Of a stretch of DNA of 64,000 nucleotides, positions 1 to 64,000 are shown piece by piece. The DNA lies in assembly GCA_026710655.1 (NCBI GenBank), contig JAPOQN010000001.1, positions 124,001 to 188,000 of the forward strand. The letters are read 5' to 3'. Made by a program: the position numbers and the translations under genes. The stretch comes from Chloroflexota bacterium. Lineage in GTDB: Bacteria > Chloroflexota > Dehalococcoidia > Tepidiformales > Tepidiformaceae. The notes below the pieces were generated by a model. It worked only from the letters and a program-made list of their open reading frames with translations. It was not told the origin of the DNA and did no database searches. The stretch's first letter is position 1; each line of letters starts with the position of its first letter.

Positions 1-1
1 C

Positions 2-1987
2 ACCGCCTCCGACATGAGCAAGAACGTGATGGCCGCCGACAAGGCGCTCTATCGCGGCCACGCCATCGCCGGCGTTGCCGCCACGAACGTTCATGACGCG
101 CTCACGGCGATCGAGGCTATCAAGGTCGAGTACGAGGTGCTTCCGCCGGTCCTCAATGTGCAGGACGCGATGCGCGAGGACGCTCCGCTGCTCGACGAGA
201 GCCGCCACACGAAGACCCCCGCCGGCGAGCTTTCCGACAACGCCAGCAACGTCGCCGCCCACAACCGCTTCGAGGGCGGCGATCTTGAGGCCGCCTATGC
301 CGAGGCCGACATCGTCGTCGAGCGCGAGTTCGACACGAAGATGGTCCACCAGGGCTACATCGAGCCCCACAACGGCACCGCCAACTGGAACTCGGACGGC
401 ACCCTGACCGTCTGGACGAGCACGCAGGGCGCCTTCGCCGTGCGCTCCGCGCTCTCCGAACTGCTGCAGCTCCCCGTTTCCCGCGTCCGAGTGATCCCGA
501 TGGAGATCGGCGGCGGGTTCGGCGGCAAGATCGGCCTCTACCTGGAGCCGGTTGCGGCGCTCCTCTCCCGCAAGTGCGGCCGCCCGGTGCAGCTCACCAT
601 GGACCGCACCGACGTCTTCCAGGCCACCGGCCCCACCAGCGGCGGCCACATGAAGGGCAAGCTCGCCGTCAAGGACGGCAAGATCACTGCCGCCGAGGTC
701 AGCCTCGCCTTCGAGGCAGGCGCCTTCCCCGGCTCGCCCGTCATGGCCGGCGCCATGTGCATGCTCTCCCCCTACGAGGTGGAGAACTTCAAGGTCGACG
801 CCTACGACGTCGTCGTGAACAAGCCGAAGGTCGCGGCCTACCGTGCCCCCGGCGCCCCCAACGCCGCCTTCTGCGTCGAGCAGCTCATCGACGAGGTCGC
901 CCGCGAAACCGGGACCGACCCGCTGCAGTTCCGTCTGAACAACAGCGCCAGCGAAGGCTCGCGCATGATCACCGGCGTTGCGCACCCGCGCATCGGCCAC
1001 GAGGAGACGGTCGAGGCCGCAGCGTCCTCCGACCACTACCAGTCGCCGATCGAGGGTCCGAACCGCGGTCGCGGCGTTGCCAGCGGCTTCTGGTTCAACG
1101 CCGGCATGCAGTCGTCGGTCATCGCCTCGGTGAATCCGGACGGCACGGTCAACCTGATCGAAGGTTCGACCGATATCGGCGGCACCCGCGCCTCCCTCGC
1201 CATGCAGCTAGCCGAGACCCTCGGCATCGAGTACGACAGCATCCGCCCCACCGTCGCCGACACCGACGCCGTCGGTCACAACGACGTAACCGGGGGCTCG
1301 CGCACCACCTACGCCAGCGGCCAGGCCGTCTACGAGGCGGGTCTCGACGTCCAGCAGCAGCTGGTCGCCCGCGCTGCCCAGCTCTGGGAGTGCGAGGCCG
1401 AGGACATCGAGTACGCCGACGGTGGGTTGCGACACACCTCCGACAGCGAGAAGTCGATGACCTTCGCCGAGATCGCCGGGAAGCAGATGGAGACCGGCGG
1501 CCCCATCCAGGGTCGCGGCACCGTCATGGCCCGCACCCCCGGCGCCGCCTATGGCGTTCACGTCGTCGATGTCGAGGTTGACCCCGACACCGGCAAGGTC
1601 GACATCCTCCGCTACACCATCGCCCAGGACGTCGGTACGGCCGTGCATCCCGCCTACGTCGAGGGCCAGATGCAGGGCGGTGTCGTCCAGGGCATCGGCT
1701 GGGCGCTCAATGAGGAGTACTACTACGGCGAGGACGGGCGCATGGAGAACGCGTCCTTCCTCGACTACCGCATGCCCACCAGCCTCGACCTGCCGATGAT
1801 CGACACGATCATCGTCGAGGTTCCCAACCCCGGGCACCCCTTCGGCGTCCGCGGGGTGGGCGAGGTGCCGATCGTGCCGCCGCTGGCGGCCATCGCCAAC
1901 GCCGTCCACGATGCCACCGGGCATCGCTTCACGGAGCTGCCCATCTCCCCACGCCAGGTGGTGGAGGAGCTCCACAACCTGCAGTAG
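2..1987 (+). CDS. Xanthine dehydrogenase family protein, molybdopterin-binding (large) subunit, 5' end missing
   Basis: Molybdenum hydroxylase large subunit, the part that binds the molybdopterin cofactor and oxidises the substrate (an aldehyde, heterocycle or similar). The frame is open to the window edge, so about 100 N-terminal residues lie upstream; the visible ATG at 14 is internal. Counting from that Met, the cofactor signature GGGFGGK lies near residue 163, YRAPGAPNAAF near 275, and the catalytic-Glu motif GVRGVGEVP near the C-terminus (Glu about 617). The AYRCSFR loop of form I CO dehydrogenase is absent, so CO is not the likely substrate. A MoaD/ThiS-like gene begins 4 bases after the stop. 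The FAD and 2Fe-2S partner subunits are not in view. Family certain, substrate unknown. Confidence 0.9.
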   Translation, partial: TASDMSKNVMAADKALYRGHAIAGVAATNVHDALTAIEAIKVEYEVLPPVLNVQDAMREDAPLLDESRHTKTPAGELSDNASNVAAHNRFEGGDLEAAYAEADIVVEREFDTKMVHQGYIEPHNGTANWNSDGTLTVWTSTQGAFAVRSALSELLQLPVSRVRVIPMEIGGGFGGKIGLYLEPVAALLSRKCGRPVQLTMDRTDVFQATGPTSGGHMKGKLAVKDGKITAAEVSLAFEAGAFPGSPVMAGAMCMLSPYEVENFKVDAYDVVVNKPKVAAYRAPGAPNAAFCVEQLIDEVARETGTDPLQFRLNNSASEGSRMITGVAHPRIGHEETVEAAASSDHYQSPIEGPNRGRGVASGFWFNAGMQSSVIASVNPDGTVNLIEGSTDIGGTRASLAMQLAETLGIEYDSIRPTVADTDAVGHNDVTGGSRTTYASGQAVYEAGLDVQQQLVARAAQLWECEAEDIEYADGGLRHTSDSEKSMTFAEIAGKQMETGGPIQGRGTVMARTPGAAYGVHVVDVEVDPDTGKVDILRYTIAQDVGTAVHPAYVEGQMQGGVVQGIGWALNEEYYYGEDGRMENASFLDYRMPTSLDLPMIDTIIVEVPNPGHPFGVRGVGEVPIVPPLAAIANAVHDATGHRFTELPISPRQVVEELHNLQ

Positions 1988-1991
1988 TCCA

Positions 1992-2261
1992 GTGGCGACG
2001 GTTCTCATACCGTCGCCATTGCGCTCGCTCTGCGCTGGCGCCGCGATCCTTGAGGTCGCGGGCGCCACGCTCGGCGAGATACTGCGCGCCGTCGACGTCC
2101 GCTGCCCCGGCTTCTATGAACGCGCCGTCGACGAGGGTCGCCTGCGCCCCGAGCTGTCCATCGCCCTCAACGGCCACGCCTTCCGCTACGGCCTCACCGA
2201 GCCTATCGCCCCCAACGACGAGGTCACCATCGTGCCGGCAATAGGCGGGGGTTCACCCTAG
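1992..2261 (+). CDS. MoaD/ThiS family ubiquitin-like sulfur carrier protein
   Basis: Predicted 89-residue beta-grasp sulfur carrier starting at GTG 1992, four bases after the molybdenum hydroxylase stop, so probably cotranscribed with it. The C-terminus reads PAIGGGSP: the diglycine that is adenylated and thiocarboxylated in this family is present, but two extra residues (Ser-Pro) follow. Known MoaD and ThiS end exactly at Gly-Gly, whereas some relatives such as QbsE need a JAMM protease to expose it. Its position suggests a role in molybdopterin sulfur supply or in sulfuration of the neighbouring enzyme; this is inference. The stop codon shares CTAG with the convergent ATPase gene. Confidence 0.75.
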   Translation: MATVLIPSPLRSLCAGAAILEVAGATLGEILRAVDVRCPGFYERAVDEGRLRPELSIALNGHAFRYGLTEPIAPNDEVTIVPAIGGGSP

Positions 2262-3979
2262 CCAGCCGACTGACTCGCAATCTCTGCCAGGAGATGCTGC
2301 AGGACCCGGGCTACGAGGTGATCTACGTCGGGTCCTTCGCTGTCTATGTGTGCGTAAGGGATTCCGGCATCGAGTTCTGAGAGGGGCACTCTATTGATTG
2401 ACACCGACTGGGAGAGGTGGGTGCCGTCCAAATCCCAGGTGACGGACAGCCGAACACTAAAGTCGACCCCGCTGCTTCCCGTATAGCCGTCAAAGGCGTA
2501 GTCCCGTTGCAGCGAAACTCGGCGCTTCGGGCCCAACTTGAACCCTTGTCGCTGCACCAACCACTGTCTCATGCTTTGCCAGTGGTCGTTGTCTGTGAGG
2601 CTCAGACCCGCAAGCCCGTCTTTGCCGAATCGAACCTGATCGTCCTTTTCGTAGCGGGCGAACAGCCCCTTGCCTGGCGTCTCGCATGCCGTGTCGAGCG
2701 CTTCGAGGATCGGACGAATGTGAGTGAGGTATGCGGCCTCCACTTGGCTGGCATCGGACTCGTCAGGTTCCGCCCCACTCCGCTCCCGCACGAACGCTGC
2801 GACCTCCTGCTCGACATCGAAGCGCTCCAGCGAACCCGCCAGTTCAGCTAGCGGTACCACCTCGCAGTCGCTCCGAGACTGGCGCCCTGTTCCCCCGTAC
2901 ACGACGGTCTTCGCTGTCACGGTTGGAACCAGTTCGCCAACCCGGTTGATGGCGGTGAAGAAGTCGGAAGCCGCGGTCGAACCCGACTTGGCTTCTACCG
3001 CATTGATGCCCCGTCCCGTCTCGTAGAACAGGTCGCACTCCAGGCCAGTCGAATCCCGGAAGAAGGACAGGTTCGGCTGCTGGCCTCGATTGAACCTATG
3101 CTTAAGCGCTTCGGTAACGACAACATTCTCGAAGAGCGCTCCACGCAGGGGGTGCGTGGTCACCTGCTCTGGGCTCTCGATCCCGAGCAGGAAGCTGGCC
3201 AAGCCGACGTCATAGAAGTACAGCTTGGGCGACTTGACCAGTCGCTTGCGGATGTTCGCGTGATAGGGCGGGAGTTGAAAGGCAATGTAGCTGGTCTCAA
3301 GGATGGTGAGCCACTCACGCGCTGTTGTGTGGGAAACGCCGGCATCCGAACCCAGGGAGCTCACGTTCAGCAACTGCCCAACGCGACCCGCGCAGAGACG
3401 CAGGAACAGCCTGAAGGCCGAAAGATTGCGGATAGCGCCGAGGCGGCGGACGTCACGCTCGACGTAGGTCTCGAAGTAGTCTCCGAGGGCCTGCCGGGGG
3501 TCAAGACCCTGGTCGAGAATCCGCGGATAGAACCCGGCGAAGATGATGTCGTCGAGCCCGTCCCTTGCGCCCGTCCGTCTCCGTTCGCGGAGAGAAAATG
3601 GAAGAAGGCGGAGCAGCGCTGTTCGTCCGGCGAGCGACTGGCCAATGGCATCCGAGAGCTTGAACTGCTCGCTCCCCGTAAGTACGAACAGGCCATTCCC
3701 TCCGCGTTCATCGGCTAGCACCTGAAGGTAAGACAACAGATCCGGCACATGCTGGACCTCATCGATGATGACGCCCTCACCCAATTGCGAGAGAAAACCG
3801 CGAGGGTCGGACTCGGCGAATTCCCGCTGATCGGGCGCTTCCAGGTTGACGTACTTGAGCCCGGGGAACGCTTGCCGGCACAGAGTGGTTTTGCCGGACT
3901 GGCGCGGCCCCGTCACGGTGACGAAGGGATACTGCTCGAAGGATGCCTTCAGATGGCTGGTGATTTCGCGGTCGATCAC
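2258..3979 (-). CDS. AAA ATPase with DUF4143 (PD-(D/E)XK-like) domain and novel C-terminal extension
   Basis: 573 residues starting at GTG 3979. The N-terminal P-loop ATPase has Walker A GPRQSGKTT near residues 24-32 and Walker B GVIIDEVQ near 70. The DUF4143 half includes ECDLFYE...NAVEAKSG, a D...ExK pattern like a PD-(D/E)XK nuclease core. Residues from about 400 to 573 form an extra domain I do not recognise. DUF4143 ATPases are common single-gene accessory proteins of unclear function. Base composition (about 60 percent GC) is lower than neighbours, fitting horizontal acquisition. A -10-like TATCCT ends 7 bases before the GTG (leaderless layout) and a near-perfect inverted repeat lies just upstream, suggesting autoregulation. 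Confidence 0.85.
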   Translation of the reverse strand: MIDREITSHLKASFEQYPFVTVTGPRQSGKTTLCRQAFPGLKYVNLEAPDQREFAESDPRGFLSQLGEGVIIDEVQHVPDLLSYLQVLADERGGNGLFVLTGSEQFKLSDAIGQSLAGRTALLRLLPFSLRERRRTGARDGLDDIIFAGFYPRILDQGLDPRQALGDYFETYVERDVRRLGAIRNLSAFRLFLRLCAGRVGQLLNVSSLGSDAGVSHTTAREWLTILETSYIAFQLPPYHANIRKRLVKSPKLYFYDVGLASFLLGIESPEQVTTHPLRGALFENVVVTEALKHRFNRGQQPNLSFFRDSTGLECDLFYETGRGINAVEAKSGSTAASDFFTAINRVGELVPTVTAKTVVYGGTGRQSRSDCEVVPLAELAGSLERFDVEQEVAAFVRERSGAEPDESDASQVEAAYLTHIRPILEALDTACETPGKGLFARYEKDDQVRFGKDGLAGLSLTDNDHWQSMRQWLVQRQGFKLGPKRRVSLQRDYAFDGYTGSSGVDFSVRLSVTWDLDGTHLSQSVSINRVPLSELDAGIPYAHIDSEGPDVDHLVARVLQHLLAEIASQSAG

Positions 3980-3986
3980 GCTTGCT

Positions 3987-3992
3987 AGGATA
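3987..3992 (-). promoter_or_regulatory. -10 element, leaderless promoter of the DUF4143 ATPase
   Basis: TATCCT on the minus strand, 7 bases before the GTG start at 3979; no Shine-Dalgarno is possible in that space. Confidence 0.5.
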
Positions 3993-4003
3993 TCAAACGG
4001 ACG

Positions 4004-4034
4004 TGCAATCTGAAAGTACTACCTTCAAATTGCA
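4004..4034. promoter_or_regulatory. Inverted repeat, candidate operator of the DUF4143 ATPase gene
   Basis: TGCAATCTGAA, 9-base spacer, TTCAAATTGCA: 11-base arms with one mismatch. It lies 11 bases upstream of the -10 hexamer, over the -35 region, in an AT-rich 83-base gap between this gene and polA. There is no T-tract in either direction that would favour a terminator. A dimeric repressor site is the simplest reading. Confidence 0.55.
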
Positions 4035-4062
4035 AGACTTAGGCTGCTGCGGACTGCGCCCC

Positions 4063-6798
4063 CTACAGCTCCGCCCACGTCCGTCCGCGCTTCAGGTCGA
4101 CCTTGAGCGGCACCTTCAGCTCGAGGCTGGCCGGCATCACCTCCGACAGCAGCCCCGCCACCTCGTCCGCCTCGTCTTCCGGCCCTTCGAAGATCAGCTC
4201 GTCGTGGACCTGCAGGATCATGCGGCTGCGCAGCTCGCGCTCCCGCGCCGCCTCCGCGATGCGAATCATCGCCACCTTGATGATGTCCGCCGCCGTCCCC
4301 TGGATGGGCATGTTGATCGCCTCGCGCTCCGCCGCGCTGCGCACCTGGAAGTTCGTGCTGTGGATCGCCGGCAGGTAGCGCCGCCGCCCGTAGAGCGTCT
4401 CAGCGTATCCCTGCTTCTTCGTCGTTGCGAGCACGTGCTCCTGCCACGCCTTGATGCCCGGGAAATTCGCGTAGTAGCTGTCGATGAACGCCTCCGCCTC
4501 GTCCCGTGTCATGCCCGTCCGGTCGCTCAGCCCAAACGACCCCATCCCGTAGGCGATGCCGAAGTTCACCATCTTCGCCGTGTCCCGCATCGAACGCGTC
4601 ACGTCCTCCGCCTCCACCCCGTAGACGCTCGCCGCCGTCGCCTGGTGGATGTCCGCGTCCGCGAGGAACGCCTCGATGAGCCCCGTGTCCTCCGTGATGT
4701 GGGCCAGCACCCGCAGCTCGATCTGCGAGTAGTCCGCGGCCACGTAGACCGCGTCGTCGTAGCCCTCCGGCACGAACGCGCGGCGGATGTCCCGCCCCAT
4801 CTCGGTGCGCACCGGGATGTTCTGCAGGTTCGGATTCGTGCTGCTCAGCCGCCCCGTCGCCGCCACGGTCTGCTGGAAGTCCGTGTGGATGCGCCCGTCC
4901 TCCGGCGAGACCGCTCCCGGCAGCGCGTCAAGGTAGGTCGACTTCAGTTTCGTCAGCTGCCGGTACTGGAAGATCGAGTCGATGATGGGGTGCGCCTCCC
5001 GCAGTCCCTCCAGCGCCCGCTGATCGGTGCTGTGGCCCTGCTTCGTGCGGCGCGTCGGTGGCAGGCCGAGCTCCCGGAAGAGGACGTCGCTCAGCTGCTG
5101 CGGACTGCCGATGTTGAACTCGCGTCCGACGTGCTCGTAGACCGTCGTTTCCGCCGCCTCGATGTCACCGATCAGCCCGTCGGAGATCTCCCGCAACACG
5201 CTCGTGTCGATGGCGACCCCCGCCGCCTCCATCTCCGCCAGCACGGGGTAGAGCGGCAGCTCCATCTCCTCGTACAGCTCCCACTGGCCCCGTTCGCGCA
5301 GTTGTGCCTCGAGCCCGGGGAGCACCTGCAGGAGCAGGTCGACCTGCTGGCAAGCCAGCTCCCCCGCCGACTCCGGATCGACCTGCGCCATGGGGATCGC
5401 CTTGCGGCCCGTGCCCGTCAGCGCTGTCAGCGGACGCAGTTCCACCCCCAGCCGCTCGTTCACGAGGTTCGCCAGCGCCTGCGAGGTCTCCCCCAGCAGG
5501 AACGCCATCAGCCCCGCCTCGCGCGTCACCCCCCACAGCGCCATCCCCGCCCGTCCGAGCTGGTGCAGCAGGTACTTCGCTCCGTAGGCCGTTTTCGGCA
5601 GTGAGGCGTCCGCCAGCAGCGGCCCCAGCGCCTCCCGGATCCCGTCCAGCGAGAGCTGCTCGCTCGGGCTGTCGAGGCGTGGCGCGTGCCCGATCGGGAC
5701 GTACCACGCCCGCCCCGGCTCCGTCGCGAAGGCCAGGCCCAGCAGCAAGGGATGCGTCGAGTCGCCCGCGGTCGAAAGCGCGCCCACCGCGAACCCCCCC
5801 GACTCTCGCAGCGTCCCGGCCAGCGCGTGCAGGCCCGCTTCGTCCGTCACGTTCGCGTACTCGCCCGGCTCCGCTTCCTCGGGAGCAGGCTCGTCCTCGC
5901 CCCCCGCCGCCTCCGGCAGTCGGTCGATAAGGCTGCGGAACTCCAGCTCCCGGAAGAACGCGACCACCTTCTCGCGGTCGTAGTCGGTCGCCTCGCAGGC
6001 GTCGAAGTCGAAGCCGCAGTCCACGTCCGTGCGGATCGTGATCAGCTCCTTGCTCTCCAGCGCCTCCTCCCGCTTCCCCTCCAGCTTCCCCCGCACCGAC
6101 TTCGACGTGATCTCGTCCAGCCTCTCGAAGATCTCCTCGACCGGCCCGAACTGCCGGATCAGGTTGGCCGCCGTCTTGTCGCCGACCCCTTTGATGCCCG
6201 GGATGTTGTCGCTGGTGTCCCCACGCAGCGCCTTGAAGTCGGTCATGAAGGGCGGGCTGAACCCCCAGCGCTCGCTCGCCGCCTTCGTGTCGTACACGAC
6301 CGTGTCGCGCTGGTAAGGGCGGAACATGAAGAGCTGGAGGTTGGGCCGGATGAGCTGCACGAGGTCCGTATCCAGCGTGACGATCCACGTGTCGATGCCT
6401 TCCGACGCCGTCTTCGTCGCGATCGTGCCCGCCACGTCGTCCGCCTCGAAGCCGGGCGCCTCATACACGGGGATCGCGAACGCATCCAGCATCTCGCGCA
6501 CGCGATCCATCTGAGGTAGCAGGTCCTCGGGCGTCTTCCGGCGGGTCGCCTTGTAGTCCTCGCGGGCCTCGTGCCGGAACGTCTTGCCCTTCGCGTCCCA
6601 GGCCGCGCAGATGTGCGTCGGGCTGAGCTGGTCGAACACCCGCAGCAGCGATTCCGCGTACCCGTAGGTCGCGAACGTGAGCTCGCCCTTGCTGCTCATC
6701 ATGGGGTTGGGGACGGAGCCCAACGCGAAGAACGCGCGGTAGAGAATGCCGTGCGAATCGAGGATCACGAGGCGCGGTTTCGCGCCGTTGCCAGCCAC
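4063..6798 (-). CDS. polA: DNA polymerase I
   Basis: 911 residues, usual length for Pol I, acting in Okazaki-fragment maturation and repair. The N-terminal 5'-3' exonuclease domain (about 1-300) opens with LVILDSHGILYRAFFAL. The polymerase domain (about 520-911) shows motif A (AADYSQIELR), motif B (RDTAKMVNFGIAYG) and motif C (VHDELIF, Asp-Glu at about 866-867). In the middle domain the DxE of proofreading enzymes is replaced (AVGALSTAGDST), so 3'-5' exonuclease activity is probably lost, as in Taq polymerase. Start chosen at GTG 6798: a perfect TATAAT ends 6 bases upstream, implying a leaderless mRNA. Divergent from the next gene. Confidence 0.98.
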   Translation of the reverse strand: MAGNGAKPRLVILDSHGILYRAFFALGSVPNPMMSSKGELTFATYGYAESLLRVFDQLSPTHICAAWDAKGKTFRHEAREDYKATRRKTPEDLLPQMDRVREMLDAFAIPVYEAPGFEADDVAGTIATKTASEGIDTWIVTLDTDLVQLIRPNLQLFMFRPYQRDTVVYDTKAASERWGFSPPFMTDFKALRGDTSDNIPGIKGVGDKTAANLIRQFGPVEEIFERLDEITSKSVRGKLEGKREEALESKELITIRTDVDCGFDFDACEATDYDREKVVAFFRELEFRSLIDRLPEAAGGEDEPAPEEAEPGEYANVTDEAGLHALAGTLRESGGFAVGALSTAGDSTHPLLLGLAFATEPGRAWYVPIGHAPRLDSPSEQLSLDGIREALGPLLADASLPKTAYGAKYLLHQLGRAGMALWGVTREAGLMAFLLGETSQALANLVNERLGVELRPLTALTGTGRKAIPMAQVDPESAGELACQQVDLLLQVLPGLEAQLRERGQWELYEEMELPLYPVLAEMEAAGVAIDTSVLREISDGLIGDIEAAETTVYEHVGREFNIGSPQQLSDVLFRELGLPPTRRTKQGHSTDQRALEGLREAHPIIDSIFQYRQLTKLKSTYLDALPGAVSPEDGRIHTDFQQTVAATGRLSSTNPNLQNIPVRTEMGRDIRRAFVPEGYDDAVYVAADYSQIELRVLAHITEDTGLIEAFLADADIHQATAASVYGVEAEDVTRSMRDTAKMVNFGIAYGMGSFGLSDRTGMTRDEAEAFIDSYYANFPGIKAWQEHVLATTKKQGYAETLYGRRRYLPAIHSTNFQVRSAAEREAINMPIQGTAADIIKVAMIRIAEAARERELRSRMILQVHDELIFEGPEDEADEVAGLLSEVMPASLELKVPLKVDLKRGRTWAEL

Positions 6799-6804
6799 GC
6801 CGCG

Positions 6805-6810
6805 ATTATA
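6805..6810 (-). promoter_or_regulatory. -10 element, leaderless promoter of polA
   Basis: Consensus TATAAT on the minus strand with a 6-base gap to the GTG start at 6798. Confidence 0.6.
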
Positions 6811-6850
6811 GGTGCCCGCTCCCGGGCGGGGCCCGGGAGTGCCGCCCGGC

Positions 6851-6856
6851 TATACT
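6851..6856 (+). promoter_or_regulatory. -10 element of the nitronate monooxygenase gene
   Basis: TATACT, 27 bases before the ATG at 6884; the leader carries a CTGGAGCG Shine-Dalgarno (about 6873-6880). Confidence 0.5.
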
Positions 6857-6883
6857 GCGCGCACTCTCCCGCTGGAGCGCCCG

Positions 6884-8056
6884 ATGGCCCGTCCCGTCCT
6901 CCGTACCGCCCTCTGTGACCTGCTCGGAATCGAGTACCCCTTTGTCCTCGCCGGCATGGGGCCGGTCGCCGGCGGCATCGTCGGCCCCGTGGCGACCGCC
7001 GAGCTTGCCGCCGCCATCTCCAACGGGGGCGGCCTCGGTGTGCTCGGCGGCAGCGGCTACGGCCCGGAGCGCCTGTGCGAGGAGATCAACAAGGTCCGCG
7101 GCCTCACTGACAAGCCATTCGGCGTTGACCTCCTCCTGCCCGCCAACTACATGGGCGCCGCCGCCGACAGGCCGCCCCCCGCCGACCCCCGCGAGCTGGT
7201 TCCCGCCGAGGTCCGCAACGGCCTCCGCAACATGCTCGCCTCCATGGACGTGCCCTGGATCGAGGCTCCGCCCGTCGAGACCGAGACCCGCCCCACCCTC
7301 CAGGGCAAGCGCGCGGGCATGTCCGACGCCCAGATGGAGGTCGTCATCGAGGAGCAGGTGCCCGTCTTCGCCGCGGGGCTCGGAAGCCCCGCTCCCTGGC
7401 TCGATCGGCTGCACGACAACGGCACCGTCGTCCTCTCCCTCGTCGGCAACGTCAAGAACGCGAAGCGCGTCGCCGAGGCCGGGGTCGATGCCGTCGTCAC
7501 GCAGGGCACCGAGGCCGGGGGACACACCGGTCGCATCGGTACCCTCCCGCTTGTCACCCAGGCGATCGAGGCCATCGACCCCGTTCCCGTCATTGCCGCC
7601 GGCGGTATCGGCAGCGGCCGCGGCATGGCCGCCATGCTTGCCGCCGGCGCGGCGGGCGTCTGGGTGGGCACCGCCTTCCTCGTCTCCGAGGAGGCCAACC
7701 AGCCTCCCGCCCAGCTGAAGCGCATCCTCGACGCCACCGAGGAGGACACGAAGATCACGCGCCTCTACAGCGGCAAGACCATGCGCAACATTCGCAATCC
7801 CCTCATCGATGCCTGGGAAGACAGCGGCCTCCGCGCCCTCCCCATGGGCGTCCAGGGGATCGTCGTGCGCGACATGGCCCACTCCCTCCGCCAGGCCGGA
7901 CGCGAGGACCTGCTCATGAACGCCGCCGGCCAGATCGCCGGCATGCTCGACGAGGTCCGCCCCGCCTCCGTCATCATGGAAGAGATCATCGGCGAGACGG
8001 TCGAGATACTGTCCGACCGGCTCCCCGCCACCGTTACCGCCAGCGTGGAGGCGTAG
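6884..8056 (+). CDS. Nitronate monooxygenase / enoyl-reductase-II-like FMN flavoprotein
   Basis: 390-residue FMN-binding TIM-barrel protein of the NMO/FabK family. Signatures are the N-terminal IEYPFVLAGMGPVAGG, the catalytic-His segment QGTEAGGHTG (His about 214) and the phosphate-binding AAGGIGSGRG (about 238-247). The start at ATG 6884 follows a CTGGAG ribosome site; longer upstream in-frame starts would put low-complexity sequence before the conserved barrel. The next gene, a double CoA transferase, starts 2 bases after the stop, so the two form an operon probably acting on acyl-CoA or nitro compounds. Whether it is a nitronate oxidase or an enoyl reductase cannot be decided from sequence alone. 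Confidence 0.88.
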   Translation: MARPVLRTALCDLLGIEYPFVLAGMGPVAGGIVGPVATAELAAAISNGGGLGVLGGSGYGPERLCEEINKVRGLTDKPFGVDLLLPANYMGAAADRPPPADPRELVPAEVRNGLRNMLASMDVPWIEAPPVETETRPTLQGKRAGMSDAQMEVVIEEQVPVFAAGLGSPAPWLDRLHDNGTVVLSLVGNVKNAKRVAEAGVDAVVTQGTEAGGHTGRIGTLPLVTQAIEAIDPVPVIAAGGIGSGRGMAAMLAAGAAGVWVGTAFLVSEEANQPPAQLKRILDATEEDTKITRLYSGKTMRNIRNPLIDAWEDSGLRALPMGVQGIVVRDMAHSLRQAGREDLLMNAAGQIAGMLDEVRPASVIMEEIIGETVEILSDRLPATVTASVEA

Positions 8057-8058
8057 CC

Positions 8059-10566
8059 ATGCCCGAGGGACCGCTCGCGAACGTCCGCGTCCTCGAATTC
8101 ACCGACGAGATCGGGGCCTACTGCGGCAAGCTCTTCGCCGACCTCGGCGCCGACGTCATCAAGGTCGAGCCTCCCGCCGGCGAGTCCCAGCGCCAGACCC
8201 CGCCCTTCCTCGACGGCGACCCGGGCCCCGACGCCAGCATCGCCTTCTGGGCGCAGAACACCTCGAAGCGCTCCCTCGCGCTCGACCTTCACGACGAAGC
8301 CTCCCTCGCGCGCGCCCGCGAACTCGCCCTCGGCGCTGACATCATCATCGAGGACCACCTGCCCGGCTCCCTTGCCAGCGTTGGGCTCGGCTACGAAGAC
8401 CTCCGTGGCGAACGCCCCGACCTCGTCTACACGTCCATCACCGGCTTCGGCCAGACCGGCCCGCACGCCAACTTCGCCTACAGCGACATCGTCGGCCAGG
8501 CGATGGGCGGCGTCATGACCCTTGCCGGCCAGCCCGAGGACCCGCCCAACATCATCTACGGCAACCAGGGCAACATCTGCGCCAGCATCCAGGCCGCCCA
8601 GGGCACACTCGTCGCGCTGCACCACGCCGAGCGCACCGGCCAGGGTCAGCACGTCGATGTCTCCGTGCAGGAGGCCCTCTCCCTGCCCCAGGAGACGGCC
8701 ATGATGATGTGGGACTTCCAGCGCACCAACCGCGTGCGCACCGGCCCCCTCGGCCTCCTCCGCATGCCCATCCCCGGCGTCGGCGTCTACCCGACCAAGG
8801 CCGGGTACGTGATGGCCTACATCACCGCCCCCGGCGGCGCCGACTTCCCCGAGGTCGTCGCCTGGATGGACGAAGCCGGCTTCGAGCACGACCTCAACGA
8901 CGAGGCCTACGCCGAGCTCGTGCAGGGCATGAACCTGCGCTTCCTCGCCCAGATCCTCTCCGATCCCGAGTCGGCCGCGGGCGCCGCCGGGCAGCTCGCC
9001 CACATCAACGAGGTGTTCGCCCAGTTCCTCGCCACCATGACCGCCCTTGAGGCGTACGAAGAAGGCCAGCGCCGGCGCCTCCTCGTCGGCCTCGTCTCGA
9101 CTCCGAGAGACCTCGTCGAGAACGCCCAGCTCCGCGACCGCGACTGGTACCAGCCCCTCCCCGTCGACTCGCGCGAGGTCGAGTTCCCCGGCCCGCCCTA
9201 CCGCCTTTCCGCCACCCCCGCCACCGTCGCCTCCCCGCCCGCCCTCGGCCAGCACCCCGACGCCGGCTGGAACGCGACCCCCGCCCGTCCCGTCACCGCC
9301 CCGTCCCGTCCCCCCCGCCCCCTCGAAGGCGTGCGCGTGGCCGACTTCTCCTGGTTCGGCGCCGGACCAATCGCCGGGCAAACCCTCGCCTCCTTCGGCG
9401 CCGAGGTCGTGCGCGTCGAGTCCGAGGCCCGCATCGACTCCCTCCGCATCGTCGAGCCCGTCGCCCTCAACGAGGACGGCTCGAAGATGAGCGACACCTA
9501 CAACGCCTCTGGCTACTTCAACAACTTCAACGCCGGCAAGCTCAGCTTCCTGCTCGACCTCAACACCGAGCGCGGCCAGGAGATCGCCTACCGCCTCATC
9601 GAGCGATCCGACATCTTCATGACCAACTTCACCCCGCGCGTGCTGGAGAAATGGAACCTCCTCTACGAGCACGTCTCCGCCGCCAACCCCCGCATCGTCG
9701 CCGGATACGCGCCCATGCAGGGCATGGTCGGCCCCCACCGCGACTTCCTCGGCTTCGGCGCCGTGCTCACGCCCATCACCGGCATCAGCGAGCTCTCCGG
9801 CTTCCCCCACCACCCGCCCATCGGCATCGGTACGAACTACCCCGACTACGTGGTCAACCCCGGGCACCTTGCCTTCGCCCTCCTCGCTGCCCTCCGCCAC
9901 CGCGACATAACCGGCGAGGGCCAGCTCGTCGAGATGCCCCAGATCGAGTCAGTCGTGAACGCCCTCGCCCCCGCCATCCTCGACTACACCGCCAACGGTG
10001 TCGTCCAGACCCGCACCGGCAACCGCAACCCCGTCGCCGCCCCCCACGGCGCCTTCCGCTGCGCCGACGACCCCACATCCGAGGGCTCCGAGGACCGCTG
10101 GATCGCGATCGCCTGCCGCAGCGACGAGCAGTGGGCGGCCGTCTGTGACGCTTTCGGCCAGGTCGGGTCCGCCACCGACCCCCGCTTCGCCACCCACGAG
10201 GCCCGCAAGGCGAACGAGGACGCCCTCGAAACCCTGCTCAGCCTGTGGACCGCCGACCGTCGCGCCGAGGACGTCATGGCCGACCTCCAGGCGCGCGGCG
10301 TTCCCGCCGGCGTCGTCCAGAACGCCCAGGACATCCTCGACAAGGACCCGCACATGCGGGAGCGCGCCTACTACCAGTACCTCGACCACCCCGAGACGGG
10401 CCGCAGCGCCTACGACGGCGCCTGCGCCCGCCTCAGCGAGACGCCCGGCGTCCACCAGTGGGCCGCCCCCCTCTTTGGCCAGCACACCGACGCAGTCTGC
10501 CGCCGCATCCTCGAATTGAGCGACGACGAAGTTGCCGCCCTCCTGGTCGAGGGCGTCCTGGCCTAG
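8059..10566 (+). CDS. Tandem CaiB/BaiF family III CoA transferase (two fused domains)
   Basis: 835 residues, twice the usual length: domain 1 at about 5-400 (NVRVLEFTDEIGAYCGKLFADLGADVIKVE) and domain 2 at about 418-830 (GVRVADFSWFGAGPIAGQTLASFGAEVVRVE). Family III enzymes move CoA between carboxylic acids through a glutamyl/aspartyl relay centred on an Asp near residue 169. By my alignment domain 1 has Asn (about 172, in GNQGNICAS) there, while domain 2 keeps an Asp (about 596, in YPDYVVNP), so probably only one half is catalytic. It is cotranscribed with the flavoprotein upstream. The stop overlaps the convergent gene in CTAG. Substrate not predictable. Confidence 0.9.
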   Translation: MPEGPLANVRVLEFTDEIGAYCGKLFADLGADVIKVEPPAGESQRQTPPFLDGDPGPDASIAFWAQNTSKRSLALDLHDEASLARARELALGADIIIEDHLPGSLASVGLGYEDLRGERPDLVYTSITGFGQTGPHANFAYSDIVGQAMGGVMTLAGQPEDPPNIIYGNQGNICASIQAAQGTLVALHHAERTGQGQHVDVSVQEALSLPQETAMMMWDFQRTNRVRTGPLGLLRMPIPGVGVYPTKAGYVMAYITAPGGADFPEVVAWMDEAGFEHDLNDEAYAELVQGMNLRFLAQILSDPESAAGAAGQLAHINEVFAQFLATMTALEAYEEGQRRRLLVGLVSTPRDLVENAQLRDRDWYQPLPVDSREVEFPGPPYRLSATPATVASPPALGQHPDAGWNATPARPVTAPSRPPRPLEGVRVADFSWFGAGPIAGQTLASFGAEVVRVESEARIDSLRIVEPVALNEDGSKMSDTYNASGYFNNFNAGKLSFLLDLNTERGQEIAYRLIERSDIFMTNFTPRVLEKWNLLYEHVSAANPRIVAGYAPMQGMVGPHRDFLGFGAVLTPITGISELSGFPHHPPIGIGTNYPDYVVNPGHLAFALLAALRHRDITGEGQLVEMPQIESVVNALAPAILDYTANGVVQTRTGNRNPVAAPHGAFRCADDPTSEGSEDRWIAIACRSDEQWAAVCDAFGQVGSATDPRFATHEARKANEDALETLLSLWTADRRAEDVMADLQARGVPAGVVQNAQDILDKDPHMRERAYYQYLDHPETGRSAYDGACARLSETPGVHQWAAPLFGQHTDAVCRRILELSDDEVAALLVEGVLA

Positions 10567-11894
10567 GAGCCGGCTGCTGGCGCCTCGGTTTCGGCTTCAG
10601 CCCTGGTGTGCTCCTCGGCCGACTCGGTCTTCTCCTCGGCAAGTCTGGGGGCGGGTGGCGTCCAGGTCTTCAATCCCTGCACGACCTCACGGTAGAACTC
10701 GTCCACGAGCTTCTCGACATCGCTGACGAAGCTGCCTGATCCTGTTCGCCTCTTCGAACTGACCTTGCGCGTCTCTACGACGGAGAACGAACGAGGAAGG
10801 CGGTCGGTGCCCCCTAGAAGGGTCTTCGAGTCACCGCGCACTACCCCGAGGAGTTCTGAGTCTCCAAATTGCGTCCGCTCAAAGGCCGCATCAAGGCGAA
10901 GCGAGTCGGGTGCTGACCTGAGTTGCCGGAGCAGCCAGTTAAGCCGTGCGGTTGAACGGGCAAGCCCCGGTGCGTCCAGTGTGACCGCAACCGAGGCAAC
11001 CATGGATTTAAGGTCTGCGCTGACGGCCAGAGGGGCGATGGCATTGGGAATCGCGATCGCGCCAGAAAGAGTTCCCTGGTCCGTCAGTTCCCGTGTCAGA
11101 GCGTTCGTACGAAGGGCCGGATCCTGGGCCTCCTTGCGCGTCAAAACAGGGTGGACATCCCCGCCAAGTCGCGCTGCCAGACTCAGGCTGATGTGTTGAA
11201 GCAGTTGCTCCCATCGCATCGCAACACTGGCTGCTTCGGGATCTCCGCGTGTGAGCGTTCCTTCCCGAATGTTCGCCCGGAGGGCTGTCCAATCGGGGCC
11301 CATGTCATCGAATGCCTTGGCTCCCGAGCCGTCGTACTGCAGGTAGCGGATGAGCTCACTGAGTATCCAGTCCTGCTCCGGATCCTCGATGCCGATGTGG
11401 TCGTTGGCTCTGAGGGCGGTGGACAGGATGCGCGACCAGGACAAGTGGTGCAGGGGAGTCCTGCGATAGCGGACCTTGTTGACCTCGACCGGATGCTGGC
11501 CGTAGACGGGGACGAGCTGGTTGCTAATCGTGAGAAGCCCGTCGAACCCTTCCTGTTTGACCACGTCCAGATAGGCCTCGACTTGCTCCTGGCCAAGTTC
11601 TGCTTTGCCAGTCTTTACCTCAACGAGCAGCGTCCAGGTTCGCTTTCCCCGTACGACGCGTATCGCGCCGTCGACACGCACCTTCCTCCCGTCGGCAAGT
11701 TCAAACGGGACTTCACAGAAAGCCGACACCTTTCCTGAAGGGGCGCCCAGTGGCTTCAGGAGTTCACGTTCGAACTCATGGACGGTGGTCAAGACGGCCA
11801 GGAGGGCGGAGGTACCGCGGCGTTCCTGTTCCTCTGCACCCTTGATGCCCGAAATGGGTATGAGTCGCGCCTCGTGCCAGTTCTCGTCGCTCAT
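10563..11894 (-). CDS. PD-(D/E)XK-fold protein of unknown function
   Basis: 443 residues. The N-terminal domain contains a restriction-endonuclease-like core: Glu61, Asp75 (VRVDGAI), Glu92-Val-Lys94 (LLVEVKTG) and a downstream Gln/Tyr pair (GQEQVEAY), a textbook D-ExK-Q order. The rest is helical without a recognised domain, and the last 35 residues are low-complexity Glu/Ala. ATG 11894 is preceded by AAAGGA; a -10-like TAAACT lies at 11925-11930. GC content is visibly lower than in flanking genes and there is no operon partner, so this may be an acquired accessory nuclease (stress or defence). No methyltransferase or helicase partner is nearby. Function not assigned. Confidence 0.75.
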   Translation of the reverse strand: MSDENWHEARLIPISGIKGAEEQERRGTSALLAVLTTVHEFERELLKPLGAPSGKVSAFCEVPFELADGRKVRVDGAIRVVRGKRTWTLLVEVKTGKAELGQEQVEAYLDVVKQEGFDGLLTISNQLVPVYGQHPVEVNKVRYRRTPLHHLSWSRILSTALRANDHIGIEDPEQDWILSELIRYLQYDGSGAKAFDDMGPDWTALRANIREGTLTRGDPEAASVAMRWEQLLQHISLSLAARLGGDVHPVLTRKEAQDPALRTNALTRELTDQGTLSGAIAIPNAIAPLAVSADLKSMVASVAVTLDAPGLARSTARLNWLLRQLRSAPDSLRLDAAFERTQFGDSELLGVVRGDSKTLLGGTDRLPRSFSVVETRKVSSKRRTGSGSFVSDVEKLVDEFYREVVQGLKTWTPPAPRLAEEKTESAEEHTRAEAETEAPAAGS

Positions 11895-11924
11895 TCCAAG
11901 TGGTCCTTTCTACACAAAGGCCGG

Positions 11925-11930
11925 AGTTTA
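11925..11930 (-). promoter_or_regulatory. -10 element of the PD-(D/E)XK gene
   Basis: TAAACT on the minus strand in an AT-richer stretch, giving a leader of about 25 bases with an AAAGGA ribosome site. Confidence 0.4.
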
Positions 11931-11989
11931 TCGCAGCCTGTGTTGCCTCACATCCCAAGTCCCCGCCCGCCCCTACCCCCGCCCCCGCG

Positions 11990-12031
11990 TATCATCATCG
12001 CTCGCACTCACACCGGCGGGCCGCGCCCGCC
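11990..12031 (+). promoter_or_regulatory. -10 element and leader hairpin upstream of the HpaB-like gene
   Basis: TATCAT at 11990-11995 is a plausible -10. About 20 bases on, GGCGGGC-CGC-GCCCGCC (12015-12031) is a perfect 7-base inverted repeat without a T-tract. It sits in the predicted 5' leader ahead of the GGAGACG ribosome site, so it may be an operator or an RNA structure. Confidence 0.35.
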
Positions 12032-12059
12032 AATCTGACCACGCACGGAGACGAACGCC

Positions 12060-13496
12060 ATGGGACTTCGCACGCCGGCTGAATACCTCGAATCGCTCAA
12101 GGACGGACGCACCGTCTACTACCGCGGCGAGCGCGTCGATGACGTGACCACCCACCCCGTAATCTCCAAGGCCGCCAAGCACGCCTGCGTCGACTACGAG
12201 ATGGCCGAGGAGCCCGAATTCAAGGACCTCACCATCATCGACGAGGAGGACGAGCCCTACGCCCGCTACTTCAAGGTCCCCCGCAGCAACGACGACCTGC
12301 TCAAGCGCTCACAGCTGATCGAGGCATCCACCGCCCGTGGCAAGACGCTCGTGCCCCTGGTGAAGGAGATCGGCAGCGACGCCCTCTTCGGCCTCATGCG
12401 CATCACCCGCGCTGTCGACCAGGCCCGCGAGACCTCCTACCGCGCCCGCCTCGACGAGTTCTACCGCCACTGTCGCGACAACGACCTGACCATGTCCGTT
12501 GCCCAGACCGACGTGAAGGGCGACCGCTCCGCCGGCCCCGGCGGCCAGCCCCATCCCGACTATTACCTCCGCATCGTCGAGCGCCGCCCCGACGGCATCG
12601 TTGTACGCGGCGCCAAGACCCATACGAGCTGCACGACCAACGTGAACGAGGTCATCGTGCTGCCCACCCGCGCCATGTCAGAGGCCGACGCCGACTACGC
12701 CGTCGCCTTCGCCGTGCCGCCCGACACGCCCGGCCTCAAGCTCGTCGCCAGCCCCTACGGCGGCTGGTCCAAGAACAGTTTCGAGAATCCCCTCAGCGCC
12801 GACCGCAAGATGATGGAGACCACCACCATCTTCGATGACGTGTTCGTGCCCAACGAGCGCGTCTTCCTCGCCGGCGAGCACCAGTTCGCCGCCCCCCTCG
12901 CCCTCGGCTTCGTCGAGTACCACCGCTTCACCGCCGTCTCCTACAAGCTCCCGCTCGTCGATGCGCTCGTCGGCGCCGGCCAGCTCATGGCCGACATGAA
13001 TGGCATCACCCGCGCCGGCCACATCCGCGAGAAGCTCGTCTGGCTCGTGAGCTACGCCGAGACGGTGCGCGCTCTCATCGAGATGGCCGCCCTCCGCGGC
13101 GCCCCCGACGAGGAGGGCATCTACGCCCCCGACGCCATGACCACCAACATCGCCAAGTACCACTTCGCGCACCACTACCACGAGGCCCTGCAGCACGTGC
13201 AGGACATCGCCGGCGGCTCGCTCGTCACCGCTCCCGGTCTCGAGGACTTCGAGAACGACGAAACCGGCGACCTGCTGCGCCACTACCTCGGCGGGCGCGA
13301 GGGCGTCGACGGCGAGGCGCGCATGCGCGCCATGAACATGGTCAGCGACCTCACCACCGGCGACTTCGGCGGCTATCATGCGGTCCTGGCCATCCACGCC
13401 GAGGGTTCCCTCGAGGCGGAGAAGCTCATGATCGCCCGCGCCTACGACGGTCGCCGCACGCTCAACTACGCGAAGCAGCTCGCCGGCATCGAGTAA
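12060..13496 (+). CDS. HpaB / 4-hydroxybutyryl-CoA dehydratase superfamily protein without Fe-S ligands
   Basis: 478 residues, typical for the superfamily of 4-hydroxyphenylacetate 3-monooxygenase (HpaB) and 4-hydroxybutyryl-CoA dehydratase, which share an acyl-CoA-dehydrogenase-like fold with FAD. N-terminal LRTPAEYLESL and the central GAKTHTSC and EYHRF segments are characteristic. In the dehydratase a 4Fe-4S cluster is held by three Cys and one His; here the His remains (His288) but the Cys seven residues later is Tyr295 and the N-terminal Cys pair is absent. A flavin-dependent monooxygenase or a non-cluster isomerase is therefore likelier. Start at ATG 12060 follows GGAGACG. The stop TAA overlaps the next ATG by one base, suggesting translational coupling. 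Confidence 0.8.
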   Translation: MGLRTPAEYLESLKDGRTVYYRGERVDDVTTHPVISKAAKHACVDYEMAEEPEFKDLTIIDEEDEPYARYFKVPRSNDDLLKRSQLIEASTARGKTLVPLVKEIGSDALFGLMRITRAVDQARETSYRARLDEFYRHCRDNDLTMSVAQTDVKGDRSAGPGGQPHPDYYLRIVERRPDGIVVRGAKTHTSCTTNVNEVIVLPTRAMSEADADYAVAFAVPPDTPGLKLVASPYGGWSKNSFENPLSADRKMMETTTIFDDVFVPNERVFLAGEHQFAAPLALGFVEYHRFTAVSYKLPLVDALVGAGQLMADMNGITRAGHIREKLVWLVSYAETVRALIEMAALRGAPDEEGIYAPDAMTTNIAKYHFAHHYHEALQHVQDIAGGSLVTAPGLEDFENDETGDLLRHYLGGREGVDGEARMRAMNMVSDLTTGDFGGYHAVLAIHAEGSLEAEKLMIARAYDGRRTLNYAKQLAGIE

Positions 13497-14026
13497 TGAG
13501 CGCGACGCTCCTGCTGACACACGAAGAGATTCAGCAGGGCGTCCGCGCGCTCGCCGGTCAGGTCGCCGAGGGCTTCCCCGCCGGCGACATCCCCATCGTC
13601 TGCGTTGACACCGCCGCCTGCCGCTTCTCCGGTGACCTCGCGGGCGTGCTCGACCGGGACCACGGCCGCGCGTCGCGCATCACGCACATCCGCCCCAAGG
13701 CCCCCGAGCCGTTCCCGGACCACGTCCTGGAGGGCTTCAACCTCGTCGTCGACACGCTCTTCGATACGGGCCGGACGTTCCAGTTGCTGGAGGCCATCCC
13801 CGGCCTCCGCACCACCCTCTGCGTCAAGGACGAGGTCGACCCGCGCCACTGGCGTTTCCCCGACTGGTGGGCCTACCTCGTGCCGAACGTCTACATCCAC
13901 GGCTACGGCCTCGACGACCTCGAAGGGCTCAGCCGCGACCTCGACGATATCGTGACCGATGAGCCCCTGGCTTCCGGCGCTCGGGTCGTCCTGCGTGAAC
14001 AGGTCGAGGCGCGTATCCAGGCTTAA
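13496..14026 (+). CDS. Phosphoribosyltransferase-domain protein
   Basis: 176 residues with a type I phosphoribosyltransferase-like core. The segment LVVDTLFDTGRTFQLL matches the PRPP-binding loop (usually VVDDvxxTG), with Thr in place of the second acidic residue. The organisation resembles hypoxanthine-type enzymes but the N-terminus is divergent, so the base substrate is unknown and a regulatory, non-catalytic role is possible. It is coupled to the HpaB-like gene by a TAATG overlap, implying a shared transcript. Translation start is fixed by that overlap. Confidence 0.6.
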   Translation: MSATLLLTHEEIQQGVRALAGQVAEGFPAGDIPIVCVDTAACRFSGDLAGVLDRDHGRASRITHIRPKAPEPFPDHVLEGFNLVVDTLFDTGRTFQLLEAIPGLRTTLCVKDEVDPRHWRFPDWWAYLVPNVYIHGYGLDDLEGLSRDLDDIVTDEPLASGARVVLREQVEARIQA

Positions 14027-14058
14027 CCGCCACTCTCCCCGGTCCTTCCCCTGCCCGG

Positions 14059-14064
14059 TACACT
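14059..14064 (+). promoter_or_regulatory. -10 element, leaderless promoter of the Lon-N gene
   Basis: TACACT with a 6-base gap (GCCCCC) to GTG 14071. Confidence 0.5.
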
Positions 14065-14070
14065 GCCCCC

Positions 14071-14733
14071 GTGGCCGGCCTCGAGATTCCGCTGTTCCCG
14101 CTGCGCGCGGTGCTCTTTCCGGGACACGAGCTGCCCCTCCAGATCTTCGAGGAGCGCTACAAGACCATGGTCCAGGAGCTGCTCGAAAGTGGCGGCGTCT
14201 TCGGTGTCATCCTCATCAAGCACGGGCGCGAGGTCGGCGGCTCCGCCGTCCCCTACGACGTCGGCACAACCGCCGTCATCGAGGAGCACCGCGAGCTTCC
14301 CGGTGGCCGCTACCAGCTCGACACGCGCGGCCGCGACCGCTTCCGCCTCGTGCGCATGCTCGAACCCCGCCCCTACCCCTACGGCGAGATCGAGTTCCTC
14401 GACGACGCCTACGACCCCGGCGATGTCCAGTTGAAGGCCGCCTTCGAGACCGCCCGCGCCACCTTTCCCGTCTACCTCCGCCTCGCCCTCGCCCTCTCCG
14501 ACCAGTGGGCCCGCGACCTGAGTCTGCCCAGCGAGCCCCACCGCTTCGTCAACACCGTTGCGCCCTGGCTGCAGGTGGAAGAAGAGGGCAAGCAGCGCCT
14601 CCTCGAGATCGAGTCCGCCGCCGACCGCCTCGGGCAGCTCGCCGAACAGCTCGACGGGCTCATCTCCCGCATCCGCGAGCAGGTCGATAACCACCACCGG
14701 CAGCGGTTCGCCACCCTGAGTGCGACCAGCTAG
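14071..14733 (+). CDS. LON peptidase N-terminal (substrate-binding) domain protein
   Basis: 220-residue stand-alone Lon-N domain protein. It opens with IPLFPLRAVLFPGHELPLQIFEERY, the hallmark of the family, followed by GVILIKHGREVGG and a C-terminal helical part (about 120-220). It lacks the AAA and Ser-Lys protease domains of Lon, so it is not a protease; such proteins are thought to bind unfolded or damaged proteins, without a settled role. Start is GTG 14071 with the -10 hexamer only 6 bases away. The next gene begins inside its last codons. Confidence 0.9.
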   Translation: MAGLEIPLFPLRAVLFPGHELPLQIFEERYKTMVQELLESGGVFGVILIKHGREVGGSAVPYDVGTTAVIEEHRELPGGRYQLDTRGRDRFRLVRMLEPRPYPYGEIEFLDDAYDPGDVQLKAAFETARATFPVYLRLALALSDQWARDLSLPSEPHRFVNTVAPWLQVEEEGKQRLLEIESAADRLGQLAEQLDGLISRIREQVDNHHRQRFATLSATS

Positions 14734-15373
14734 AGCCCTCTCGCGCGCGCTTCGCGCCCCCGCAGGCGCTGCGGCGCTCTCGGGAGGAGCGCTCGTCGCC
14801 GGGATCGTGCTGGCCGCCCTCGCTGCCGGCCACGGCCCCCTCCCCGGCGACCTCTCCGCCAGCCGCACGGTTCAGGACTGGCCCTTCCCCGGCCAGACCT
14901 TCTCCGACGTGCTCCGCTTCATAAGCGCTACCGAGGTCGTCGTCGCCATCGGCGCCGTGCTCGCGGTTGTGGCCTTTCTCGCCGGACGCCGCCGCCCCGC
15001 CCTCGCCTTCGCCGCCGGCCTCGCCCTCATGGTGCTGCTCCAGTTCCTCGTCAAGGAGTTCGTCGACCGCCCCCGGCCCACGACCGACCTCGTCGATCTG
15101 CGCGCCGGCTACACCAGCCCCAGTTTCCCCTCCGGCCACACCATGAGCCCGACCTACCTTTACGGCTTTCTCGCCGCTGCTGCCCTCGCCTCGCCCCTCC
15201 CCGCTGGCGCCCGGGCTGCGACTGCGGGTGGTGTCGTTGCCTTCCTCGCGCTCGGCGGACTGGCCAACGTCTGGCTCGGCGTGCACTGGTCCAGCGACGT
15301 CATTGGCGGCTACCTCTGGGCGCTCGCGGTGCTCGTTCCCGCTGCCACCGCCGCCGCCTCCAACCGTCCGTAA
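14720..15373 (+). CDS. PAP2 family phosphatase, membrane
   Basis: 217-residue membrane phosphatase with all three PAP2 motifs: KEFVDRPRP (about 114-122), PSFPSGH (about 136-142) and LGVHWSSDVIGG (about 186-197), whose two His and Arg/Asp residues form the vanadium-haloperoxidase-type active site. About five hydrophobic helices. Members act on undecaprenyl pyrophosphate or phosphatidic acid at the outer face of the membrane. Starts at GTG 14720, 14 bases inside the Lon-N gene, so it is translated from the same mRNA. The substrate cannot be told from sequence. Confidence 0.9.
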   Translation: MRPARALSRALRAPAGAAALSGGALVAGIVLAALAAGHGPLPGDLSASRTVQDWPFPGQTFSDVLRFISATEVVVAIGAVLAVVAFLAGRRRPALAFAAGLALMVLLQFLVKEFVDRPRPTTDLVDLRAGYTSPSFPSGHTMSPTYLYGFLAAAALASPLPAGARAATAGGVVAFLALGGLANVWLGVHWSSDVIGGYLWALAVLVPAATAAASNRP

Positions 15374-15385
15374 GCGTCCCTCGCG

Positions 15386-15391
15386 TAGACT
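15386..15391 (+). promoter_or_regulatory. -10 element, leaderless promoter of the antiporter gene
   Basis: TAGACT with an 8-base gap to GTG 15400. Confidence 0.5.
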
Positions 15392-15399
15392 CCGCCCTC

Positions 15400-17259
15400 G
15401 TGGAGATTGATGTCGCCCTCAGGGCGGCCGCCGCCATCGCCGGAGCCGCCGCGCTCGGTCAGATCATCTCCCGCCGCTTCCCCATTCCCCTCCCCCTCTT
15501 CCTCCTCGGGGCCGGCCTCCTCCTCGGCCACGACGGCCTGAACGTCGTCCGGACCCACGAGCTGCAGGAGCTGGTGCGAATCGTCGTCGTCCTCGCCGTC
15601 GCCCTCATCGTCTTCGAGGGCGGCACTGCCCTGCGCCTCGCCTCCCTGCGCACGCTCGCGCCCGTCGTTCGTAACGTGATCGTGCTTGGCCTCTTCATCA
15701 CGCCCTCCGTGGGGGCCGTCGCCGCCTGGCTCTTCCTCGATTTCGACTGGCGCATGGCCTTCCTCTTCGGCGCCCTCGTGACCGTCACCGGGCCGAGCGT
15801 GCTCACGCCCCTCCTCCGCTCCATCCGCGTCGACGACCGCCTGCGCAACATCCTCGCCAGCGAGGGCGTGATCATCGACCCGTTCGGCGCGCTCCTCACG
15901 CTGTTCCTCCTCGAAATCGTCCTCGCCGAGACGCTCAACGTTGCCGGACCCACCTGGTGGGTGATCGAGCGCCTCCTCATCGGCCTCGCCATCGGGGCGG
16001 CCGGCGCCTTCGTCGTCTGGGCCATGTCGCGCTTCGTGAAGCGGCTGGGCGGACGCGAGATGGCGCTCCTCGTCATCGGGGCCGCCGTGGCCGCCTTCGC
16101 CGCGGCCGAGTCGTTGGCCCACGAGTCGGGCCTCGTGGCGATGGTCCTGATGGCCATCGCCATCGGCAACATCCGCCTGCCCCAGCGCGAGCGCGTCGAC
16201 GACCTGCAGGAGTCGGTCACCGTCTGGCTGATCGCCAGCGTCTACGTGCTGCTCGCCGCCGGCATCAGCATCGACGACCTCACCGGCCTCTGGCCCGAGG
16301 GCCTCATCGTCGTCGGCATTCTCGCCCTCATCGGCCGGCCCCTCCTCATCGTGCTGGCCAGCATCCGCTCCGGGCTCAATTGGCGCGAGCAGGCCTTCCT
16401 CTCCGCCGTCGCCCCCCGTGGCGTGGTGGCCGCCTCGCTCGCCGGCGTCGTCGCCGTCGAGGCCAGCTCGCTCGCCGGCAGCGACGCCTCCCGCCTGGTC
16501 GCCATGGTCTTCGTCGTCATTCTCCTCACCATCGGAATACAATCCGCCTATGCGGGAGCCCTCGCGCGACTCCTCCGGGTCCAGCCCATGACCACCGTCG
16601 TTGCCGGCGCCGGCGAGGTCGGAAGGCGAGTCGCTACCCTGATCGCGGGCTCGGGCGAGCCCGTCCTCGTCGTCGAGACAGACGAGGAAGCCGTCCTGCG
16701 TGCCCGCGAGGAGGGCCTCGAAGTCCTCATCGGTGATATCTCCGATACCGCCGTGCTGGAGAAGATCCGCCTCCACGAGGCCAAGGCGCTCCTCCTCGCC
16801 ACCCCCGACGACGCCCGCAACCTGCTCGCCGCCCAGCTCGCGCGCTCCAAGTTCAACTGCGAGTCCGTATTCGTCCGCGTGAACGACGTCGCCAACATCG
16901 AGGCGTTCCAGAAGCTGGGCGTCGTGCCCGTGAGCCAGTCGGAGGCGGTCGCCTCTGAGCTTGCCCGCATGGTCGCCGGCCCGATGTTCCAGGACATCCT
17001 CGCCCAGGTCGCCGAGGACGTGACGGTCGCCCGCGTGGTCGTGACCTCCGCTTCCGCTCAGCGCGAGATCCAGGCAATCCCCGAGCTCCGCGGCACGCTC
17101 GTCGTGCTCGTGACCCGCGGGAGCGACTCAGTCATCCCCAACGGCCGCACCGAGTTGCGCCTGGGCGACATCGTCACGATCTTCGGCAGCCTCCAGGATC
17201 TCGGCGTCGCTCGCGGCGGCCTCTCCGTGGTCCCCGACCCCGAACCCATCATCTCGTAG
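15400..17259 (+). CDS. Cation:proton antiporter (CPA1/NhaP type) with RCK (TrkA-N, TrkA-C) domains
   Basis: 619 residues. The first 390 form about 12 membrane helices with family signatures LIVFEGGTAL (about 68-77), VTGPSVLTPLLRSIRVD (about 128-144) and SEGVIIDPFGALL (about 153-165). A TrkA-N nucleotide-binding domain begins at about 395 (TTVVAGAGEVGRRVATLIAGSGEPVLVVE), followed by a TrkA-C domain (about 540-605, ending RLGDIVTIFGS). It exchanges Na+ or K+ for H+, with gating probably set by NAD(H) or a nucleotide on the RCK part. GTG 15400 is chosen from the family start and the -10 hexamer 8 bases upstream. Confidence 0.93.
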   Translation: MEIDVALRAAAAIAGAAALGQIISRRFPIPLPLFLLGAGLLLGHDGLNVVRTHELQELVRIVVVLAVALIVFEGGTALRLASLRTLAPVVRNVIVLGLFITPSVGAVAAWLFLDFDWRMAFLFGALVTVTGPSVLTPLLRSIRVDDRLRNILASEGVIIDPFGALLTLFLLEIVLAETLNVAGPTWWVIERLLIGLAIGAAGAFVVWAMSRFVKRLGGREMALLVIGAAVAAFAAAESLAHESGLVAMVLMAIAIGNIRLPQRERVDDLQESVTVWLIASVYVLLAAGISIDDLTGLWPEGLIVVGILALIGRPLLIVLASIRSGLNWREQAFLSAVAPRGVVAASLAGVVAVEASSLAGSDASRLVAMVFVVILLTIGIQSAYAGALARLLRVQPMTTVVAGAGEVGRRVATLIAGSGEPVLVVETDEEAVLRAREEGLEVLIGDISDTAVLEKIRLHEAKALLLATPDDARNLLAAQLARSKFNCESVFVRVNDVANIEAFQKLGVVPVSQSEAVASELARMVAGPMFQDILAQVAEDVTVARVVVTSASAQREIQAIPELRGTLVVLVTRGSDSVIPNGRTELRLGDIVTIFGSLQDLGVARGGLSVVPDPEPIIS

Positions 17260-17279
17260 CCGCGCCCGTCTCCAACCGC

Positions 17280-17285
17280 TACGAT
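17280..17285 (+). promoter_or_regulatory. -10 element, leaderless promoter
   Basis: TACGAT with a 6-base gap to GTG 17292. Confidence 0.45.
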
Positions 17286-17291
17286 CGAAGT

Positions 17292-17645
17292 GTGCGGCTG
17301 CTTCTTCTGCTTCTGCTCCCCGTCCTCGTCTCGCTCATCGGGCTGGTGTTGCGCACCTGGCTCTCGATGCGCATGGGCGAGCGCAACCGCATCCTCGATG
17401 CCACCGTCACGGACGTCCGCTCCTCCCCCGCCGACTCGGAGAACCGCGAAGCGGGAGCCCGCCCGCGTGCGGGCCGGCGCGAACGGCCTCCGTGCGGGCG
17501 CTACAACCTGCATCTGCTCTTCCGGTTGGTCGGCAGCGAACAGGGATGCCGCCACTGCGCCGCCATCGAGCAGGCCCGCTACGAGGAAGACGCCGCCGCC
17601 GCGGTCGATGCCGCCGAGCAGGCCCTGCGGGGCGACCGCCCCTAG
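17292..17645 (+). CDS. Small membrane-anchored hypothetical protein
   Basis: 117 residues, not recognised. An N-terminal hydrophobic segment (RLLLLLLLPVLVSLIGLVL, residues 2-20) is a membrane anchor or uncleaved signal. The rest is Arg-rich and polar with a CRHC pair near residue 86 and a terminal Ala/Glu-rich helix. Start at GTG 17292 has the same -10-to-start spacing as other leaderless genes here. It ends in the CTAG shared with the convergent cysteine desulfurase. Real by position and start signal; function unknown. Confidence 0.55.
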   Translation: MRLLLLLLLPVLVSLIGLVLRTWLSMRMGERNRILDATVTDVRSSPADSENREAGARPRAGRRERPPCGRYNLHLLFRLVGSEQGCRHCAAIEQARYEEDAAAAVDAAEQALRGDRP

Positions 17646-18817
17646 CGCGCCGCCACCGCCGAAAGCCGCGCCCGCTCCACCTCGCCCGGTAGCGCCTCCA
17701 GGACCGTGTCGATATCCGCCTCGGTCGTGCCCTCGCCCAGGCTGAAGCGCACGCTGCCCGCCGCCCGCCGGATGGGGACGCCCATCGCCAGCAGCACGTG
17801 CGATGGCTCCCACATGGCGTTCGAGCAGGCGCTGCCCGTGCTCGCGGCGATGCCGCGCGCATCCAGCCGCGCCACCAGGTCGTCCCCCTCAATGCCGTCG
17901 AAGGAGATGTTCAGGTTGTTCGGCAGGCAGTTCTCCTGGCACCCGTTCGTCTCCGCGTCGGGGACTGCTGCCAGCACGCCCTCCCGCAACCGCTCGCGCA
18001 GCGCCCGCACCCGCGACGCTCGCGCTTCCACGCCCGCGCTGGCCAGTTCGAGCGCTTTCGCCGTGCCCGCGATGCCGGCCACGTTCTCAGTGCCCGCCCG
18101 CTTCTGCATCTCCTGGCCACCGCCCAGCAGCAGTGCATGGAAGGGTGTTGCCCGCCGCAGGAAGAGCACCCCGCTCCCCTTCGGCCCCCCGAACTTGTGC
18201 GAGGACAGGCTCAGCGCATCGATGCCCAGCGCCTGCACGTCGACCGGTGTCCAGCCGAGCGCCTGTACGGCGTCCGTGTGCAGCATCACGCGGTGTCGCT
18301 GGCGGACTGCGTATTCCCGCAGGATCGCCGCCAGTTCCGCCACCGGCTCGATCGTGCCCACCTCGTTGTTCGCCAGCATCACGCTTGCCAGCACGGTGTC
18401 GGGGCGAAGCGCTCGCTCGAACTCCGCCGGGCTCACGTGCCCGAAGCCGTCGCACCCGATCGTCGTCACCTCGAACCCCAGCTCCTCCAGGAACTGGGAC
18501 GCGTGAATCGCCGCGTGGTGCTCGATCGCTGTCGTGATCACGTGAGAGCCCGCCCCCGCCCGCCGCATCGCGTAGGCGATGCCCAGCATCGCCGTGTTGA
18601 TCGCCTCCGTCCCCCCGCTCGTGAAGAGCACCTCCGAGGTGCGGGCGTTGAGGCAGTTCGCGACCGTTTCGCGCGCTTCGTCCACCGCCTCCTGCGCGAC
18701 GCGCCCTGCCTCGTAGTGTCCGCTGGGGTTGCCGAAACGCTCGCCCAGGAAGGGCAGCATCGCCTCCCGCGCTTCCGGGCGCAGGGGCGTTGTCGCGGCG
18801 TGATCGAGGTAGACCAT
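17642..18817 (-). CDS. Cysteine desulfurase (NifS/IscS family)
   Basis: 391-residue PLP enzyme that takes sulfur from cysteine for Fe-S clusters and thiolated cofactors. PLP Lys208 lies in SSHKFGGPKG, the persulfide-forming Cys331 in STGSACSNAMWEPSHVL, the aminotransferase-V start is YLDHAATTPL, and RAGTENV (about 240-246) is conserved. No IscU, IscA or ThiI gene is adjacent, so it may serve several pathways, including the tRNA and molybdenum cofactor routes. TAGGCT ends 7 bases before ATG 18817: leaderless layout. Confidence 0.96.
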   Translation of the reverse strand: MVYLDHAATTPLRPEAREAMLPFLGERFGNPSGHYEAGRVAQEAVDEARETVANCLNARTSEVLFTSGGTEAINTAMLGIAYAMRRAGAGSHVITTAIEHHAAIHASQFLEELGFEVTTIGCDGFGHVSPAEFERALRPDTVLASVMLANNEVGTIEPVAELAAILREYAVRQRHRVMLHTDAVQALGWTPVDVQALGIDALSLSSHKFGGPKGSGVLFLRRATPFHALLLGGGQEMQKRAGTENVAGIAGTAKALELASAGVEARASRVRALRERLREGVLAAVPDAETNGCQENCLPNNLNISFDGIEGDDLVARLDARGIAASTGSACSNAMWEPSHVLLAMGVPIRRAAGSVRFSLGEGTTEADIDTVLEALPGEVERARLSAVAAR

Positions 18818-18824
18818 CCGCTTC

Positions 18825-18830
18825 AGCCTA
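18825..18830 (-). promoter_or_regulatory. -10 element, leaderless promoter of cysteine desulfurase
   Basis: TAGGCT on the minus strand, 7 bases before ATG 18817. Confidence 0.5.
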
Positions 18831-18868
18831 GCAGAGCGCCGCCTCCCGTTCGCCCGGAAGCGTGGTCG

Positions 18869-19573
18869 CTAGAACTGGTAGTAGAGCCCGAACTGCCCCG
18901 CCCCGATGGGCGCGTTCGGCCCTGAGGAGGAGATCGCCACCACCCCCAGCACCAGCACCAGCATCCCGAAGCCAAGCAGGCACGATACGACCGCCTGCAC
19001 CGGCGGCGCCCCCGTCGCCGACTGCACTGCGTAGATCATCGCCACCAGCAGCAGCGCCAGCGGCATCAGCGCGAACAGCGGGTACAGCACGGGGACGAAC
19101 ATCCCCACCGAGAGCGCCAGCGGCGCCGCTGCGTAGCCCATCGTCCGTACGATCGCGAGCAGGTCCACCTGCACGCGGAAGAACTGCACCATCAGCACGT
19201 AGACGAGGAGCGACGTCGCCCCGTACATCGCCGCCAGGAACAGCGATCCCAGCAGGAAGCCGTTGACGAAGGCGTTCGGCGGGGAGAGCTCCGAGACCTC
19301 CCAGTGGAGCCACGCGCCGAGTCCCGCAAGCAGACAGGCCCCGCCCGCCACGACCAGCGCCGAACCCAGCTCACGCTCGTCGTCCCGCACTTCGTCGAAC
19401 ACGGACGTGTCCAGGAACAGCATCCGCAGCAGCCGGTCCACCGTCAGTCTCGCCGGGCGCAAGTCGATGCTGGCGATCCCGTGCAGTACCCGTTGCAGCA
19501 GCTCCGAAGCGCGCCTCACAGCCTTCAGCCTCATGCACTCCCGTGCCCGCGCCCGCCTCCTGACGGTGCGCAT
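18869..19573 (-). CDS. Yip1-like integral membrane protein
   Basis: About 234 residues with an N-terminal cytosolic part containing DRLLRMLFLDTSVFDEVRDDE, typical of bacterial Yip1-domain proteins, followed by about five membrane helices from residue 75 on. Function of bacterial members is unknown. I chose ATG 19573 because AAGGA precedes it by 6 bases; a TTG two codons upstream and an ATG at 19534 are alternatives. A -10-like TAGAGT lies at 19619-19624, so this gene has an ordinary leader. Confidence 0.75.
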   Translation of the reverse strand: MRTVRRRARARECMRLKAVRRASELLQRVLHGIASIDLRPARLTVDRLLRMLFLDTSVFDEVRDDERELGSALVVAGGACLLAGLGAWLHWEVSELSPPNAFVNGFLLGSLFLAAMYGATSLLVYVLMVQFFRVQVDLLAIVRTMGYAAAPLALSVGMFVPVLYPLFALMPLALLLVAMIYAVQSATGAPPVQAVVSCLLGFGMLVLVLGVVAISSSGPNAPIGAGQFGLYYQF

Positions 19574-19618
19574 GCCCAATCCTTGTGTCCCGGGGGATGC
19601 GTCCCGGTACGGCTCCGC

Positions 19619-19624
19619 ACTCTA
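19619..19624 (-). promoter_or_regulatory. -10 element of the Yip1-like gene
   Basis: TAGAGT on the minus strand, giving a leader of about 40 bases that contains the AAGGA ribosome site. Confidence 0.4.
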
Positions 19625-19648
19625 GCACAGGCCTGCGTTGGGGCTGCC

Positions 19649-20353
19649 TTAGCCGCTGGCGATGGGGCGCTTCGCGGGCATTCCAGGCCGCCTCGGATAC
19701 CGCGATGGTGTCGGACCAGTCTTGCGGAAGAGCTGCACCGACATCCGCCCGGAAATCTCCTCGCGCATCCCTTCCGTGCCGGTGTGCTCGCAGGCGAGGG
19801 CGGCCATGGCGGCTTCCGCCTCCCCGAGTTCCGCCTCCCCCCGCGAGCCCTTCACTGCTGCGACCGTCCCGCCCGTGGCTGCCAGTGGCGCGGTGTACTC
19901 CAGCAGCACCGGCAGGGGCGCGACCGCCCGCGCGACCACGAGACTGGCGCTATCCCGCAACATCCCCCGACCCGCCTCCTCCGCCCGCTCCCCGTGCGCC
20001 GTCACGTTGTCGAATCCGAGTGTCGCCGCCATCTCTGTCAGCAACTCCGCGCGCTTCTTCCTTGCCTCCACCAGGTGGACCTCCACGTCCGGGGCGACCG
20101 CCGCGATCACCAGCCCCGGGAAGCCGCCCCCGCTCCCCACGTCCACCACCACACCCCGCCTCGGGGCCCCCGCCAGGCGGTACGTCTCAAGCGACTCCGC
20201 GTAGTGGCGTGCCACCACGTCCTCGCCCGTCACGGTGGTCGTCTGCACGGGCGCTGCGGCCAGGATCTCGGCGTGGCGGCGCAGCAGCGGCAGCCAGCGC
20301 CCGGGCTCGTCCAGGTCGGGGAAAAGTGCGGGGAGTATTTCCCACTCAAGCAT
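19649..20353 (-). CDS. rsmG: 16S rRNA (guanine(527)-N(7))-methyltransferase
   Basis: 234 residues. Class I SAM methyltransferase of the GidB family: VVVDVGSGGGFPGLVIA (about 68-84) binds SAM, HLVEARKKRAELL follows, and VVARAVAPLPVLLEY (about 138-152) contains the conserved RAVA block. It methylates G527 in the 530 loop of 16S rRNA; loss gives low-level streptomycin resistance in known bacteria. Start at ATG 20353 follows GGGGGGAA. It is divergent from the GreA fusion gene, with 67 bases between starts. The last 25 residues are a basic Pro/Arg tail. Confidence 0.95.
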   Translation of the reverse strand: MLEWEILPALFPDLDEPGRWLPLLRRHAEILAAAPVQTTTVTGEDVVARHYAESLETYRLAGAPRRGVVVDVGSGGGFPGLVIAAVAPDVEVHLVEARKKRAELLTEMAATLGFDNVTAHGERAEEAGRGMLRDSASLVVARAVAPLPVLLEYTAPLAATGGTVAAVKGSRGEAELGEAEAAMAALACEHTGTEGMREEISGRMSVQLFRKTGPTPSRYPRRPGMPAKRPIASG

Positions 20354-20408
20354 CGTATTTCCCCCCGGATTGATGGACGCCCGGCCGGTCCCTTGGGCAG
20401 GCGCATGG

Positions 20409-20414
20409 TACGAT
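20409..20414 (+). promoter_or_regulatory. -10 element, leaderless promoter of the GreA fusion gene
   Basis: TACGAT with a 6-base gap to ATG 20421. Confidence 0.5.
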
Positions 20415-20420
20415 GCTTGA

Positions 20421-21239
20421 ATGAGTGATCAGCCGGGGACAAGTGCCTCCATAACGCTTGGCGAGGCGCTTGAGGAATACCTCGGAACCCTCGCGCCTGA
20501 AGCCCACAACAACGCCTCTCCCTTCGTCCGCCGCTACGTTGAGCATGCCGGCCACGATACCGCCGTCGCCGCCCTGACTGGCGCCCGCGTCGAGTCCTAT
20601 GCCGAGTCGCAGATCCAGATCTCCGACCCCGCCGCGCCCAAGCGGGTTGCCGCCCTCAAGGCCTGGTTTCAGTACCTGAAGAAGCGGAGCTACGTCGAGA
20701 AGAACTACGGCGTGCATATCCGCCTGCGTCGCTCCGCGGGACGCGCCGTGGCCGCTCACGCGGTCAACGAAGCCCCCATTGAGATGACCGCCGAGGGCAT
20801 CACGAACCTCCAGGGCGAACTCGACAAGCTTGAGGGCCATGTGCCCGATCTCGTGAAGGCCATCTCCCTTGCCCGCGAGGACAAGGATTTCCGCGAGAAC
20901 GCACCCCTTGAGGCCGCCCGCGAGGCGCTCGCGTTCAACGAGACCCGTCGCCGCGAGATAAACGCAACGCTCCGCCGTGCCGTCGCCGTTGATGAAGGCG
21001 CTTCCCCCGACGATCGTTCGACCATCGGGTCCACCGTCCAGGTCACCCGGATCGATAACGACCGCGACATGGAGTACAAGCTCGTGAGCGCGCGCGAGGC
21101 GAACGCCGCCGACCGCAAGATCTCGGTTGAGTCGCCGGTCGGCAAGGAACTCCTGGGCCGTCGCGCCGGTGACGAGGTCACCGTCTCGGTGCCCTCGGGA
21201 GTGGTGCAATTCCGCGTAACCGGCGTCAGCAAGTCCTGA
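20421..21239 (+). CDS. GreA/GreB-type transcript cleavage factor fused to an integrase-like core-binding domain
   Basis: 272 residues, about 110 longer than GreA. Residues 122-192 are the GreA coiled coil (MTAEGITNLQGELDKLEG) with tip REDKDFREN; Asp156 and Glu159 match the catalytic GreA Asp41 and Glu44, so RNA-cleavage stimulation should be retained. Residues 200-272 are the FKBP-like domain (PVGKELLGRRAGDEVTV). Residues 11-98 look like the SAM-like N-terminal domain of tyrosine recombinases (LGEALEEYLGTL, then KRVAALKAWFQYLKKRSYVEKNYG). No recombinase catalytic domain is present. The extra domain probably binds nucleic acid or RNA polymerase. Leaderless-type promoter. Confidence 0.85.
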   Translation: MSDQPGTSASITLGEALEEYLGTLAPEAHNNASPFVRRYVEHAGHDTAVAALTGARVESYAESQIQISDPAAPKRVAALKAWFQYLKKRSYVEKNYGVHIRLRRSAGRAVAAHAVNEAPIEMTAEGITNLQGELDKLEGHVPDLVKAISLAREDKDFRENAPLEAAREALAFNETRRREINATLRRAVAVDEGASPDDRSTIGSTVQVTRIDNDRDMEYKLVSAREANAADRKISVESPVGKELLGRRAGDEVTVSVPSGVVQFRVTGVSKS

Positions 21240-21258
21240 CGCTCCTGCCCGTCCTCCC

Positions 21259-23705
<2,447 letters not shown>

Positions 23706-23731
23706 TCGCCGAGCGGTCTCGCACCAGTCCT

Positions 23732-23760
23732 GAGAGGCGCACCCCGTGGGTGCGCCTCTC
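23732..23760 (+). terminator. Terminator after katG
   Basis: GAGAGGCGCACCC, loop CGT, then its exact complement: a 13-base perfect stem, followed by only two T residues. A strong hairpin 26 bases after the katG stop. Confidence 0.7.
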
Positions 23761-23789
23761 TTCGATCTGCCTGCACGGGCCCGCTGCGT

Positions 23790-23795
23790 CACAAT
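23790..23795 (+). promoter_or_regulatory. -10 element, leaderless promoter of the cupredoxin gene
   Basis: CACAAT with a 6-base gap to GTG 23802; a weaker match than the TANNNT sites. Confidence 0.35.
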
Positions 23796-23801
23796 CGTCC
23801 T

Positions 23802-24146
23802 GTGCGCCGCCTCCCTGCCTTCCTCGCCATTGCGGCCCTTCTCGCCCTCGCGGCCTGCGCCGACCCCGGCGTCCCCGCCCCCACGGGCGTCCCCGAGAAC
23901 GCACCGTTCGTGTCGCAGGACCGTCTCACCTTCTCCCCGAGGGAACTGCAGGTTCGCGCCGGCGAGCGCATCTACTTCTGGAACGGCGAGACCGCCGTCC
24001 ACAACCTCGTCTTCGACAAGGCAGCCCGTTCCCCCGACATGGAGGCAGGCGACATCTTCGTCTGGCGCTTCGAGACCCCGGGCGAGCACGTCGTCACCTG
24101 CGACTACCACCCGCAGATGCGCCTGCGCGTGACCGTCCTGCCATAG
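23802..24146 (+). CDS. Cupredoxin-domain lipoprotein
   Basis: 114 residues. An N-terminal signal with lipobox LALAAC (Cys19) anchors it to the outer face of the membrane. The remainder is one plastocyanin/azurin-like domain: His67 (AVHNLVF) and the C-terminal cluster Cys100-His103-Met106 (VTCDYHPQM) give the full type 1 copper site. It is likely a small blue-copper electron carrier or copper-binding protein. Gene starts at GTG 23802 next to its -10 hexamer. No oxidase genes are nearby to name a partner. Confidence 0.88.
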   Translation: MRRLPAFLAIAALLALAACADPGVPAPTGVPENAPFVSQDRLTFSPRELQVRAGERIYFWNGETAVHNLVFDKAARSPDMEAGDIFVWRFETPGEHVVTCDYHPQMRLRVTVLP

Positions 24147-24201
24147 TCCCCACGCCCGCGCTCCCGTACGCTAGCGGCCAATCGCTGCGCGGAGGCCGAG
24201 C

Positions 24202-24996
24202 ATGGAATTTCAGGACATCCTCTGGGAAGTCGATGAGGACGGGGTCGCCCATCTCACCCTCAACAGGCCCGAGAAGCTGAACGCCATCAGCCTCGATACG
24301 CTGGCCGAGGTCGAGCAGGCCATCGCCATGGCCAATGACGACGACAACGTGCGCTGCATCCTGATCACGGGAGCGGGCCGCGGCTTCAGCTCCGGCACCG
24401 ACCTCACCGCCCGCGGCGGCAATCGCGCTGAGCGGCCCTTTCCCGGCCGCGCCGGCATCACGCGCAGCACGATGCTCTGGCCCGCTTACCTCTACAACTC
24501 CAACAAGCCCAGCGTCTGCGCCGTCAACGGCGTCTGTGTCGGCGCCGGCTTCTCCTTCGCCCTCGCCGCCGACATCCGCATCGCCTCCACCGAGGCGCGC
24601 TTCAGCGCCATCTTCGTGAAGCGCGCCATCGTCCCCGATTCCGGCGCCAGCTGGCTCCTGCCCCGCCGCGTCGGCATGGAGCACGCCCTCCGCATGATGT
24701 ACACGGGCCGCATGGTCGGCGCCGAGGAGGCGAAGGAGATCGGCCTTGTCAGCGAGGTTGCCCCCCACGACGAGCTCATGACCCGCGCCGGCAACCTCGC
24801 CCGCGAGATTGCCCGCGGCCCCTCCGTCGCCGTCGAGGTCTCGAAGAAGCTGGTGCGGGAGAGCCTCCACCGCGGCATCGAAGAGCAGACCGAGATGGAG
24901 AACTTCTACCAGTCCTACATGCAGCAGACCGAGGACGTAAATGAAGGCCGCCTCGCCTTCGTCGAGAAGCGTGAACCCAACTTCCAGGGGCGCTAG
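24202..24996 (+). CDS. Enoyl-CoA hydratase/isomerase family protein
   Basis: 264-residue crotonase-fold protein. LTLNRPEKLNAIS opens the family core, ITGAGRGFSSGTDL (about 53-66) holds the first oxyanion-hole segment and AVNGVCVGAGFSFALAADIRIAS (about 107-129) the second. The usual pair of catalytic Glu residues is not clearly conserved; the second region reads KRAIVPDSGASWLLPRRVG, as in many isomerase-like or dehalogenase-like members. Start at ATG 24202 follows GCGGAGG, with a -10-like TACGCT about 35 bases upstream. Its stop lies in the CTAG shared with the convergent gene. Exact acyl-CoA substrate unknown. Confidence 0.92.
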   Translation: MEFQDILWEVDEDGVAHLTLNRPEKLNAISLDTLAEVEQAIAMANDDDNVRCILITGAGRGFSSGTDLTARGGNRAERPFPGRAGITRSTMLWPAYLYNSNKPSVCAVNGVCVGAGFSFALAADIRIASTEARFSAIFVKRAIVPDSGASWLLPRRVGMEHALRMMYTGRMVGAEEAKEIGLVSEVAPHDELMTRAGNLAREIARGPSVAVEVSKKLVRESLHRGIEEQTEMENFYQSYMQQTEDVNEGRLAFVEKREPNFQGR

Positions 24997-25727
24997 CCGG
25001 CCAACTCCCGCACGATCCGTCGCAACTCGCGGATAGCCTCGGGCATCCGCGGGCCGTACCACCAGAGCAGCTTCCCATCGACCACCGCCGGCGGCGCGAT
25101 GCCGGCGAACTCGGGGATGTGCCCCTCGTTGAACCGGTAGGGCTCATCCGGCAGCAGGATCGCATCCGGCTTCAGCGCCGCGACCTCCTCCAGCGTCACC
25201 TCCGGGTAGCGTGTCCGCCCAGCCAGTACGTTCGTCCCTCCCGCCGCTTCCAGCACCGAGTCTCCGTAGGTGCCCCCGGCCAGCCCCATCAGGGGGTTTC
25301 GCCAGATGGGCACGAACAGCGCCGTCCGCCGCTCCCCGCCCCCCTCCTCGACCGCCGCCCGCACCTCCCCCACCAGCCCCTCCGCCTCCGCTTCCCGCCC
25401 CAGCGCGTCCCCAAGTTCGACGATCATCGCCAGCGCTTCCTCCACGCTGTTGGGGTCGGTCAGGAGCACGTTTAGGCCTGCGTCGCGCAGCGCCTCGACG
25501 TCCTCGCGGCGGTTCTCCTCCCGGTTCGCGATGACGAGGTCGGGGGCCATGGCCGTGATCGCGGCGATGTCGGGATTCTTCGTCCCCCCGATTGCCGGCA
25601 CGACCTCGATCTGCCCGGCGGGCTCCTCGCAGAAGCGCGTCCGTCCGCGCAGTGCGTCCCCGCAGCCCAGCCACCACACCAGCTCGGTCAGGCTCGGGAC
25701 AAGCGAGACGATCCGCTCCGGCGCCAT
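24993..25727 (-). CDS. Helical-backbone metal receptor (BtuF/FecB-like substrate-binding fold), cytosolic
   Basis: 244 residues matching the class III periplasmic binding fold used for cobalamin and iron-siderophores: RIVSLVPSLTELVWWLG at the start, DLVIANREENRREDVEAL around 65-85, and GGTNVLAGRTRYPEVTLEEVAALKPDAILLPDEPY in the second lobe. There is no signal peptide or lipobox, and no permease or ATPase gene nearby, so it is probably not an importer subunit; a soluble corrinoid or haem binding role is possible. A TAGGCT hexamer sits 7 bases before ATG 25727. Confidence 0.85.
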   Translation of the reverse strand: MAPERIVSLVPSLTELVWWLGCGDALRGRTRFCEEPAGQIEVVPAIGGTKNPDIAAITAMAPDLVIANREENRREDVEALRDAGLNVLLTDPNSVEEALAMIVELGDALGREAEAEGLVGEVRAAVEEGGGERRTALFVPIWRNPLMGLAGGTYGDSVLEAAGGTNVLAGRTRYPEVTLEEVAALKPDAILLPDEPYRFNEGHIPEFAGIAPPAVVDGKLLWWYGPRMPEAIRELRRIVRELAG

Positions 25728-25734
25728 GCCCCGG

Positions 25735-25740
25735 AGCCTA
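25735..25740 (-). promoter_or_regulatory. -10 element, leaderless promoter
   Basis: TAGGCT on the minus strand, 7 bases before ATG 25727. Confidence 0.5.
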
Positions 25741-25766
25741 CGACAGCGCGTCCTCGCGCGCTGTGG

Positions 25767-26729
25767 CTAGCGCGTGGTTGGCGGCTGTGGCGGAGCCGGG
25801 TTCGTTACCTCGGCACCGATCACCCGCGGGAAAACCCGCTCCAGCGAGGCCAGGTCCCAGCCCCCCTCGCGGTGGATGGTCGCCTGCTTCGTTGGCATCG
25901 TCATCAGCGACACTTCGTCGCCGCCCACCACGAAGTCGCGGCCGTTCACGTTGGATGCCGCGTCCGTGCAGAGATAGACCACGAGCGGGGCCACCATCTC
26001 GGGCGCCTGCGCGTCCATCCCCGACATGGCCTGTTCCGCGCCCGTGTCGCCGCTACCGCCACCGCTGTCGCCGCCCTGTCGCGAGGCGCGAGCACGCTGC
26101 ATCGCCTCGCGCAGCTCGGGGGAGAGCGTCAGCCGCGTGCCCGCCCGTGGACGGATGGCGTTCGCCGTCACCCCGTACCGGCCCAGGTCGAGCGCGAGGG
26201 TGCGTGTCAGCCCCACGATCCCTTCCTTCGCGGCCGCGTAGTTCGCCTGCCCCATGTTCCCCAGCCCCGACTCGGAACCCGTGTTCACGATGCGCCCCGA
26301 ACGCTGCTGCCGGAAGACGATGCTTGCGTGCTTGGTCGTCGTGAAGTGCCCCTTCAGGTGCACGGCGATGACCGAATCCCACTCCGCCTCCGTCATGTTG
26401 AAGACCATCCGGTCGCGCAGGATGCCTGCGTTGTTGATAAGGATGTCGAGCCGCCCGAAGTTGTCGAGGGCTGTCTGCACGATGCGCTCGCCGCCCTCCA
26501 TCGTGGCTACCGAGTCGTAGTTGGCGACAGCTTCGCCGCCCGCGGCCACGATCTCCGTCACAACCTGGTCGGCGGGCGACGCATCCGCCCCCTCGCCCGC
26601 TTCGGAACCGCCGAGGTCGTTCACCACGACCTTCGCGCCTTCCTCCGCCAGCAGCAATGCTTCACCGCGCCCAATCCCGCGCCCCGCGCCCGTCACAATC
26701 GCGACCCTTCCTTCGAGCCTTCCCGCCAT
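25767..26729 (-). CDS. SDR family NAD(P)-dependent oxidoreductase, long form
   Basis: 320 residues. Rossmann motif VTGAGRGIGRGEALLLAEEG (about 12-31), NNAG at about 95-98 (INNAGILRDRMVFNM), and catalytic Ser/Tyr/Lys in GSESGLGNMGQANYAAAKEG. It is longer than usual SDRs because of a Gly/Ser-rich insert (about 200-225) and a 60-residue tail ending in a Pro-rich stretch. The same architecture occurs in the SDR at 32387-33358, so the two are paralogues, resembling the 3-hydroxyacyl-CoA dehydrogenase type of multifunctional beta-oxidation enzymes. ATG 26729 follows GAGGGAGTG. Confidence 0.92.
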   Translation of the reverse strand: MAGRLEGRVAIVTGAGRGIGRGEALLLAEEGAKVVVNDLGGSEAGEGADASPADQVVTEIVAAGGEAVANYDSVATMEGGERIVQTALDNFGRLDILINNAGILRDRMVFNMTEAEWDSVIAVHLKGHFTTTKHASIVFRQQRSGRIVNTGSESGLGNMGQANYAAAKEGIVGLTRTLALDLGRYGVTANAIRPRAGTRLTLSPELREAMQRARASRQGGDSGGGSGDTGAEQAMSGMDAQAPEMVAPLVVYLCTDAASNVNGRDFVVGGDEVSLMTMPTKQATIHREGGWDLASLERVFPRVIGAEVTNPAPPQPPTTR

Positions 26730-26754
26730 CTGTCACTCCCTCGTGCACAAACAT

Positions 26755-26771
26755 CCCGCCGTCACGGCGGG
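26755..26771 (-). terminator. Hairpin between pth and the SDR gene
   Basis: CCCGCCG, loop of 3, CGGCGGG: perfect 7-base stem just after pth on the minus strand, followed only by ATGTTTG, so a weak terminator at best. It could also act in the SDR leader. Confidence 0.4.
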
Positions 26772-26798
26772 CCGGGAGCGAATCTACACCGCTACCGG

Positions 26799-27455
26799 TT
26801 ACCCGTCAGGCCCGTCCCCGGCGCCCCGCCGGTTGAAACGCGAGCTGGCTCGCTCCACGCCCTCCGCCACGATCGCTTCGACCGCGTCCGCCGCATAGCG
26901 GGTGGTCTCCTCCAGGGTCGTCCGCTCCGCCCCCACCGGGTCGGCGAGCACGTAGTTGGCCACGAGATCGGGGTCGCGCGTTGGCTCGTCCCCGTCCAGT
27001 GGTCTGCCGATACCGATGCGCACCCGCGCGAACTCCGCTCCAGCCTCCGCGATGATCGACTTCAGCCCGTTATGGCCGCCCGCGCCTCCCCCCTCCCGCA
27101 GCCGCACCGCCCCCAGGGGCAGGTCGAGCTCGTCGAACACCACGATCGTGCGCTCCAGCGGCGCGCCGCTCGTTCGCAGCGCCTGCGCCACCGCCCGCCC
27201 GCTCTCGTTGACGTACGTGCGCGGCCGCACCAGCGCGACCCGCGCTCCCGCCAGCTCCCCGTACCCGATTCGGATTGAGCGACCCTCGGCCTTCAGCTTC
27301 GCCCCTGCCCGGCGCGCAAGCTCGTTCACTGTCCAGGCGCCGGCGTTGTGCCGGTTGCGGCTGTACTGCTCACCGGGGTTCCCCAGGCCCACGACCAGCC
27401 AGGCGGCTGGTTCCGCCGGTTTCCGTCGTAACCGCAGGGCCCTTCGCAGCCGCAT
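26799..27455 (-). CDS. pth: Peptidyl-tRNA hydrolase
   Basis: 218 residues. Family signatures: WLVVGLGNPGEQYSRNRHNAG (catalytic His36 in NRHNAG), RTYVNESGRAV, FDELDLPLG with the catalytic Asp, and GGHNGLKSI. It frees tRNA from peptidyl-tRNAs that drop off ribosomes. An N-terminal basic extension of about 17 residues and a C-terminal tail are longer than in E. coli. ATG 27455 is preceded by GGGGAAGG. Divergent from the PHP gene across 73 bases. Confidence 0.96.
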   Translation of the reverse strand: MRLRRALRLRRKPAEPAAWLVVGLGNPGEQYSRNRHNAGAWTVNELARRAGAKLKAEGRSIRIGYGELAGARVALVRPRTYVNESGRAVAQALRTSGAPLERTIVVFDELDLPLGAVRLREGGGAGGHNGLKSIIAEAGAEFARVRIGIGRPLDGDEPTRDPDLVANYVLADPVGAERTTLEETTRYAADAVEAIVAEGVERASSRFNRRGAGDGPDG

Positions 27456-27511
27456 CGCCTTCCCCGCGCTGTCCGCGCATTCCCTACGCTAAGCGAAACC
27501 GCCGAACGTGG

Positions 27512-27517
27512 TAGAGT
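27512..27517 (+). promoter_or_regulatory. -10 element of the PHP gene
   Basis: TAGAGT, 11 bases before ATG 27529, implying a leader of only a few bases. Confidence 0.4.
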
Positions 27518-27528
27518 CACGCGCGGCC

Positions 27529-28203
27529 ATGCTCATCGACCTCCACTCCCATACTTGGCCCAAGTCCCACGACAGCGTCCTCAACCCCGAGGACCTCATC
27601 GTGCGGGCGAAGAACGCCGGCCTCGACGCCATCTGCTTCACTGAGCACGACACCGTCTGGGACCAGCGAGAGGTAGAGGAGCTGCGGGCAAAGCACGACT
27701 TCCTCGTCCTCGCCGGCGTCGAGATCAGCACCGACGACGGCCACATCCTCGCGTTCGGCATCGACCGCTACGTCTTCGGCATGCACCGCGCCCCCGAGCT
27801 CGCCAACTACGTCGAGCAGGGCGGCGGGGTCATGGTCGCGGCCCACCCCTATCGCCGCCAGATGCCCTGGTTTACCAGCAGCGAGGACAAGTACGAGGCC
27901 GCCCTCGAGAAGGCCGGCCGCAATCCCGCCTACGAGTTCTGTGACGCACTCGAAACCCTGAACGGGCGTGGCAGCGATAAGGAGAACGAATTCTCCCGCC
28001 GCCTCAGTGAGCGCCTCGAGATGCCCGGCACTGCCGGCACCGACTCCCACGCCATCAGCGACATCGGCAAGTGCGCCACCCATTTCGAGCGCGACATCGA
28101 GGACGAGCGCCAGCTCATCGAAGAGATTAAGGCTGGCCGCTTCTACTCCGTCGACCTCCGCACGGGCGACCCGGTGCCCTTCGCCGCCGCCCTCGAGGGC
28201 TAG
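27529..28203 (+). CDS. PHP domain-containing metal-dependent hydrolase
   Basis: 224 residues with the PHP metal-binding set: LIDLHSHTW (residues 2-10), FTEHDT (about 36-41), GVEIST (about 64-69), AAHPYR (about 104-109) and a terminal GTDSHA. Family members include phosphoesterases such as histidinol phosphatase and the proofreading domains of polymerases; this stand-alone form is probably a phosphatase or 5'-3' exonuclease-like enzyme. ATG 27529 is chosen over the GTG at 27508; a TAGAGT hexamer ends 11 bases before it, so any leader is very short. Confidence 0.88.
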   Translation: MLIDLHSHTWPKSHDSVLNPEDLIVRAKNAGLDAICFTEHDTVWDQREVEELRAKHDFLVLAGVEISTDDGHILAFGIDRYVFGMHRAPELANYVEQGGGVMVAAHPYRRQMPWFTSSEDKYEAALEKAGRNPAYEFCDALETLNGRGSDKENEFSRRLSERLEMPGTAGTDSHAISDIGKCATHFERDIEDERQLIEEIKAGRFYSVDLRTGDPVPFAAALEG

Positions 28204-28309
28204 CTCCGCTGTCTCCGATTGCGCCTCGCTTCACACATACCGGATCGGGTTGTACTATGCCCAAGGCCGCTGAAGGTGGCCCAAAGTCACTGCCGAGAGG
28301 ATCCAGAGC

Positions 28310-28597
28310 ATGACCTACGTCATTACGACGCCGTGTATCGATGTCCAGGACCAGTCCTGCGTCGAGGTCTGTCCAGTCGACTGCATCTACTTTGATGAAG
28401 ACGGCGACCGCATGCTCTACATCCAGCCAGACGAGTGCATCGATTGCGGCGCTTGCGAGCCCGCATGCCCGGTGACCGCGATCTTCGCCGAGGACGATGT
28501 CCCCGAGGAAGAGACCGAGTACACCGCCCTCAATGCGCAGTGGTTCGAGGACAAGGACGCCGTTCGCAACCGCGTCAACGAGCTAAAGCCCGCCTGA
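28310..28597 (+). CDS. 7Fe ferredoxin (3Fe-4S / 4Fe-4S)
   Basis: 95-residue soluble ferredoxin. Cysteines at 9, 17, 21 and 25 (PCIDVQDQSCVEVCPVDC) and at 43, 46, 49 and 53 (CIDCGACEPAC) give the pattern of FdxA-type seven-iron ferredoxins. The acidic DDVPEEETEY segment after the clusters is typical of this group. It carries electrons at low potential to enzymes not visible here. ATG 28310 follows a GAGAGGATC ribosome site; a -10-like TACTAT about 50 bases upstream is the likely promoter. Confidence 0.95.
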   Translation: MTYVITTPCIDVQDQSCVEVCPVDCIYFDEDGDRMLYIQPDECIDCGACEPACPVTAIFAEDDVPEEETEYTALNAQWFEDKDAVRNRVNELKPA

Positions 28598-28669
28598 CCC
28601 AACCCCCGGTTCCGCTCCCCGGTCAGTGAGCGCGCAGGCGCGTATCAAGCGCGTCGCCCAGGAGGCGCC

Positions 28670-29353
28670 ATGCCAGACCGACTCACCCTTTCCGCAACCA
28701 ACCGCACCGTGCTCGGCAAGAAGGTCAAGCACCTTCGCCGCGAAGGTGTCCTGCCGGCCAACGTCTACGGCCGCGGCGTCGAGTCGACCGCGATCCAGCT
28801 CGATGGCCGCGATTTCCGCCGCGCCGTCCGCCAGGCCGGTATCCGCAGCATGTTCGAGCTTGCCATCGACGGCGAGCAGGAATCCCGCCACGTCCTCGTG
28901 CGCGCCCTCGACCGCGAGGGTGGCACCGGCGACCCCATCCACGTCGACTTTTACCAGGTCGACCTGAACCGCCCCATCCAGACCACCACTGCCATCCGCC
29001 TCACCGGGGTTGCCCCCGCCGTGATGGACCTCGGCGGCACGCTCCTGCAGAACCTCGAGACCATCGCCATCCGCTGCCTCCCCCTCGACATCCCCGATGC
29101 CATCGAGCTCGATGTCAGCTCGCTCGAGACTTTCGAGCTGAGCCTCAACGTGGGCGACCTCGACGTGCCTGAGGGTGTCGAGGTGCTGGTCGCCTCCGAT
29201 ATCGGTGTCGCCACCGTTGATGCCCCGCGCCTCACCATCGAAGGGGAAGATGAAGGCGGCGAGGACGAGGAGTTCGAAGGCGAAGAAGGCGAAGGCGAGG
29301 AAGGCGAGGAAGGCGCCGAGTCCCCTGCGGAAGGGGCCGACGCCGAGGCCTAG
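28670..29353 (+). CDS. rplY: 50S ribosomal protein L25 / general stress protein Ctc
   Basis: 227 residues: the L25 5S-rRNA-binding domain (about 1-95, starting LTLSATNRTVLGKKVKHLRREG), a TL5-type C-terminal beta domain (about 100-190), and a 37-residue, almost purely acidic Glu/Gly tail. The tail is encoded by an imperfect GAAGGCGA-type repeat at about 29268-29330. The start at ATG 28670 has a strong AGGAGG six bases upstream. The 72-base gap after ferredoxin holds GC-rich partial repeats but no clear terminator. The next gene follows after 9 bases. Confidence 0.95.
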   Translation: MPDRLTLSATNRTVLGKKVKHLRREGVLPANVYGRGVESTAIQLDGRDFRRAVRQAGIRSMFELAIDGEQESRHVLVRALDREGGTGDPIHVDFYQVDLNRPIQTTTAIRLTGVAPAVMDLGGTLLQNLETIAIRCLPLDIPDAIELDVSSLETFELSLNVGDLDVPEGVEVLVASDIGVATVDAPRLTIEGEDEGGEDEEFEGEEGEGEEGEEGAESPAEGADAEA

Positions 29354-29362
29354 CGCCCCGCC

Positions 29363-30325
29363 GTGCCGGACCGCCTCTACCCCTCCGACCCGAGCGAAGC
29401 CGCCCTGCTCCTGTTCCTCGACTGGTTCGGGCATCGCTATGCCCGCAGCACGAGCGTCACCGAGCGCTCCCCCGAGGGCGAGGCCCTGCGCGGCGCTCGC
29501 ATCCAGGTCGGGCGCCGCTGGGAGCTCTCCTGCACGCTCCTCAACTCCGTCCACGCCGATGCGGACCTGCCCTTCGAGGCCGCCCGCGCTGCGGTCGAGC
29601 AGCGCCTCGATATCGAGGGGCTTCCTTACGCGCTCTGGCTGCCGCGTGGCGCCAAACTACCCACGGGCGAGCCGGGGCTGAGCCAGCTCGCCCTCGCCGC
29701 CCAGGAAGCCCGGCCAGTCGATGGCGATCGGCTGGAGCTCCGCCGCCCTGTCACCCTCTACCTTCGCCGCACCAGCCTGGATGGCTCTGTCGTCACCGTT
29801 CTCGGAGGCCTCGCTCCCCTCTGGGCGCAGTTCACCAACCGGGTTGCCGGCTCCTTCCAACTCAACGCCCAGGACCTGCACCGCCTGCCCGAGTCCGAAG
29901 AGGAGCGCAGCGACCTCATCGAGCGCGTCGTCCTCGCCGCGGGCCAGCCTGATGTCGACGACTCCTGCGTCGTCCCCGCCGACGACGTCTGGACCGCGAA
30001 CCGCCTCCCGGGCGACCGCGCCCACGTCATCGGCTCGCCCGTCGCCGAGGGCGACGAGGCCAGCGCCGCCCTGCGCCGGTCGCTTCGCAAGCTCCTGCGC
30101 GAGGCGCAGGGCGCTCCCGCCGCCCCCGCCGATGCCCGTGCCCTTGTCATCCTCGCCGCCGCCACCGAGCTCGCCGGCGAGAAGGTCTCGCTGACACTGC
30201 GCGGCATGGACCCCACCCTCTACTCGGGCTACGACCTGATCGCCGTCGTCGCCGACGGCCAGGTCCGCGTGGTCCTCGACCCCCGCGCCGGCGCCCTCCC
30301 CTGGGACGCCCCCCTGCCCAGCTAG
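29363..30325 (+). CDS. Conserved-looking protein of unknown function
   Basis: 320 residues starting at GTG 29363, nine bases after rplY, so probably in its transcript. I do not recognise a domain. It begins PDRLYPSDPSEAALLLFLDWFGHRYARS; there is no signal peptide or membrane helix. The middle has alternating hydrophobic strands (LELRRPVTLYLRR, GSVVTVLGGLAPLWAQF) and the C-terminus ends in two strands (YDLIAVVADGQVRVVLDP), which suggests an alpha/beta globular protein. Codon use matches neighbours. The stop is inside a CTAG shared with the convergent small gene. Confidence 0.65.
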   Translation: MPDRLYPSDPSEAALLLFLDWFGHRYARSTSVTERSPEGEALRGARIQVGRRWELSCTLLNSVHADADLPFEAARAAVEQRLDIEGLPYALWLPRGAKLPTGEPGLSQLALAAQEARPVDGDRLELRRPVTLYLRRTSLDGSVVTVLGGLAPLWAQFTNRVAGSFQLNAQDLHRLPESEEERSDLIERVVLAAGQPDVDDSCVVPADDVWTANRLPGDRAHVIGSPVAEGDEASAALRRSLRKLLREAQGAPAAPADARALVILAAATELAGEKVSLTLRGMDPTLYSGYDLIAVVADGQVRVVLDPRAGALPWDAPLPS

Positions 30326-30543
30326 GCGAAGAGCGGCCCGCCCGGGTCCAGCACCTCGCCCCCGACCCCGATAACGCTCGGGCGCTCCTCGCAGTACCCC
30401 TCGTTCTCGCACTTATCGAACACGAACGCGTCCTTCGCCTTGTCGAAGCTGATCGTCCAGCTCCCCAGCACGTGGCTCTCCTGTCCGCGCTCGTTCTCGC
30501 GCTCCAGGATCTCGATGAGGGCGGCGATCTGCTTGTTTCCCAT
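30322..30543 (-). CDS. Small hypothetical protein
   Basis: 73 residues: an N-terminal helix (QIAALIEILERENERG) followed by short strands (VLGSWTISFDKAKDAFVF) and a Cys pair (DKCENEGYCEE). CGGAGCG precedes ATG 30543, and the stop overlaps the convergent gene in CTAG, the same arrangement as five other pairs here, which supports it being real. No function is recognised. Confidence 0.6.
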   Translation of the reverse strand: MGNKQIAALIEILERENERGQESHVLGSWTISFDKAKDAFVFDKCENEGYCEERPSVIGVGGEVLDPGGPLFA

Positions 30544-30648
30544 GGCTGCGCTCCGTCTGCTTCGCCCGCAGGGGCGGTGGTGGTTCGATGCCCCTCCATC
30601 GTAGCGCCTCGCCGGCGTCTCAAGCCCGTCCCTTTACGCCGCCCTCCG

Positions 30649-30654
30649 TAGAAT
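30649..30654 (+). promoter_or_regulatory. -10 element, leaderless promoter of the 2-hydroxyacid dehydrogenase gene
   Basis: TAGAAT with an 8-base gap to GTG 30663. Confidence 0.5.
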
Positions 30655-30662
30655 CGATTTCC

Positions 30663-31649
30663 GTGGGCTACGTCTTCGTCACACGACGCGTACCGGGCCG
30701 GGCTGTCGACCTCCTGCGGGAAGCCGGGCACGACGTGACCGTCTGGCCCGAGGACCTGCCCCCTTCCCCCACCGCCCTCCGCGACAACCTCCTCGAGGCG
30801 GATGCCGCCCTCACCCTGGTCACCGATCCGGTTGGCCCCGACCTCCTCGCCGCTGCCCCGCGACTGCGCGTCGTCGCGAACATGGCCGTCGGCTACGACA
30901 ACCTCGATGCCGAGGCTGCCGCGGCCGCCGGTGTCTGGGCCACGAACACGCCCGGCGTCCTCCACGAGACCACCGCCGACCTCGCCTTTGCCCTCCTCCT
31001 CGCCGCCGCCCGCAACCTTGTCCTCAGCGACCGCGACACCCGCGATGGCGGCTGGGTAACGTGGTCACCGACCGCCTTCCTCGGGCATGACCCGTACGGC
31101 TCCACCCTCGGCATCGTCGGCCTTGGCGAGATCGGCCGCGCGGTCGCGCGCTGCGCCGCGGGTTTCGGCATGACCGTACTGGCAGCCACCCGCACCCCTC
31201 GCACCGAGGTCGAGCGCGAGCTCGGCGTCGAGCGCGTCCCCCTGCCCGAGCTGCTCGCGCGCTCCGACTTCGTCAGCATCCACGTGCCCTACGGCCCGGA
31301 GACCGAGGGCCTCATGGGCGCGGCCGAGTTCGCCGCGATGAAGGAGACCGCGATCCTCGTGAACACCGCCCGTGGCGGCGTGGTCGACCAGGATGCGCTG
31401 GTCAGGGCGCTGCGGGCGGGCGCTATTGGCGGCGCCGCCCTCGACGTCACCGTGCCCGAGCCCCTTCCCCTCGACCACCCCCTGTACGGCTTCCCAAACG
31501 TCACCATCACGCCGCACATCGGCAGCGCCAGCCACGCCACCCGCGCCCGCATGGCCGAGATGGCCGCCCGCAACATCATCGCCGTCCTCGCGGGCGAAGA
31601 GCCCCCCAATCCCGTCAATCGCCCACCCGCTCCGCGTCCCCCCGCTTGA
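30663..31649 (+). CDS. D-2-hydroxyacid dehydrogenase (glyoxylate/hydroxypyruvate reductase type)
   Basis: 328 residues. NAD(P)-binding GIVGLGEIGRAVA (about 155-167), catalytic Arg in VNTARGGVVD, the Glu in DVTVPEPLP and the His in TPHIGSAS form the usual active site. Closest in style to GyaR-like reductases of glyoxylate or hydroxypyruvate. GTG 30663 is used because VFVTRRVPGRAV matches the family N-terminus and a -10 hexamer is 8 bases upstream; an in-frame ATG 75 bases earlier would precede the promoter. The OPRT-like gene follows on the same strand. Confidence 0.92.
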   Translation: MGYVFVTRRVPGRAVDLLREAGHDVTVWPEDLPPSPTALRDNLLEADAALTLVTDPVGPDLLAAAPRLRVVANMAVGYDNLDAEAAAAAGVWATNTPGVLHETTADLAFALLLAAARNLVLSDRDTRDGGWVTWSPTAFLGHDPYGSTLGIVGLGEIGRAVARCAAGFGMTVLAATRTPRTEVERELGVERVPLPELLARSDFVSIHVPYGPETEGLMGAAEFAAMKETAILVNTARGGVVDQDALVRALRAGAIGGAALDVTVPEPLPLDHPLYGFPNVTITPHIGSASHATRARMAEMAARNIIAVLAGEEPPNPVNRPPAPRPPA

Positions 31650-31722
31650 CACTGCCCGCGCTGTCGCGGAGAACTGGAACGGCACTCCGCTTCGGAGCGC
31701 GAATTCCGGGGAGGCCCCTGCC

Positions 31723-32367
31723 CTGAGCGACGAACCCGCCACCGAAAACCTCTGGCTGGCCGAAGAGCTCTGGGAGCTCGGCGCCGTCGAGTTCGGCAAC
31801 TACACGATGGGCCGCACGACGGTCGATTCGCCCATTTACATAAACCTGCGCAAGCTCATCAGCAGTCCGCGCGCCCTCCAGCGCTGCGCCGACATCATCC
31901 GCCTCAAGCTCGAGGCGCTCGTCTCCATGCGCCACCCCCAGGTCCAGCCCTTCACCCTCGTGGCCGGCGTCCCCTTCGGCGGATTGCACGTCGCGACTGC
32001 CTTCTCGCTGCACGTCAACACGCCGATGATCTACATCCACCCCCCCGGCACGCCCAAGGCCGACCTGATCGAAGGCAACTACGTGCGCGGCCAGTCCTGC
32101 CTCATCATCGACGACCTCATCACCGGCGGCGGCAGCATCCTCCAGACCGCGGGCGCGCTCAGGGAGGAGGGCCTCGTCTCACACGACGCAGTCACCCTCA
32201 TCGACCGTCAGGAAGGGGGCCGCGCCGCCCTCAAGGCGATGGGCATCAACCTCGTCAGCATCCTCACGCTCGACCAGATCGCGACCTACCTGCGCTATTC
32301 CGGCCGCATCGAGGCGTCCGACTACGAGCGCGTCGTGCGCTACATCCAGTCCAGCCAGGACGACTAG
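31723..32367 (+). CDS. Orotate phosphoribosyltransferase family protein (UMP-synthase type)
   Basis: About 214 residues. The PRPP-binding loop is CLIIDDLITGGGS, preceded by FGNYTMGRTTVDSPIYINLRKL and VAGVPFGG, and the C-terminus has TLDQIATYLRYSGRI, as in OPRT domains of UMP synthases. No ATG fits: the best start is CTG 31723, 8 bases after a perfect GGGGAGG (31708-31714); readings that start further upstream would overlap the preceding gene. A second, different OPRT (pyrE) lies at 38581, so this one may have another substrate or be a paralogue for salvage. The start is uncertain. Confidence 0.8.
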   Translation: MSDEPATENLWLAEELWELGAVEFGNYTMGRTTVDSPIYINLRKLISSPRALQRCADIIRLKLEALVSMRHPQVQPFTLVAGVPFGGLHVATAFSLHVNTPMIYIHPPGTPKADLIEGNYVRGQSCLIIDDLITGGGSILQTAGALREEGLVSHDAVTLIDRQEGGRAALKAMGINLVSILTLDQIATYLRYSGRIEASDYERVVRYIQSSQDD

Positions 32368-32386
32368 GCGCGCTCCGGAGTCAGTC

Positions 32387-33358
32387 TTAGTCCCGCCCCG
32401 GGATCTCCAGCTCGGCCGGTGGCGGCGCCGGGTTGCCGATGCCCGCCATCAGCTGCGCCGGTACGACCGACCGCAACTCGTCGAGCGTCCACATGTCGTC
32501 CTTGTAGATCGTCCGCAGCGGCGGATAGATTTCGTTCAGCAGACCCACCTGCCCGCCGGCCACGGAGAAGATCTTGCCGTTGATGTTCCACGCCTCGTCC
32601 AGGAGCAGGTAGACCGTCATCGGCGCCACCATCTCCGGCCCTCGCATGCCCGAGGACTGCGCCGCCTGGCGCTGCGCATCCGCGGCCCGGCCCCCTGCCT
32701 GCGTCATGCCCCGCTGTTGCCGTATCTGCCGCGCAGTGTCCGGCACCGTCGCCGTCAGCCGTGTGGCCGCCCCCGGCGCGATCGCGTTCACCGTCACCCC
32801 GTACCGCCCCAGGTCGCGAGCGGCCACGCGCGTCAGGCCGGCCACGCCCGCCTTCGCCGCGCCGTAGTTCGCCTGGCCCGAGTTGCCCTGCAGTCCCGAT
32901 ACCGAGGAGTAGTTGATGATCCTGCCGTATCGCTGCTGCCGGAACACCACCGCCGCCGGCTTGGTCGTCGTGAAGTGCCCCTTCAGGTCGATGCGGATGA
33001 CGTCGTCCCACTCGTCCTCGGTCATGTTGAAGACCATGCGGTCCCGCAGGATCGCCGCGAAGTTGATCAGGCCGTCGAGCTTCCCGTAGGCGTCCAGCGC
33101 CGTTTGGATGACGCTCTCGCCGCCCTCCATCGAGGAGACATCGGCGAAGTTCGCCGTCGCCTCGCCGCCCGCGTCCTTGATCTCGGCGACCACCTGCGCC
33201 GCCGGACCGTCGTCGTGCCCGCTCCCGTCGGGATTCACCCCGGGGTCGTTCACGATGACGCGCGCCCCTTCGGATGCGGCCAGCAGTGCGCTTGCGCGCC
33301 CGATCCCCCGCCCCGCCCCCGTCATCGCGACGACGCGGCCTTCAAGCAGATTCGCCAT
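32387..33358 (-). CDS. SDR family oxidoreductase, paralogue of the 25767 gene
   Basis: 323 residues. MTGAGRGIGRASALLAASEG (Rossmann), INFAAILRDRMVFNM, and catalytic Ser/Tyr/Lys in YSSVSGLQGNSGQANYGAAKAG. It shares the Gln/Ala-rich insert (about 200-225) and long C-terminal tail with the SDR at 25767-26729. Last gene of a three-gene minus-strand operon with two hotdog hydratases, which strongly suggests it oxidises the 3-hydroxyacyl-CoA they make, a beta-oxidation-like module. Ten bases separate it from the upstream gene. Confidence 0.92.
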   Translation of the reverse strand: MANLLEGRVVAMTGAGRGIGRASALLAASEGARVIVNDPGVNPDGSGHDDGPAAQVVAEIKDAGGEATANFADVSSMEGGESVIQTALDAYGKLDGLINFAAILRDRMVFNMTEDEWDDVIRIDLKGHFTTTKPAAVVFRQQRYGRIINYSSVSGLQGNSGQANYGAAKAGVAGLTRVAARDLGRYGVTVNAIAPGAATRLTATVPDTARQIRQQRGMTQAGGRAADAQRQAAQSSGMRGPEMVAPMTVYLLLDEAWNINGKIFSVAGGQVGLLNEIYPPLRTIYKDDMWTLDELRSVVPAQLMAGIGNPAPPPAELEIPGRD

Positions 33359-33368
33359 GGGTTCGCTC

Positions 33369-33785
33369 CTACGGCAGTTGGACGGTTGCGTTACCCGGCG
33401 AGGTCCTGGCCCCGGCCGGGTTCTCCGTCCAGATCTCGAGGTCGACGAGCTTCTCGCCGTTTTCTTCGTACTTGCGCGTCACTACGCCCTTGCAGTGGAT
33501 GTCCTCGTCGGGGAAATCCATGCCGCGGTAGCTGCAGCCAACGCGCTTCACCCGGCCCTCGTTGCCCACCCAGTCGTGGAGCAGCTGCCCGAGGAAGGCG
33601 TGCTTGAGCGCGCCGTGCACGATGATGTTCTCGAGGCCCGTGGCCCGCGCGAAGTTGTGGTCGTAGTGGATCTGGTAGAAGTCGCCCGAGCCTGCCGCCC
33701 AGTAGACCAGCTGCTGCGTGCTGCAGTTCTTCTCCAGGGTCGGGATCTCCATCCCTTCCTGAACGTCGTCCCAGGATGCGCCCAT
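33369..33785 (-). CDS. MaoC-like hotdog dehydratase subunit
   Basis: 138 residues of hotdog fold. The hydratase catalytic pair is in SGDFYQIHYDHNFA (Asp and His spaced as in (R)-specific enoyl-CoA hydratases), followed by IIVHGALKHAF. It lies between the FAS1-like hydratase gene (10 bases upstream) and the SDR (10 bases downstream). The two hotdog proteins probably form one heteromeric enzyme, as in other split hydratases. Substrate chain unknown. Confidence 0.85.
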   Translation of the reverse strand: MGASWDDVQEGMEIPTLEKNCSTQQLVYWAAGSGDFYQIHYDHNFARATGLENIIVHGALKHAFLGQLLHDWVGNEGRVKRVGCSYRGMDFPDEDIHCKGVVTRKYEENGEKLVDLEIWTENPAGARTSPGNATVQLP

Positions 33786-33795
33786 TGCTTTCCTC

Positions 33796-34281
33796 CTAGT
33801 ACCGAATGCCCGTGCCGGTCATGATCGCGACAACCTTGCCGCTCTCGTTCCGGTACGTCGTCTTGGTTGTGGTGATCAGCATCTCGCCGAGCCGTCCCTG
33901 GCGCTCCTCGATTGACGAAATCCCGCTCGTCGAGGTCAGAACGTCGCCCGCGCAGATGTCGGCCAGGTACTCGATGTCCGTGCCGCCGTTCAGCACACGC
34001 TTCAGCGGCCGGCTCGGCTCCATCATCGCCTGTTGCCGGACGCCGCGCCGGTTCGGGTCGAAGACTGGCGTGCCCAGGTAGCCCGGGGGCGCCGGCAGGC
34101 TCCGGTAGCCCGCTGCCTGCGCCGCCGCCTCGTCGTAGTAGACCGGGTCGCTGTACCCCACGGCTCGCGCGAACATGCGCACGGACGTCTTGTCGATCTC
34201 CAGCGTCGTCGGCTCGGACTCCTTGCCGATCGCTGCTCGCATTTCGTCCGTGATCAACGATTCTTGCGTCTCGTCGCTCAT
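33796..34281 (-). CDS. FAS1-like (MaoC N-terminal) dehydratase-domain protein
   Basis: 161 residues of hotdog fold with RMFARAVGYSDPVYYDEAAAQAAGYRSLPAPPGYLGTPVF, the signature of the non-catalytic N-terminal half of MaoC-type dehydratases, here a separate gene. ATG 34281 is preceded by a perfect AAGGAGG, so the longer open frame upstream is not used. First gene of the operon with the MaoC-like subunit and the SDR. Confidence 0.85.
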   Translation of the reverse strand: MSDETQESLITDEMRAAIGKESEPTTLEIDKTSVRMFARAVGYSDPVYYDEAAAQAAGYRSLPAPPGYLGTPVFDPNRRGVRQQAMMEPSRPLKRVLNGGTDIEYLADICAGDVLTSTSGISSIEERQGRLGEMLITTTKTTYRNESGKVVAIMTGTGIRY

Positions 34282-34306
34282 ACCGCCTCCTTGATTAACG
34301 CGGTGA

Positions 34307-34312
34307 ACGATA
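34307..34312 (-). promoter_or_regulatory. -10 element of the hydratase-SDR operon
   Basis: TATCGT on the minus strand, 25 bases before ATG 34281; the leader contains AAGGAGG. Confidence 0.45.
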
Positions 34313-34344
34313 GACCAGCCCGTTCGGGGCGTAAACCGGCGCGC

Positions 34345-34374
34345 GCGGGCCACGGTGGCCCGCCGTTGCGCAAC
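34345..34374. promoter_or_regulatory. Two adjacent palindromes in the divergent promoter region
   Basis: GCGGGCCAC-G-GTGGCCCGC (34345-34363, perfect 9-base arms) and GTTGCGCAAC (34365-34374, perfect). They cover the spacer and -35 region of the gene starting at 34391 and lie upstream of the hydratase operon promoter. No T-tract. Likely operator sites for one or both directions. Confidence 0.45.
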
Positions 34375-34378
34375 CCGG

Positions 34379-34384
34379 TACGGT
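34379..34384 (+). promoter_or_regulatory. -10 element, leaderless promoter of the zinc-finger gene
   Basis: TACGGT with a 6-base gap to ATG 34391. Confidence 0.5.
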
Positions 34385-34390
34385 GACTTT

Positions 34391-34795
34391 ATGGCCGAGG
34401 AACGCTGCGCCCTTGGGGGACGCTTTCGGCGTTGTCGCCGCCCTCCCCGGGATACCTGCCAGTACTGCGCCCGCCCCATCTGCAAGGATCACGCCTACGT
34501 CCTCGAAGGCTACGACGCCGTTTGCACCCGCCCTTCCTGCCGGGCCAAGCACGACGAGCTTCCCGGCCACCACGAATACGTCCGCGGCGTGCGCCTCCGC
34601 AACCGCGACTCCCTCTGCGGGTTCGAGGGCTGCGAGTTCAAGCACACCTTCGACTGCACGAAGTGCGGGGGGCGTTTCTGCCTCCGCCACCTTTCCGATG
34701 AGCTTTACCCCTCGGTGGGCTCCCGCGAGCCTGCCGCCATGGCCATCGTCTGCGCCCACTGCTGGGAACGCCGCACCGTCTGGAGCAAGCCATGA
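34391..34795 (+). CDS. Cysteine-rich zinc-binding protein
   Basis: 134 residues with many metal-ligand pairs: CQYCARPICKDH (about 23-34), VCTRPSCRAKH, then CTKCGGRFCLRHL and CAHCW near the end. Two treble-clef or AN1/B-box-like modules are plausible. No enzyme motif. It starts at ATG 34391 with a -10 hexamer at 6 bases, and its stop overlaps the threonine deaminase start (ATGA), so the two are coupled. A DNA, RNA or protein adaptor role is likely; no family name is given. Confidence 0.7.
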   Translation: MAEERCALGGRFRRCRRPPRDTCQYCARPICKDHAYVLEGYDAVCTRPSCRAKHDELPGHHEYVRGVRLRNRDSLCGFEGCEFKHTFDCTKCGGRFCLRHLSDELYPSVGSREPAAMAIVCAHCWERRTVWSKP

Positions 34796-36060
34796 CCGAC
34801 GCCCCCTCCGTCACCATCGCCGATATCGAAGCGGCCCGCGAGGCTATCGCCGGCGGGGTCCTCGAGACGCCAGTGTGGCCCGCCCGCGCCCTTGAGCGCC
34901 TTGCGGGCGTCCCCATCGTGCTCAAGTGCGAGCAGTTGCAGCGTGCCGGCTCGTTCAAGATTCGCGGCGCCCTCAACGCCGTCCGCTGCCTCTCCCCGGA
35001 GGAGCGCGCCCGCGGGCTCGTCGCGGCCAGCGCGGGGAACCACGCGCAGGGAGTCGCCCTCGCTGCCCAGGAGGCGGGGATCGCCGCGACCGTCGTCATG
35101 CCTGAGGGCGCCCCCCTCGTGAAAGCCGCCGCCACCGAGGGCTACGGCGCTCGCGTTGTCCTTCACGGCGACTCACTGGAGGAGGCGCGCGCCCACGCCA
35201 ACGAACTCGCCGAGCGCGATGGCCTTGTCTACATCCCGCCCTTCGACAGCGACGCCGTCATCGCCGGCCAGGGCACCCTTGGACTCGAGCTCCTGGAGCA
35301 GGTCCCGGACCTTTCTGAAGTGCTGGTGCCCGCTGGCGGCGGCGGCCTGCTGGCGGGTGTCGCCACCGCTATCAAGGCCCGCCGCCCCGAGGTGCGCGTC
35401 GTGGGCGTCCAGGCTGCCGCCATGGACGGCATCTGCCACTCCTTCTCGGACGGCGAGGTGCGCAGCGTCTCCCACGCCGGCACCCTCGCCGATGGCGTCG
35501 CGGTCGTCGGCCCCTCCGAGCGCACCTTCGCCCTCATCCGCGAGAACGTCGACGAGATGGTCTCCTGCGGCGACACCGCCATCGCCCAGGCGATGGTCTT
35601 CCTGCTTGAGACCTCGAAGCTGCTGGTCGAGGGCGCAGGCGCCCTCGGCGTGGCCGCCCTCCTCTCCGGCGCCTACCGCCCCCGCGGAAAGACCGTCATC
35701 GTGCTCTCCGGCGGGAACGTCGACATCAACCTGCTCGGCTCGATCGTGCGCCACGGCCTCGTCGAGGACGGCCGCTACCGGCACCTCACCATCGAGATCG
35801 CCGACGTTCCCGGCGAACTCGCCCTCATCGCCGGTGCAATCGCCCGCGAGTCGGCCAACCTGTTGGAAGTGAACCACGACCGCGAGGCTCCCGGCCTCCC
35901 CGTCGATGTCGCCCTCATCCACCTCCTCATGGAGGTCAACGATGCCGACCACTTCGAGCGGGTCAGGGGTGCCCTGCGCAAGGAGGGCCTCGGCGACATG
36001 TCCGACGACCCCCCGCGCATGAACACGGCCGGGGCTCGCCGCCGCTACGACTCAGGCTGA
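34792..36060 (+). CDS. ilvA: Threonine ammonia-lyase (threonine dehydratase)
   Basis: 422-residue PLP enzyme making 2-oxobutanoate from threonine, the first step to isoleucine. PLP Lys56 lies in GSFKIRGA, the phosphate-binding loop is PAGGGGLLAGVA and the Asn loop SAGNHAQG. The C-terminal part (about 330-405, TIEIADVPGELALIAGAIA) is a single ACT domain, as in shorter IlvA/TdcB-like enzymes; isoleucine feedback is therefore uncertain. It overlaps the zinc-protein gene by ATGA. No other branched-chain genes are nearby. Confidence 0.93.
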   Translation: MTDAPSVTIADIEAAREAIAGGVLETPVWPARALERLAGVPIVLKCEQLQRAGSFKIRGALNAVRCLSPEERARGLVAASAGNHAQGVALAAQEAGIAATVVMPEGAPLVKAAATEGYGARVVLHGDSLEEARAHANELAERDGLVYIPPFDSDAVIAGQGTLGLELLEQVPDLSEVLVPAGGGGLLAGVATAIKARRPEVRVVGVQAAAMDGICHSFSDGEVRSVSHAGTLADGVAVVGPSERTFALIRENVDEMVSCGDTAIAQAMVFLLETSKLLVEGAGALGVAALLSGAYRPRGKTVIVLSGGNVDINLLGSIVRHGLVEDGRYRHLTIEIADVPGELALIAGAIARESANLLEVNHDREAPGLPVDVALIHLLMEVNDADHFERVRGALRKEGLGDMSDDPPRMNTAGARRRYDSG

Positions 36061-36077
36061 TCGCCTGGGCTGAAGGC

Positions 36078-36797
36078 TCAGTAGGTAACGAAGCTGCCTT
36101 CGGCCGTCAGCAGGTGGTGCGTGTCGTTCAGGCTCTCGAGCGCCCGGACATGCCCCTTGGCGAGAACCACGTGTACGGACGTGTGCGCGGGCCGGAAGAA
36201 CATGTCGAAATCCGTCGCGATGACGTAGCCGGTGTAGGCGTTGATGACGCCCCCGTGGCAGGCGATCACGATGCGCGCCGCCTCGCCTTCGTGCCTCGCG
36301 ATGATCCCCTCGATGGCGTTCACGACGCGCTTCTGGAACTCGGCGCTCGGCTCCGTCAGCGGGAACACGTCCCACGAGCGTTCCCGCGCCATCCGCTTCC
36401 GCAGCCCCGCCAGGTAGTCGACGCCCAGCGCTTCCGCCGCCGTCTGGTCGCGCGGTACATCGCGAAACATCCCGATCTCGCGCAGGTCGTCGATTACGAC
36501 CGGCTCGAGTCCGTGGTGCCCGCCGATGGCCGCCCCGGTGTCGAACGCGCGCCGCATGGTGCTGGCGTACACGGCGTCGACCCGCTCCGTCGCGAACCGT
36601 TGGCCCACCAGCCGCGCCTGCTCGCGCCCAAGGTCGCTCAGCGGCGCATCGACGCTGTCACCGAGCTTCGCGTTGGGCAAATTGGGGACGGACTGCTGCC
36701 CGTGCCGTACGAGCACGAGTTCGGTCGTCCCCTCTATGCCGGTCAGGAAAGCCTCGTTGAACGCATTGGAAGCTGGACCCCGTTGCGGTTGACTCAC
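36078..36797 (-). CDS. Histidine phosphatase superfamily protein (phosphoglycerate-mutase-like)
   Basis: About 239 residues. The RHG motif VLVRHGQQS holds the phosphorylated His; the second His is in IVIACHGGVINAY. TMRRAFDTGAAI is the usual phosphate-pocket helix. The true start is probably GTG 36797: the ATG 12 bases upstream (36809) lies inside the -10 hexamer TATGCT, whose end is 7 bases from the GTG. The role may be a metabolite phosphatase; a glycolytic mutase is less likely given the divergent C-terminal half. Confidence 0.88.
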   Translation of the reverse strand: MSQPQRGPASNAFNEAFLTGIEGTTELVLVRHGQQSVPNLPNAKLGDSVDAPLSDLGREQARLVGQRFATERVDAVYASTMRRAFDTGAAIGGHHGLEPVVIDDLREIGMFRDVPRDQTAAEALGVDYLAGLRKRMARERSWDVFPLTEPSAEFQKRVVNAIEGIIARHEGEAARIVIACHGGVINAYTGYVIATDFDMFFRPAHTSVHVVLAKGHVRALESLNDTHHLLTAEGSFVTY

Positions 36798-36804
36798 CGC
36801 GCGG

Positions 36805-36810
36805 AGCATA
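36805..36810 (-). promoter_or_regulatory. -10 element, leaderless promoter of the histidine phosphatase gene
   Basis: TATGCT on the minus strand, 7 bases before GTG 36797; it contains the rejected ATG. Confidence 0.45.
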
Positions 36811-36843
36811 CAACCCGCCCCTGAACGCGCGAGCCCACCGGCC

Positions 36844-38046
36844 CTACCAGCGCTGCCCCGACGGAGGCTCGATGAGCGCCTTCTCGGCGATGGCTTCCAG
36901 GGCGGTCGCGCCCGCCGCCCACGGCCAGCTCCCCTCGTCCGGCGCGAACGCGTCCGGGGCGGCGGAGAGGATCGCCGCTGCCATCGCGAGCGTGCGTTTT
37001 GTGCCGGCTACGTCGTGTACGCGGAAGATGCGCGCTCCCTGCGCGTACGCCAACGCTGTCGAGACGTGCGTCTCGAGGTCGCGGTCTTCCGGACCGGTAC
37101 CAGAGACGCTGCCGATGTAGTTCTTGCGCGAGTGCGCCAGCAGCAGCGGCTGCCCCGCCGTGCGCAGCTCGGAGAGGCGCCGCAGCGCCTGCAGGTCCTC
37201 GTCGTGGCTCTTCCCGAAGGCGATTCCCGGGTCGATGGCGATGGCGTCCCGCGACAGCCCCGCCCCCTCCAGCGCTCCCAGCCGCTCCGCCATCCACGAC
37301 ACCGTCTCCGCCACCACGTCCGCGTAAACGGGCGCGGGATCGGGGCGGTGCTTCGGCACCGTGTAGCTGTAGTTGAGTACGTAGCCCGCCCCGCCTTCCG
37401 CCGCCGCCTCCGCCGCGTCCGTGCCGAGCGTCAGCCCGCTGATGTCGTTCACGATGGCCGCGCCCGCCGCGACCGCCGCCTCCGCCACCTCCCGCTTGTA
37501 CGTGTCGATGGAGACCAGGTGCCCTTCCCCCACCAGCGCCGCCACCACCGGCGCCGCGACCGCTGCCTCCGCCCGCGCCTCCAGTTGTGGGCGGCTCGCG
37601 CGCGCCGTCTCCGCCCCCACGTCGATGATGTCCGCCCCTTCCGCCCGCAGCCGTTCCGCGTGCGCGAGCGCCGCCGCCACGTCCGTCCCAACCCCGTCCC
37701 CGGAGAACGAGTCGTCGGTCAGGTTCACGATGCCCATTACGAGCGGCCGGTCGAGCGCCAGTTCGTGCGGTCCGGCCCGCCACACCTCGACCGGCGACAG
37801 GTAGCGCGCAAGCGGACCTGCCAGCGCGCTCCCGCGACGCTCCAACTCCGCCGCCAGCCGCCCGAGGTCGTCCCCGCTGGCGGCCACGCGCCCCACCCCG
37901 TCTGCGACCCTCAGCCCGAGGCCGAGTGCGCTGGTCGCCAGCGCCAGTGGTTCGAGGTCGTCCCCGAAGAACGCGATGTGCTCGGCCTCGCCGTCCGTGG
38001 CCAGTGCCCAGGCGGCCGGCGGGACCACGCGCAGCAGCGGACTCAC
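36844..38046 (-). CDS. folP: Dihydropteroate synthase with N-terminal extension
   Basis: 400 residues; the TIM-barrel DHPS domain spans about 97-400: VMGIVNLTDDSFSGDG, SIDTYKREVAEAAVAAGA, NDISGL, IDPGIAFGK, AHSRKNYIGSVSG and RVHDVAGTKR. It joins pterin pyrophosphate and p-aminobenzoate in folate synthesis. Two oddities: about 95 extra N-terminal residues of unknown fold, and the usual GGESTRPG loop reads GAETARASR, losing residues that contact the substrates. It may therefore be an atypical or related pterin enzyme. GTG 38046 overlaps the DinB-like gene stop by four bases (GTGA). Confidence 0.85.
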   Translation of the reverse strand: MSPLLRVVPPAAWALATDGEAEHIAFFGDDLEPLALATSALGLGLRVADGVGRVAASGDDLGRLAAELERRGSALAGPLARYLSPVEVWRAGPHELALDRPLVMGIVNLTDDSFSGDGVGTDVAAALAHAERLRAEGADIIDVGAETARASRPQLEARAEAAVAAPVVAALVGEGHLVSIDTYKREVAEAAVAAGAAIVNDISGLTLGTDAAEAAAEGGAGYVLNYSYTVPKHRPDPAPVYADVVAETVSWMAERLGALEGAGLSRDAIAIDPGIAFGKSHDEDLQALRRLSELRTAGQPLLLAHSRKNYIGSVSGTGPEDRDLETHVSTALAYAQGARIFRVHDVAGTKRTLAMAAAILSAAPDAFAPDEGSWPWAAGATALEAIAEKALIEPPSGQRW

Positions 38047-38543
38047 CGGCGCGGAACCGGATCGAGGCCGAGCATGCGCCGCGCCTGCCAGAGGTGTTCG
38101 AGGTCGTGCTTGTAGAGGTCGCGCACGAGGTCGATCAGGGCCACCTCGCCACGGTAGGGATGCACCGCCGTCCGCTCCCACTCCTCGCGCGTGAGCCCCC
38201 AGAGCGAGTACGACGTCTCCTGGCGTGCGTAGGCGAAGCCCGAGACCGCCTCGTCGATGCTCACGTACTCATAGTCCTCGGGGAAGGGGATGTCGTCGAG
38301 GTCGACGTTGCGGATGGGGGCGTACGGCCGGCGCAGGATCGTCTCGAACTGCTGGCCCGTCTTCTGTTCCACGTCCTGCAGGTGTACGGCAATCGCGAGC
38401 AGGCACCATCCCTCGTCCGGCCCTTCCCCAGGCTCGCGCGCTTGCCGGTCGCCTTTCGTCCAGAGCAAGCCGCGCAGCTCGCCCGCCGCCTCCCCCAGCG
38501 CCTTCAGGAGAAACCGGTCGCTGCTGGTTGGGGCTTCCTGCAT
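38043..38543 (-). CDS. DinB superfamily four-helix-bundle protein
   Basis: 166 residues with metal-ligand His positions typical of DinB/YfiT proteins: AIAVHLQDVEQ (about 51-61) and a terminal HDLEHLWQARRMLG. Such proteins bind a divalent metal and some act as thiol-dependent transferases or hydrolases. Cotranscribed with folP by GTGA overlap. TAGAAT ends 6 bases before ATG 38543, so the two-gene message looks leaderless. Confidence 0.85.
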   Translation of the reverse strand: MQEAPTSSDRFLLKALGEAAGELRGLLWTKGDRQAREPGEGPDEGWCLLAIAVHLQDVEQKTGQQFETILRRPYAPIRNVDLDDIPFPEDYEYVSIDEAVSGFAYARQETSYSLWGLTREEWERTAVHPYRGEVALIDLVRDLYKHDLEHLWQARRMLGLDPVPRR

Positions 38544-38549
38544 GCCCCC

Positions 38550-38555
38550 ATTCTA
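38550..38555 (-). promoter_or_regulatory. -10 element, leaderless promoter of the DinB-folP operon
   Basis: TAGAAT on the minus strand, 6 bases before ATG 38543. Confidence 0.5.
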
Positions 38556-38580
38556 CGAACCCTGCCAACCCCACCCGCGA

Positions 38581-39138
38581 TCAGGTTATGACCAGCTCCA
38601 CGTTCTCCCGGCAGAGGTCGCAGGACTCCGGTTCCCAGGAGGCGACTTCCACCTCCAGGCACGCGTGCATCGGCGCCCCGAAGTCGGGCGAAGCGCCCCG
38701 GTTCACCATCACGCCCACGCCCACCACCTCCGCGCCCCGCTCCCGCACCGCCTCCACCGTGTCGCGCACGCTGCCCCCCGTCGTCAGCACGTCGTCGACC
38801 ACGAGCACCCGGTCGTCCGGCCCCAGCTCGAACCCGCGGCGGAACTCCCGCCCCGCGCCTTCCTCCTTGCGCTCCGCGATGATCGCCGCGAGGCCCATCC
38901 GCCGGGCCACCTCGAACGCGAGGATGACTCCGCCCGTCGTCGGCCCCGCCACGATGTTCGCTCCCGCATCCGCGAACCGCTCCGCCATCTCCGCGCAGAG
39001 CTCCCCCGTCACATCGGGCCACTGGAGGATGCGGAACTTTTCAATGTAGAGGTTGGCGTGGCGCCCGCTCGAGAGCTGGAAGTGTCCCTCCAGCATCGCG
39101 CCCCGCTGCTCAAGTTCGGCTCGAAGGCTCTCGCTCAT
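38581..39138 (-). CDS. pyrE: Orotate phosphoribosyltransferase
   Basis: 185 residues. PRPP loop VLVVDDVLTTGGSV, plus GHFQLSSGRHANLYIEKF and IVAGPTTGGVILAFEVARRMG, are canonical for stand-alone PyrE, which makes orotidine monophosphate in pyrimidine synthesis. C-terminal Cys residues (SCDLC) follow. ATGA overlap with the upstream lepB indicates coupling. This copy is closer to standard PyrE than the OPRT at 31723. Confidence 0.93.
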   Translation of the reverse strand: MSESLRAELEQRGAMLEGHFQLSSGRHANLYIEKFRILQWPDVTGELCAEMAERFADAGANIVAGPTTGGVILAFEVARRMGLAAIIAERKEEGAGREFRRGFELGPDDRVLVVDDVLTTGGSVRDTVEAVRERGAEVVGVGVMVNRGASPDFGAPMHACLEVEVASWEPESCDLCRENVELVIT

Positions 39139-40052
39139 GGGTCCCCCGGCTCCTCTGGTTCGTCGGGCTCACGTGGTTCCGGGGGCCCCGTGCCCGGCCT
39201 CGGTGTGTCCGTCAGCTCCGCGCCGCCGTTGGGCGCCAGCCCGAAGTCGGAGAACGGCCAGTAGCGCAGTAGCGCCTTCCCCACGATGCGTTCCCGTGGC
39301 ACTAGGCCGACCCTTCCGCTGCGGCTGTCCTGGCTGCTGTTCCGGTTGTCCCCGAGCACGTAGTAGTGCCGGTCTGGGATCAGGATCTCCGGACGCGTGT
39401 CGCTCCAGGTCTCGGTGATGTACGGCTCGTCGAGCAACCGCCCGTTGATGTACACACGCCCCTGGACGATCTCGACGTAGTCCCCGGGAAGTCCGATCAC
39501 GCGTTTGATGAGGTCGTTCCCGGCGCCCGCCGTACTCTCGAACACGATGATGTCGCCCCGCCCGGGCCCGCCGAACACCTGCCGCACATCCCCGGGCTCC
39601 GCGTCCACGAAGGGGATGAAATCCGTCAGCCGGTCCATGTTGACCTCGGCGTAGCCCAGCTTGTTCACGAGCACGTGCTGGCCGTTGTCGAGCGTCGGGA
39701 ACATCGAATAGCCCTCGACGAGGTAGTTCTGCAGGCTCGCCCGCACCGCCAGGAACACGAGCAGCGCCAGCAGCACCGTCTCGATGATTTCGCGCACGAG
39801 CTTGCGGCTGCGGTCCGGCTTCGCCGCCACCTCCACCGCAACTGCCCCCGCCGTCCACGAGGGCACCAGGAATTCCTCCGCCTCGCGCGCAGCGAGCGCG
39901 CCGATCATGGGTTCGCGCGACGAACCTCCCCGCGCCTCCGCGGCCGGCGGCCACGAGGGTGGCGGGGCGCCGATTACCGGGCCGTCACCTGGGGCGCCGT
40001 CCGTCGCGTCTGGCGGGGTCGCCTGGGCACCGTCTTTGTCGTCGGCAGACAC
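39135..40052 (-). CDS. lepB: Signal peptidase I
   Basis: 305 residues. A disordered Pro/Ala N-terminal region of about 85 residues precedes one membrane helix (about 88-106). Catalytic Ser116 in EGYSMFPTL and Lys183 in DLIKRVIGLPGD form the Ser-Lys dyad; GDNRNSSQDSR is the third box. The C-terminal 35 residues are Pro/Glu-rich. It cleaves signal peptides outside the membrane. GTG 40052 lies 6 bases from TAGGCT. The stop overlaps pyrE (ATGA). Confidence 0.95.
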   Translation of the reverse strand: MSADDKDGAQATPPDATDGAPGDGPVIGAPPPSWPPAAEARGGSSREPMIGALAAREAEEFLVPSWTAGAVAVEVAAKPDRSRKLVREIIETVLLALLVFLAVRASLQNYLVEGYSMFPTLDNGQHVLVNKLGYAEVNMDRLTDFIPFVDAEPGDVRQVFGGPGRGDIIVFESTAGAGNDLIKRVIGLPGDYVEIVQGRVYINGRLLDEPYITETWSDTRPEILIPDRHYYVLGDNRNSSQDSRSGRVGLVPRERIVGKALLRYWPFSDFGLAPNGGAELTDTPRPGTGPPEPREPDEPEEPGDP

Positions 40053-40058
40053 CCCCTG

Positions 40059-40064
40059 AGCCTA
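40059..40064 (-). promoter_or_regulatory. -10 element, leaderless promoter of the lepB-pyrE operon
   Basis: TAGGCT on the minus strand, 6 bases before GTG 40052. Confidence 0.5.
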
Positions 40065-40151
40065 TCACCGGCGGGGCTTAGCAGGTCGCGTGTCGCCTGC
40101 CGGTCGCCTACGCTCGGTGGAGGCCGCAACCAATGCGCGCCTGGAGGTTCG

Positions 40152-40889
40152 ATGACTCGCTCCCGCACGATTGCCGCACTGGCAGCCGCTGTCGCCATGC
40201 TCGTCCTTGGCTCCGCCTGTTTCCAGGCCCAGGTTGAAGAGGGTGGTGAAACTGCCAGCTTCATCAGCGTCACCGGCACTGGCGAAGTTCGGGCGGAACC
40301 CGACATCGCTACGGTGAGCACCGGCGTCGAGGTCCGCGCCCAGAGTGTCGCCGAAGCCCGCGCCCGTGCTGCCAATGCCGCCAATGCGGTTGTCGCCGCC
40401 CTTCTCGCCGAAGGCGTCGAGGAAGGCGACATCCGTACCGTCGACTTCTACATCTACCCCGAGTACGACTATCGCGACGAGACCCCTCGTGTTTCCGGCT
40501 ACACGGTTTCAAATACAGTCCAGGTCACAGTTCGCGATGTCGACAGGGTCGGCGAGCTCATTGATGCCGTCGCCGCTGCGGGCGGTGACGCTGTGCGCTT
40601 CAACGGCATCTCCTTTGCCCGCGAAGATCCGAGTGCGCTCGCGCGGGAAGCCCGCGAGCTTGCCATTGCCGACGCGCGAGCGAAGGCCGAGCAGCTGGCC
40701 GAGCTCACGGGCGTCTCCCTCGGGTCGGTCGTCAGCGTCGCCGAGACGAGCTGGGCGGCTCCGCTCGTGGGGCTATCGCCCGAAGCTGAGTTCGCCGTGC
40801 AGGATTCCGCTGCAACCTCGATCCAGCCCGGCACGTCCGCGGTCACGGTCTCGGTGCAGGCCGTCTGGGCGATTGAGGAGGACGAGTAG
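40152..40889 (+). CDS. SIMPL (DUF541) domain lipoprotein
   Basis: 245 residues with signal peptide and lipobox LGSAC (Cys23). The rest is a SIMPL/DUF541 domain: SVTGTGEVRAEPDIATVSTGVEV followed by a helix of Ala/Arg repeats, YRDETPRVSGYTVSNTVQVTVRD and AREARELAIADARAKAEQLAELTG. Family members are envelope proteins linked to oxidative or heat-stress tolerance in some bacteria. ATG 40152 follows CTGGAGG; a -10-like TACGCT is at 40109-40114. Divergent from lepB. Confidence 0.9.
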   Translation: MTRSRTIAALAAAVAMLVLGSACFQAQVEEGGETASFISVTGTGEVRAEPDIATVSTGVEVRAQSVAEARARAANAANAVVAALLAEGVEEGDIRTVDFYIYPEYDYRDETPRVSGYTVSNTVQVTVRDVDRVGELIDAVAAAGGDAVRFNGISFAREDPSALAREARELAIADARAKAEQLAELTGVSLGSVVSVAETSWAAPLVGLSPEAEFAVQDSAATSIQPGTSAVTVSVQAVWAIEEDE

Positions 40890-40892
40890 CGG

Positions 40893-41459
40893 CTAGGCCT
40901 TCAGCTTGCCGGTGCGCTCCAGGACCATGTACCGGCCGAGGCCTTTCATGAAGTGCTGCTCCAGCGTGGGGTAGCGCCTCCGCAGCTCGTTCTGGTACTG
41001 GTTCATGGGGAGCCGCCGCCGGTGGTAGCCGGAGCCGTCGGGTACGGGACCGACTTCGCTGGCCACGGCCACGTACACCGGCCTGATGGCCCGGAAGTGG
41101 TTCTCGTACTGCTCGTTGTAGCTGGTCGCTTCACAGTCCAGGTAGCCCAGCAAGAGCGTCTCCGAGATGGTCGCGCCGGTCTGCTCGTGCGCGGCCCGTG
41201 CGACGAACGCCTCCGCGCTCTCGCCGTCGGCAATGTCACCTTCGACGACGTTCCAGCCTTCGCTGTCGTCCTTCTCCGTCACGTAGCCGTAGTCGCCGCG
41301 GACCACGCAGGCGTAGGCGTAGAGGGCTGGTCTGTCGTCCGGCAGAAGTTCTGTCTCTTCCATGTACACGGCGCGCCAGCCGCGCCCGAGGATGATCTCA
41401 AGGGTTCCGCCGAAGCGCTCTTCAGGCATGGCGGGCATGGGGATGTCGCCCAGGGGCAT
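40893..41459 (-). CDS. Nudix-like fold protein, degenerate Nudix box
   Basis: 188 residues. VVEGDIADGESAEAFVARAAHEQTG has the spacing of a Nudix box (GX5EX7REUXEEXGU), but the RE..EE metal ligands are mostly replaced, so hydrolase activity is doubtful. Flanking strands (RPALYAYACVVRGDYGYV, RPVYVAVASEV) suit the fold. GGAGG precedes ATG 41459 by 11 bases. It follows the GcvT-like gene by 2 bases and is in the same minus-strand operon (MBL, GcvT-like, this gene). Confidence 0.55.
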   Translation of the reverse strand: MPLGDIPMPAMPEERFGGTLEIILGRGWRAVYMEETELLPDDRPALYAYACVVRGDYGYVTEKDDSEGWNVVEGDIADGESAEAFVARAAHEQTGATISETLLLGYLDCEATSYNEQYENHFRAIRPVYVAVASEVGPVPDGSGYHRRRLPMNQYQNELRRRYPTLEQHFMKGLGRYMVLERTGKLKA

Positions 41460-41461
41460 GG

Positions 41462-42508
41462 TTAGGTTTTCCTCCGGCGGTAGAGCGGCTTCTGCGCGAC
41501 CAGCGCGTTCTCTCCGCCTACCGTGATCGCTGTGCCAGGTTGGCTCTGGTTCAGGTTGAGTATTGCCAGTCCTGCCGCAGCGTCAAGCGCGAACGAGTGA
41601 GCGCAGCTCCGCAACTCGCCGACGACCTGCTCGCCCGCCAGTGCGGGCGCCCCCACCGGCGGCGTCGCGTTCCCCTCGAACAGGAGCGCGCTCAGGAGGC
41701 GTGACGGCTCCTCGGGGCGAAGGCCCAGCGCCTCGCTGAGGCCCGCCTCCGCTGGCGTGAGCCCCGTCTCCAGATCCGGTGCGAAAGCCGGAACGCCCGC
41801 CTCGATGCGCGCGATCTCCTGCGCCGCCGCCCCCGCCGGCGCTACCCCCGCTCCTCGCAGCAACCCCAGCAGGTGCTCCGCCACTGGCGGCGCCACCATC
41901 AGCTCGAAACCGTCCTCGCCCAGGCTGCTCGTGCGGATCGCCAGCGCCCGGTACCCGTGGAACTCGAACGGCGCCGCGTGCATCGACGGCAAGCGTGGCG
42001 GGAGCGCTTCGTTCACGTGTTGCGCCGCCGCCTCCGCTGCCCCCGGCCCCGCAATCCCCATCAGGCAGGTCGTCGCCGTGCGGTCCTGGATGACGACGTC
42101 GTACCCCTCCCCCACCGCCGCCTCCAGCATCGACAGGGTCGCCGCTCCCCTCCCCGGCTCGCCCATGACGATGTAGGCGATGCCGCCCGTGCGCGCGACC
42201 AGCGCTAGGTCGGCGATACGCCCGCCCGCGTCGAGTGCCACCGCGCGGAGCGCCCGCCCCTCCTCCAGCTCCCCCGCCGCCTCCCCGAAGACCGCCCCCA
42301 GCACCGTCGCCGCATCCGTGCCGCTCAGCAGCAACCGTGTCCGGTCGGAGCGGTCGAAGGCGACCGCGTTCGACCGCAGCCGCGCGTACTCGTCCTCGCT
42401 GTCGCCGTAGGTTTCGGGGAGCCGCCAGCCCGCGTGCAGGGCGAAGCTCGCGCCAAGCGCCTCGTGGACGGCGTGCAGGGCCAGCCGGTTGATCTCTGTC
42501 TCGCTCAC
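41462..42508 (-). CDS. GcvT/YgfZ-like aminomethyltransferase-fold protein
   Basis: 348 residues with the folate-binding fold of GcvT, YgfZ and DmdA: FDRSDRTRLLLSGTDAATVL near the start, CLMGIAGPGAAE and RTSSLGEDGFELMVAP in the middle, and a beta-barrel-like C-terminal domain. The N-terminal part begins ALHAVHEALGASFALHAGWRLP, like aminomethyltransferases. No glycine-cleavage partners are nearby, so a tetrahydrofolate-dependent demethylase or the YgfZ-type Fe-S repair role are alternatives. ATGA overlap with the upstream MBL gene. Confidence 0.8.
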   Translation of the reverse strand: MSETEINRLALHAVHEALGASFALHAGWRLPETYGDSEDEYARLRSNAVAFDRSDRTRLLLSGTDAATVLGAVFGEAAGELEEGRALRAVALDAGGRIADLALVARTGGIAYIVMGEPGRGAATLSMLEAAVGEGYDVVIQDRTATTCLMGIAGPGAAEAAAQHVNEALPPRLPSMHAAPFEFHGYRALAIRTSSLGEDGFELMVAPPVAEHLLGLLRGAGVAPAGAAAQEIARIEAGVPAFAPDLETGLTPAEAGLSEALGLRPEEPSRLLSALLFEGNATPPVGAPALAGEQVVGELRSCAHSFALDAAAGLAILNLNQSQPGTAITVGGENALVAQKPLYRRRKT

Positions 42509-43362
42509 TCCTCGACGAAGCGCCGCCGCCCGTCCACCTCGGTCAGGCGCCCGACCCCCGGGAACGCGTTGTGCACGCAGATAAGCAGCGCTTGCTCACG
42601 CAGCGCCTGATCCACCAGCTTCTTCTTCGTCTCCAGCGAGACCAGCGGCAGGATGTCGAAGGCCGCGATCCAGGCCGGCCGCTCGGCCTGCACCGCGTGG
42701 TGCACGAGGTCGCCCGTGTAGATGGCCGTCTCCCCGCCCGAGCTGAGCACGACCGAGGCGTGGTCGGCCGTGTGGCCGGGCGTCGGCAGGAAGGTCATGC
42801 CGGGCAGGATCTCGCGCTCGCCGTCGATCAGCTCGAGCTGCCCCGTTCGCTCCAACGGCTCGAAATTCGGCGCGAGATACGTGGCCCGCGTGCGATCGTT
42901 GGGATGCATCGCGGCCTCGTATTCACCCGCCTGGATGAAGTACCGCGCCCTCGGGAAGGTCGGCGTGACCTCCCCCTCCCGCTCGACCGTGTTCCAGCCG
43001 CAGTGGTCCGTGTGCAGGTGCGTGTTGACCACGTGGGTCACGTCCTCGGGCGCCACCCCGATCGCGGCCAGCTCGTCGAGCAACATGCCGTATTCGCCCG
43101 GCCAGATGCGTTCACGCTCGCGCTCCGTGTACTTGGTCCCCATCCCCGTCTCGACCAGCACAACGTCGTCGCCACGGCGCACGAGCATGCAGTTGAGCGC
43201 GAGCGGAATGCGGTGCTGCTCATCGATGTTCTCGCTGCCGACGACCGGCTCCCAGAGGATCCGCGGCACCAGCCCGAATATCGCCCCGCCGTCGAGCCGG
43301 ATGTGCCCGTCGGAGACCACCGCGATGTCGAAATCGCCCGTTCGGTACGTTGCCGCTGCCAT
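42505..43362 (-). CDS. MBL-fold metallo-hydrolase
   Basis: 285 residues of metallo-beta-lactamase fold. Zinc motif THLHTDHCGWN (HxHxDH) at about 116-126, further ligands in TPGHTADHASVVL and the terminal CVHNAFPGVG. The N-terminus DFDIAVVSDGHIRLDGG and the length fit the lactonase-like (AHL lactonase-type) branch. TACTGT lies 6 bases before ATG 43362. First gene of a three-gene operon with the GcvT-like and Nudix-like genes. Confidence 0.9.
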   Translation of the reverse strand: MAAATYRTGDFDIAVVSDGHIRLDGGAIFGLVPRILWEPVVGSENIDEQHRIPLALNCMLVRRGDDVVLVETGMGTKYTERERERIWPGEYGMLLDELAAIGVAPEDVTHVVNTHLHTDHCGWNTVEREGEVTPTFPRARYFIQAGEYEAAMHPNDRTRATYLAPNFEPLERTGQLELIDGEREILPGMTFLPTPGHTADHASVVLSSGGETAIYTGDLVHHAVQAERPAWIAAFDILPLVSLETKKKLVDQALREQALLICVHNAFPGVGRLTEVDGRRRFVEE

Positions 43363-43368
43363 GTCGCA

Positions 43369-43374
43369 ACAGTA
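43369..43374 (-). promoter_or_regulatory. -10 element, leaderless promoter of the MBL operon
   Basis: TACTGT on the minus strand, 6 bases before ATG 43362. Confidence 0.45.
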
Positions 43375-43407
43375 CGGACCGTCGCCCGTGCGCGCCAGAC
43401 GCGCCCG

Positions 43408-44496
43408 CTACTCCTCCCCCGAGGCCTCCACGGCCGTCTCGAAGGCCGCAATCGCGACCTCGATCTGGTCGTCCTCGGGCACGCGCGTGGTCAGCGCCTG
43501 CAGGGCGATGTTGGGGGCGAACAGCGCCCGCATCAGCGGGTTGGACTCGAAGCGCGCGCCCAAACGCAGGATCTCGTAGCTGATCCCCGCGATCGGCGGG
43601 AGCAGCACCACCCGCGAGGCGATGCGCACGAAGATGCCCTCGTCCACCAGCAGGTCGAAGGCGAGAAAAGCCGCCAGCGCGATGATGATCACGACCACCA
43701 GGAAGCTCGTTCCGCAGCGCGTGTGCTCCTTCGGGAAACCGCGGATGTCCGGGACGGTCAACGGGCGCGCGCCCTCGTAGGCATGGATCGTCATGTGCTC
43801 GGCGCCGTGGTACTGGAACACGCGGCGGATGTCGGGCATGAGCCCGATGAGCGCGATGTAGGCCACGAACAGCACGAGGCGCAGCGCCGCCTCGATCCCG
43901 ACCACCCCTGCCCGCGCGATGCCCTGCGACTCGAGGAAGTTCGCCAGCAGCACTGGCCCGATGAAGAAGATGGCTACCGCCAAGACGATGCCGATCGCCA
44001 TCGAGCCCCACATGGCCGCATCGGTGAGCTCGGGTGACTCTTCCTCGGCTGCTTCCTGGAACTCTCGCCGTGCCTCCGCCTTCGCTTCTGCGGTCACTTC
44101 GTCCACGACTTCGCGCTGGGTTTCCGTGAGCGGTCCCATGGTGGCCAGCTTCTCATCCACCCGTTGCTCGATGAGCGCCGCTTCTCGCGCGGAATACTCC
44201 TCGACGATCTCGGCCTTGGCCTCTTCCGCCGCCGCCTCGTAGGCGATGCGCGACGAGTAGTTGATGGCGCGCATGCCCAGCGAGAGCGTCTCCCACAGCA
44301 CGATCGCCCCCCGCACGAGCGGGATACGCCGAAGGGGTCCCGTCGTGAATCCGGTGAGCTCCTCGGAGTGCCGCACAATCGCGCCGCCCGGTCCGCGCAC
44401 GGCCACCGCCATGTGCCGTGGGGCACGGATCATCACGCCCTCGATCACGGCCTGGCCGCCGTAGTACACGTCCGGTCGCGAGGGGGAGGCGCTCAT
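43408..44496 (-). CDS. DUF1385 membrane protein
   Basis: 362 residues. YYGGQAVIEGVMIRAPRHMAVAVRG at the N-terminus is diagnostic of DUF1385 (YqhQ-like). A Glu/Ala-rich coiled-coil segment (about 88-155) is followed by about four membrane helices, including WGSMAIGIVLAVAIFFIGPVL and VVVIIIALAAFLAFDLL; YHGAEHMTIHAYEG is the conserved core. The biochemical role is unknown. Often next to rpmE in related genomes, as here (79 bases downstream of it). Confidence 0.9.
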   Translation of the reverse strand: MSASPSRPDVYYGGQAVIEGVMIRAPRHMAVAVRGPGGAIVRHSEELTGFTTGPLRRIPLVRGAIVLWETLSLGMRAINYSSRIAYEAAAEEAKAEIVEEYSAREAALIEQRVDEKLATMGPLTETQREVVDEVTAEAKAEARREFQEAAEEESPELTDAAMWGSMAIGIVLAVAIFFIGPVLLANFLESQGIARAGVVGIEAALRLVLFVAYIALIGLMPDIRRVFQYHGAEHMTIHAYEGARPLTVPDIRGFPKEHTRCGTSFLVVVIIIALAAFLAFDLLVDEGIFVRIASRVVLLPPIAGISYEILRLGARFESNPLMRALFAPNIALQALTTRVPEDDQIEVAIAAFETAVEASGEE

Positions 44497-44574
44497 GCGG
44501 TCAGCTTCTGCTTCCGGTCTGGACGGTGGCCGAACACGGCTGCGGCGCCGTTGGCCCGGGAAGTGGCTGCCGTT

Positions 44575-44784
44575 CTACGAGGGGTCGCCGAGCGAATAGC
44601 GGCGCTGGAAGCGCTCAACCCGGCCCGCCGTGTCGACGATGCGCTGCTCGCCCGTGAAGAACGGGTGGCACTCGCTGCACACGTCGATGTGCATCTGGTC
44701 CTTGGTGGCCCGCGTCTCGATCCGGTTCCCGCAGGAGCAGGTAATAATCGCGTCCACGTATTCGGGGTGGATCTCCGCTTTCAC
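44575..44784 (-). CDS. rpmE: 50S ribosomal protein L31
   Basis: 69 residues: MKAEIHPEY, then CSCGN and CSECHPFFTG give the four-cysteine (zinc-binding, C+) form of L31, so no zinc-independent paralogue is implied here. GTG 44784 is preceded by AGGAG with a 7-base gap. Third ribosomal gene of the rplU-rpmA-rpmE run. The 78 bases after it hold GC-rich sequence with no clear terminator. Confidence 0.96.
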   Translation of the reverse strand: MKAEIHPEYVDAIITCSCGNRIETRATKDQMHIDVCSECHPFFTGEQRIVDTAGRVERFQRRYSLGDPS

Positions 44785-44788
44785 CTGT

Positions 44789-45058
44789 CTACTCCTGGCC
44801 CGCGAGTTCGAGCACGCTCACGCGCTTGCGGCGGCCCTTCGCGTGGGGGCTGAACTTCACCGTGCCCTCCACCTTCGCGAAGATCGTGTGGTCGCGTCCC
44901 AGCCCCACGTTCTCGCCGGGATGGAAGCGCGTGCCGCGCTGTCGCAGGATGATCGTTCCCGGGGTCACGTACTGGCCGTCGAAGCGCTTCACCCCCAGCC
45001 GCTGGCTGTTGCTGTCACGGCCGTTCTTGGTGCTGCCCAGGCCCTTCTTGTGCGCCAT
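44789..45058 (-). CDS. rpmA: 50S ribosomal protein L27
   Basis: 89 residues beginning [20 protein letters not shown], the conserved L27 N-terminus that reaches the peptidyl-transferase centre; there is no cleavable N-terminal extension of the Firmicutes type. ATG 45058 lies three bases after the rplU stop, with AAGGGG as ribosome site. Part of the L21-L27-L31 operon. Confidence 0.97.
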
Positions 45059-45061
45059 GGC

Positions 45062-45385
45062 CTACCCCTTCGTGATCGACTCGACGACGAGCCGCGTGAC
45101 CGGCTGCCGGTGGCCGAGCGTGCGCCGGTAGCGCACCTTGTTCTTGTACTTCATGAAGCGCAGCTTCGGGCCCTTGCCGTGCTGCGCGATGCGCGCCCGC
45201 AGGGAGGCTCCGGGCACCGTCGGCTCGCCGATCTCGACGTCCATGCCGTCGATCAGCATCAGCACGTCGAAGTCCAGGGTGTCGCCGGGCTCGCCATCAA
45301 GGCTGCCCACGTCGAACTCCTGCCCTTCCGTAAGCATGAATTGATGTCCGCCGGCTCGCACGATCGCCTGCACTGGGTGCTCCAC
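45062..45385 (-). CDS. rplU: 50S ribosomal protein L21
   Basis: 107 residues: VQAIVRAGGHQFMLTEGQEFDV at the start and KMRFMKYKNKVRYRRTLGHRQ-like ending (here LRFMKYKNKVRYRR) identify L21. GTG 45385 has GGGAG four bases upstream; TAGACT at 45413-45418 is the probable -10. First gene of the L21-L27-L31 operon, separate from the upstream micro-protein. Confidence 0.96.
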   Translation of the reverse strand: MEHPVQAIVRAGGHQFMLTEGQEFDVGSLDGEPGDTLDFDVLMLIDGMDVEIGEPTVPGASLRARIAQHGKGPKLRFMKYKNKVRYRRTLGHRQPVTRLVVESITKG

Positions 45386-45412
45386 TTGCTCCCGTTCTGA
45401 CGGGGAATAATC

Positions 45413-45418
45413 AGTCTA
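45413..45418 (-). promoter_or_regulatory. -10 element of the rplU-rpmA-rpmE operon
   Basis: TAGACT on the minus strand, with a predicted leader of about 20 bases carrying GGGAG. Confidence 0.5.
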
Positions 45419-45459
45419 GGAAGCCCCGCCGCTTCGGGCAATGCCGCCAGACGCGGGAT

Positions 45460-45564
45460 CTACCCCTCGGACGCGATGATGCAGTCCACGCACAACTCGC
45501 TGTTGGCGCCTTTGTCGATCTTCGCGCCGCAGGCCTTGCACCGTGCTTCCTTCTCGTCGCTCAT
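45460..45564 (-). CDS. 34-residue zinc-knuckle micro-protein
   Basis: Minus-strand gene of 35 codons: ATG 45564, TAG 45460. The product begins MSDEKEARCKACGAKIDKG and has CVDC near the end, so two CxxC pairs 13 residues apart form a zinc-ribbon-like site. AGGG precedes the ATG; ftsH ends 21 bases upstream, so it probably rides on the ftsH transcript. Function unknown; an FtsH- or ribosome-linked zinc protein is a guess. It is distinct in sequence from the micro-protein near katG. Confidence 0.65.
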   Translation of the reverse strand: MSDEKEARCKACGAKIDKGANSELCVDCIIASEG

Positions 45565-45585
45565 GTTTCGCCCTGCCGGGAACGG

Positions 45586-47592
45586 CTACTTGCCGCCGCC
45601 GCCGTCGGTAGTGGCCTGCGCCCCACCCTCCCAGGCCAACCCGGGCTTGGGCGCCGGCTGGAACGGGGGCGTGTCCATGGCCTCCTGGCCTTCTTCGGGC
45701 TCCACAGGCGGCTCTTCCTTCTTCAGGTCCGCCGGCGGCCACGGGTCGCTCGGATCGCTCTGGAGCAGGCGCGTCAGCTCCTCGCCCTCAAGCGTCTCGA
45801 CATCCAGCAGCACTGCTGCCAGCTTGTCCAGCACGTCGCGCTTCTCCCGCAGAATTCCGCGTGCCCGCCCCTGCGCTTCCTCAATGAGGCGTCGTACCTC
45901 GTCGTCGATCTCCTCGGCGATCTTCTCCGAGTAGTTCCGCGTCTCCGAGATCTCGCGGCCCAGGAACACCAGGTCGTCGCTGCGACCGAACGTGCGCGGC
46001 CCCAGGCGCTCGCTCATGCCCCAGCGCGTCACCATCGAGCGCGCGATGCGCGTCACCTGCTCCAGGTCGTTCGACGGGCCCGTCGAGGCCTCGCCGAAGA
46101 TCAGCTCCTCGGCCGCGTGTCCGCCGAGGGCCGTGCAGAGCTGGTCCTTGAACATGTCGACCGTGCGGTAGTGCGTCTCCTCGTCGGGCAGGAAGCGCGT
46201 GTAGCCGCCCGCCATGCCCCGCGAAACGATCGTGACCTTGTGGGGCGGGTCGTGCTTGTCCAGGAAGTGCGCGATCACCGTGTGGCCGCCCTCGTGGTAG
46301 GCCGTCAGGCGTTTCTCGTGCTGGCTCATCACGCGGCTCTTCCGCTCCGGACCCGCGATCACCCGGTCCACCGCCTCCTCGAACTCCCCCATCGCGATCG
46401 TCTTGCGGTTGCGCCGCGCCGCCAGGATGGCCGCCTCGTTCACGAGGTTCGCCAGGTCGGCGCCGCTGAAGCCTGGCGTCGACTTGGCCAGCGTGGCTGG
46501 CTCCACGTCGTCGTCTACGGGCTTGCCCTTAAGGTGCACGCCCAGGATCGCCTCGCGGCCCTTCACGTCGGGCGAGTCCAGCACGACCTTGCGGTCGAAA
46601 CGCCCCGGCCGCATGAGCGCCGGGTCGAGGATGTCGGGCCGGTTCGTGGCCGCGATCACGATCACGTTCGTGCCCGTATCGAATCCGTCCATCTCCACGA
46701 GGATCTGGTTCAGGGTCTGCTCGCGCTCGTCGTGGCTGCCCCCCAGCCCCGCTCCCCGCTGCCGCCCGACTGCGTCGATCTCGTCCACGAACACGATGCA
46801 GGGCGAGTTCTTCTTCGCCTGCTCGAACAGGTCGCGCACGCGGCTCGCGCCCACGCCCACGAACATCTCCACGAACTCCGAGCCCGAAATGCTGAAGAAG
46901 GGCACGCCCGCTTCGCCCGCCACCGCGCGCGAGAGCAGCGTCTTGCCCGTGCCCGGCGGCCCCACCAGCAGGACGCCCTTGGGGATTCGCGCGCCGAGCG
47001 CCGCGAACTTCTCCGGGTACTTCAGGAACTCGACGACCTCGACGAGCTCCTCCTTGGCTTCATCCGCCCCCGCCACGTCCATGAACGTGACCGTGACCTT
47101 GGCGCCGGTGAACAGCCGCGCGCGGCTCTTGCCGAAGCTCATCGCCTGCGAATTCGAACCCTGCGCCTGCCGCATGATCAGCAACAGGAACGCGCCGAAG
47201 AGCAGGAAGGGGAACAGGTTCAGCAGCAGGCCCAGCCATCCGAAGCCGCCGCTGTCCTTGAATTCCAGGTTGACGGCATTCCCCTGTCCCTGCGATCCCC
47301 CGCTCAGACTCACGCCGCGGTCGCTCAGGAACGTTGCGATGTCGGTGTTCTCCGCCACCCTCGACTTGCGCTCAAGGCGCCCGTCGTTGATCTGCTGGTA
47401 GTAGATCGCGTTGATGTCCCGCCCGTCTACCTCAAGCGTGTCGATCTGCCCGGCCTCAATGTCCTGCACGATCTGGCCGAAGGGAATCTCTTCCGTCGAG
47501 TCACCGCCCGAGAAGAATGCGAATCCGATAGCGATCGCGGCAACGACCACGAGAATCCAGATGAAGCCGTTGCGCATCCAGCGGGAGTACAA
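45586..47592 (-). CDS. ftsH: ATP-dependent zinc metalloprotease FtsH
   Basis: 668 residues. N-terminal membrane helix (about 9-27), extracytoplasmic domain, second helix (about 117-140), AAA domain with Walker A GPPGTGKT (211-218), Walker [10 protein letters not shown] (265-273) and arginine-finger region, then peptidase M41 with HEGGH at 433-437. The last 40 residues are Pro/Gly-rich. It degrades unneeded or misfolded membrane and cytosolic proteins. The predicted start is TTG 47592 with AGGAG 7 bases upstream; an internal ATG at 47577 is the alternative. The ribosome site could be masked by a leader hairpin (see findings). Confidence 0.97.
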
Positions 47593-47599
47593 AAGGGAA

Positions 47600-47621
47600 C
47601 TCCTGGCGGCAAGGAGGCCGC
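47600..47621 (-). promoter_or_regulatory. Alternative leader hairpins over the ftsH ribosome-binding site
   Basis: Reading the minus strand, CTCCT (47616-47612) can pair with the AGGAG ribosome site (47604-47600), or GCGGC (47621-47617) can pair with GCCGC (47610-47606). The two pairings exclude each other. Confidence 0.3.
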
Positions 47622-47651
47622 TCAGAGAAGGTTGTTTCGCTTGCGGATTCG

Positions 47652-47657
47652 AGTATA
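47652..47657 (-). promoter_or_regulatory. -10 element of ftsH
   Basis: TATACT on the minus strand, giving an ftsH leader of about 55 bases. Confidence 0.5.
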
Positions 47658-47746
47658 GCAGAGCCTTTCCTTTGGCCCGTAAGGCATCTGAAAGCCCCTG
47701 CGGGCGCCGAAAGGCGGCCGTACGCGTCCCTTTGGGCCACTTCCGC

Positions 47747-47752
47747 TAGACT
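47747..47752 (+). promoter_or_regulatory. -10 element, leaderless promoter of npdG
   Basis: TAGACT with an 8-base gap to ATG 47761. Confidence 0.5.
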
Positions 47753-47760
47753 CCCCAGCC

Positions 47761-48411
47761 ATGAAACTTGCATTCGTCGGCGGGACCGGCCCCGAGGGCC
47801 TCGGACTCGCCATCCGCTTCGCCGCATCCGGCCACCACGTCGTCATCGGCTCCCGCTCCACCGAACGGAGCGAGGAAGGAGCCGCCAAGGTCGCCGAGGC
47901 CGTCCCCGGCGCCACCGTCGGCGGGGGCGAGAACGCCGCTGCCGTCGAGGGCGCCGACGTCGTCTTCCTGACGTTCCCCTACAGCGGCCAGGCCCCCACC
48001 CTCGAGGCCATCGGCGGGGCCCTCGACGGCGCCATCGTCTGCGATGTCGTCGCCCCCCTCGAATTCGTCCGCGGCAAGGGCGCTGTCGCCCTCGATGTCG
48101 ACGGCAACAGCGCCGCCGAGGAGGCCGCCGCCGCCCTTCCCGACGCGCGTGTCGTCTCCGCCTTCCAGAACATGAGTGCCGAGAAGCTCATGGAGCTCGA
48201 CAAACCCGTCGAGGCCGATGTCCTCGTCTGCGGCGACGACCAGGAGGCGAAGGCGGTCCTCATCGGCCTCGCCAACGAGATCGACGGCGTCCGCGGTGTC
48301 GATGGCGGCGCCCTTGGCAACAGCCGCTACGTCGAGATGCTCACGTCGCTTCTCATCAACCTCAACCGCGTGCACAAGACGCAGACCAGCATCCGCATCG
48401 CGGGCGCATAG
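47761..48411 (+). CDS. npdG: NADPH-dependent F420 reductase (F420:NADP oxidoreductase)
   Basis: 216 residues. KLAFVGGTGPEGLGLAIRFAASGHHVVIGSR is the NADP-binding start of NpdG/Fno, followed by GGENAAAVEGADVVFLTFPY and the C-terminal RYVEMLTSLLINLNRVHK. It moves hydride between F420 and NADP in the cytosol. With the F420 ligase gene 17 bases downstream, it shows the organism makes and uses coenzyme F420. ATG 47761 is 8 bases from TAGACT, the leaderless layout. Confidence 0.93.
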   Translation: MKLAFVGGTGPEGLGLAIRFAASGHHVVIGSRSTERSEEGAAKVAEAVPGATVGGGENAAAVEGADVVFLTFPYSGQAPTLEAIGGALDGAIVCDVVAPLEFVRGKGAVALDVDGNSAAEEAAAALPDARVVSAFQNMSAEKLMELDKPVEADVLVCGDDQEAKAVLIGLANEIDGVRGVDGGALGNSRYVEMLTSLLINLNRVHKTQTSIRIAGA

Positions 48412-48428
48412 GAAGCGGGAGCAACACA

Positions 48429-49178
48429 GTGGCCGTCTCCGTCATCGCCGTCGAAGGCCTCCCCGAGATCACCGAGGGCGTCGACCTCGCCGCCATGATC
48501 GTTGAGGCGTCGGTCGAGGGTGGTGAACCGGTCGCCGACGGCGATGTCGTCATCGTCACCTCCAAGATCGTCTCCAAGTCCGAGGGCCGCACCGTCGACC
48601 TCGACACAGTCACCCCCTCGCCCTTCGCCCGGCAGTTCGCCGAGCGCTGGGAGAAGGAGCCGGGCATCGTCGAGCTTGTCCTGCAGGAGTCGAAGCGCGT
48701 TGTCCGCCAGGTCGGCCCCGTGCTCATCACCGAGACCCGTCACGGCTTCGTCTGCGCCAACAGCGGCGTCGACCAGTCCAGCTCCGGCGCGAAGGGCCGC
48801 GCCGTCCTCCTCCCCGTCGACCCCGACGGAAGCGCCCGCGGCCTGCGCGCCCGCTTCCGCGAGCTCGGCCACGAGGTCGCCGTCATCATCTCCGACACGT
48901 TCGGCCGTCCCTGGCGCGAGGCCCAGGTCGATGTCGCCATTGGCATCGCGGGCATCAACCCCGTCATCAGCTACATCGGCGAGCACGACCCGCACGGCCA
49001 CGAGTTCCTCGTCCAGGCCGTCTGCCGCGCCGACGAGCTGGCCAGCGCCGGCGAGCTCGTGAAGGGCAACCTCAGCCGGGTGCCCGTGGCCCTCATCCGC
49101 GGCTACCCCTGGGAACCCGACGACACGGCTTCGATGACCGACATCATCCGCGAGGCCGAGCGCGACCTCTTCCGCTAG
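48429..49178 (+). CDS. cofE: Coenzyme F420-0:L-glutamate ligase
   Basis: 249 residues, length of stand-alone CofE. DLAAMIVEASVEGGEPVADGDVVIVTSKIVSKSEGR and the later IISDTFGRPWREAQVDVAIGIAG are family blocks; the enzyme adds glutamate to F420-0 using GTP. GTG 48429 follows GGAAGCGGGAG. There is no fused nitroreductase (FbiB C-terminal) domain, so the dehydro-F420 reduction step must be elsewhere. Operon with npdG and probably dut (7 bases downstream). Confidence 0.93.
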   Translation: MAVSVIAVEGLPEITEGVDLAAMIVEASVEGGEPVADGDVVIVTSKIVSKSEGRTVDLDTVTPSPFARQFAERWEKEPGIVELVLQESKRVVRQVGPVLITETRHGFVCANSGVDQSSSGAKGRAVLLPVDPDGSARGLRARFRELGHEVAVIISDTFGRPWREAQVDVAIGIAGINPVISYIGEHDPHGHEFLVQAVCRADELASAGELVKGNLSRVPVALIRGYPWEPDDTASMTDIIREAERDLFR

Positions 49179-49185
49179 GACCGCG

Positions 49186-49617
49186 ATGGACGAGATCGAG
49201 GTCAAGGTCTTGCGCGAAGGCGCCCGCCTCCCCGAGAAGGCCAGCGAGCACGCTTCCGGCTACGACCTCCACGCCTGCCTACACGACGGCCCGGTCCGCG
49301 TGGGAACCAGGCCCGTCCGCATCCCCACCGGACTCGCCTTCGCCGTCCCCCCCGGCCTCGACGCGCAGATCCGCCCTCGCAGCGGCCTCGCCAGCAAGGG
49401 AGTCCTCTCCACCCTCGGAACCCTGGACTCCGACTACCGGGGAGAGCTCTTCCTCACCCTGTACACGACCGCCCCCGACATCAGCTACGTCGTCGAGCAC
49501 GGCGACCGCGTCGCCCAGCTCGTCATCACACGCCTCGCCGATGTCGAATTCGCCCTCCGCGAGGAGCTTCCCGAGACCGAGCGTGGCGCTGGCGGTCACG
49601 GCAGCACCGGCCGCTAG
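49186..49617 (+). CDS. dut: dUTP diphosphatase
   Basis: 143 residues, trimeric dUTPase. The five motifs are visible: ASGYDLHA, RPRSGLASKG, GTLDSDYRGEL, GDRVAQLVI and a C-terminal RGAGGHGSTG (the usual Phe of GGFGSTG is His). It hydrolyses dUTP to dUMP, keeping uracil out of DNA. ATG 49186 is 7 bases after cofE with no strong ribosome site, so translation may be coupled. Confidence 0.95.
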   Translation: MDEIEVKVLREGARLPEKASEHASGYDLHACLHDGPVRVGTRPVRIPTGLAFAVPPGLDAQIRPRSGLASKGVLSTLGTLDSDYRGELFLTLYTTAPDISYVVEHGDRVAQLVITRLADVEFALREELPETERGAGGHGSTGR

Positions 49618-49630
49618 CCCCGCCGTTGGC

Positions 49631-49636
49631 CATAAT
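49631..49636 (+). promoter_or_regulatory. -10 element of rplS
   Basis: CATAAT, giving a predicted mRNA start near the GTG at 49643, about 40 bases before the rplS ATG. Confidence 0.4.
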
Positions 49637-49642
49637 CGACAG

Positions 49643-49708
49643 GTGGCCTACCGTATGCGTTCACCCACCGCAGGGACGCACCCATGTCGTACGAACTCGA
49701 TACCCTGA
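49643..49708 (+). other. Possible leaderless leader ORF overlapping the rplS start
   Basis: GTG 49643, six bases after CATAAT, opens a 21-codon frame ([11 protein letters not shown]...) that runs past the rplS ATG in another frame and stops with TGA at 49706. Its start has the leaderless spacing seen elsewhere. It may be chance. Confidence 0.25.
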
Positions 49709-50028
49709 CCGACGCCACCCCCCGCGACGACCTGCCCGACTTCGGTAGCGGCGACACCGTCCGCGTCCACGCCAAGGTCGTCGAGGGCAACAAGGAGCGC
49801 GTCCAGGTCTTCGCCGGCGTCGTCATCCGCAAGCGCCGCAAGGGCATGGCCTCGAACTTCACGGTCCGCAAGATCGCCAGCGGCGTCGGCGTCGAGCGCA
49901 CCTTCCCTCTCTACAGCCCCCGCCTCGACAAGATCGAGGTGGTGCGCCGCGGCAAGGTCCGTCGCAAGAACCTCTCCTACCTCCGTGGCCTCACCGGGCG
50001 CGCCGCCCGCATCAAGGAACGCCGCTAG
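49684..50028 (+). CDS. rplS: 50S ribosomal protein L19
   Basis: 114 residues. [26 protein letters not shown] and [48 protein letters not shown] are the L19 core. ATG 49684 has AGGGA seven bases upstream. The usual trmD, rimM and rpsP neighbours of L19 are not present here, so the gene stands alone after dut. Confidence 0.97.
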
Positions 50029-50070
50029 CCCTCGCTCCTGAGTGGCAGGGCAATCTCCACCCAACTCCGC

Positions 50071-50076
50071 TAGGCT
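50071..50076 (+). promoter_or_regulatory. -10 element, leaderless promoter of the secreted protein gene
   Basis: TAGGCT with a 6-base gap to ATG 50083. Confidence 0.45.
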
Positions 50077-50082
50077 CCCGCC

Positions 50083-51261
50083 ATGGCCTGGAGATGCCTC
50101 TCCCGTGTCTGTTTGGCCCTGTTCGCCCTGGCGATGGGCTTGGCACTCCATGCGAACGTGGAGACTGTCTCGGCGCAGTCCGGCGAAACGGTCACGACCG
50201 CACTCCAGCCCGGCCTGAACCTGGCTGGCTGGACCGAACCCGAGGCTCCTGCCGCTGCCATCTTCGAAGTGGTCCCAGCGCTGGAAGCCGTGTACGCCTG
50301 GGACGCCGAGAACCAGCGCTATCGACTGGCCATCCGCACCGACGCGGGGCTGCTCGGCGACCTCGAAACGCTCACGCCCGGCATGGGCCTGTGGCTCTGG
50401 CTGGGAGGGACGGGTGCCTTCAAGTGGAAGCGGCCTCTGGTTGGAGAAGCCAGCCTGGTCCGACTTCGTTCGGGCTGGAACTTTGTTGCCTGGTCCGGTG
50501 AGGACGGCGCCCCGACCGACCATAGCCTCGGGCAGATCGAGGGGATTCTCGCAAGCGTGGCGGGTGGAGGCGGCCGCGCGCTGCTGACCCTGACCAGAGG
50601 TGGCGCCTTTTGGGTCAAGGTCTCCGTTGACCGGGATTGGCCCCAGCAGCTCGAGCCGCCGCGGCATCGGCGGCTGATTAAGGGTCTGGTCACGGATTTG
50701 TCCGGGAATCCCGAGGCAGGTGTCAGTGTTGCGTGGCTCTCGACTTTGGACCGTGACAGGCACGGAGAGATCGCTGGAAAGGAAGTCAGAGATGTAACAG
50801 GTAGCGACGGGTCTTTCGAGATAATGGTTCCCAGGGGTCACCATCGCATTGCGGTGATACTTGGTGGAACAAATGGATACTATGAGTACCAGCGTGGTCT
50901 TACACCGTTCCTTCAGAAGGCGACCAGAATTGATACGCAAGACTTCAGCGTTAGCGGGATTCTAATTCGCTACGGTGTCATTACTGTAAACATTACTGGC
51001 TTGCGTCGCGGTGAAGAACTACGAGTAGGCCTTCAAGAAGGAGGCAGTACCTACTATGTAAGTGCCGCGAGTCACGTTGAATTCATGGCTCCCCAAGGAA
51101 CTTTCCTGATAGGAGTTTACTGTCCGGACTTTCGTCTGGTCGGATACTTCGACGGGGACGGTGGATTAGTGAATGACAGCCAGCAGGCAGCCCCGATCAT
51201 CATGGAGGGTGCTGACATCAGTCTCGCCCTGAGTGTGTCGGCTGCTACGACCTGCCGTTAA
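50083..51261 (+). CDS. Secreted protein with carboxypeptidase-regulatory-like domain, unknown function
   Basis: 392 residues with a cleavable signal peptide (hydrophobic about 8-25, cut likely near VSAQ). The mature part has two Trp-rich repeats (LNLAGWTEPE..., RSGWNFVAWSGED...) as in some Chloroflexota surface proteins, then a carboxypeptidase-regulatory-like beta domain from about 205 (KGLVTDLSGNPEAGVSVAW, GSDGSFEIMVPRGHH). Base composition changes within the gene: the last 570 bases are about 48 percent GC by my count of two lines (50941-51060), against about two-thirds elsewhere. The 3' half looks recently acquired or under different constraint. No anchor motif at the C-terminus. Confidence 0.6.
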   Translation: MAWRCLSRVCLALFALAMGLALHANVETVSAQSGETVTTALQPGLNLAGWTEPEAPAAAIFEVVPALEAVYAWDAENQRYRLAIRTDAGLLGDLETLTPGMGLWLWLGGTGAFKWKRPLVGEASLVRLRSGWNFVAWSGEDGAPTDHSLGQIEGILASVAGGGGRALLTLTRGGAFWVKVSVDRDWPQQLEPPRHRRLIKGLVTDLSGNPEAGVSVAWLSTLDRDRHGEIAGKEVRDVTGSDGSFEIMVPRGHHRIAVILGGTNGYYEYQRGLTPFLQKATRIDTQDFSVSGILIRYGVITVNITGLRRGEELRVGLQEGGSTYYVSAASHVEFMAPQGTFLIGVYCPDFRLVGYFDGDGGLVNDSQQAAPIIMEGADISLALSVSAATTCR

Positions 51262-51275
51262 TTCCCTCAACGCCC

Positions 51276-52871
51276 TCAGGCCTCCACCGCCGCCACCAGC
51301 TCGTAGAGGGGTTGGCCGCCCTCCACCACCTCCACCTCGACCCCGTCGAACGCCGCTTCGATGCGTTCGGCCAGCTCGTCCCCCGACCTCTCGAACTCCG
51401 CCCCGGTATAGACCGTCACGATGGCCGCGTCGGCCGCCTCCGCCTCCGCCAGCCCCGCCAGCAGCCCCTCCACCGGATCGTTCCCGCCCCCGATGAGCGT
51501 CCCGTCGACGAGCGTGATTGCCTCCCCCTCCCGGACGTCCACCCCGTCCGCCGTGCGATCCGCAGCCGCCCGCGTCACCTCGACCGTGCGGGTTGCTTCG
51601 AGCGCTTCCGCTAGCGCCTCCGTGTTCTCCTCGGCCGTCGACTGCGCGTTGAAGGCGATGGCCGCCGCCGCTCCCTGCGCCAGCGAGATCGAGGGCGCCA
51701 CGTGCAGGGTGCAGCGTGCCAGCTCGACCGCCTGCTCCGCCGCCGGAATCGCGTTCTTGTGGTTGGGCAGCACGATCACGTCCGCCGGGCCGAGCGCGTC
51801 CGCTGCCTGCGCGATGTCGCCCGCCGCCGGCTTCACGATCGCCTCCAACCGGTGGACGGTCGCCCCCAGGCTCTGGAACACCTCGTCGAACCCCGCGCTG
51901 CTGCTCAGCGCGAGCAGCCCCACCTTCAGCCCCGCCCCGCTCCCCTCCTCCCGGAAGCGCACGTGCTGCGCGGTCATGTCCTCGAACTTTGGCCGCGTCA
52001 GCTCCCCGAACGTCCCCGCCTCCTCCAGCAGGCGCTCCGGCTCGTTCGTGTGGACGTGGACGCGCAGGGCCTGCTCGTCCCCCACGATCACGACCGAGCC
52101 GTACCCCTCCCCTCCTGTGTGCCGCCGCAGCCCCTCCACGTCCACCTCACGCTCCCCGCCGACGAGCACGAACTCCGTGCAGTACCCGAACCCGTCGTCG
52201 ATGTGCCCTGGCAGCATCGCCAGCGGCTTGTCCGGAATCGTTACGGGTGGCGGGAGCTCGCCCCGCAGCGCCGCCACCAACCCCCGAAGCACCACGCAGA
52301 TGCCCTCGCCTCCCGCGTCGGTCACGCCCGCCTCGCGCAGCGCCGGCAGCTGGTCGATCGTCTCCGCCTCGGCCCGCTCCGCCGCCGTCAGCGCCCCCTC
52401 CAGCACCGCCAGCACGCCCTCCCCCGGCCGCTCCTCCGCCCCGTCCGCCGCCACCCGCAGGACCGTCAGCATCGTGCCCTCCACCGGCTCCGAGACGGCC
52501 GTGTAGGCCGCCGCCGCCGCCGCCCGCAGCCCCTCGGCGAGCGTATCCCCGCCCAGTTCGTCCACATCCCCCACGCCTTTGGCCAGCCCCAGGAGCGACT
52601 GCGACAGGATCACGCCCGAGTTCCCCCGGCCCCCGTACAGCGCCCCCCGCGCGAACGTCGATAGCACCTGCCCCGCCGCCAGCGGTTCCTCCAGCGCGAG
52701 CATGTGGTCGCAGGCCTCCCGAAGGGTGGCCGCCATGTTCGAGCCGGTGTCGCCGTCGGGCACGGGGTAGACGTTGATCGCGTCCACCGCCTTCGCCGAC
52801 TGCGTCAGGTAGTCCGCCGCCGACGTGATCGCCGCCCGCAGTTCCGCCCCGCTCAGCGTGTCGTTGCTCAT
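51276..52871 (-). CDS. fakA: DAK2-domain protein, fatty acid kinase ATP-binding subunit
   Basis: 531 residues. The N-terminal DhaL-like kinase domain has VYPVPDGDTGSNM (about 34-46) and GGRGNSGVILSQ; the C-terminal half has the FakA-type extension, including VGEREV-type sensory strands and a final DegV-like region (IVTVYTGAEFERSGDELAERI). Known FakA phosphorylates fatty acids bound to FakB proteins. A FakB (DegV) homologue is at 53898, supporting the assignment. ATG 52871 follows GGGAGGGAAC. Confidence 0.9.
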   Translation of the reverse strand: MSNDTLSGAELRAAITSAADYLTQSAKAVDAINVYPVPDGDTGSNMAATLREACDHMLALEEPLAAGQVLSTFARGALYGGRGNSGVILSQSLLGLAKGVGDVDELGGDTLAEGLRAAAAAAYTAVSEPVEGTMLTVLRVAADGAEERPGEGVLAVLEGALTAAERAEAETIDQLPALREAGVTDAGGEGICVVLRGLVAALRGELPPPVTIPDKPLAMLPGHIDDGFGYCTEFVLVGGEREVDVEGLRRHTGGEGYGSVVIVGDEQALRVHVHTNEPERLLEEAGTFGELTRPKFEDMTAQHVRFREEGSGAGLKVGLLALSSSAGFDEVFQSLGATVHRLEAIVKPAAGDIAQAADALGPADVIVLPNHKNAIPAAEQAVELARCTLHVAPSISLAQGAAAAIAFNAQSTAEENTEALAEALEATRTVEVTRAAADRTADGVDVREGEAITLVDGTLIGGGNDPVEGLLAGLAEAEAADAAIVTVYTGAEFERSGDELAERIEAAFDGVEVEVVEGGQPLYELVAAVEA

Positions 52872-52918
52872 GCCAGTTCCCTCCCCGCTCCCGGATGGCT
52901 GCTAGCCGAAACCGGTGC

Positions 52919-52924
52919 TAGCAT
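52919..52924 (+). promoter_or_regulatory. -10 element of rpmB
   Basis: TAGCAT, predicted leader of about 25 bases with a GGAG ribosome site. Confidence 0.45.
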
Positions 52925-52955
52925 CGGCTTCCAGCTTTTCGATGGAGTGACCCCC

Positions 52956-53168
52956 ATGGCCAGCGGCGCCTGCGACGTTTGCGGAAAGACGACCACCTTC
53001 GGTCGCCACATCCGCCACCGCCACGGTGGCCGCTGGGAGCGCAAGGCTCCTTCCAAGCCCCGCACGCTTCGCCCCAACGTGAACAAGCAGCGGGTCTTCA
53101 TCGACGGCGCCTGGAAGCGTCTGAACATCTGCACGCGTTGCCTCCGTACGCTCTCCAAGAGCGCCTAG
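52956..53168 (+). CDS. rpmB: 50S ribosomal protein L28
   Basis: 70 residues. ASGACDVCGKTTTFGRHIRHRHGG at the N-terminus and RLNICTRCLRTLSKS at the C-terminus give the zinc-binding (four-Cys) L28 form. ATG 52956 follows GGAGTGA. It lies divergent from fakA; its stop overlaps the convergent rpe gene in CTAG. Confidence 0.96.
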   Translation: MASGACDVCGKTTTFGRHIRHRHGGRWERKAPSKPRTLRPNVNKQRVFIDGAWKRLNICTRCLRTLSKSA

Positions 53169-53833
53169 CTCCCCGCCGCCAGCGCCGCTCGCAGCGACGC
53201 CAGGTTCTCCGCCACGCTCGACCGGTCGTTGTAGACGCTGCTCCCGCACACGAGCACGTCCGCTCCCGCTGCCGCGCACGTGGCCGCGTTCTCGACCTTC
53301 ACCCCCCCGTCGATCTCGATTCGCGCGCCGTGACCGCCCTCGTCCAGGAGCGCCCGTAGCCGGGCCACCTTCTCCAACTGCGCGGGCATCAGCGTCTGGC
53401 CGCCCCAGCCGGGATTGATCGTCATCACCATCACCTGGTCGACTTCCGGCAGCGACTCCTCGATCGCCGCCAGGGGCGTTCCCGGGTTCAGGCAGACCCC
53501 CGCTTCCGCCCCGCCCTTCCGGATCAGGTCGAGTGTGCGGTTGATGTGGTCCGTTGCCTCGATGTGTACGTTCACCGTCTCCGCGGCCTCGGTGTAGAAC
53601 CCCACCTGCCGCTCTGGTTCCGACACCATCAGGTGGATGTCGAACGGCAGCGAGGTCACCTTGCGCAGCGCCTCGACCACCGCGTGGCCGAAGGTGATGT
53701 TGGGCACGAAACGCCCGTCCATCACGTCCAGGTGGAGCAGGTCGGCGCCTCCCCCCTCCGCCTCCTGCACCGCCTCCGCGAGCCGTGCGAAGTCCGCCGT
53801 CAGGATCGAAGGCGCGAGCCGGACCGTGCGCAT
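53165..53833 (-). CDS. rpe: Ribulose-phosphate 3-epimerase
   Basis: 222-residue TIM-barrel enzyme interconverting ribulose-5-phosphate and xylulose-5-phosphate. LAPSILTADFARLAEAV at the start, LHLDVMDGRFVPNITFG (metal and catalytic Asp), PFDIHLMV, VMTINPGWGGQ and IDGGVKVENA near the end are complete. ATG 53833 lies 6 bases from TAGAAT, a leaderless layout. It interrupts the usual rpmB-fakA-fakB neighbourhood. Confidence 0.96.
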   Translation of the reverse strand: MRTVRLAPSILTADFARLAEAVQEAEGGGADLLHLDVMDGRFVPNITFGHAVVEALRKVTSLPFDIHLMVSEPERQVGFYTEAAETVNVHIEATDHINRTLDLIRKGGAEAGVCLNPGTPLAAIEESLPEVDQVMVMTINPGWGGQTLMPAQLEKVARLRALLDEGGHGARIEIDGGVKVENAATCAAAGADVLVCGSSVYNDRSSVAENLASLRAALAAGS

Positions 53834-53839
53834 GTCGAG

Positions 53840-53845
53840 ATTCTA
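53840..53845 (-). promoter_or_regulatory. -10 element, leaderless promoter of rpe
   Basis: TAGAAT on the minus strand, 6 bases before ATG 53833. Confidence 0.5.
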
Positions 53846-53866
53846 TGCGCTCGGCGGCGCCAGCCG

Positions 53867-53872
53867 TATACT
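53867..53872 (+). promoter_or_regulatory. -10 element of the degV-recG operon
   Basis: TATACT with a short leader carrying AGGGGG before ATG 53898. Confidence 0.5.
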
Positions 53873-53897
53873 TTGACTGTACAGGGGGCTGATCCAT

Positions 53898-54740
53898 ATG
53901 CCTGTTCAAGTCGTCACCGATTCCACCAGCGACATCAGCCCCGACGAGGCCGAGGGGCTCGGCGTCAAGGTCGTCCCCGCCCTCGTCGCGTTCGGCGACG
54001 ACGTCTTTCGCGATCGCGTCGACATCACACCCAGCCAGTTCTACGAACGCCTGACCACCTCCCGCGAATTTCCCAAGACGAGCCAGCCCAGCGTCGAGGC
54101 CTTCGCCACCGTCTACCGCGAGGTTGCCGCCGAAGGCCACGACATCGCCTCGATCCACGTCTCCTCGAAGCTCTCCGGCACGCTCAATTCAGCCTCCATC
54201 GCCAGCGAGACGAATGAGCTGGAGACCCGCATCGAGCTGCTCGATTCCTACACCGCGGGTGTCGGCCTCCGCGCCGTTGTCGAGGCCGCCGCGGAGCGTG
54301 CCCGCGAGGGCGCTCCGCTCGAGGAGGTCACCGCTGCCGCCCGCAGCCTGATGGCCCGCAACCGTGTTGTCGTGACCCTCGACACCCTCGAATACCTGCA
54401 GAAGGGCGGACGCATCGGTCGCGCCGGCGCCTTCCTGGGGACCGCCCTCCGCATCAAGCCGCTTATTCAGATTGACGGTGGCGAAGTCGCCCCCTTCGAC
54501 CGGGTCCGCACCCGCTCCAAGGCGGTGAAGCGACTCGAGGAGGTCACTCTGGAGGACCGAACCCTCAAGAGGCTGTTCGTAATCTACTCGGACAACGACG
54601 CCAGCGCCCGCGAGTTAGTCGAACACGTAACCCCGCACCTTCCCCACACCCGCATCGAGGTCATCCAGACCGGACCCACGGTCGGCGCTTACCTCGGCCC
54701 CAACGCCCTCGGCATCTGCGCGGTGCGGCGGAGCCCGTAG
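53898..54740 (+). CDS. fakB: DegV family protein, fatty acid-binding subunit (FakB-like)
   Basis: 280 residues. VQVVTDSTSDISPDEAEGLGVKVVPALVAFGDDVFRD at the start, KTSQPSVEAF, HVSSKLSGTLNSA and YLQKGGRIGRAGAFLGTALRIKPLIQIDGGEV are the DegV lipid-binding blocks. In known systems FakB carries a fatty acid that FakA phosphorylates. Starts at ATG 53898 after AGGGGG; recG begins 2 bases after the stop, so they are cotranscribed. Confidence 0.93.
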   Translation: MPVQVVTDSTSDISPDEAEGLGVKVVPALVAFGDDVFRDRVDITPSQFYERLTTSREFPKTSQPSVEAFATVYREVAAEGHDIASIHVSSKLSGTLNSASIASETNELETRIELLDSYTAGVGLRAVVEAAAERAREGAPLEEVTAAARSLMARNRVVVTLDTLEYLQKGGRIGRAGAFLGTALRIKPLIQIDGGEVAPFDRVRTRSKAVKRLEEVTLEDRTLKRLFVIYSDNDASARELVEHVTPHLPHTRIEVIQTGPTVGAYLGPNALGICAVRRSP

Positions 54741-54742
54741 GG

Positions 54743-57181
54743 TTGGCCGCGGAACCCTCCCCGCCGTCGACCGACTCCGAGCTTTCCCGACTGCGCGCTC
54801 TCTTCGAGCGCGAGCTGGAAGACGGCGCCGCCAACAGCGAGATTAGCGGTGGCCTCGATACCCTCCTCATCCGCATGGTCGAGGAGGAGGTCCTCCCTCG
54901 CGGCCACCCGCTCAATGAGCGCATTCGCGGCCTCCAGCGGGGCGGGGGGTACCGCGCGCTCAATCCCGAGGGACGCCGCCGCTGGCTGGAGCGAGCCATC
55001 GACGCCACCGGTCCCGGTGGCGGCTCAAACGCCGCCCCTGCGCGCTCGTCCGCGAGCGCCCGCAAGCGCCCCCTCGCCCCCGACGACCCCGTGACCCGCC
55101 TCCCCGGCATCGGCAAGAGCGCCGCCGAACGTTTCGAGAAGCTCGGCGTGACCACCGCTGGCGACGCCGCCCTCTTCTTCCCCCGCCGCTTCCGCGACTT
55201 CACCGACGTCCGCCGCATCTCCGAGCTGGAGCCCGATGGCCTCCCCAAGACGGTGGTTGGCACCGTGCTCAAGTCCGGCCAGATGCGCTATGGGCGTCGC
55301 GTTCGCGGCAGCGAGGCCGTCATCAACGACGGCTCCGGCTCGCTCCGCATCGTCTGGTTCAACATGCCCTGGGTGCACCGCGGGGTGAAGGAAGGCGAGG
55401 AACTCGCCGTCTCCGGCACGGTCACCGTCTACCGGGGACGCCTCCAGATGGCGAACCCGCCCGAGTACGAACCCTTCGACTCGACCATCATGCGGCCCGG
55501 CCGCCTCCTCCCCACCTATCCCGGTACGCAGGGACTGGGGCAGCGCACGATCCGCAAGGCCGTCGGCTTCGCCGTGGAGCAGCTCGCCGACCGCCTTTCC
55601 GACCCCGTTCCCGCGTGGCTTGCGAAGGAAGAGGGCCTGGAAGCCTTCGGCGACTGCGTCCGCGCCTACCACGCGCCAGAGGCGCTCCAGGATGCCGAGC
55701 ACGCCCGCAAGCGGCTCGCTCTCGGCGAGTTCCTCGCCATCCAGGTGGCCGTGCTCCAGCGCCGCGCCGCCTGGCAGCACGACCAGCACGCCCCCGAGCT
55801 CGGCTTCAGCGACCGCCTCGACGGCTACCTCGACTCGCTGCCCTTCCGCCTCACCGCCTCGCAGCGCCGCGCCCTCGACGAGGTCCTTACCGACATCTCG
55901 GAGCACGCGCCCATGCTCCGGCTCCTGCAGGGCGATGTCGGCAGTGGCAAGACGGTCGTCGCCTTCGCCGCCATGCTCGCCGCTGTCGCCGCCGGGCGGC
56001 AGGCCGCCCTGATGGCCCCCACCGAGATCCTCGCCGAGCAGCACTACCGCACCCTCACGACGCTGCTCGGGGGCGGCGACTCCGCCTTCGAGGGCATGTT
56101 CGCCCCCGACTGGCTCGACCAGCGCCCCCTCCGCGCCGCCCTCCTGACCGGCTCCCGCACCGCCGCCGAGAAGAAGCGCATCCACGCCGCCGCCGCCCAC
56201 GGTGGCGCCGACATCGTCATCGGCACGCACGCCATCATCGAGGAGGCCGTGGAACTGCCCCGCCTCGCCCTCGCCGTCGTCGATGAGCAGCACCGTTTCG
56301 GTGTCGACCAGCGCGCCCGCCTTCGCCAGAAGGGCGCCAACCCCCACCTCCTCGTCATGACCGCCACCCCCATCCCCCGCACCCTCGCGCTCACGGTCTA
56401 CGGCGACCTCGAAGTCTCGACCATCGACGAGCTTCCCCCCGGCCGGAAGCCGGTCATCACGACGTGGGTCGAACCGCAGGAGCGAGCCGAGGCCTACGAC
56501 TTCCTCCGCGAGCGCCTCGACGCGGGCGAGCAGGCCTTTGTCATCTGCCCCCTCGTCGACGAGTCCGAGGTGCTCGACGTGCGTTCCGCCGAGGAGGAGT
56601 TCGAGCGTCTCCGCAGCGGCGAGCTCGCCGCCTACCGTCTCGACCTGCTGCACGGGCGCATGAAGGGTCGCCAGAAGGACGAGGTGATGGGCCGCTTCGG
56701 CGCCGGCGAGACCCAGGTGCTCGTCTCCACCAGCGTCGTCGAGGTGGGCATCGATGTGCCCAACGCCACCACCATCGTTATCGAGGGCGCCGAGCGCTTC
56801 GGTCTCAGCCAGCTCCACCAGTTCCGCGGCCGGGTCGGGCGCTCCGACCTCCAGGGCTACTGCCTCCTCTTCAGCAGCGACGAAGACCCCAGCCCGGAGG
56901 CCCAGAACCGCCTCCGCGCAATGGAGCGCACCACCGACGGCTTCGAGCTTGCCGAGGTCGACCTTGAGATGCGGGGCGAGGGCGAGGCATGGGGCATGGC
57001 TCAGAGCGGCGGCAACGGCATGCTTCGCGTCGCCCGCGTTAACGACCGCGAACTCCTCACCGATGCGCGTGAGATGGCCCGGCACGTCCTTGCCCGCGAC
57101 CCGTTCCTGCAGCAGCCCGAGCACCGCGGGGTGGCCATGAGCGCCAAGCCATTCCTCGAAACCGCCACCGAGGCGAATTGA
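54743..57181 (+). CDS. recG: ATP-dependent DNA helicase RecG
   Basis: 812 residues, slightly longer than usual because of a 100-residue N-terminal extension. The wedge/OB region has LPGIGKSAAERFEKLGVTTAGD and DRRISELEPDG-like sequence; the superfamily 2 helicase part has GDVGSGKTVVA (motif I), DEQHRFG (DExH motif II), TATPIPRTLALTVYGD (motif III) and QFRGRVGRSDLQGYC (motif VI). It remodels stalled forks and Holliday junctions. The start TTG 54743 is two bases after the FakB stop; other starts in the extension are possible. Confidence 0.96.
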   Translation: MAAEPSPPSTDSELSRLRALFERELEDGAANSEISGGLDTLLIRMVEEEVLPRGHPLNERIRGLQRGGGYRALNPEGRRRWLERAIDATGPGGGSNAAPARSSASARKRPLAPDDPVTRLPGIGKSAAERFEKLGVTTAGDAALFFPRRFRDFTDVRRISELEPDGLPKTVVGTVLKSGQMRYGRRVRGSEAVINDGSGSLRIVWFNMPWVHRGVKEGEELAVSGTVTVYRGRLQMANPPEYEPFDSTIMRPGRLLPTYPGTQGLGQRTIRKAVGFAVEQLADRLSDPVPAWLAKEEGLEAFGDCVRAYHAPEALQDAEHARKRLALGEFLAIQVAVLQRRAAWQHDQHAPELGFSDRLDGYLDSLPFRLTASQRRALDEVLTDISEHAPMLRLLQGDVGSGKTVVAFAAMLAAVAAGRQAALMAPTEILAEQHYRTLTTLLGGGDSAFEGMFAPDWLDQRPLRAALLTGSRTAAEKKRIHAAAAHGGADIVIGTHAIIEEAVELPRLALAVVDEQHRFGVDQRARLRQKGANPHLLVMTATPIPRTLALTVYGDLEVSTIDELPPGRKPVITTWVEPQERAEAYDFLRERLDAGEQAFVICPLVDESEVLDVRSAEEEFERLRSGELAAYRLDLLHGRMKGRQKDEVMGRFGAGETQVLVSTSVVEVGIDVPNATTIVIEGAERFGLSQLHQFRGRVGRSDLQGYCLLFSSDEDPSPEAQNRLRAMERTTDGFELAEVDLEMRGEGEAWGMAQSGGNGMLRVARVNDRELLTDAREMARHVLARDPFLQQPEHRGVAMSAKPFLETATEAN

Positions 57182-57184
57182 GGC

Positions 57185-58003
57185 TCAGGCCGGCCGCCCC
57201 TCCCGGAATGCCGCCGTCAGCCGTTCGCGATCGTCCGGGGCCAGGTACTTCACCGCCTCCCGGAAGGTCACGCCCGAGCCCCGCCCCGCACGCGGCCCGA
57301 GCCACTCCGCCACCAGCTCTGGACGCTTCTTGCTAACCTCGCGAAGCACCCAGCCGATCACCTTGCGGATGAAGAACTCGCGCTCCTCCAGCATCGAGTC
57401 GGCGTAGCGCGCGAAACGCTCGAAGTCGCCCCCACCCCGCCGCAGGGCCGGCAGCAACGCCAGCATTGCCTGCCGCCGCACCCAGAAGTCCTCGTCCTCC
57501 GCCCATCGATCCAGCGTTGCCACCAGCTCGGGATAGCGCTCGACCATCGGTGCGAGCACGCTGATCGAGAGCGTGTCGAGAAGCGCCCAGGTCTGCGCCT
57601 CGCGAACGAACCGCTCGATCGCTCGCAGGTCGTCGGCCGTGAGCAGCTTGAGGTGAATCCTGAGCGCATCTATAGCTGCCAGCCGCATGTCGTAGATCCC
57701 GGCGTCCCAAAGGCGTTCGGCCAGCGCCACCAGCTCCTGGCGTCCCGTTACCGGGTGAGCCCGCAGCGCCGCCTTCGTCGCCTGGCGAACCTCTGGGACG
57801 CGTGCCCCAAGGTACTCCAGCCCTAGTCCCGGTCCCGGCGGATCGGGGATGTGCTTCTCCCGATCCGCCTTCTGCCCGATCCCGCGCCGCGGTTCCCCCA
57901 CCTTCCGCAGGGTGCGCTCGATCTCCGCCGCGATCGCCTTGATCGACACGCCTTTACCCGCCGTTCCCGCATACACGCGATGAACTGGAGCCTGCGCTAC
58001 CAT
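57185..58003 (-). CDS. DNA alkylation repair protein, AlkD-like HEAT-repeat
   Basis: About 272 residues of HEAT-like helices: LVALAERLWDAGIYDMRLAAIDAL, ISVLAPMVERYPELVATLDRWAEDEDFWVRRQAMLAL and EREFFIRKVIGWVLREVSKKRPELVAEWL match AlkC/AlkD glycosylases. Known AlkD removes N3- and N7-alkylpurines. The start is uncertain: ATG 58003 lies inside the -10 hexamer of the divergent dehydrogenase gene, and GTG 57949 (VSIKAIAAEIERTL) would fit the family start better. It converges on recG, 3 bases apart. Confidence 0.85.
   Translation of the reverse strand: MVAQAPVHRVYAGTAGKGVSIKAIAAEIERTLRKVGEPRRGIGQKADREKHIPDPPGPGLGLEYLGARVPEVRQATKAALRAHPVTGRQELVALAERLWDAGIYDMRLAAIDALRIHLKLLTADDLRAIERFVREAQTWALLDTLSISVLAPMVERYPELVATLDRWAEDEDFWVRRQAMLALLPALRRGGGDFERFARYADSMLEEREFFIRKVIGWVLREVSKKRPELVAEWLGPRAGRGSGVTFREAVKYLAPDDRERLTAAFREGRPA
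57998..58003 (+). promoter_or_regulatory. -10 element, leaderless promoter of the amino-acid dehydrogenase gene
   Basis: TACCAT with a 7-base gap to GTG 58011; it overlaps the putative ATG of the divergent AlkD-like gene. Confidence 0.45.
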
Positions 58004-58010
58004 CGATACC

Positions 58011-59108
58011 GTGGAAGTCTTTACCGCAGCCGAACAGGGTGGTCACGAGCGCATTCTCTTTGCCCAGGATGGCGACTCGGGCCTGAAGGCCATCATCGCC
58101 GTCCACTCTACCGTCCTCGGACCGGCCCTCGGCGGCACTCGCTTCTACCCGTACGCCTGCGAAGAGGACGCCCTCGCCGACGCCCTCCGCCTCTCCCGCG
58201 CCATGACCCGCAAGAACGCCGCCGCCGGCCTCGATTTCGGCGGTGGTAAGGCGGTCATCATGGGCGACCCGCACACGCTCAAGTCGGAGCGCCTGCTGCG
58301 CGCCTACGGCCGCGCAATCGAGTCGCTCGGCGGCGCCTACGTCACCGCCGAGGATGTCGGCACCACCATCGCGGACATGGAAATGATTGCCCGCGAGACC
58401 GGGTACGTAACCGGTGCCGCCCACGACTCCGGCGGCTCGGGCGACCCCTCGCCCGTCACCGCCCGTGGGCTGATGGCCGCCATGCGGGGAGCCGCCCGCT
58501 CCCTCTGGGGCTCGCCCGATCTCAGCGGAAGGCACGTGGCCATCCAGGGCGTGGGGAAGGTGGGCGGCGCCTTCGCGAGGCTCCTCGCGGAGGTCGGCGC
58601 GTGCCTCACCATCGCCGACGTGAACGAGGAGGCCGTCAAGGGCCTCGCCTCCGAGCTCGGCGCCACCATCGCCTCCCCCGACAGGGTCCATGCCACCGAG
58701 TGCGACGTCTTCGCGCCCTGCGCACTCGGCGGCGCGCTCAACCCCGAGACGGTGCCCGAGTTGCGCTGCGCCGCCGTCCTCGGCAGCGCCAACAACCAGC
58801 TCGCCAGCGACGACCTCGCCGCGGACCTTGCCGCTCGCGACATCCTCTACGTGCCCGACTTCATCGTGAACGCCGGCGGGGTCATCAACCTGGCCGAGGA
58901 AGTGGGGCGGGAGTACCGCCTGGAGCGCGCCAACCGGCGCGTCGATGGCATCGAAGCGACCGTCATCGAGTTGCTCGCCCGGGCCCGCGAAACCGGCGTC
59001 ACGCCCCTCGACGAGGCCATCGCCCGCGCCGACCGGCGTATCCGCGAGGTGGGCGGTCTCCACGCCCGCGTGGCCCGTTCTCCGCACACCGGTTCGGGAG
59101 CCCGCTAA
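58011..59108 (+). CDS. Leucine/valine/phenylalanine-type amino-acid dehydrogenase
   Basis: 365 residues of the Glu/Leu/Phe/Val dehydrogenase family. GPALGGTRFYPY, catalytic Lys80 in LDFGGGKAVIMG with Lys68 upstream, TAEDVGTT, the Rossmann HVAIQGVGKVGGAFARLLAEVG and FAPCALGGALNPET fit branched-chain or phenylalanine enzymes more than glutamate dehydrogenase (too short). It deaminates an amino acid to its 2-oxo acid with NAD. GTG 58011 is placed 7 bases from TACCAT, overlapping the divergent AlkD-like gene region. It occupies the place where rimP usually precedes nusA. Confidence 0.9.
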   Translation: MEVFTAAEQGGHERILFAQDGDSGLKAIIAVHSTVLGPALGGTRFYPYACEEDALADALRLSRAMTRKNAAAGLDFGGGKAVIMGDPHTLKSERLLRAYGRAIESLGGAYVTAEDVGTTIADMEMIARETGYVTGAAHDSGGSGDPSPVTARGLMAAMRGAARSLWGSPDLSGRHVAIQGVGKVGGAFARLLAEVGACLTIADVNEEAVKGLASELGATIASPDRVHATECDVFAPCALGGALNPETVPELRCAAVLGSANNQLASDDLAADLAARDILYVPDFIVNAGGVINLAEEVGREYRLERANRRVDGIEATVIELLARARETGVTPLDEAIARADRRIREVGGLHARVARSPHTGSGAR

Positions 59109-59120
59109 CGGAGGGTCTGC

Positions 59121-59126
59121 TATAGT
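59121..59126 (+). promoter_or_regulatory. -10 element of the nusA operon
   Basis: TATAGT, 60 bases before ATG 59187; its transcript would include the hairpin at 59151-59175. Confidence 0.5.
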
Positions 59127-59150
59127 GACTGAGGCCAATCCTGGGGGAGA

Positions 59151-59175
59151 GGTGGGCGCATCGCCCGCCTTTTTT
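59151..59175 (+). terminator. Intrinsic-terminator-like hairpin in the nusA leader
   Basis: GGTGGGCG, loop CAT, CGCCCGCC (8-base stem with one G-U pair), then six T. It lies between the nusA promoter and the start codon (11 bases after the T-tract), so it would stop transcription before nusA unless bypassed. It could also end the upstream dehydrogenase gene, whose stop is 42 bases before. Confidence 0.65.
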
Positions 59176-59186
59176 GTTGAACGAAC

Positions 59187-60719
59187 ATGAAGAACGATTT
59201 CCTGCTTGCGATCGCCCAGCTCGCCGCTGAGAAGAACCTCGCCAAGGAGGTCATCTTCCAGGCCGTTGAGGCTGCCCTCGCTTCCGCCTACCGCCGCGAC
59301 GGCGAGGAAGGCCCGGAAGTGCACGTGCGTATCTCCGGTGAAACGGGAGATATCAGCGCCTTCATCCAGAAGACCGTCGTCCGCAATATCGAGGACGAGA
59401 ACCTCGAAATGGACCTCGAGGAAGCCAAGCGCTACAAGCCCGATGCCCGCATCGACGACATTCTCGAGTTCGAGGTAAAGCCCCCCGAGAACGCCGGCCG
59501 CATCGCCGCCCAGACGGCCAAGCAGGTCGTGCTGCAGCGCCTCCGCGAGGCCGAGCGGGGCGCTATCTACGAGGAGTACGCCGACAAGCAGGGCGAGGTG
59601 CTTCTCGCCAATGTGCAGCGCGTCGAGTCCCGCCAGGCCACCGTCGAGATCGGGCGCGGCACCGAGGCCCTCCTCCCCGGCAGCGAGATGGTGCGCAACG
59701 AGCACCTCCGCGCCGGCCAGCGCGTCAAGGTGCTCCTCCTCGAGGTGAACGACGAGGTCAAGGGACCGCAGGTCATTGTCAGCCGCGGCCACCGCCTCCT
59801 CCTGCGCCGCCTGCTCGAGGTCGAAGTGCCCGAGATCGCCCAGGGCCGCGTCGAGGTCAAGGCCATCGCCCGCGAAGGCGGCCACCGCAGCAAGGTCGCG
59901 GTCCACGGCCGCGCCGCCAGCGTCGACCCCATCGGCGCCTGCGTCGGCATGCGCGGCTCCCGCATCCAGAACGTGGTCAACGAGCTCGGCGGCGAGCGCG
60001 TCGACATCATCAAGTGGGACCCCGACCCCGTTGAGTTCGTCAGCAACGCGCTCAGCCCCGCGCAGATCGTCGAGGTTAAGCTCGACGAGGAGTCGCGCGA
60101 AGCCACGATCGTCGTTCCCGACTCCATGCTCTCCCTCGCCATCGGCAAGGAGGGGCAGAACGCCCGCCTGGCGGCCAAGCTCACCGGTTTCCGCATCAGC
60201 ATCCGCAGCCAGACCGGCGCGGAGCGCGACGGTGAGGACGCCACGATCGTCGAGGCCCCCGCTGCCTTCGACGCATTCCTGCCCGGCACCGAGCCGGACC
60301 TCGACATCCTCCAGCTGCCGGACGAGCCCCTCCCGCCCATCGAGATCGAGGTGCCGCGACCGGCCGCTGCCGTCCCTGCTCCGGCTGCCGTCGCCGCCGA
60401 TGGGGCGGCCGCCGTCGCCGAAGGCGACCAGGAGGAGGATCTGGCCTTCCCCGCCGCTCTCGCCGAGATGGAGATTCCCGACGAGGCGACCCGCGAGGCC
60501 GAGGACTACGGCGAGGAGGAGTTCGACGAGGAAGAGGGCGAGGAGTACACGGTGCCCACCCTTGTCGTGCCCGAGGAGCGCCCCACCGCCATCCGCTTCG
60601 CCGAGGACGTGCTCCCTACCCGCGAGGAGGAGCCCCAGAAGAAGCGCCGCCCACGCGGTCCGCGTGTCGAAGAGGACGAGTTCGAGGACGAAATCGACTA
60701 CTCCGGCCGGATCCACTGA
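59187..60719 (+). CDS. nusA: Transcription termination/antitermination protein NusA
   Basis: 510 residues. N-terminal RNA-polymerase-binding domain (about 1-130), S1 domain (about 135-200), KH1 (GACVGMRGSRIQNVVNELGGERVDII) and KH2 (MLSLAIGKEGQNARLAAKLTGFRISI). The C-terminal 150 residues are Ala/Pro then strongly acidic, unlike the AR repeats of E. coli NusA. It modulates pausing, termination and antitermination. No rimP gene lies upstream. ATG 59187 has no clear ribosome site after the hairpin; GGGGGAGAGG (59143-59152) lies just before it. First gene of nusA-ylxR-infB-rbfA-truB. Confidence 0.97.
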   Translation: MKNDFLLAIAQLAAEKNLAKEVIFQAVEAALASAYRRDGEEGPEVHVRISGETGDISAFIQKTVVRNIEDENLEMDLEEAKRYKPDARIDDILEFEVKPPENAGRIAAQTAKQVVLQRLREAERGAIYEEYADKQGEVLLANVQRVESRQATVEIGRGTEALLPGSEMVRNEHLRAGQRVKVLLLEVNDEVKGPQVIVSRGHRLLLRRLLEVEVPEIAQGRVEVKAIAREGGHRSKVAVHGRAASVDPIGACVGMRGSRIQNVVNELGGERVDIIKWDPDPVEFVSNALSPAQIVEVKLDEESREATIVVPDSMLSLAIGKEGQNARLAAKLTGFRISIRSQTGAERDGEDATIVEAPAAFDAFLPGTEPDLDILQLPDEPLPPIEIEVPRPAAAVPAPAAVAADGAAAVAEGDQEEDLAFPAALAEMEIPDEATREAEDYGEEEFDEEEGEEYTVPTLVVPEERPTAIRFAEDVLPTREEEPQKKRRPRGPRVEEDEFEDEIDYSGRIH

Positions 60720-60727
60720 GGTCCGTC

Positions 60728-61020
60728 ATGTCAGCCGCCCGTCGTGAGCCGCAGCGCACCTGCATCGGCTGCCGCGAGGCCGCCGGCAAGCAGGGGCTCG
60801 TGCGTCTCGTGCGCGCCCCCGAGGGCGCCCTCGCGGTCGAATCCCCCGGCCAGCGCCTCCCTGGAAGAGGCGCGTATCTCCACCGTAATCGCTCCTGTTG
60901 GGAGCACGCTCTCGAAGGCGCTACCATAGGAAAGGCCCTGCGAATGTCCCCGAAATCCGGCGATCTCGAGGGCCTGCGGCTCTACCTCGAAACGATCCCC
61001 AACAGCGGCGCGGAGGAAGC

Positions 61021-61024
<4 letters not shown>
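60728..61024 (+). CDS. ylxR: YlxR family RNA-binding protein
   Basis: 98 residues. QRTCIGCREAAGKQGLVRLVRAP and LPGRGAYLHRNRSCWEHAL are the two conserved YlxR blocks around the RGAY motif. Members bind RNA, and one is reported to affect RNase P or transcription. Starts 8 bases after nusA and overlaps infB by four bases (ATGA). Usual position in the nusA operon; the YlxQ/L7Ae gene is absent. Confidence 0.9.
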
Positions 61025-62793
<1,769 letters not shown>

Positions 62794-62814
62794 CGCCGTC
62801 CCGGTGGAATCGCC

Positions 62815-63195
62815 ATGAGCCGGCGCACGACCCGTGTCAGCGAGTTGCTCCGCGAGGAGATCAGCGAACTCGTCCAGCGCGACCTCAAGGATCCCCGCCT
62901 GGAGGGCGCGTTCCTCACCATCACCGAGGTCGAGGTGAGCCCCGACTTCCGCGTGGCCTCCGTCTTCGTGTCCCACCTGGGCAGCGCTGAGGAGCGCGAC
63001 GATGCTCTCGCCGGCTTGCAGAGCGCTTCCGCCTGGCTCGAACGCGAGCTGCGCCGCCGCCTGCGCATGCGTCGCACCCCGTCCCTCACCTTCCAGTTCG
63101 ACCCCTCCATCGAGCGGGGCGCCCGCCTCGCTTCGACCATCGCCGACCTCGCCCGCGACCGCGGGCCCGACCCCGACCCTCCCGTCGAGCCGTGA
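62815..63195 (+). CDS. rbfA: 30S ribosome-binding factor RbfA
   Basis: 126 residues. RTTRVSELLREEISELVQRDLKDPRLEGAFLTITEVEVSPDFRVASVFVSHLG is the KH-type RbfA core. It helps mature the 5' end of 16S rRNA. Start at ATG 62815 follows CCGGTGGA. Overlaps truB by four bases (GTGA). Confidence 0.95.
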   Translation: MSRRTTRVSELLREEISELVQRDLKDPRLEGAFLTITEVEVSPDFRVASVFVSHLGSAEERDDALAGLQSASAWLERELRRRLRMRRTPSLTFQFDPSIERGARLASTIADLARDRGPDPDPPVEP

Positions 63196-64000
63196 GCAGG
63201 CGCCGCAAGGGCGACTCCGGTCTCACGGGCGTGCTCCTCATCGACAAGGAGCCCGGCTGGACCAGCCACGATGTCGTTGCCCGCTCCCGCCGCCTCACCG
63301 GCCAGCGGCGCATCGGTCACACCGGCGCCCTTGATCCGATGGCCACGGGCCTGCTCGTCCTCTGCCTCGGCAGGGCCACGCGGCTCGTCGAGTACATGAT
63401 GGCCAGCGAGAAGGCCTACGAGGGCGAGATCGCCCTCGGCCGGGAGACCGATACCGACGACGCCGAGGGGCAGCCGACCACCACAGGAAAGGTCCCCGAG
63501 GACGACATCGACCTCGACGCCATTGCCCGCCGCTTCACCGGCGAGATCATGCAGACGCCGCCCGCCTACAGCGCCGTCAAGGTCGACGGCCGCCGCGCCT
63601 ATGCCCTCGCCCGCGAGGGCGAGGCGCCCGAGCTCCGTCCCCGGCCCGTGCGCGTCTCCTCCCTGCGCCTCGAACGCATCGCCCCCGACCGCCTCCGCGT
63701 CGATGTGCACTGCGGCCCTGGTATGTACGTGCGCAGCATCGCCCGCGACATCGGGCGCGCCATCGGCTGCGGCGCCCACCTCGCCAGCCTGCGCCGCACC
63801 GGCAGCGGCCCCTTCGACGTTCGCGACGCGGTGCCGGTCGAGGCCATTGGCGCCTTCGCTGGAGCGGGCAAACTCGATGAGGTCGTGCGCCCCGCCGATG
63901 AAGGTATCGCCGAGAGCGCCGCCGCCATCCTCACCACCAGCCACGCCGAGCAGCTCCGCAGCGGCCAGCTCGCCTGGACGCGTGGGGGTTTCCTCCGCCC
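63192..64000 (+). CDS. truB: tRNA pseudouridine(55) synthase, 3' end cut by window
   Basis: The first 269 codons are visible, starting at GTG 63192. GVLLIDKEPGWTSHDVVARSR, RIGHTGALDPMATGLLVLCLGRATRL (catalytic Asp48), SAVKVDGRRAYALAREGE and GMYVRSIARDIG identify TruB, which makes pseudouridine 55 in the T loop of tRNA. The C-terminal PUA domain lies past the window end. Translation is coupled to rbfA by GTGA. Confidence 0.95.
   Translation, partial: MSRRRKGDSGLTGVLLIDKEPGWTSHDVVARSRRLTGQRRIGHTGALDPMATGLLVLCLGRATRLVEYMMASEKAYEGEIALGRETDTDDAEGQPTTTGKVPEDDIDLDAIARRFTGEIMQTPPAYSAVKVDGRRAYALAREGEAPELRPRPVRVSSLRLERIAPDRLRVDVHCGPGMYVRSIARDIGRAIGCGAHLASLRRTGSGPFDVRDAVPVEAIGAFAGAGKLDEVVRPADEGIAESAAAILTTSHAEQLRSGQLAWTRGGFLR

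Follow-up and report, generated by a model that had tools for sequence, protein, structure and literature searches.

A class-wide GreA variant carrying a tyrosine recombinase-type core-binding domain in Dehalococcoidia

The usual view of Gre factors is of minimal proteins with two domains, whose sole route of action is the secondary channel of RNA polymerase. The window analysed here, a stretch of 64,000 nucleotides from a Chloroflexota bacterium of the family Tepidiformaceae, encodes a GreA-like protein of 272 amino acids, compared with about 158 for ordinary GreA. This raises the question of what the added N-terminal part is, whether the protein is equipped to serve as a cleavage factor, and how it relates to the ordinary GreA of these organisms. 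The gene, its parts and its divergent neighbour are arranged as follows, with residues numbered along the fusion protein.

20421–21239, + strand: CB-GreA fusion gene, 272 amino acids plus stop; full-length relatives exist.
20439–20732, + strand: N-terminal domain (N-domain), residues about 7–104, of the tyrosine recombinase core-binding type (CB, SAM-like), with helices at residues 13–23, 26–43, 54–64, 72–88 and 96–99.
20733–20777, + strand: basic, disordered linker, residues 105–119; pLDDT below 50 at residues 106–114.
20778–20990, + strand: GreA coiled-coil domain, residues 120–190 (PF03449); matches 1grj.
20886–20897, + strand: catalytic tip with D156 (20886–20888) and E159 (20895–20897), the counterparts of residues D41 and E44 in E. 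coli GreA.
21006–21230, + strand: GreA C-terminal FKBP-like domain, which docks on RNA polymerase, residues 196–270 (PF01272); contains the invariant S238-P239.
19649–20353, − strand: rsmG (gidB), divergent neighbour (PF02527, E 1.3e-30).

A stop codon immediately precedes the ATG, so that no start further 5' is possible for the fusion ORF. Conservation of the fusion across the class rules out both a chance ORF and an assembly artefact, and the possibility of a decaying gene was rejected on the grounds of class-wide conservation and purifying selection. An earlier note on this DNA had envisaged the contrary case of a second ordinary greA accompanying a pseudogenised fusion: a second greA is indeed present in the genome, but the fusion itself is intact and under purifying selection.

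The C-terminal part is an intact GreA with both catalytic acids, as the earlier note had read it. Both Pfam Gre domains were detected above their cut-offs (GreA_GreB_N at residues 121–187, E 4.5e-14; GreA_GreB at residues 196–270, E 1.5e-22), E. coli GreA (1grj) aligned end to end with residues 120–272 (E 3.6e-23), and the model of this part, with a pLDDT of 90, contains the coiled coil and the C-terminal GreA/GreB domain. D156 and E159 are invariant among 30 aligned fusions, as is S238-P239, and both tip acids were kept in 68 of the 68 fusions surveyed; with both acids present, the tip is not of the Gfh1-like non-cleaving type. The best NCBIfam GreA model scored 124.6 bits against an equivalog cut-off of 145, which marks the fusion as a divergent GreA, and given this score and its extra length we file it as a GreA variant rather than an ordinary member. 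No Phage_integrase domain was found in the fusion by Pfam search, and the remainder of the protein is GreA, so that it is not a recombinase enzyme.

The N-domain was more difficult to place from the window protein alone, as no Pfam family matched it in a single-sequence search and the XerC model (TIGR02224) matched residues 39–106 weakly (E 0.039). The single sequence being too weak, family-level profiles were required, and a profile was built from an alignment of 77 diverse relatives. In the PDB this profile matched the integrase CB domain 3nrw (E 1.8e-5), and within the window's own genome its sole other match was a XerC/XerD recombinase (E 0.006). Phage_int_SAM_4 was matched by 13 of the 77 members and Phage_int_SAM_1 by 11, with any other family matched by two at most. 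Comparison of the N-domain with Xer CB domains from the relatives by hhalign gave a probability of 97.7% (P 1.4e-12), against 0.8% in a control comparison with Gre. Since a Foldseek search with the full-length model gave matches to the two domains intermingled, the N-domain was given an AlphaFold model of its own (pLDDT 90, pTM 0.81); ranks 1–27 of the Foldseek search against the PDB were then all CB domains, including 3nrw (TM 0.75), XerD, lambda Int, Tn1549 Int and an integron integrase. From the profile-profile comparison, the match within the genome and the structure, we conclude that the N-domain is homologous to the CB domain of tyrosine recombinases. The integrase-type SAM-like domain recognized in the earlier note is thereby confirmed, including by the structure prediction that it had proposed as a check.

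The same note had suggested looking for the fusion across Chloroflexota, where it turned out to be widespread. Among 400 sampled Chloroflexota genomes, as read from a table, the full-length fusion was present in 52 of the 54 Dehalococcoidia genomes, and outside the class in 37 genomes belonging to 18 families. The two class genomes without any fusion match (G178 and G210) are each rated 95% complete, and G210 additionally has no PF01272 match. When 84,980 species genomes were scanned with a catalytic-loop peptide as seed, 390 matches were obtained, of which the best 80 were the loci examined; 78 of these came from Chloroflexota, Dehalococcoidia or organisms with related names. No relative of the fusion was found in the viral contigs searched. 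In the open-access literature we found no description of such a fusion, the searches giving unrelated papers, and no paper in which GreA, Chloroflexota and RNA polymerase occurred together.

The window's own genome encodes a second GreA of 155 amino acids, located directly upstream of lysS in a greA-lysS operon on contig C21 (L142:2998–3465, − strand). Its tip reads GTSQNDAEYDNAK, with both acid positions replaced (T and N), and fits the Gfh1-like non-cleaving type; judged by sequence, this protein, called GreA by default, is likely a non-cleaving Gre homologue. The lysS gene flanks the short GreA in 36 of 40 class loci, compared with none of the 80 fusion loci (best 80 of 390), which places the short GreA at a conserved greA-lysS locus that is probably the ancestral position of greA. 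Of the 46 short Gre proteins encoded by class genomes that carry the fusion, 36 have neither acid, seven have one and three have D/D, and the canonical D/E pair occurs in none. For comparison, 22 short GreAs of fusion-free Chloroflexota, chosen among good query matches and possibly leaning to canonical forms, comprised 14 with D/E, seven with D/D or E/E and one with a single acid. In fusion-bearing genomes of other classes, two carboxylates (mostly D/D) were found in 25 of 40 short copies, one in 13 and none in two, with the alignment unsure for a few of them. The erosion of the acids in the short GreA is thus graded, and deepest where the fusion is universal; a rule that the short GreA is acid-less wherever the fusion exists was rejected as too strong, the copies outside the class being mostly D/D. 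The short GreA of the window's family (GTSQND) still has a D one residue away from the position of E44, which makes residual activity conceivable there. One short copy (L311), from a genome with six Gre proteins (G193), keeps the canonical D/E. Some genomes of the phylum and class (G193, G089, G440 and G470) show a local expansion of Gre paralogues, with between four and six Gre-like proteins, a number of them strongly altered at the tip. In four small complete chromosomes (G007, G020, G030 and G039), the fusion is the single Gre.

We conclude that CB-GreA is a lineage-wide variant of GreA and the carrier of the intact catalytic pair. This differs from the locus-targeted GreA considered in the earlier note: throughout the class the Gre with an intact pair is the fusion, and it is the ordinary GreA that has lost the acids. 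As far as the sequences tell, the fusion has apparently taken over the cleavage job from the ordinary GreA in Dehalococcoidia. In a tree of the Gre part, built with the tip columns masked and therefore from few columns, with many forks unresolved, the fusions need 2 changes, compared with 42 in shuffles, and the short copies group with canonical Chloroflexota GreA. With this topology a single origin of the fusion is possible.

The divergent arrangement of rsmG and the fusion recurs in 41 of the 80 fusion loci (best 80 of 390), and in the window the two genes are separated by 67 bases; a shared promoter region is possible. This was the recurrent neighbour; the fusion loci surveyed showed no conserved gene of replication or repair beside the fusion, and the coupling to replication or repair considered in the earlier note finds no support in the data. 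Just downstream of the fusion and convergent with it lies a zinc-ribbon-like micro-ORF of 37 amino acids (21259–21372, − strand), which recurs 3' of the fusion in 11 related loci with 63–97% identity and has a sub-threshold Pfam match only.

Among known proteins, E. coli GreA (1grj) shares with the fusion the coiled coil, the tip acids and the FKBP-like C-terminal domain, but it is about 158 amino acids long and lacks the N-terminal domain. The CB domains of XerC/XerD, lambda Int and 3nrw share both fold and profile homology with residues 7–104; in tyrosine recombinases, however, the CB domain is followed by a catalytic domain, in whose place the fusion has GreA. The NCBIfam models PRK06330 and PRK14720 likewise represent longer proteins with a C-terminal GreA, but they are 700–900 amino acids long, and since the fusion matches their GreA part only, their N-terminal parts differ from that of the fusion. 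In the TPR-GreA/B-C-PIN conflict systems, a Gre-derived domain is fused to other modules, with a proposed role in immunity (PMC8195603); these contain the C-terminal Gre domain only, together with TPR, PIN and effector domains, whereas the fusion has a complete GreA. Gfh1 of Thermus and Rv3788 of M. tuberculosis are Gre-fold proteins that do not cleave and that act as inhibitors or competitors at the secondary channel (PMC4598747). They serve as a model for the short acid-altered paralogue of Dehalococcoidia rather than for the fusion, and as precedents they make a role of this paralogue as a non-cleaving competitor plausible, although they keep acidic tip residues, which the short paralogue has mostly lost.

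We think it rather probable that the fusion is a working cleavage factor with a nucleic-acid-binding CB tether, and the short GreA a Gfh1-like non-cleaving competitor. The GreA part would dock at the secondary channel of RNA polymerase, where D156 and E159 would hydrolyse backtracked RNA. The coiled coil of GreA starts at its base, outside the RNA polymerase channel, and the CB domain would therefore sit at the secondary-channel entrance, hanging outside it on the flexible basic linker at the coiled-coil base. The full-length model has a disordered linker at residues 106–114 and no fixed orientation between the domains (pTM 0.44), the latter being a point against this reading. Across relatives the 24 residues preceding Gre carry an average net charge of about +3.9. 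The CB domain would most likely bind nucleic acid non-specifically, either duplex DNA in the vicinity or the 3' end of the extruded RNA, and this tether would raise the local affinity of the fusion for stalled complexes, while the acid-less short GreA would probably compete for the channel.

What the CB domain contacts is where other readings diverge. Conserved basic positions in the N-domain and its tail (R38, R75, K80, which is basic in 99%, K88, R101, R103 and R104), four of which (75, 80, 88 and 104) have basic counterparts in the Xer CB domains of the hhalign alignment, lead us to favour contact with nucleic acid, either nearby DNA or extruded RNA. Within the N-domain, however, the folded core is close to neutral (mean charge −0.4), the positive charge lying in the tail and linker, so that its hold on nucleic acid might be weak or have given way to protein contacts. 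The CB fold might accordingly now serve as a protein-protein module for docking on RNA polymerase, on some partner or on a second copy of the fusion, having given up contact with nucleic acid. Conservation in the N-domain is also among the highest at several non-basic residues (F39, W42, which is H in the window protein, G44 and Y60), and recombinase CB domains also make subunit contacts, both of which fit such a module; we nevertheless consider it unlikely in view of the conserved basic positions, some of them common to Xer CB domains, and the strongly basic tail and linker.

It is more improbable still that the CB domain directs the fusion to particular DNA sites or structures, such as dif-like sites, junctions or replication-transcription collisions. 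The parent CB domains do bind specific sequences or junctions, but the recurrent neighbour is rsmG rather than a replication or repair gene, and a purely local role fits poorly with the single-Gre genomes, in which the fusion is the sole general Gre. A vestigial passenger of an old fusion, finally, might be suspected from the greater divergence of the N-domain (mean pairwise identity 0.32, compared with 0.44–0.48 for the Gre part). Within the genus, however, the N-domain and the Gre part have dN/dS values of 0.048 and 0.064, respectively, which indicates that the added domain is maintained under strong purifying selection, and it has been retained across the class and in other classes; this reading is already disfavoured, and we regard it as highly improbable.

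A bolder form of the tethered-factor reading is that a recombinase-derived domain created a tethered GreA that replaced the canonical one class-wide, with the ancestral greA turning into an acid-less antagonist and the two factors together forming a backtracking switch. We put this forward tentatively, as a possibility that is on balance doubtful. If the lineage relies on CB-GreA, it would provide a natural test of the recruitment of a cleavage factor through DNA or RNA contacts, and a disarmed GreA beside the fusion, if true, would provide a test of the competition between cleaving and non-cleaving channel factors. For annotation, the short protein called GreA in these genomes is probably not the cleavage factor.
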